Positions 1-9,376 of a stretch of DNA of 9,376 nt are shown piece by piece (the first letter of the stretch is position 1; each line of letters starts with the position of its first letter). The stretch comes from Planctomycetota bacterium (GTDB taxonomy: Bacteria > Planctomycetota > Planctomycetia > Pirellulales > Pirellulaceae). The DNA lies in assembly GCA_026692885.1 (NCBI GenBank), contig JAPLNJ010000822.1:1-9376 (forward strand), given 5' to 3'. The translations under genes were made by a program, and so were the position numbers. Below the pieces are notes generated by a model. The model was not told where the DNA came from. It searched no databases and saw only the letters and a list, made by a program, of their open reading frames with translations.

Positions 1-13
1 GACGCCGTCCTGT

Positions 14-583
14 TCACTTGCCGTGCGCCGCCAGCCAAGCCCCCAACAGGTCGAGGGACTCCCACGGGATGGCATCCGCCAGCAGTTGACGCAGTTGTTT
101 GGCACCCAACGTCTGGAGCCTCTGCCGCAGGGACTTCGTCAGCCGTCCCCGCTTGGCCTCGAACACGACGACCGCAGCCTCGACAAGTCCGATCTTGAGC
201 CCCCGTTCTTCGCCGATCTTGAGGATGTCCTGTCCCGCTCTCGTGTCTACGAGTTCCGGCAATTCCCCGATTAACATTTTCTCGATCTCCTGCTTCGACC
301 GGTTCGGCAGACGTTGGAGCAGCCAGCTCACGAAGACATCTTCCAACGCCTCCCTGACGCCCCTTTTCAGTTTACTGTTTTTGATCGCCCGGTAGAATCC
401 CCCGGCGGTGTGTTCCAAGTCGTGTTCGCGTTCCGCCAGCAAGGGCTGGAACACGGCCACCAAGGGATGTTCGGGGACGCGTTCCGCCAGACGGCGCAGT
501 TCTTCAACAAGCACAATCGACCGCACATGGCTCGTCGACGGTTTGGTTTGAGGATCCGGAAGAAAAGGTGACAGCCGCGAAAT
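14..583 (-). pseudogene. Rpn/YhgA-like (PD-(D/E)XK) family protein, C-terminal remnant
   Basis: The frame is open from a TAG at 584-586 down to the TGA at 14-16. The first usable start is a GTG at 524-526 (170 aa), but similarity to the family seems to continue upstream of it (residues FLPDPQTKPSTSHV), so the true N-terminus is missing. Family-like segments are PEHPLVAVFQPLLA, VFVSWLLQRLPNRSKQEIE, then GELPELVDTRAGQDILKIGEERG. These resemble the C-terminal half of Rpn/YhgA-like recombination-promoting nuclease/putative transposase proteins, which are multi-copy in planctomycetes. The nuclease core normally precedes this part and is absent, so no nuclease activity is expected. No Shine-Dalgarno sequence is evident before the GTG. 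Family assignment is from memory of the pattern, not a search; a DUF4351-type relative is the main alternative. Confidence 0.6.
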
Positions 584-637
584 CTAGAGAATTCTCGCGG
601 GATGGACAACTACACTCCCGTTCGCCCACGGCCTTGA
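584..637. other. Short gap between two gene remnants
   Basis: This stretch lies between the Rpn remnant and the broken LamG/GH95-like gene. The only structure seen is a 10-bp perfect palindrome, GAGAATTCTC, at about 588-597. No gene, promoter or convincing terminator was recognised. Confidence 0.3.
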
Positions 638-2296
638 TCATGAGGTTGCGCAAAACGCTAGCAGCAGGGGGTCAGGGTGGCTGGGGCAGAGTGCAGCGAT
701 GCCCCAGAAACCGGGTACTGGGGCTTCGCTTAGGCTCAGCCGCCAGCCACTCGGACCGTTGCCAGCACGGACAGCAGTGCGCAACCTTACGATCAAGGCC
801 GGCAAGCAACCAAGCCGCCGGCCCAGTAGGGACTGGACGGGCTGTCCCAGAAGCCCTGCGGCCAGTGCTGCGTGTTGCGGCAGTGCTCGGCCTGTAGTCG
901 GGCCGCTTCCTCGCCCAACCCCAGTCGGGCGGCGCAGACCGGCGACCACTCCCAGCCGTAACTGCCCTAATTGGCCGTCGGCTGACACCGGCTGTAAGGC
1001 CGCGGGACAATCGGCTTGAGCTAGGAGTGCCATCCGCCGGGCAAATCGCGGAGCGGGCTGCGCTGGCAGGTCTTCCACAAAGCCGGCCACCTGCCCGGCG
1101 CTCACGGGCTGGGCCGACGGACGCCATTGCTCCAGATCCACGAACAACTCGGCGGGCAGTCGCCCCTCCAGGTGGATCGCGAGCACGTCGCGGTCGGCCG
1201 CGACGCGCGTGCTGGCGGTCCAGTCGCCAGCCGGGGCGCGACACGTGGTCCGCACCTCGCCCTCGTAAAGACACAGCCGCTGTTCGAATCCCGCCGCCGC
1301 AGCGACCAACGCCGGTTGTGCCCGAAGTCGGACACGACCGGAAGCGTTTTGGTGCCAGACATTGTTGGCGTGGTTCAGCTGCACGTTCAGACCGTCGGCG
1401 TTCCACACCATGCCGCACAGCCGCCCGTTGCCGACGGGCATTGCCTCGTGCTCGTGGAGCGCCGGGCTGAGGTAGACGACATCGTTGCGGGCCAATAGCC
1501 GCGACTCGTCAACCTGCAAGCCGTCGCGATAGCACTGCGATGGATGCACTTGCTCGACAGCCGGGTTCTGCGGTTCTTGTCCGGCGAAGCGTGCGGCGGC
1601 GGCCTCGTCGAGCAGGGCCAAGTCATAGAGTCGGACCTCGTCGATCCGCCCCACGAACCGGTTGCCGCCCGCCGTGTCGGCTCCAATGTGAACCGCGTTG
1701 GGGCCGCCCAGCTTGACCATCGAACCGGCGGGCTGGGTGCCGGCGAGTTTGCCGTCGAGATACAGTGCCAGTTCGCCGCCTTCGGCGTCGTACACCGCCA
1801 GCACGTGGATCCAGCGGCCGACTTCGAGCACCTTCTGGACGTGGAGCATCCCCGTCGGCGTGATCAAGCGGATGGCGTCGCCCGGATGTGTGTCCAGACA
1901 GAAGCTGTCCGACGTGGCCGGCGTGGACCGATCGACGATGCGGCCGGCGATCAGCTTGTCGGGACAGATCCAGGCCTCGATGCTCAGCCCGCGTTCAAAC
2001 ACAGGCTTGTCCGATCCGGGAATCTTGACATAGCCTTTGCCATCCAGGGCCAGCGATTGCCCGTGCCGACCCTCGGCCAACCGAAGTTCACCTACGATCT
2101 GTCCCGGCCAACGACGCTGCTGTTCCGGGACGGTCTGGCCATCGAGTTTCTCGAAACGGTATTCGGCGACCAAGCCCTGGGCCGGCGGACCGGCATCGGC
2201 CAAGAGGACGGACGCTGCCATTAGGAACTGATTTACCAACAAGGCTGCCTCAACCATACGAGGATTCTTCGTGTTACGGGTAAATCGCGGTCGCAC
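638..2296 (-). pseudogene. Secreted LamG + GH95-like protein, catalytic domain lost by internal deletion and frameshift
   Basis: The open frame encodes 552 aa. A charged N-terminus followed by a hydrophobic run and ADA (about residues 14-35) looks like a signal peptide. The start is either the GTG at 2294-2296, which supplies the positive residues, or the ATG at 2255-2257; neither has a good ribosome site. About residues 43-240 form a LamG/concanavalin-like lectin domain (LSIEAWICPDK, WIHVLAVYD, LYLDGKLAG, GRIDEVRLYDLAL). From about 272 a GH95-like N-terminal domain begins (LSPALHEHEAMPVGNGRL, then GLNVQLNHANNVWHQ) and runs to about residue 440. The protein then changes to low-quality sequence. 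In another minus frame at about 792-962 a C-terminal piece of an (alpha/alpha)6-barrel GH95-like enzyme appears: YGWEWSPVCAARLGLG, then EHCRNTQHWPQGFWDS, then SPYWAGGL. A TAG precedes that piece in its frame. Several hundred residues of barrel are therefore missing between about 962 and 980, and the enzyme cannot be active. GH95 members act mainly on fucose or galactose linkages; which applied here is unknown. Confidence 0.75.
681..724. repeat. Three interleaved copies of a 7-bp inverted motif (two alternative hairpins)
   Basis: CTGGGGC at 681-687, its reverse complement GCCCCAG at 701-707, and CTGGGGC again at 718-724. The middle copy can pair with either flank: a 7-bp stem with a 13-nt loop, or a 7-bp stem with a 10-nt loop. 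It lies in the degenerate 3' end of the GH95-like pseudogene. It could be a transcription end structure or a small repetitive palindrome. No T-run follows, so a classic intrinsic terminator is not supported. Confidence 0.5.
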
Positions 2297-2605
2297 GCTT
2301 CTCCAACGGTGCTCGAAACGTGGTCAGCCTATCCTGTTTTGCGATCTCCCGCTATCCATGGTATGTCCCGACGCTCAGGCCGTGACACCAGATCGTCGGG
2401 GGGAGAACTCGCAGGCCAACTGGAATCCCACGCGGACCTTGGCTAACATGCGGGGACGTTGTAGCTCGGAGCGTGTTCGAGCGGAATCCAAATGGAAGTG
2501 TCGAGTAAGACTACCGGAAGCCTTGGGGAGAGATGGCCTACAACCTGGTCATCGGAGCATTTGCGTGCATGGGGCTCGTGAAACCTACACCGAAGGATTA
2601 GTCCA
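2297..2605. other. Intergenic region between divergent genes
   Basis: About 310 bp separates the minus-strand LamG/GH95-like gene from the plus-strand DUF4832-type gene, so promoters for both should lie here. I found no convincing -35/-10 pair, operator or riboswitch. A 22-codon plus-strand ORF (2533-2601, beginning MAYNLVIGAF) ends just before the next gene's start and has a weak GGGGAG upstream; it may be chance. Confidence 0.35.
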
Positions 2606-3469
2606 ATGAGTCAGAGAATTGTGCCGTTGTTGACGATCTTGAGCCTGCTGTGCAGCGGGGCTGTTTTCGCTGGGGACCAGCAATCCGTCGAACAGATCAT
2701 CGTCACGCCCGAAGCAACCGACGAGATTCTGGCGAACCCCGGCATGGGCTGGGAAACGTTCCACCGCACCAGCCAGCAGGACAAGAGTCTGCCTTCGTGG
2801 ATACCGTCGACGGTGCATTACGCTCGTTGGGGTTGGGGCGAACTTGAGCCGCAGCCAAGCAAACTCAACACCGAGTTCCTCGACAAGGTGTTGCAGGAAA
2901 CGCACGACGCGGGTCAGAAGTTGGCGTTTCGGGTTATGACCTGCTCGACCAGCATCAACAACCCTTACCAGCCAAAATGGATCACCGAAGTCGGTGGCAA
3001 GGAATTGCTTGCGGACTACGACGGCCACGGCCCGTTCCCGATCCCCGACATGGATGATCCTGTCGTTCTCCAGCGCCATCTCGACTTAATCAAGCGGCTG
3101 GGTGAGCGGTATGACGGCCACGCCGACATCGACCACCTTGACCTCGGCTCCATCGGCTGGTGGGGCGAATGGCACCTGAGCGGGTCGAAGCACAAAGTAC
3201 CGACGCTTGAGAACCGCATGAAGGTGGTGGATGCCTACCTCGCCGCGTTCAAGAAGACGCCGCTGGTGATGCTGATCGGTGGGGGTGACTGTCTGAAATA
3301 TGCTTGTGACCACGGTGCTGGTTGGCGGGCTGACTGCCTGGGCGACATGGGCGGCTTCTCCAAGAATCAGCCACAGCGTCCAAGGCTTGCTGCGCCTCAG
3401 CCCCGGTTGCAGACAGCACCAGTTCGGTGCCCGGAATGGCTTCCAGTGATATCAGTCCCAGGATGCTAG
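2606..3469 (+). pseudogene. Secreted DUF4832/GH42-like barrel protein, 3'-truncated
   Basis: The ATG at 2606 follows AAGGA at 2593-2597 with 8-nt spacing. Residues 1-22 are a clear Sec signal peptide, with probable cleavage after AVFA. The mature part begins with NPGMGW (44-49), then VHYARWGWGELEPQ and a DLGSIGWWGEWH strand around 178-190. E188 of the GEW motif sits where clan-A-type beta/alpha barrels often carry an acidic catalytic residue. This pattern fits DUF4832-type proteins, which resemble GH42 and other barrel glycosidases. The substrate is unknown, and the neighbours suggest polysaccharide. Family-like sequence stops at GGFSK (K253, about position 3364). The 34 residues from there to the stop at 3469 are antisense read-through of the HPr-like gene and are not native. 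The rest of the barrel and the C-terminal domain are missing and were not found later in the window. Confidence 0.7.
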
Positions 3470-3686
3470 CAGCACTCGCCGATTGGCTCCCCTTCTGGAC
3501 AATCACTCTGGCTTGGTGTTTGCCGACCGTGTCCACGATAGCCGAGCAGGGTCGAAAATGAAGACCTCGTTCGTCGTTGACCTTCACCGTTCGGGTTGCT
3601 GTCTCCGATAGCAGTTGTCCGCCGCGAGATGCACCTGCAACGGCATGGAACGATGATTTTGCTGGGGCTTTCTGAACTGCAAGCAT
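3249..3686 (-). CDS. HPr-like phosphocarrier domain protein with N-terminal extension, extreme C-terminus replaced
   Basis: The start is the ATG at 3684-3686, chosen because AGGAGG lies at 3693-3698 with 6-nt spacing; a longer open frame to 3785 has no such site. Residues 1-28 are an extension without recognised function. Residues 31-107 match the HPr fold pattern: TRTVKVNDERGLHFRP, then ASILGLISLEAIPGTELVL, then GAEAQQALDAV. His43 corresponds to the phospho-accepting His15 of HPr and Ser74 to Ser46, and their spacing of 31 is exactly the classical one. The site reads GLHFRPC rather than the usual GLHARPA. Family sequence ends at about D107 (position 3366), a few residues short of a normal HPr. 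The remaining 38 codons to the stop at 3249 are antisense to the DUF4832-type gene. The domain may still fold. HPr proteins carry phosphate in PTS transport or in regulation; no EI, EII or HPr kinase is present here, so the role is unknown. Confidence 0.7.
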   Translation of the reverse strand: MLAVQKAPAKSSFHAVAGASRGGQLLSETATRTVKVNDERGLHFRPCSAIVDTVGKHQARVIVQKGSQSASAASILGLISLEAIPGTELVLSATGAEAQQALDAVADSWRSRPCRPGSQPANQHRGHKHISDSHPHRSASPAASS

Positions 3687-3692
3687 GTTCGT

Positions 3693-3698
3693 CCTCCT
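3693..3698 (-). promoter_or_regulatory. Ribosome binding site of the HPr-like gene
   Basis: Minus-strand AGGAGG, a full match to the Shine-Dalgarno core, lies 6 nt before the ATG at 3684-3686. It decides this start over the in-frame upstream ATG codons. Confidence 0.7.
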
Positions 3699-4078
3699 GA
3701 CGACGTGTAACAAATCCCTGGGTTGCCAAACCGGCGACATGATTTTCCCCGCTTGACGTTCGATCAAGGTGCAGCGGGAATTCACGTCGGAACCGCAAGA
3801 AACTACAACGACCCACGCTACTGCAAACGGCGTTCCACGCTAACGCAAACGGCGTTCCACGCTGGCCGTCGACATCATGGCGGGCCGCTAATCTGTTCGC
3901 CACCAATGGGATACGGTGTAGGCGGCTGGATTCCCTTCGATCGGCATCCTTTGAAAATCTTGCCAAGTCCGGTCAGCGAATCTGGGACGATTCCGCGAAC
4001 CATGATCCCCCGATTTTCGGCTGGGAAAGTCCGGTGGTTAGCCTGCCGATTTACTTCCCCATCACTGAGAACTGCACC
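3699..4078. other. Gene-poor stretch with a tandem repeat
   Basis: This is the region upstream of the HPr-like gene and of the small plus-strand ORF. Apart from the 22-bp tandem repeat at 3814-3863, no gene was recognised. One plus-strand frame stays open from before 3886 to about 4109 and ends with protein-like text (AKSGQRIWDDSANHDPP, SLPIYFPITENC). It has no start codon or family match that I can name and may be a gene relic. Confidence 0.35.
3814..3863. repeat. 22-bp tandem repeat, about 2.3 copies
   Basis: Copies at 3814-3835 and 3836-3857 agree at 20 of 22 positions, followed by a 6-base partial copy (CACGCT) to 3863. The shared core is GCAAACGGCGTTCCACGCT. The repeat lies in non-coding sequence, and the unit is not a multiple of 3. 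Confidence 0.8.
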
Positions 4079-4084
4079 AAGGAG
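4079..4084 (+). promoter_or_regulatory. Ribosome binding site of the 54-aa small ORF
   Basis: AAGGAG lies 7 nt before the ATG at 4092. It is the main evidence that this short ORF is translated. Confidence 0.5.
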
Positions 4085-4091
4085 ACAACGC

Positions 4092-4256
4092 ATGGAACGG
4101 CCACAGGATAATTGCTTACCGACGCTAAAAGCTGACGTGGATACGCTCAAACGGGAACTGGAGCAGATGTATCAGAACGTCAAAGCCACCTGTGGTGACC
4201 GTCGAGAACAGGCATCGACGGCATCCGGCGTCGGCATGGTGATCAAGGGGAAGTGA
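4092..4256 (+). CDS. Small hypothetical protein (54 aa), helical
   Basis: The ORF starts at an ATG with a good ribosome site (AAGGAG, 7-nt spacing) and encodes 54 aa. About residues 10-34 (LPTLKADVDTLKRELEQMYQ and following) have leucines and other hydrophobics spaced as in a short amphipathic helix or coiled coil. The C-terminal 20 residues are small and polar. No family is recognised. Its end overlaps the end of the convergent Ala/Tyr-rich gene by 14 bp. It could be a real small protein or the surviving start of a longer, lost gene. Confidence 0.4.
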   Translation: MERPQDNCLPTLKADVDTLKRELEQMYQNVKATCGDRREQASTASGVGMVIKGK

Positions 4257-4911
4257 CGGTTGGGCGTTCAGGCTGTTGCCCTGCTCCAACCGGCCCGTCG
4301 CTCCGTTGCGTGAACCAGGCGGGTGGTCCGTCCGGCCACAACGGACCAAGTGGGCCACTCTCGCTTGGGTCGAGTGGCGATCCCAAACTTGGCGTCTCTC
4401 CGGGATTCAAGGCACGCAGGCAGTCGTAGTCTGATCTGGCGGCGCATTTGGCGTCGTCGGCGAAATGGGCGGCAGCGCAGGCGGCTCTGCCGGCAGCACC
4501 CGTGGCGGCAGCGTAGGCGGCGGCAAGTCTGGCGGCGTAGGCGCCGGATCTCGCATGGCCGGAGAAGTAAGCTGCGGCGTAGACGGTTCTGGCGGCGTCG
4601 TCGGCAGCGTAGGCAGCTTTGGCGGCTGCGACAACGGTGTGGGCGGCTCTCGCGGCGTACGCGGCGGCATCGGCGACGGCGTAGGCGGCTCTGACAGCGT
4701 AGGCAGTAGCAATCAGCTCGCCTCGACAGTACTGCTCGCTAAGTGTCAAGGCAATCTCAATTGCCGCCAGGTGTTTCTCGTGGTGGGGGATTTCCCTCGC
4801 CAGCCCAAACAGCGGTTGCACCCGTCTTGCACACCTTACTGCATACACGACCATCGCACGCAGCGGGAGCGTCTTCAGTTCGTCAGGGGTGGGCAGTGTC
4901 GCCTCGGTCAT
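4243..4911 (-). CDS. Ala/Tyr-rich repeat protein, planctomycete hypothetical
   Basis: The start is the ATG at 4909-4911, preceded by GAGGAG at 4921-4926 (9-nt spacing), giving 222 aa. An upstream in-frame start at 4971 adds 20 residues without a ribosome site. Three parts are visible. Residues 1-66 are an ordinary-looking helical region (MTEATLPTPDELKTLPLRAM, VVYAVRCARRVQPLF). Residues 68-158 are extremely rich in Ala with regularly placed Tyr (AYAVRAAYAVADAAAYAARA and variants), almost certainly helical. Residues 159-222 are a Pro/Gly-rich tail containing SPLDPSESGPLGPLWPDG and PPAWF. I associate this N-term/Ala-repeat/GPLGPLWP architecture with planctomycete hypothetical proteins of unknown function. 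There is no signal peptide or clear membrane segment, so it is probably cytoplasmic. The repeat tract is prone to slippage and its length may vary between strains. Confidence 0.6.
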   Translation of the reverse strand: MTEATLPTPDELKTLPLRAMVVYAVRCARRVQPLFGLAREIPHHEKHLAAIEIALTLSEQYCRGELIATAYAVRAAYAVADAAAYAARAAHTVVAAAKAAYAADDAARTVYAAAYFSGHARSGAYAARLAAAYAAATGAAGRAACAAAHFADDAKCAARSDYDCLRALNPGETPSLGSPLDPSESGPLGPLWPDGPPAWFTQRSDGPVGAGQQPERPTVTSP

Positions 4912-4920
4912 GATCCTGTT

Positions 4921-4926
4921 CTCCTC
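4921..4926 (-). promoter_or_regulatory. Ribosome binding site of the Ala/Tyr-rich protein gene
   Basis: Minus-strand GAGGAG lies 9 nt before the ATG at 4909-4911. It supports this start over the in-frame start at 4971. Confidence 0.55.
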
Positions 4927-5202
4927 GTGTCCTGCCCCATTCTCGCCATGACACCAACGCAATACAACCATCGGTCGCCGGTTCAGCGATCACTCCCGCC
5001 GGCCCTTGCGCCACTCCCGAGGCGGTATCTGGTCGGCACCGTGTCCCGCGGCCCGTCGAACGGTGTTTGTCAGGATCGAGTCTGGTGGCTGAACCCGAGG
5101 CGTGGCGAAGGCTCAATCAGTTGATCCTGACGTGCAACCCAGAAACACGGATCCCTCGGCGGCGGATGCGGCAGTTGATGGTGAACACACTCGATCCGCT
5201 GC
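4927..5202. other. Upstream region of the Ala/Tyr-rich gene
   Basis: This should hold the promoter of the Ala/Tyr-rich gene. No promoter boxes, RNA structure or gene could be supported. Short open frames here have no ribosome site and no recognisable protein character. Confidence 0.3.
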
Positions 5203-5376
5203 TCATGTGTCTTCGTCGCCGTCGACAAGGTCGGTGTAGCAGAAACGACACCGCTGGGCTGCCATGCTACTCGCTGCCTGACCGCGTTTGGGGCATTTCT
5301 TTGCCACTCTGACCTCGGTCTCGCCAAATTCGTCAACCTGCCATGCGGACAAAGGATACGAGAACTGCCAGCAAAT
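5203..5376 (-). pseudogene. Zinc-ribbon-like relic lacking a start codon, one Cys replaced by Arg
   Basis: An open frame of 57 residues lies between a TAG (5377-5379) and a TGA (5203-5205). It reads like real protein: AWQVDEFGETEVRV, then KKCPKRGQAASSM, then AAQRCRFCYTDL and an acidic tail. The layout C28-x2-R31 ... C43-x2-C46 is a zinc ribbon in which one knuckle cysteine is Arg; TGC to CGC is a single transition. No ATG or GTG precedes the domain, only a TTG at residue 9 without a ribosome site. It is most likely a 5'-truncated, decaying copy of a small zinc-ribbon protein. A functional TTG-started protein is less likely. Function unknown. Confidence 0.45.
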
Positions 5377-5470
5377 CTAGTTCGCCCAGCATGACCCTCT
5401 GTACGCGGATCTACTGGAGTGGCCAACCTCATGGCGTTTCACCTGCTCCGTTGCCCATCGCTGCGGTGCT
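5377..5470. other. Gap downstream of the GH123-like gene
   Basis: No stem followed by a T-run is seen after the GH123-like stop codon on the minus strand, so no intrinsic terminator can be assigned. Confidence 0.25.
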
Positions 5471-8314
5471 TCACGGGGCCAACGGGCCGGCGTGCAGCGT
5501 CACGGGCTGCGACGACTCCGAACACGCCTTGCCCGTGGCATCCCGGATCGCTAGTCGCAGCCGAAAGGTCCCGGGCTCGGTTTTCAGCAGGGGCACGGCG
5601 ATCGTGGGCGGGTCCGACAGGTCCTGCCGAGCCTCGGCCCGCACCGCGTCTCCCGCTCCTTCCAAGGTGGCGACGACGGTGTGGCTCCCTTTCGTGACGG
5701 CCCCGATCCCGATCATGTCGAAGGCGCAGGCCAACGTCCGCCGGGGCAGCAGTAGGTGGCGAGGTGCGTCCAGTCCGGCGATCACGGGCGCCGTGAGCCG
5801 CTGAAGCGACACGTCCCCCACGTCGAAGACCAGTCGCGTCCCGTGTGCGTAGTCATGCTCGGAGATGAAGAGTTGCACGCGGCTGATCGACTTCCACGGC
5901 TCGGCCCCCGCATCCGCCGCCGTCATCATCGGCTTGACCGGGAAACGCACCAGGAACCACACCCGCTGCTGGCCGCCCAGATCCACCCGGGTCGAAACCA
6001 GCGACTTCTTCCCGCCGTGCGCCGAGAGGACCAACCCGATTGGCGTGTGGTCGTCCGTCACCTCATCGCGATCGGAGTCGATCCGGAACCAGAGTTCGAG
6101 GGTGTCGTACCGGCTCATATCGAGTTCGCCTGGCTTGAAGTCTCGCCCCAGCCTAGGCCAGCCGACCGGATACTTGCCGCCCTCGCCGCCATCGTGTTCA
6201 TGATCGATCTGGACCGTCCAGCGCAGCCCGTTCTGGCCGGCGTGCCGCGCGGCCTCGGTAACTTCCGTCTTCCCCTCCGCGGTCCCGTTTTTCCAGCCGG
6301 CGAAACCGCCGCCGAGGTCGAGCGTCTCCAGCGTCCCTGCGCGCGCCGCAGCCTCGTAAGGCGAGACACTCGCTGGGGAAGATTTCGTTCCGGTAGCTGC
6401 GGCGACCAGGACCGACGGAGCCGACGCCGTGGCCGTGGCCGGGAATTCGAGCAGCCGCGCCGTCTGGGACGCCAGACGCCAGCGGATGGCGTTGAACTCC
6501 TCCGACGGCCACATGCCGTCGGCCAGATACTTCGGCTGTACGCGGATCGCGTCCCAGGTCTCCTGCAGCAGTCGCCGCCCTTCGCCGACCGCCGCCAGAC
6601 AGGCCGGGTTCGGCGATCCCTCGCGCTGGACGATCGCCTGTTGCAGCGTGTAGACGTAGCGCGCGTCGTCAGACCCTTCGCGAAAGCATTCCCAGTAGAT
6701 CGCCGGGATGACTTCGCCCTGATCGTCCACCCGCTGCCCGCACCCGGAGTGCCGGCCGCGGAGGTAGTCGAACGGGTCCGGGCCCGCCGTCCAGCACCAG
6801 TGCCACGGGATCAACGTGGTGTACCCGCTCCGCCAGAGCCCGAACCCATAGGTCATCCGCCCGCCCTTGCACATGGTGCGGCGGTCCTTGATCTCGCCGG
6901 CGTTATGGTTCGGGTAACACCAGTACTCGTACCGGTCCTGGGCGACGATGCGGTCGTAGGGCACCGAATACGGCTGGGAGCACCAGATATCGAGGTGGGG
7001 CGCATAGCCAGCCGCATCGGCTCCGATCGGGTCCTTGGTCGCGTAGGTCCGCAAGCCCGCAGCCTTCACCGCAGCGTAGACCTGGACACCGAACTTCTGG
7101 CACGAAGCGTCGACCTCGTCGATCGGACAGCAGATGAATTCCGGCCAGCCCTTGGCCTGACGCTCCACCTCAAACGCCCGGAAGAGGGCCGTGAGCCGCT
7201 CGTAGAACGCCGGCGGGGGCAACGGGTCGACCCGCCAGTGGTCGCCATGTTTTCCGCCGGGCGTGGTGTCGCGGTAGAGCCGCGCGATGACGCCGTCCGC
7301 CGTGACCGGCGCGGGGCCCTTCAGGCCGGCCGCCAGCATCCGTTCGAGTTCCCCCGCCTGGGCCAGGACGATCCGGTGGCCGTCCTCGCAGTTCAGGGTG
7401 AGTGTCGGCAGCATGTCCAGGCCGTGGTCGACCATGGCCTGGTAGTCCTTGTCCGCGGCCTGGCGGATGAACGCCTCGTCGCGGCCCTGATACAGGACCT
7501 TGTTCCGCGGGTAGAAGTAGGCCGAGAAATGCTGGTGCGGGTCCTGTTGCAGGCGAAAGCCGAGAATGCGGAGCGCCAGCGGAATTTCGACGGCCTGGGC
7601 GAAGCCGTCGTCCCAGACGGTGACGGTCCCCCGGTACAGGCCGGCTTGGGCGTCATTCGGGACGTGGACCGTCAACCAGTACCACTGGCACTCGCCCGCA
7701 GGCGAGGTGTGCACGGTGACGCGCTCGAGGAGTTCCGGCACGCGGCGATACGTGCTGAGCGTGGTGTACGCCGGGTAGCCAACATTCCAGTAGGTGGCCA
7801 GGCGGACGTCGATGCGGCTGGCAGGGAGCTGGCCTGTGGCGGACGTGAGCGACGAAACCCTGACCTTCAGATTCTGGAGGGGACGCACGGGATAGAGGGC
7901 GAACGTGAGGGGCTCGAACTCGCCGGGCGTCGCGAAGGCGACCAAGGTCTCGAGCCTCTCGTGGGGCAGGGGCCGCGTGTTGGCGAACACACACTCGGTC
8001 AGCGGACGCTGGAACAGCAGATACCCCCGCTCCTGTTCCGGCCCGGTGAGAACCGGCTCGCAGGCGGTCTCGTCGAAGGGAATCGCTTTCGCGCCGTCCG
8101 GCACCGTCGGCTGCGGGCGTGGGCGCCGCTCCACCACGTTGTCAACCGGTTTGGGGCCCAGCCGGACGGTCGGCAGTTCCGTCGGTGCCGCCGCGTCAAC
8201 CACTGTCCCGTCCCCCAACGCCAGGCACGCGCCGAGCAGCACGAATGCCGCCGTGTGTGATTGCCGTCTGCCTGCCACGGATCTGCGCCGAACGCGGCAA
8301 GACCTAGGAATCAT
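5471..8314 (-). CDS. Secreted GH123/DUF4091-like glycoside hydrolase with C-terminal sandwich domains
   Basis: The ATG at 8312-8314 is preceded by AAGGAG with 8-nt spacing, giving 947 aa. The frame stays open to 8467, but that extension lies in the palindromic element. Residues 1-43 are an Arg-rich signal peptide (AAFVLLGACLALG). LGAC ending at Cys30 could be a lipobox, so Sec secretion and lipoprotein are both possible. About residues 44-250 are a beta-sandwich N-domain (ECQWYWLTVHVPNDAQAGLY). About 260-570 are a beta/alpha barrel with PEFICCPIDEVDAS. D399-E400 is placed like the Asp-Glu pair GH123 enzymes use for substrate-assisted hydrolysis of beta-N-acetylgalactosaminides. Further barrel text is SGYTTLIPWHWCWTAGPDPF and DDARYVYTL. 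About 660-840 look like a galactose-binding-type sandwich (SRYDTLELWFRIDSD ... FDVGDVSLQ), followed by another beta-rich domain to the end. It is longer than the 550-600 aa I recall for simple GH123 enzymes. It lies downstream of the fucosidase gene, probably co-transcribed. Actual sugar specificity is unproven. Confidence 0.8.
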   Translation of the reverse strand: MIPRSCRVRRRSVAGRRQSHTAAFVLLGACLALGDGTVVDAAAPTELPTVRLGPKPVDNVVERRPRPQPTVPDGAKAIPFDETACEPVLTGPEQERGYLLFQRPLTECVFANTRPLPHERLETLVAFATPGEFEPLTFALYPVRPLQNLKVRVSSLTSATGQLPASRIDVRLATYWNVGYPAYTTLSTYRRVPELLERVTVHTSPAGECQWYWLTVHVPNDAQAGLYRGTVTVWDDGFAQAVEIPLALRILGFRLQQDPHQHFSAYFYPRNKVLYQGRDEAFIRQAADKDYQAMVDHGLDMLPTLTLNCEDGHRIVLAQAGELERMLAAGLKGPAPVTADGVIARLYRDTTPGGKHGDHWRVDPLPPPAFYERLTALFRAFEVERQAKGWPEFICCPIDEVDASCQKFGVQVYAAVKAAGLRTYATKDPIGADAAGYAPHLDIWCSQPYSVPYDRIVAQDRYEYWCYPNHNAGEIKDRRTMCKGGRMTYGFGLWRSGYTTLIPWHWCWTAGPDPFDYLRGRHSGCGQRVDDQGEVIPAIYWECFREGSDDARYVYTLQQAIVQREGSPNPACLAAVGEGRRLLQETWDAIRVQPKYLADGMWPSEEFNAIRWRLASQTARLLEFPATATASAPSVLVAAATGTKSSPASVSPYEAAARAGTLETLDLGGGFAGWKNGTAEGKTEVTEAARHAGQNGLRWTVQIDHEHDGGEGGKYPVGWPRLGRDFKPGELDMSRYDTLELWFRIDSDRDEVTDDHTPIGLVLSAHGGKKSLVSTRVDLGGQQRVWFLVRFPVKPMMTAADAGAEPWKSISRVQLFISEHDYAHGTRLVFDVGDVSLQRLTAPVIAGLDAPRHLLLPRRTLACAFDMIGIGAVTKGSHTVVATLEGAGDAVRAEARQDLSDPPTIAVPLLKTEPGTFRLRLAIRDATGKACSESSQPVTLHAGPLAP

Positions 8315-8322
8315 AGTTGGTT

Positions 8323-8328
8323 CTCCTT
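8323..8328 (-). promoter_or_regulatory. Ribosome binding site of the GH123-like gene
   Basis: Minus-strand AAGGAG lies 8 nt before the ATG at 8312-8314. It fixes the start downstream of the palindromic element rather than inside it. Confidence 0.7.
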
Positions 8329-8356
8329 GCCAGCCAGCCGGGGGTTGGACCAGCGT

Positions 8357-8488
8357 GGCCCTTAGGAGCGGCGCATCAATAACTGTCGCAAGTATAGTAG
8401 TCGTCACGCTCCGCCGTGACGACATGTCATCACGCGGAGCGTTATGACTACTTTGAAAACCCGACACTTATTGATGCGCCGGCCCTTA
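8357..8488. mobile_element. MITE-like palindromic element with 8-bp direct repeats
   Basis: The outer arms 8370-8388 and 8462-8480 are inverted copies matching at 18 of 19 bases (GGCGCATCAATAA then C or G, then TGTCG). An inner pair, 8396-8414 and 8434-8452, matches at 17 of 19, and the centre carries the perfect palindrome GACATGTC (8421-8428). Nearly the whole element therefore folds into one long hairpin. The octamer GGCCCTTA occurs at 8357-8364 and again at 8481-8488, directly at the right end and 5 bp outside the left arm. That fits an 8-bp target duplication. Alternatively the arms extend outward (10 of 13 further matches) to TA at both ends, as in IS630/Tc1-mariner-type insertions. There is no coding capacity, so it would need a transposase in trans. 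The fucosidase stop codon TAA (8486-8488) is inside the right direct repeat. The hairpin would be transcribed between the two enzyme genes. Confidence 0.75.
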
Positions 8489-9376
8489 CTTGGCCGGCGC
8501 CAGCTTGATCGACCGCAGGTTCAGTGGTTGCCAGCCGTCGGCGACGGCCTTGACGCTGAGGGTTATCTTGCCGGGCTTGGCCAAGTCGATCACCCCGATC
8601 GCCACGCTCTGGAACTTCCCGTAGTCGCCCGTATTGGGAGCCTTCGCGTTGAGCTTCTGGTCGCCGACCGCGACCGTGAACGAGCCGGTGCCCTGGGTGG
8701 CGATTTCCGCCGTGGCCTGGAACTTGCCGGGCTTGGTGACTTCGAATTGCCACTCGACCCAGTCGCTCGGGTTGAGCCAGAAACCGATACAATCGCGGTT
8801 CGATCCGCCCTCGAACTTGATCTGCCCGCCGTGCGTGATCGCCTCTTCGGCGGGCAACGTCATCGAACCGTCGGCCGCCTGGCGTAGTGCCGGCGCACTG
8901 GCAAGCACGTCCGCAGCTCCCTCAATCTCCACGACGACCACACTGGCATTGGCGTCCGGCGCGGCGACGGGCATGGTCAGCGTCTGACCGCCGTCCGATT
9001 TCTCCGACTTCAGCTCGATTGTCGGTTGGGCCAGGAGGTACGCCTTTTTCACTTGGTTGGCGACCGGCACCAGGAGCTTGCCGTCCTGGGGCCATTGGAA
9101 GACGTGCAGGTAGAGCTTGCCCGGTTTCTGCGTACACTTGCCGAACGCCAACTTCTTGAACGGGCTGGCGGTAGTGCCATAGATTGACTCGCCGTTGACC
9201 TTCACCCACTGGCCGATCTCAGCCATCCTCTCGACGCTGGGGCCGGGGATCAGCCCTTCGCTCGTCGGGCCGACGTTCAACAGATAGTTACCCCCCTTGC
9301 TGGCGCAGTCGATCAGGTTGCGGATTAACATTTGCGTCGACTTCCAGTTCTGGTCGGCCTTGTTGTAGCCCCAGTG
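8486..9376 (-). CDS. GH29 alpha-L-fucosidase, C-terminal part (runs off the window)
   Basis: The frame is open through the right edge, so the 296 residues visible are only the C-terminal part; the nucleophile region lies outside. The first residues, HWGYNKADQNWKSTQM then LIRNLIDCASKGGNYLLNVG and PTSEGLIP, are the highly typical end of the GH29 catalytic barrel. Next come about 130 residues of the usual C-terminal beta-sandwich (GQWVKVNGESIYGTTASPF to SVVVVEIEG). An extra carbohydrate-binding-like domain of about 120 residues follows (FWLNPSDWVEWQFEVTKPGK ... GKITLSVKAVADGWQP). The family removes alpha-L-fucose from glycans with retention, usually outside the cytoplasm. The internal ATG at 9329-9331 is not the start. 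The GH123-like gene follows in the same direction, separated by the palindromic element. The TAA stop overlaps the element's border repeat. Confidence 0.9.
   Translation of the reverse strand, partial: HWGYNKADQNWKSTQMLIRNLIDCASKGGNYLLNVGPTSEGLIPGPSVERMAEIGQWVKVNGESIYGTTASPFKKLAFGKCTQKPGKLYLHVFQWPQDGKLLVPVANQVKKAYLLAQPTIELKSEKSDGGQTLTMPVAAPDANASVVVVEIEGAADVLASAPALRQAADGSMTLPAEEAITHGGQIKFEGGSNRDCIGFWLNPSDWVEWQFEVTKPGKFQATAEIATQGTGSFTVAVGDQKLNAKAPNTGDYGKFQSVAIGVIDLAKPGKITLSVKAVADGWQPLNLRSIKLAPAK

Follow-up and report, generated by a model that had tools for sequence, protein, structure and literature searches.

The fucosidase–GH123 intergenic region

The window, by which we mean the whole analysed stretch of 9,376 nucleotides, contains a palindromic element between two genes of the minus strand, namely the C-terminal part of an alpha-L-fucosidase upstream and a GH123-like gene downstream. 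The GH123-like gene starts with the ATG at 8314, which is preceded by AAGGAG, and the TAA stop codon of the fucosidase (minus strand) occupies 8486-8488. The gap between the two genes spans 171 nt and shrinks to 47 nt once the element and one copy of its target duplication are subtracted, a value somewhat above the roughly 40 bp of the initial annotation. The features of the locus are as follows:

5471 to 8314, minus strand: GH123-like protein of 947 aa (PF22680, 29.9 bits, cut-off 27)
8486 to 9376, minus strand: C-terminal part of an alpha-L-fucosidase with DUF5077 (PF01120, E 2.9e-20; PF16871, E 1.7e-5)
8365 to 8485, no strand assigned: whole element, 121 bp, a probable MITE shell with ISAzo13-type ends and an internal REP pair (bounds from 31 relatives and 41 partly overlapping ones)
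8362 to 8364, no strand assigned: left copy of the target duplication TTA, 3 bp (comparison with relatives)
8486 to 8488, no strand assigned: right copy of the target duplication TTA, the TAA stop of the fucosidase on the minus strand (comparison with relatives)
8365 to 8388, plus strand: left terminal inverted repeat, 24 bp (21/24 to the right repeat; family ends)
8462 to 8485, minus strand: right terminal inverted repeat, 24 bp (family ends; the outer GGCCC beside TTA also in locus L451)
8397 to 8423, plus strand: REP unit 1, a GTAG foot followed by a 9/9 stem around CTCCGC (type present in 29/397 genomes)
8426 to 8451, minus strand: REP unit 2, a GTAG foot and stem-loop in reverse orientation, 2 nt from unit 1 (inverted-repeat analysis and relatives)

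The palindrome is genuine and far exceeds what chance would produce. In 12 base shuffles, the best 25-nt inverted pair within 501 bp scored 15-18; in the native sequence it scored 22. The transcribed (minus) strand of 8340-8500 is predicted to fold as RNA at -88.5 kcal/mol (z -9.1), with 0 of 200 shuffles equally stable, in agreement with the strong RNA hairpin anticipated by the initial annotation; folded as DNA, the same stretch gave z -10.3. The outer inverted ends, annotated at 18/19, are present inside the 25-nt arm (88%), as are the inner inverted pair (8396-8414/8434-8452, 17/19) and the palindromic centre. However, these parts do not form one palindrome of a single kind, as had been supposed, but a transposon shell around an inverted REP pair, the latter consisting of two oppositely oriented GTAG-plus-stem-loop units with 2 nt between them. 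The element has no coding capacity, as the ORFs that cross it run via the palindromic arms into flanking DNA. Its 24-bp terminal repeats, target duplication, length and non-coding nature all lie within the usual description of a MITE (terminal inverted repeats of ~15-30 bp, a target duplication, a size of ~70-300 bp and no coding capacity). Rfam gave no match to the element, and plasmid and phage collections returned only fragments (20-23% query cover, E 4-5).

Given this fold and the position between co-directional genes that would otherwise lie 47 nt apart, the palindrome could in principle be a local regulatory hairpin of a fucosidase–GH123 operon, a terminator or attenuator that is not mobile. 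We regard this as very improbable, since unrelated loci carry the same ends together with target duplications, as described below, and Rfam yielded no counterpart. Moreover, 0 intrinsic terminators (GC-rich stem plus T run) were predicted in 8250-8600, and no sigma-70-like promoter was predicted. The gene pair itself also argues against it: a tblastn search for the orthologous empty site with the fucosidase part (296 residues) gave 0 matches in the 22 closest GH123 loci (L001-L022, several of them short), so that fucosidase and GH123 were found paired in 0/22 of these loci.

Among the GH123 relatives, the one with the highest identity over its match (L016; 84%, residues 48-471) comes from a MAG labelled Acidobacteria, and others are in Verrucomicrobia; either horizontal transfer or mis-binning may lie behind relatives in genomes so labelled. 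Elsewhere in the window, at 2606-3785, a plus-strand ORF and an opposite-strand HPr-domain gene (PF00381) overlap tail-to-tail at ~3250-3470, and each appears altered at its end, possibly through a rearrangement or an assembly fault. A DUF5703-type gene on the minus strand (638-2296 and 672-1418) shows an apparent frame change near 1100-1400.

Shell ends in relatives and their ISAzo13 type

The GH123-homologue loci were fetched first, and the 13-base end was counted in nine of their genomes at ≤1 mismatch against a reversed control. Genome G008 gave 43 matches versus 5 reversed, and the other eight gave 1 to 10 versus 2 to 7. Across 397 genomes of G008's class, GGCGCATCAATAASTGTCG (≤1 mismatch) was found in nine, with 0 for the read-backwards control. 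One of these nine, G243, led to a sample of 170 genomes of one planctomycete family, possibly the Planctomycetaceae, 34 of which carry the end at ≤2 mismatches. Because the reversed control yields 0-2 matches per genome, single-match genomes may be due to chance. Five or more end matches were present in G378 (108), G424 (103), G210 (45), G432 (27), G426 (26), G446 (13), G433 (6), G165 (5) and G243 (5). The recurrence in relatives that the initial annotation had proposed to look for is therefore present.

Most of the excised elements measure 98-100 bp. At both termini they carry GGNNC followed by GGCGCATCAATAACTGTCG or a close variant, and TTA or TAA borders the majority of them. In a first extraction, 13 of 40 stretches yielded no end pair; the 32-element alignment, built with looser matching, comprises 29 of the 40 stretches (excluding L251, L255, L264, L270, L271 and L282-L287) together with L108, L194 and the window. 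All 31 relatives in this set, and all but three of 41 in a second set, measure 98-100 bp, and the window element, at 121 bp, is 22 bp longer than nearly all of them. Identical 3-bp flanks border 23 of the 32 aligned elements, window included (15 TTA, 6 TAA, 1 TTG and 1 CAA), and the remaining 9/32 lack them; within G378, 13/19 elements have identical flanks. Terminal repeats, a TTA duplication and ends that recur in relatives together bear out a MITE-like insertion as originally annotated. The length in L250-L289 and L363-L402 is nearly constant despite unrelated interiors, as if transposition required it. G008 (L081-L100) also contains a distinct family of elements, roughly 200 bp in size, that have GGGACGGCTCATCAATAACTTCGGC ends, often sit between TTA or TAA and show no evident REP pair; in L083, two such elements abut with one TTA in common.

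The initial annotation had read the perfect GGCCCTTA copies at 8357-8364 and 8481-8488 as an 8-bp target duplication. The copies are indeed perfect, but the duplication is TTA: an 8-bp duplication would lie outside the terminal repeats, and of these eight bases five belong to the right repeat, as its outer end. The five bases needed for a repeat of 8 bp agree completely in the window alone and at ≤3/5 positions in the 31 aligned relatives, where the five bases beside the triplet are part of the element. L451 (G414), a lone end, likewise has GGCCC beside TTA, with a flank that differs from the window's. Because the 31 relatives and L451 place GGCCC inside the right terminal repeat, the window element is 8365-8485 with TTA as its target duplication, and GGCCCTTA must be called TTA plus a five-base match, its extension to 8 bp in the left flank being a coincidence. 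IS families with 8-bp duplications exist, and a perfect 8-bp direct repeat does flank the inner part of the ends; an origin from such a family nevertheless has next to no probability in our estimate, given the relatives, L451 and the fact that the related ISs encode ISAzo13 transposases. The longer duplication was overcalled because element end and flank chanced to match, and a perfect 8-bp repeat of this sort is a caution for duplication calling.

The right-hand triplet at 8486-8488 reads TAA on the minus strand, so the fucosidase stop codon does lie within the border repeat, as first described. The duplication terminates an ORF with ≥80 open codons in 10 of 42 elements, window included; among the TAA/TTA sites of these loci, 42 of 305 do so. 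Counted by genome, stop-codon insertions number 5/10 in G426, 3/10 in G432, 1/2 in G243 and 0/19 in G378, and we claim no target preference for stop codons. In L383, L385, L386 and L389 (G426), L393 (G432) and L194 (G243), the adjoining triplet is the stop of a frame open for at least 270 codons, like that of the window.

The type of the ends was assigned from ISs of the relatives. In L110 (G351), the end precedes the N-terminus of an ISAzo13 transposase in a truncated copy (NF033519, E 7e-13, 48 bits, below the 200-bit cut-off), and it matches either window end at 20/24 and the right end of the relative L108 at 22/24. In L120 and L125, ends lie behind transposase C-termini and match the window ends at 19/24. 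ISAzo13 transposases above the NF033519 cut-off of 200 bits are encoded in L291 (391 bits), L290 (567) and L298 (442). Both ends of window-like layout were recovered in five complete ISAzo13 ISs, with TTA/TAA repeats in three (L114, L291 and L292); L114 and L292 have interrupted transposase reading frames, and L290 and L298 have the ends and lack matching 3-bp flanks. PF07592 occurs in 6/9 and 8/8 genomes with ends versus 0/14 control genomes. In the shell-rich G424, G426 and G432, the transposase is present as short fragments only, and among the planctomycete genomes examined there was no intact ISAzo13 IS with precisely the window's ends. In the transposase loci L111-L113 (G008, G291 and G228), family-type ends were absent in a first scan, and a later one recovered an end in L112 and none in L111 or L113. 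The initial annotation had also suggested looking for a full IS with the same ends; its counterpart here is in part the truncated transposase behind the 20/24 end, whereas the complete ISAzo13 ISs have related but different ends. IS5/IS1031 elements also make TNA duplications; an origin from them was set aside because the transposases found, in searches for the ISAzo13 type, are ISAzo13.

The REP pair and the other payloads of the shell

Exact GTAGTCRTMACGCTCCGC was found in 29 of 397 genomes, with a read-backwards control of 0; the richest genomes hold 141, 101, 62, 38 and 38 copies, and many of the 29 hold only one to three. An opposite REP unit lies ≤400 bp away in 16/30 loci. At two of the 50 Y1_Tnp loci examined (L209 and L217, in G095 and G321), the window-type REP stands on both sides of a Y1_Tnp/RAYT gene. 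The two gene products are 67% identical, and their best model is the REP-associated tyrosine transposase NF047646 (E 1e-17 and 5e-16, below cut-off). G150, the genome richest in the REP, has it at 0 of seven examined RAYT-type loci (of eight). The inner sequence thus has the properties of a GTAG-tagged REP, with a GTAG foot and stem-loop in both units, copies and pairs in relatives, and an associated RAYT gene in two genomes. For an element to which the initial annotation could put no name, this provides a partial answer: a GTAG-tagged REP pair within ISAzo13-type ends. The sequence that follows REP unit 2 (CTAC-TTTG; 8452-8461 in the window, and in L404, L410, L411, L441 and L449) is similar to what commonly borders bare REPs in the family, as though the pair had been taken up with a bit of its own surroundings. 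In L218 (G306), a further GTAG unit, GTAGGCGACTCGCTCCGC, flanks a Y1_Tnp gene on either side at a distance of some hundreds of bases.

The shells of other genomes enclose other sequences. In G243, the shell surrounds another GTAG pair at two unrelated sites, and a further, degenerate copy without a target duplication surrounds CTTTCGC hairpins. The payload of G432 and G433 consists of CTTTCGC dimers, that of G426 and G165 of GCCGACGC/GCGGATGC hairpins, and that of G378 of yet other types. In the G432/G433 payload, CGTC/TGTC-like letters precede CTTTCGC-TCC-GCGAAAG, but stem and loop differ from the published CGTC families, for which we took a CGTC foot, an 8-9 bp stem and a 4-5 nt loop as criterion. 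Interiors of six genomes were unrelated in 14 of 15 pairwise local alignments; those of the window and G432 aligned above shuffles, with CGCTCCGCG common to both by eye. In G243, the CTTTCGC dimers of L335, L359 and L361 lie in another, longer palindrome (CCCAATGGCC..CAGAGTTGTG / CACAACTCTG..GGCCATTGGG or similar forms), which may be another type of shell.

Folding of one element each from G432, G426, G378, G243 and the window gave z -6.6 to -10.3, some of the folded pieces being a few bases short of the ends. The shell interior of G424, a genome with 103 end matches, is barely more stable than its shuffles (z -1.9 to -2.2), and shells therefore need not contain hairpin dimers. The hairpin dimer is a common payload, not a general one.

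Shell and payload are also distributed separately. Four payload types occur outside shells as well: window-type REPs in genomes of the same family, including the shell genomes G378 and G165; the G243 type in G210; the G432 dimers at 7 of 12 places, which were hand-picked, not sampled, with shells judged by eye; and the G426 type at 11/15 loci, against 3/15 inside shells. Conversely, eight of the nine GGCGCATCAATAASTGTCG shell genomes have 0 exact copies of the window REP (the ninth, G008, was not in the REP sample), from which it follows that REP and shell are separately distributed.

These data bear on whether the interior was acquired at all. An ancestral MITE of ~99 bp, with a centre that diverged fast in each lineage, would have captured nothing, and its likeness to REPs would be convergence. 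It would accommodate the near-equal length across unrelated interiors (98-100 bp in 31/31 and in all but three of 41) and the strong folding of five of the six interior types examined, but it fits poorly with the presence of the same dimers outside shells (window-type REPs in family genomes, G378 and G165 among them, and 11/15 loci of the G426 type), with the eight sampled shell genomes that lack the exact window REP, with two payload types within one kind of shell in G243, and with the window-type REPs that flank RAYT genes. We consider such an origin unlikely.

A BLAST search of the window element against the 170 genomes matched either the shell part or the REP part. Some REP matches extended toward the right end (query position 113-119), and 14 such or similar places were fetched. 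In 13, which carry the REP, no shell end was found at ≤6 mismatches and the extension is the REP flank CTACTTTG...; the 14th is the lone shell end L451. The exact combination, a shell end followed by GTAGTC within 25 nt, was found in 0 of the 170 genomes; the order-level sample for this search was the same 170 genomes as the family sample.

A RAYT could also have moved the REP pair into a pre-existing palindrome at this site, in which case shell and pair did not move as a unit. REPs are thought to be RAYT-mobilised, REP dimers within palindromes are described for two species in the available part of a survey (PMC3733652), and the window element is 22 bp longer than most shells. Even so, the TTA flanks lie outside the shell, as in the relatives, and in G243 a shell and a GTAG pair occur together at two unrelated sites, and this course of events appears quite improbable to us.

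Proposed mechanism and comparison with known systems

In our assessment, the element is probably a non-autonomous transposon (MITE) with ISAzo13-type ends that holds an inverted GTAG REP pair as cargo. The 24-bp ends would be recognised in trans by a DDE transposase of the ISAzo13 family encoded at another place in the genome, and this enzyme would integrate the unit at TNA sites and duplicate 3 bp in the process; that the shells are moved by such a transposase is something we infer from ends of the same type. At this locus, the unit would have inserted into the TAA stop codon of the fucosidase, and the duplication would have restored it; since that stop codon is the very triplet that was duplicated, neither gene is disrupted. 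Landing on a TAA stop and rebuilding it would be a simple way for an element with a TNA target to enter an operon without gene breakage. The REP pair would be cargo here, as other cargo would be in the shells of other genomes, and dimers may have entered shells by insertion or recombination. In the transcript, a very stable predicted hairpin would directly follow the fucosidase stop, and it may separate the fucosidase from GH123 and mildly alter mRNA decay or read-through; REPs elsewhere have been proposed to act on mRNA or transcription, in the part of the survey available to us (PMC3733652).

One selfish element here seems to carry another, a REP pair within a MITE. More broadly, the chances are about even that, in one planctomycete family, ISAzo13-type shells of almost constant length (~99 bp) are interchangeable carriers, spread by a DDE transposase, that have repeatedly acquired unrelated REP dimers, part of them RAYT-linked and part lacking a known transposase. 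As unrelated REP-like dimers, among them a GTAG pair with a RAYT link, sit inside transposon-ended shells, mostly with 3-bp duplications, an unrelated DDE transposase would be a concrete vehicle for REP spread. Should the carrier model be correct, REP families would also be disseminated by a second route that does not depend on RAYTs, and comparable shells could account for the palindromes reported around REP dimers in other phyla. The 2013 survey found no dedicated transposase for CGTC REPs and raised the question whether they are mobilised by other transposases (PMC3733652).

MITEs, ISAzo13 ISs and GTAG REPs are each already known. The literature searched, which included few subscription papers, held no description of REP dimers in ISAzo13-type shells, or of one shell with unrelated REP dimers across species. 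With ISAzo13 elements (NF033519 / PF07592), the window element shares the layout of the ends (GGANC, a GC-rich stretch, AATAA and TNNCG), the TTA/TAA duplications that three out of five complete ISs from the same bacterial family show, and the 20/24 match to the end of the truncated copy. It differs from these ISs in being 121 bp long and non-coding, with a REP pair inside and ends that are related, not identical. With the GTAG REPs, BIMEs, REPINs and REPtrons, as characterised in the available part of PMC3733652, it has in common a GTAG foot, a short stem-loop, opposite pairs, many copies and the flanking of RAYT genes; in contrast to the dimers of that survey, the window pair is enclosed in DDE-type ends, a possible second route of spread. 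By description, the window element also resembles structures of Anabaena variabilis and Halothiobacillus neapolitanus, in which REP pairs (GTAG-15 and CGTC-1) regularly lie inside a longer palindrome; the pertinent text of the survey treats these palindromes as targets and names no transposase (PMC3733652). The closest parallel in composition is QMITE2 of Coxiella, a MITE with terminal and direct repeats and a GTAG REP inside, located mainly in 3' untranslated or intergenic positions, as far as the available text of PMC5896051 describes it. QMITE2 differs in its size (150-190 bp) and in its duplications of 7-11 nt (PMC5896051). In the same portion of that account, REP-like copies are treated as truncated MITEs and IS1111 targets, and differing dimers in one shell do not feature (PMC5896051). 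On that description, the Coxiella MITE with its GTAG REP is a partial precedent for the element in the window (PMC5896051).
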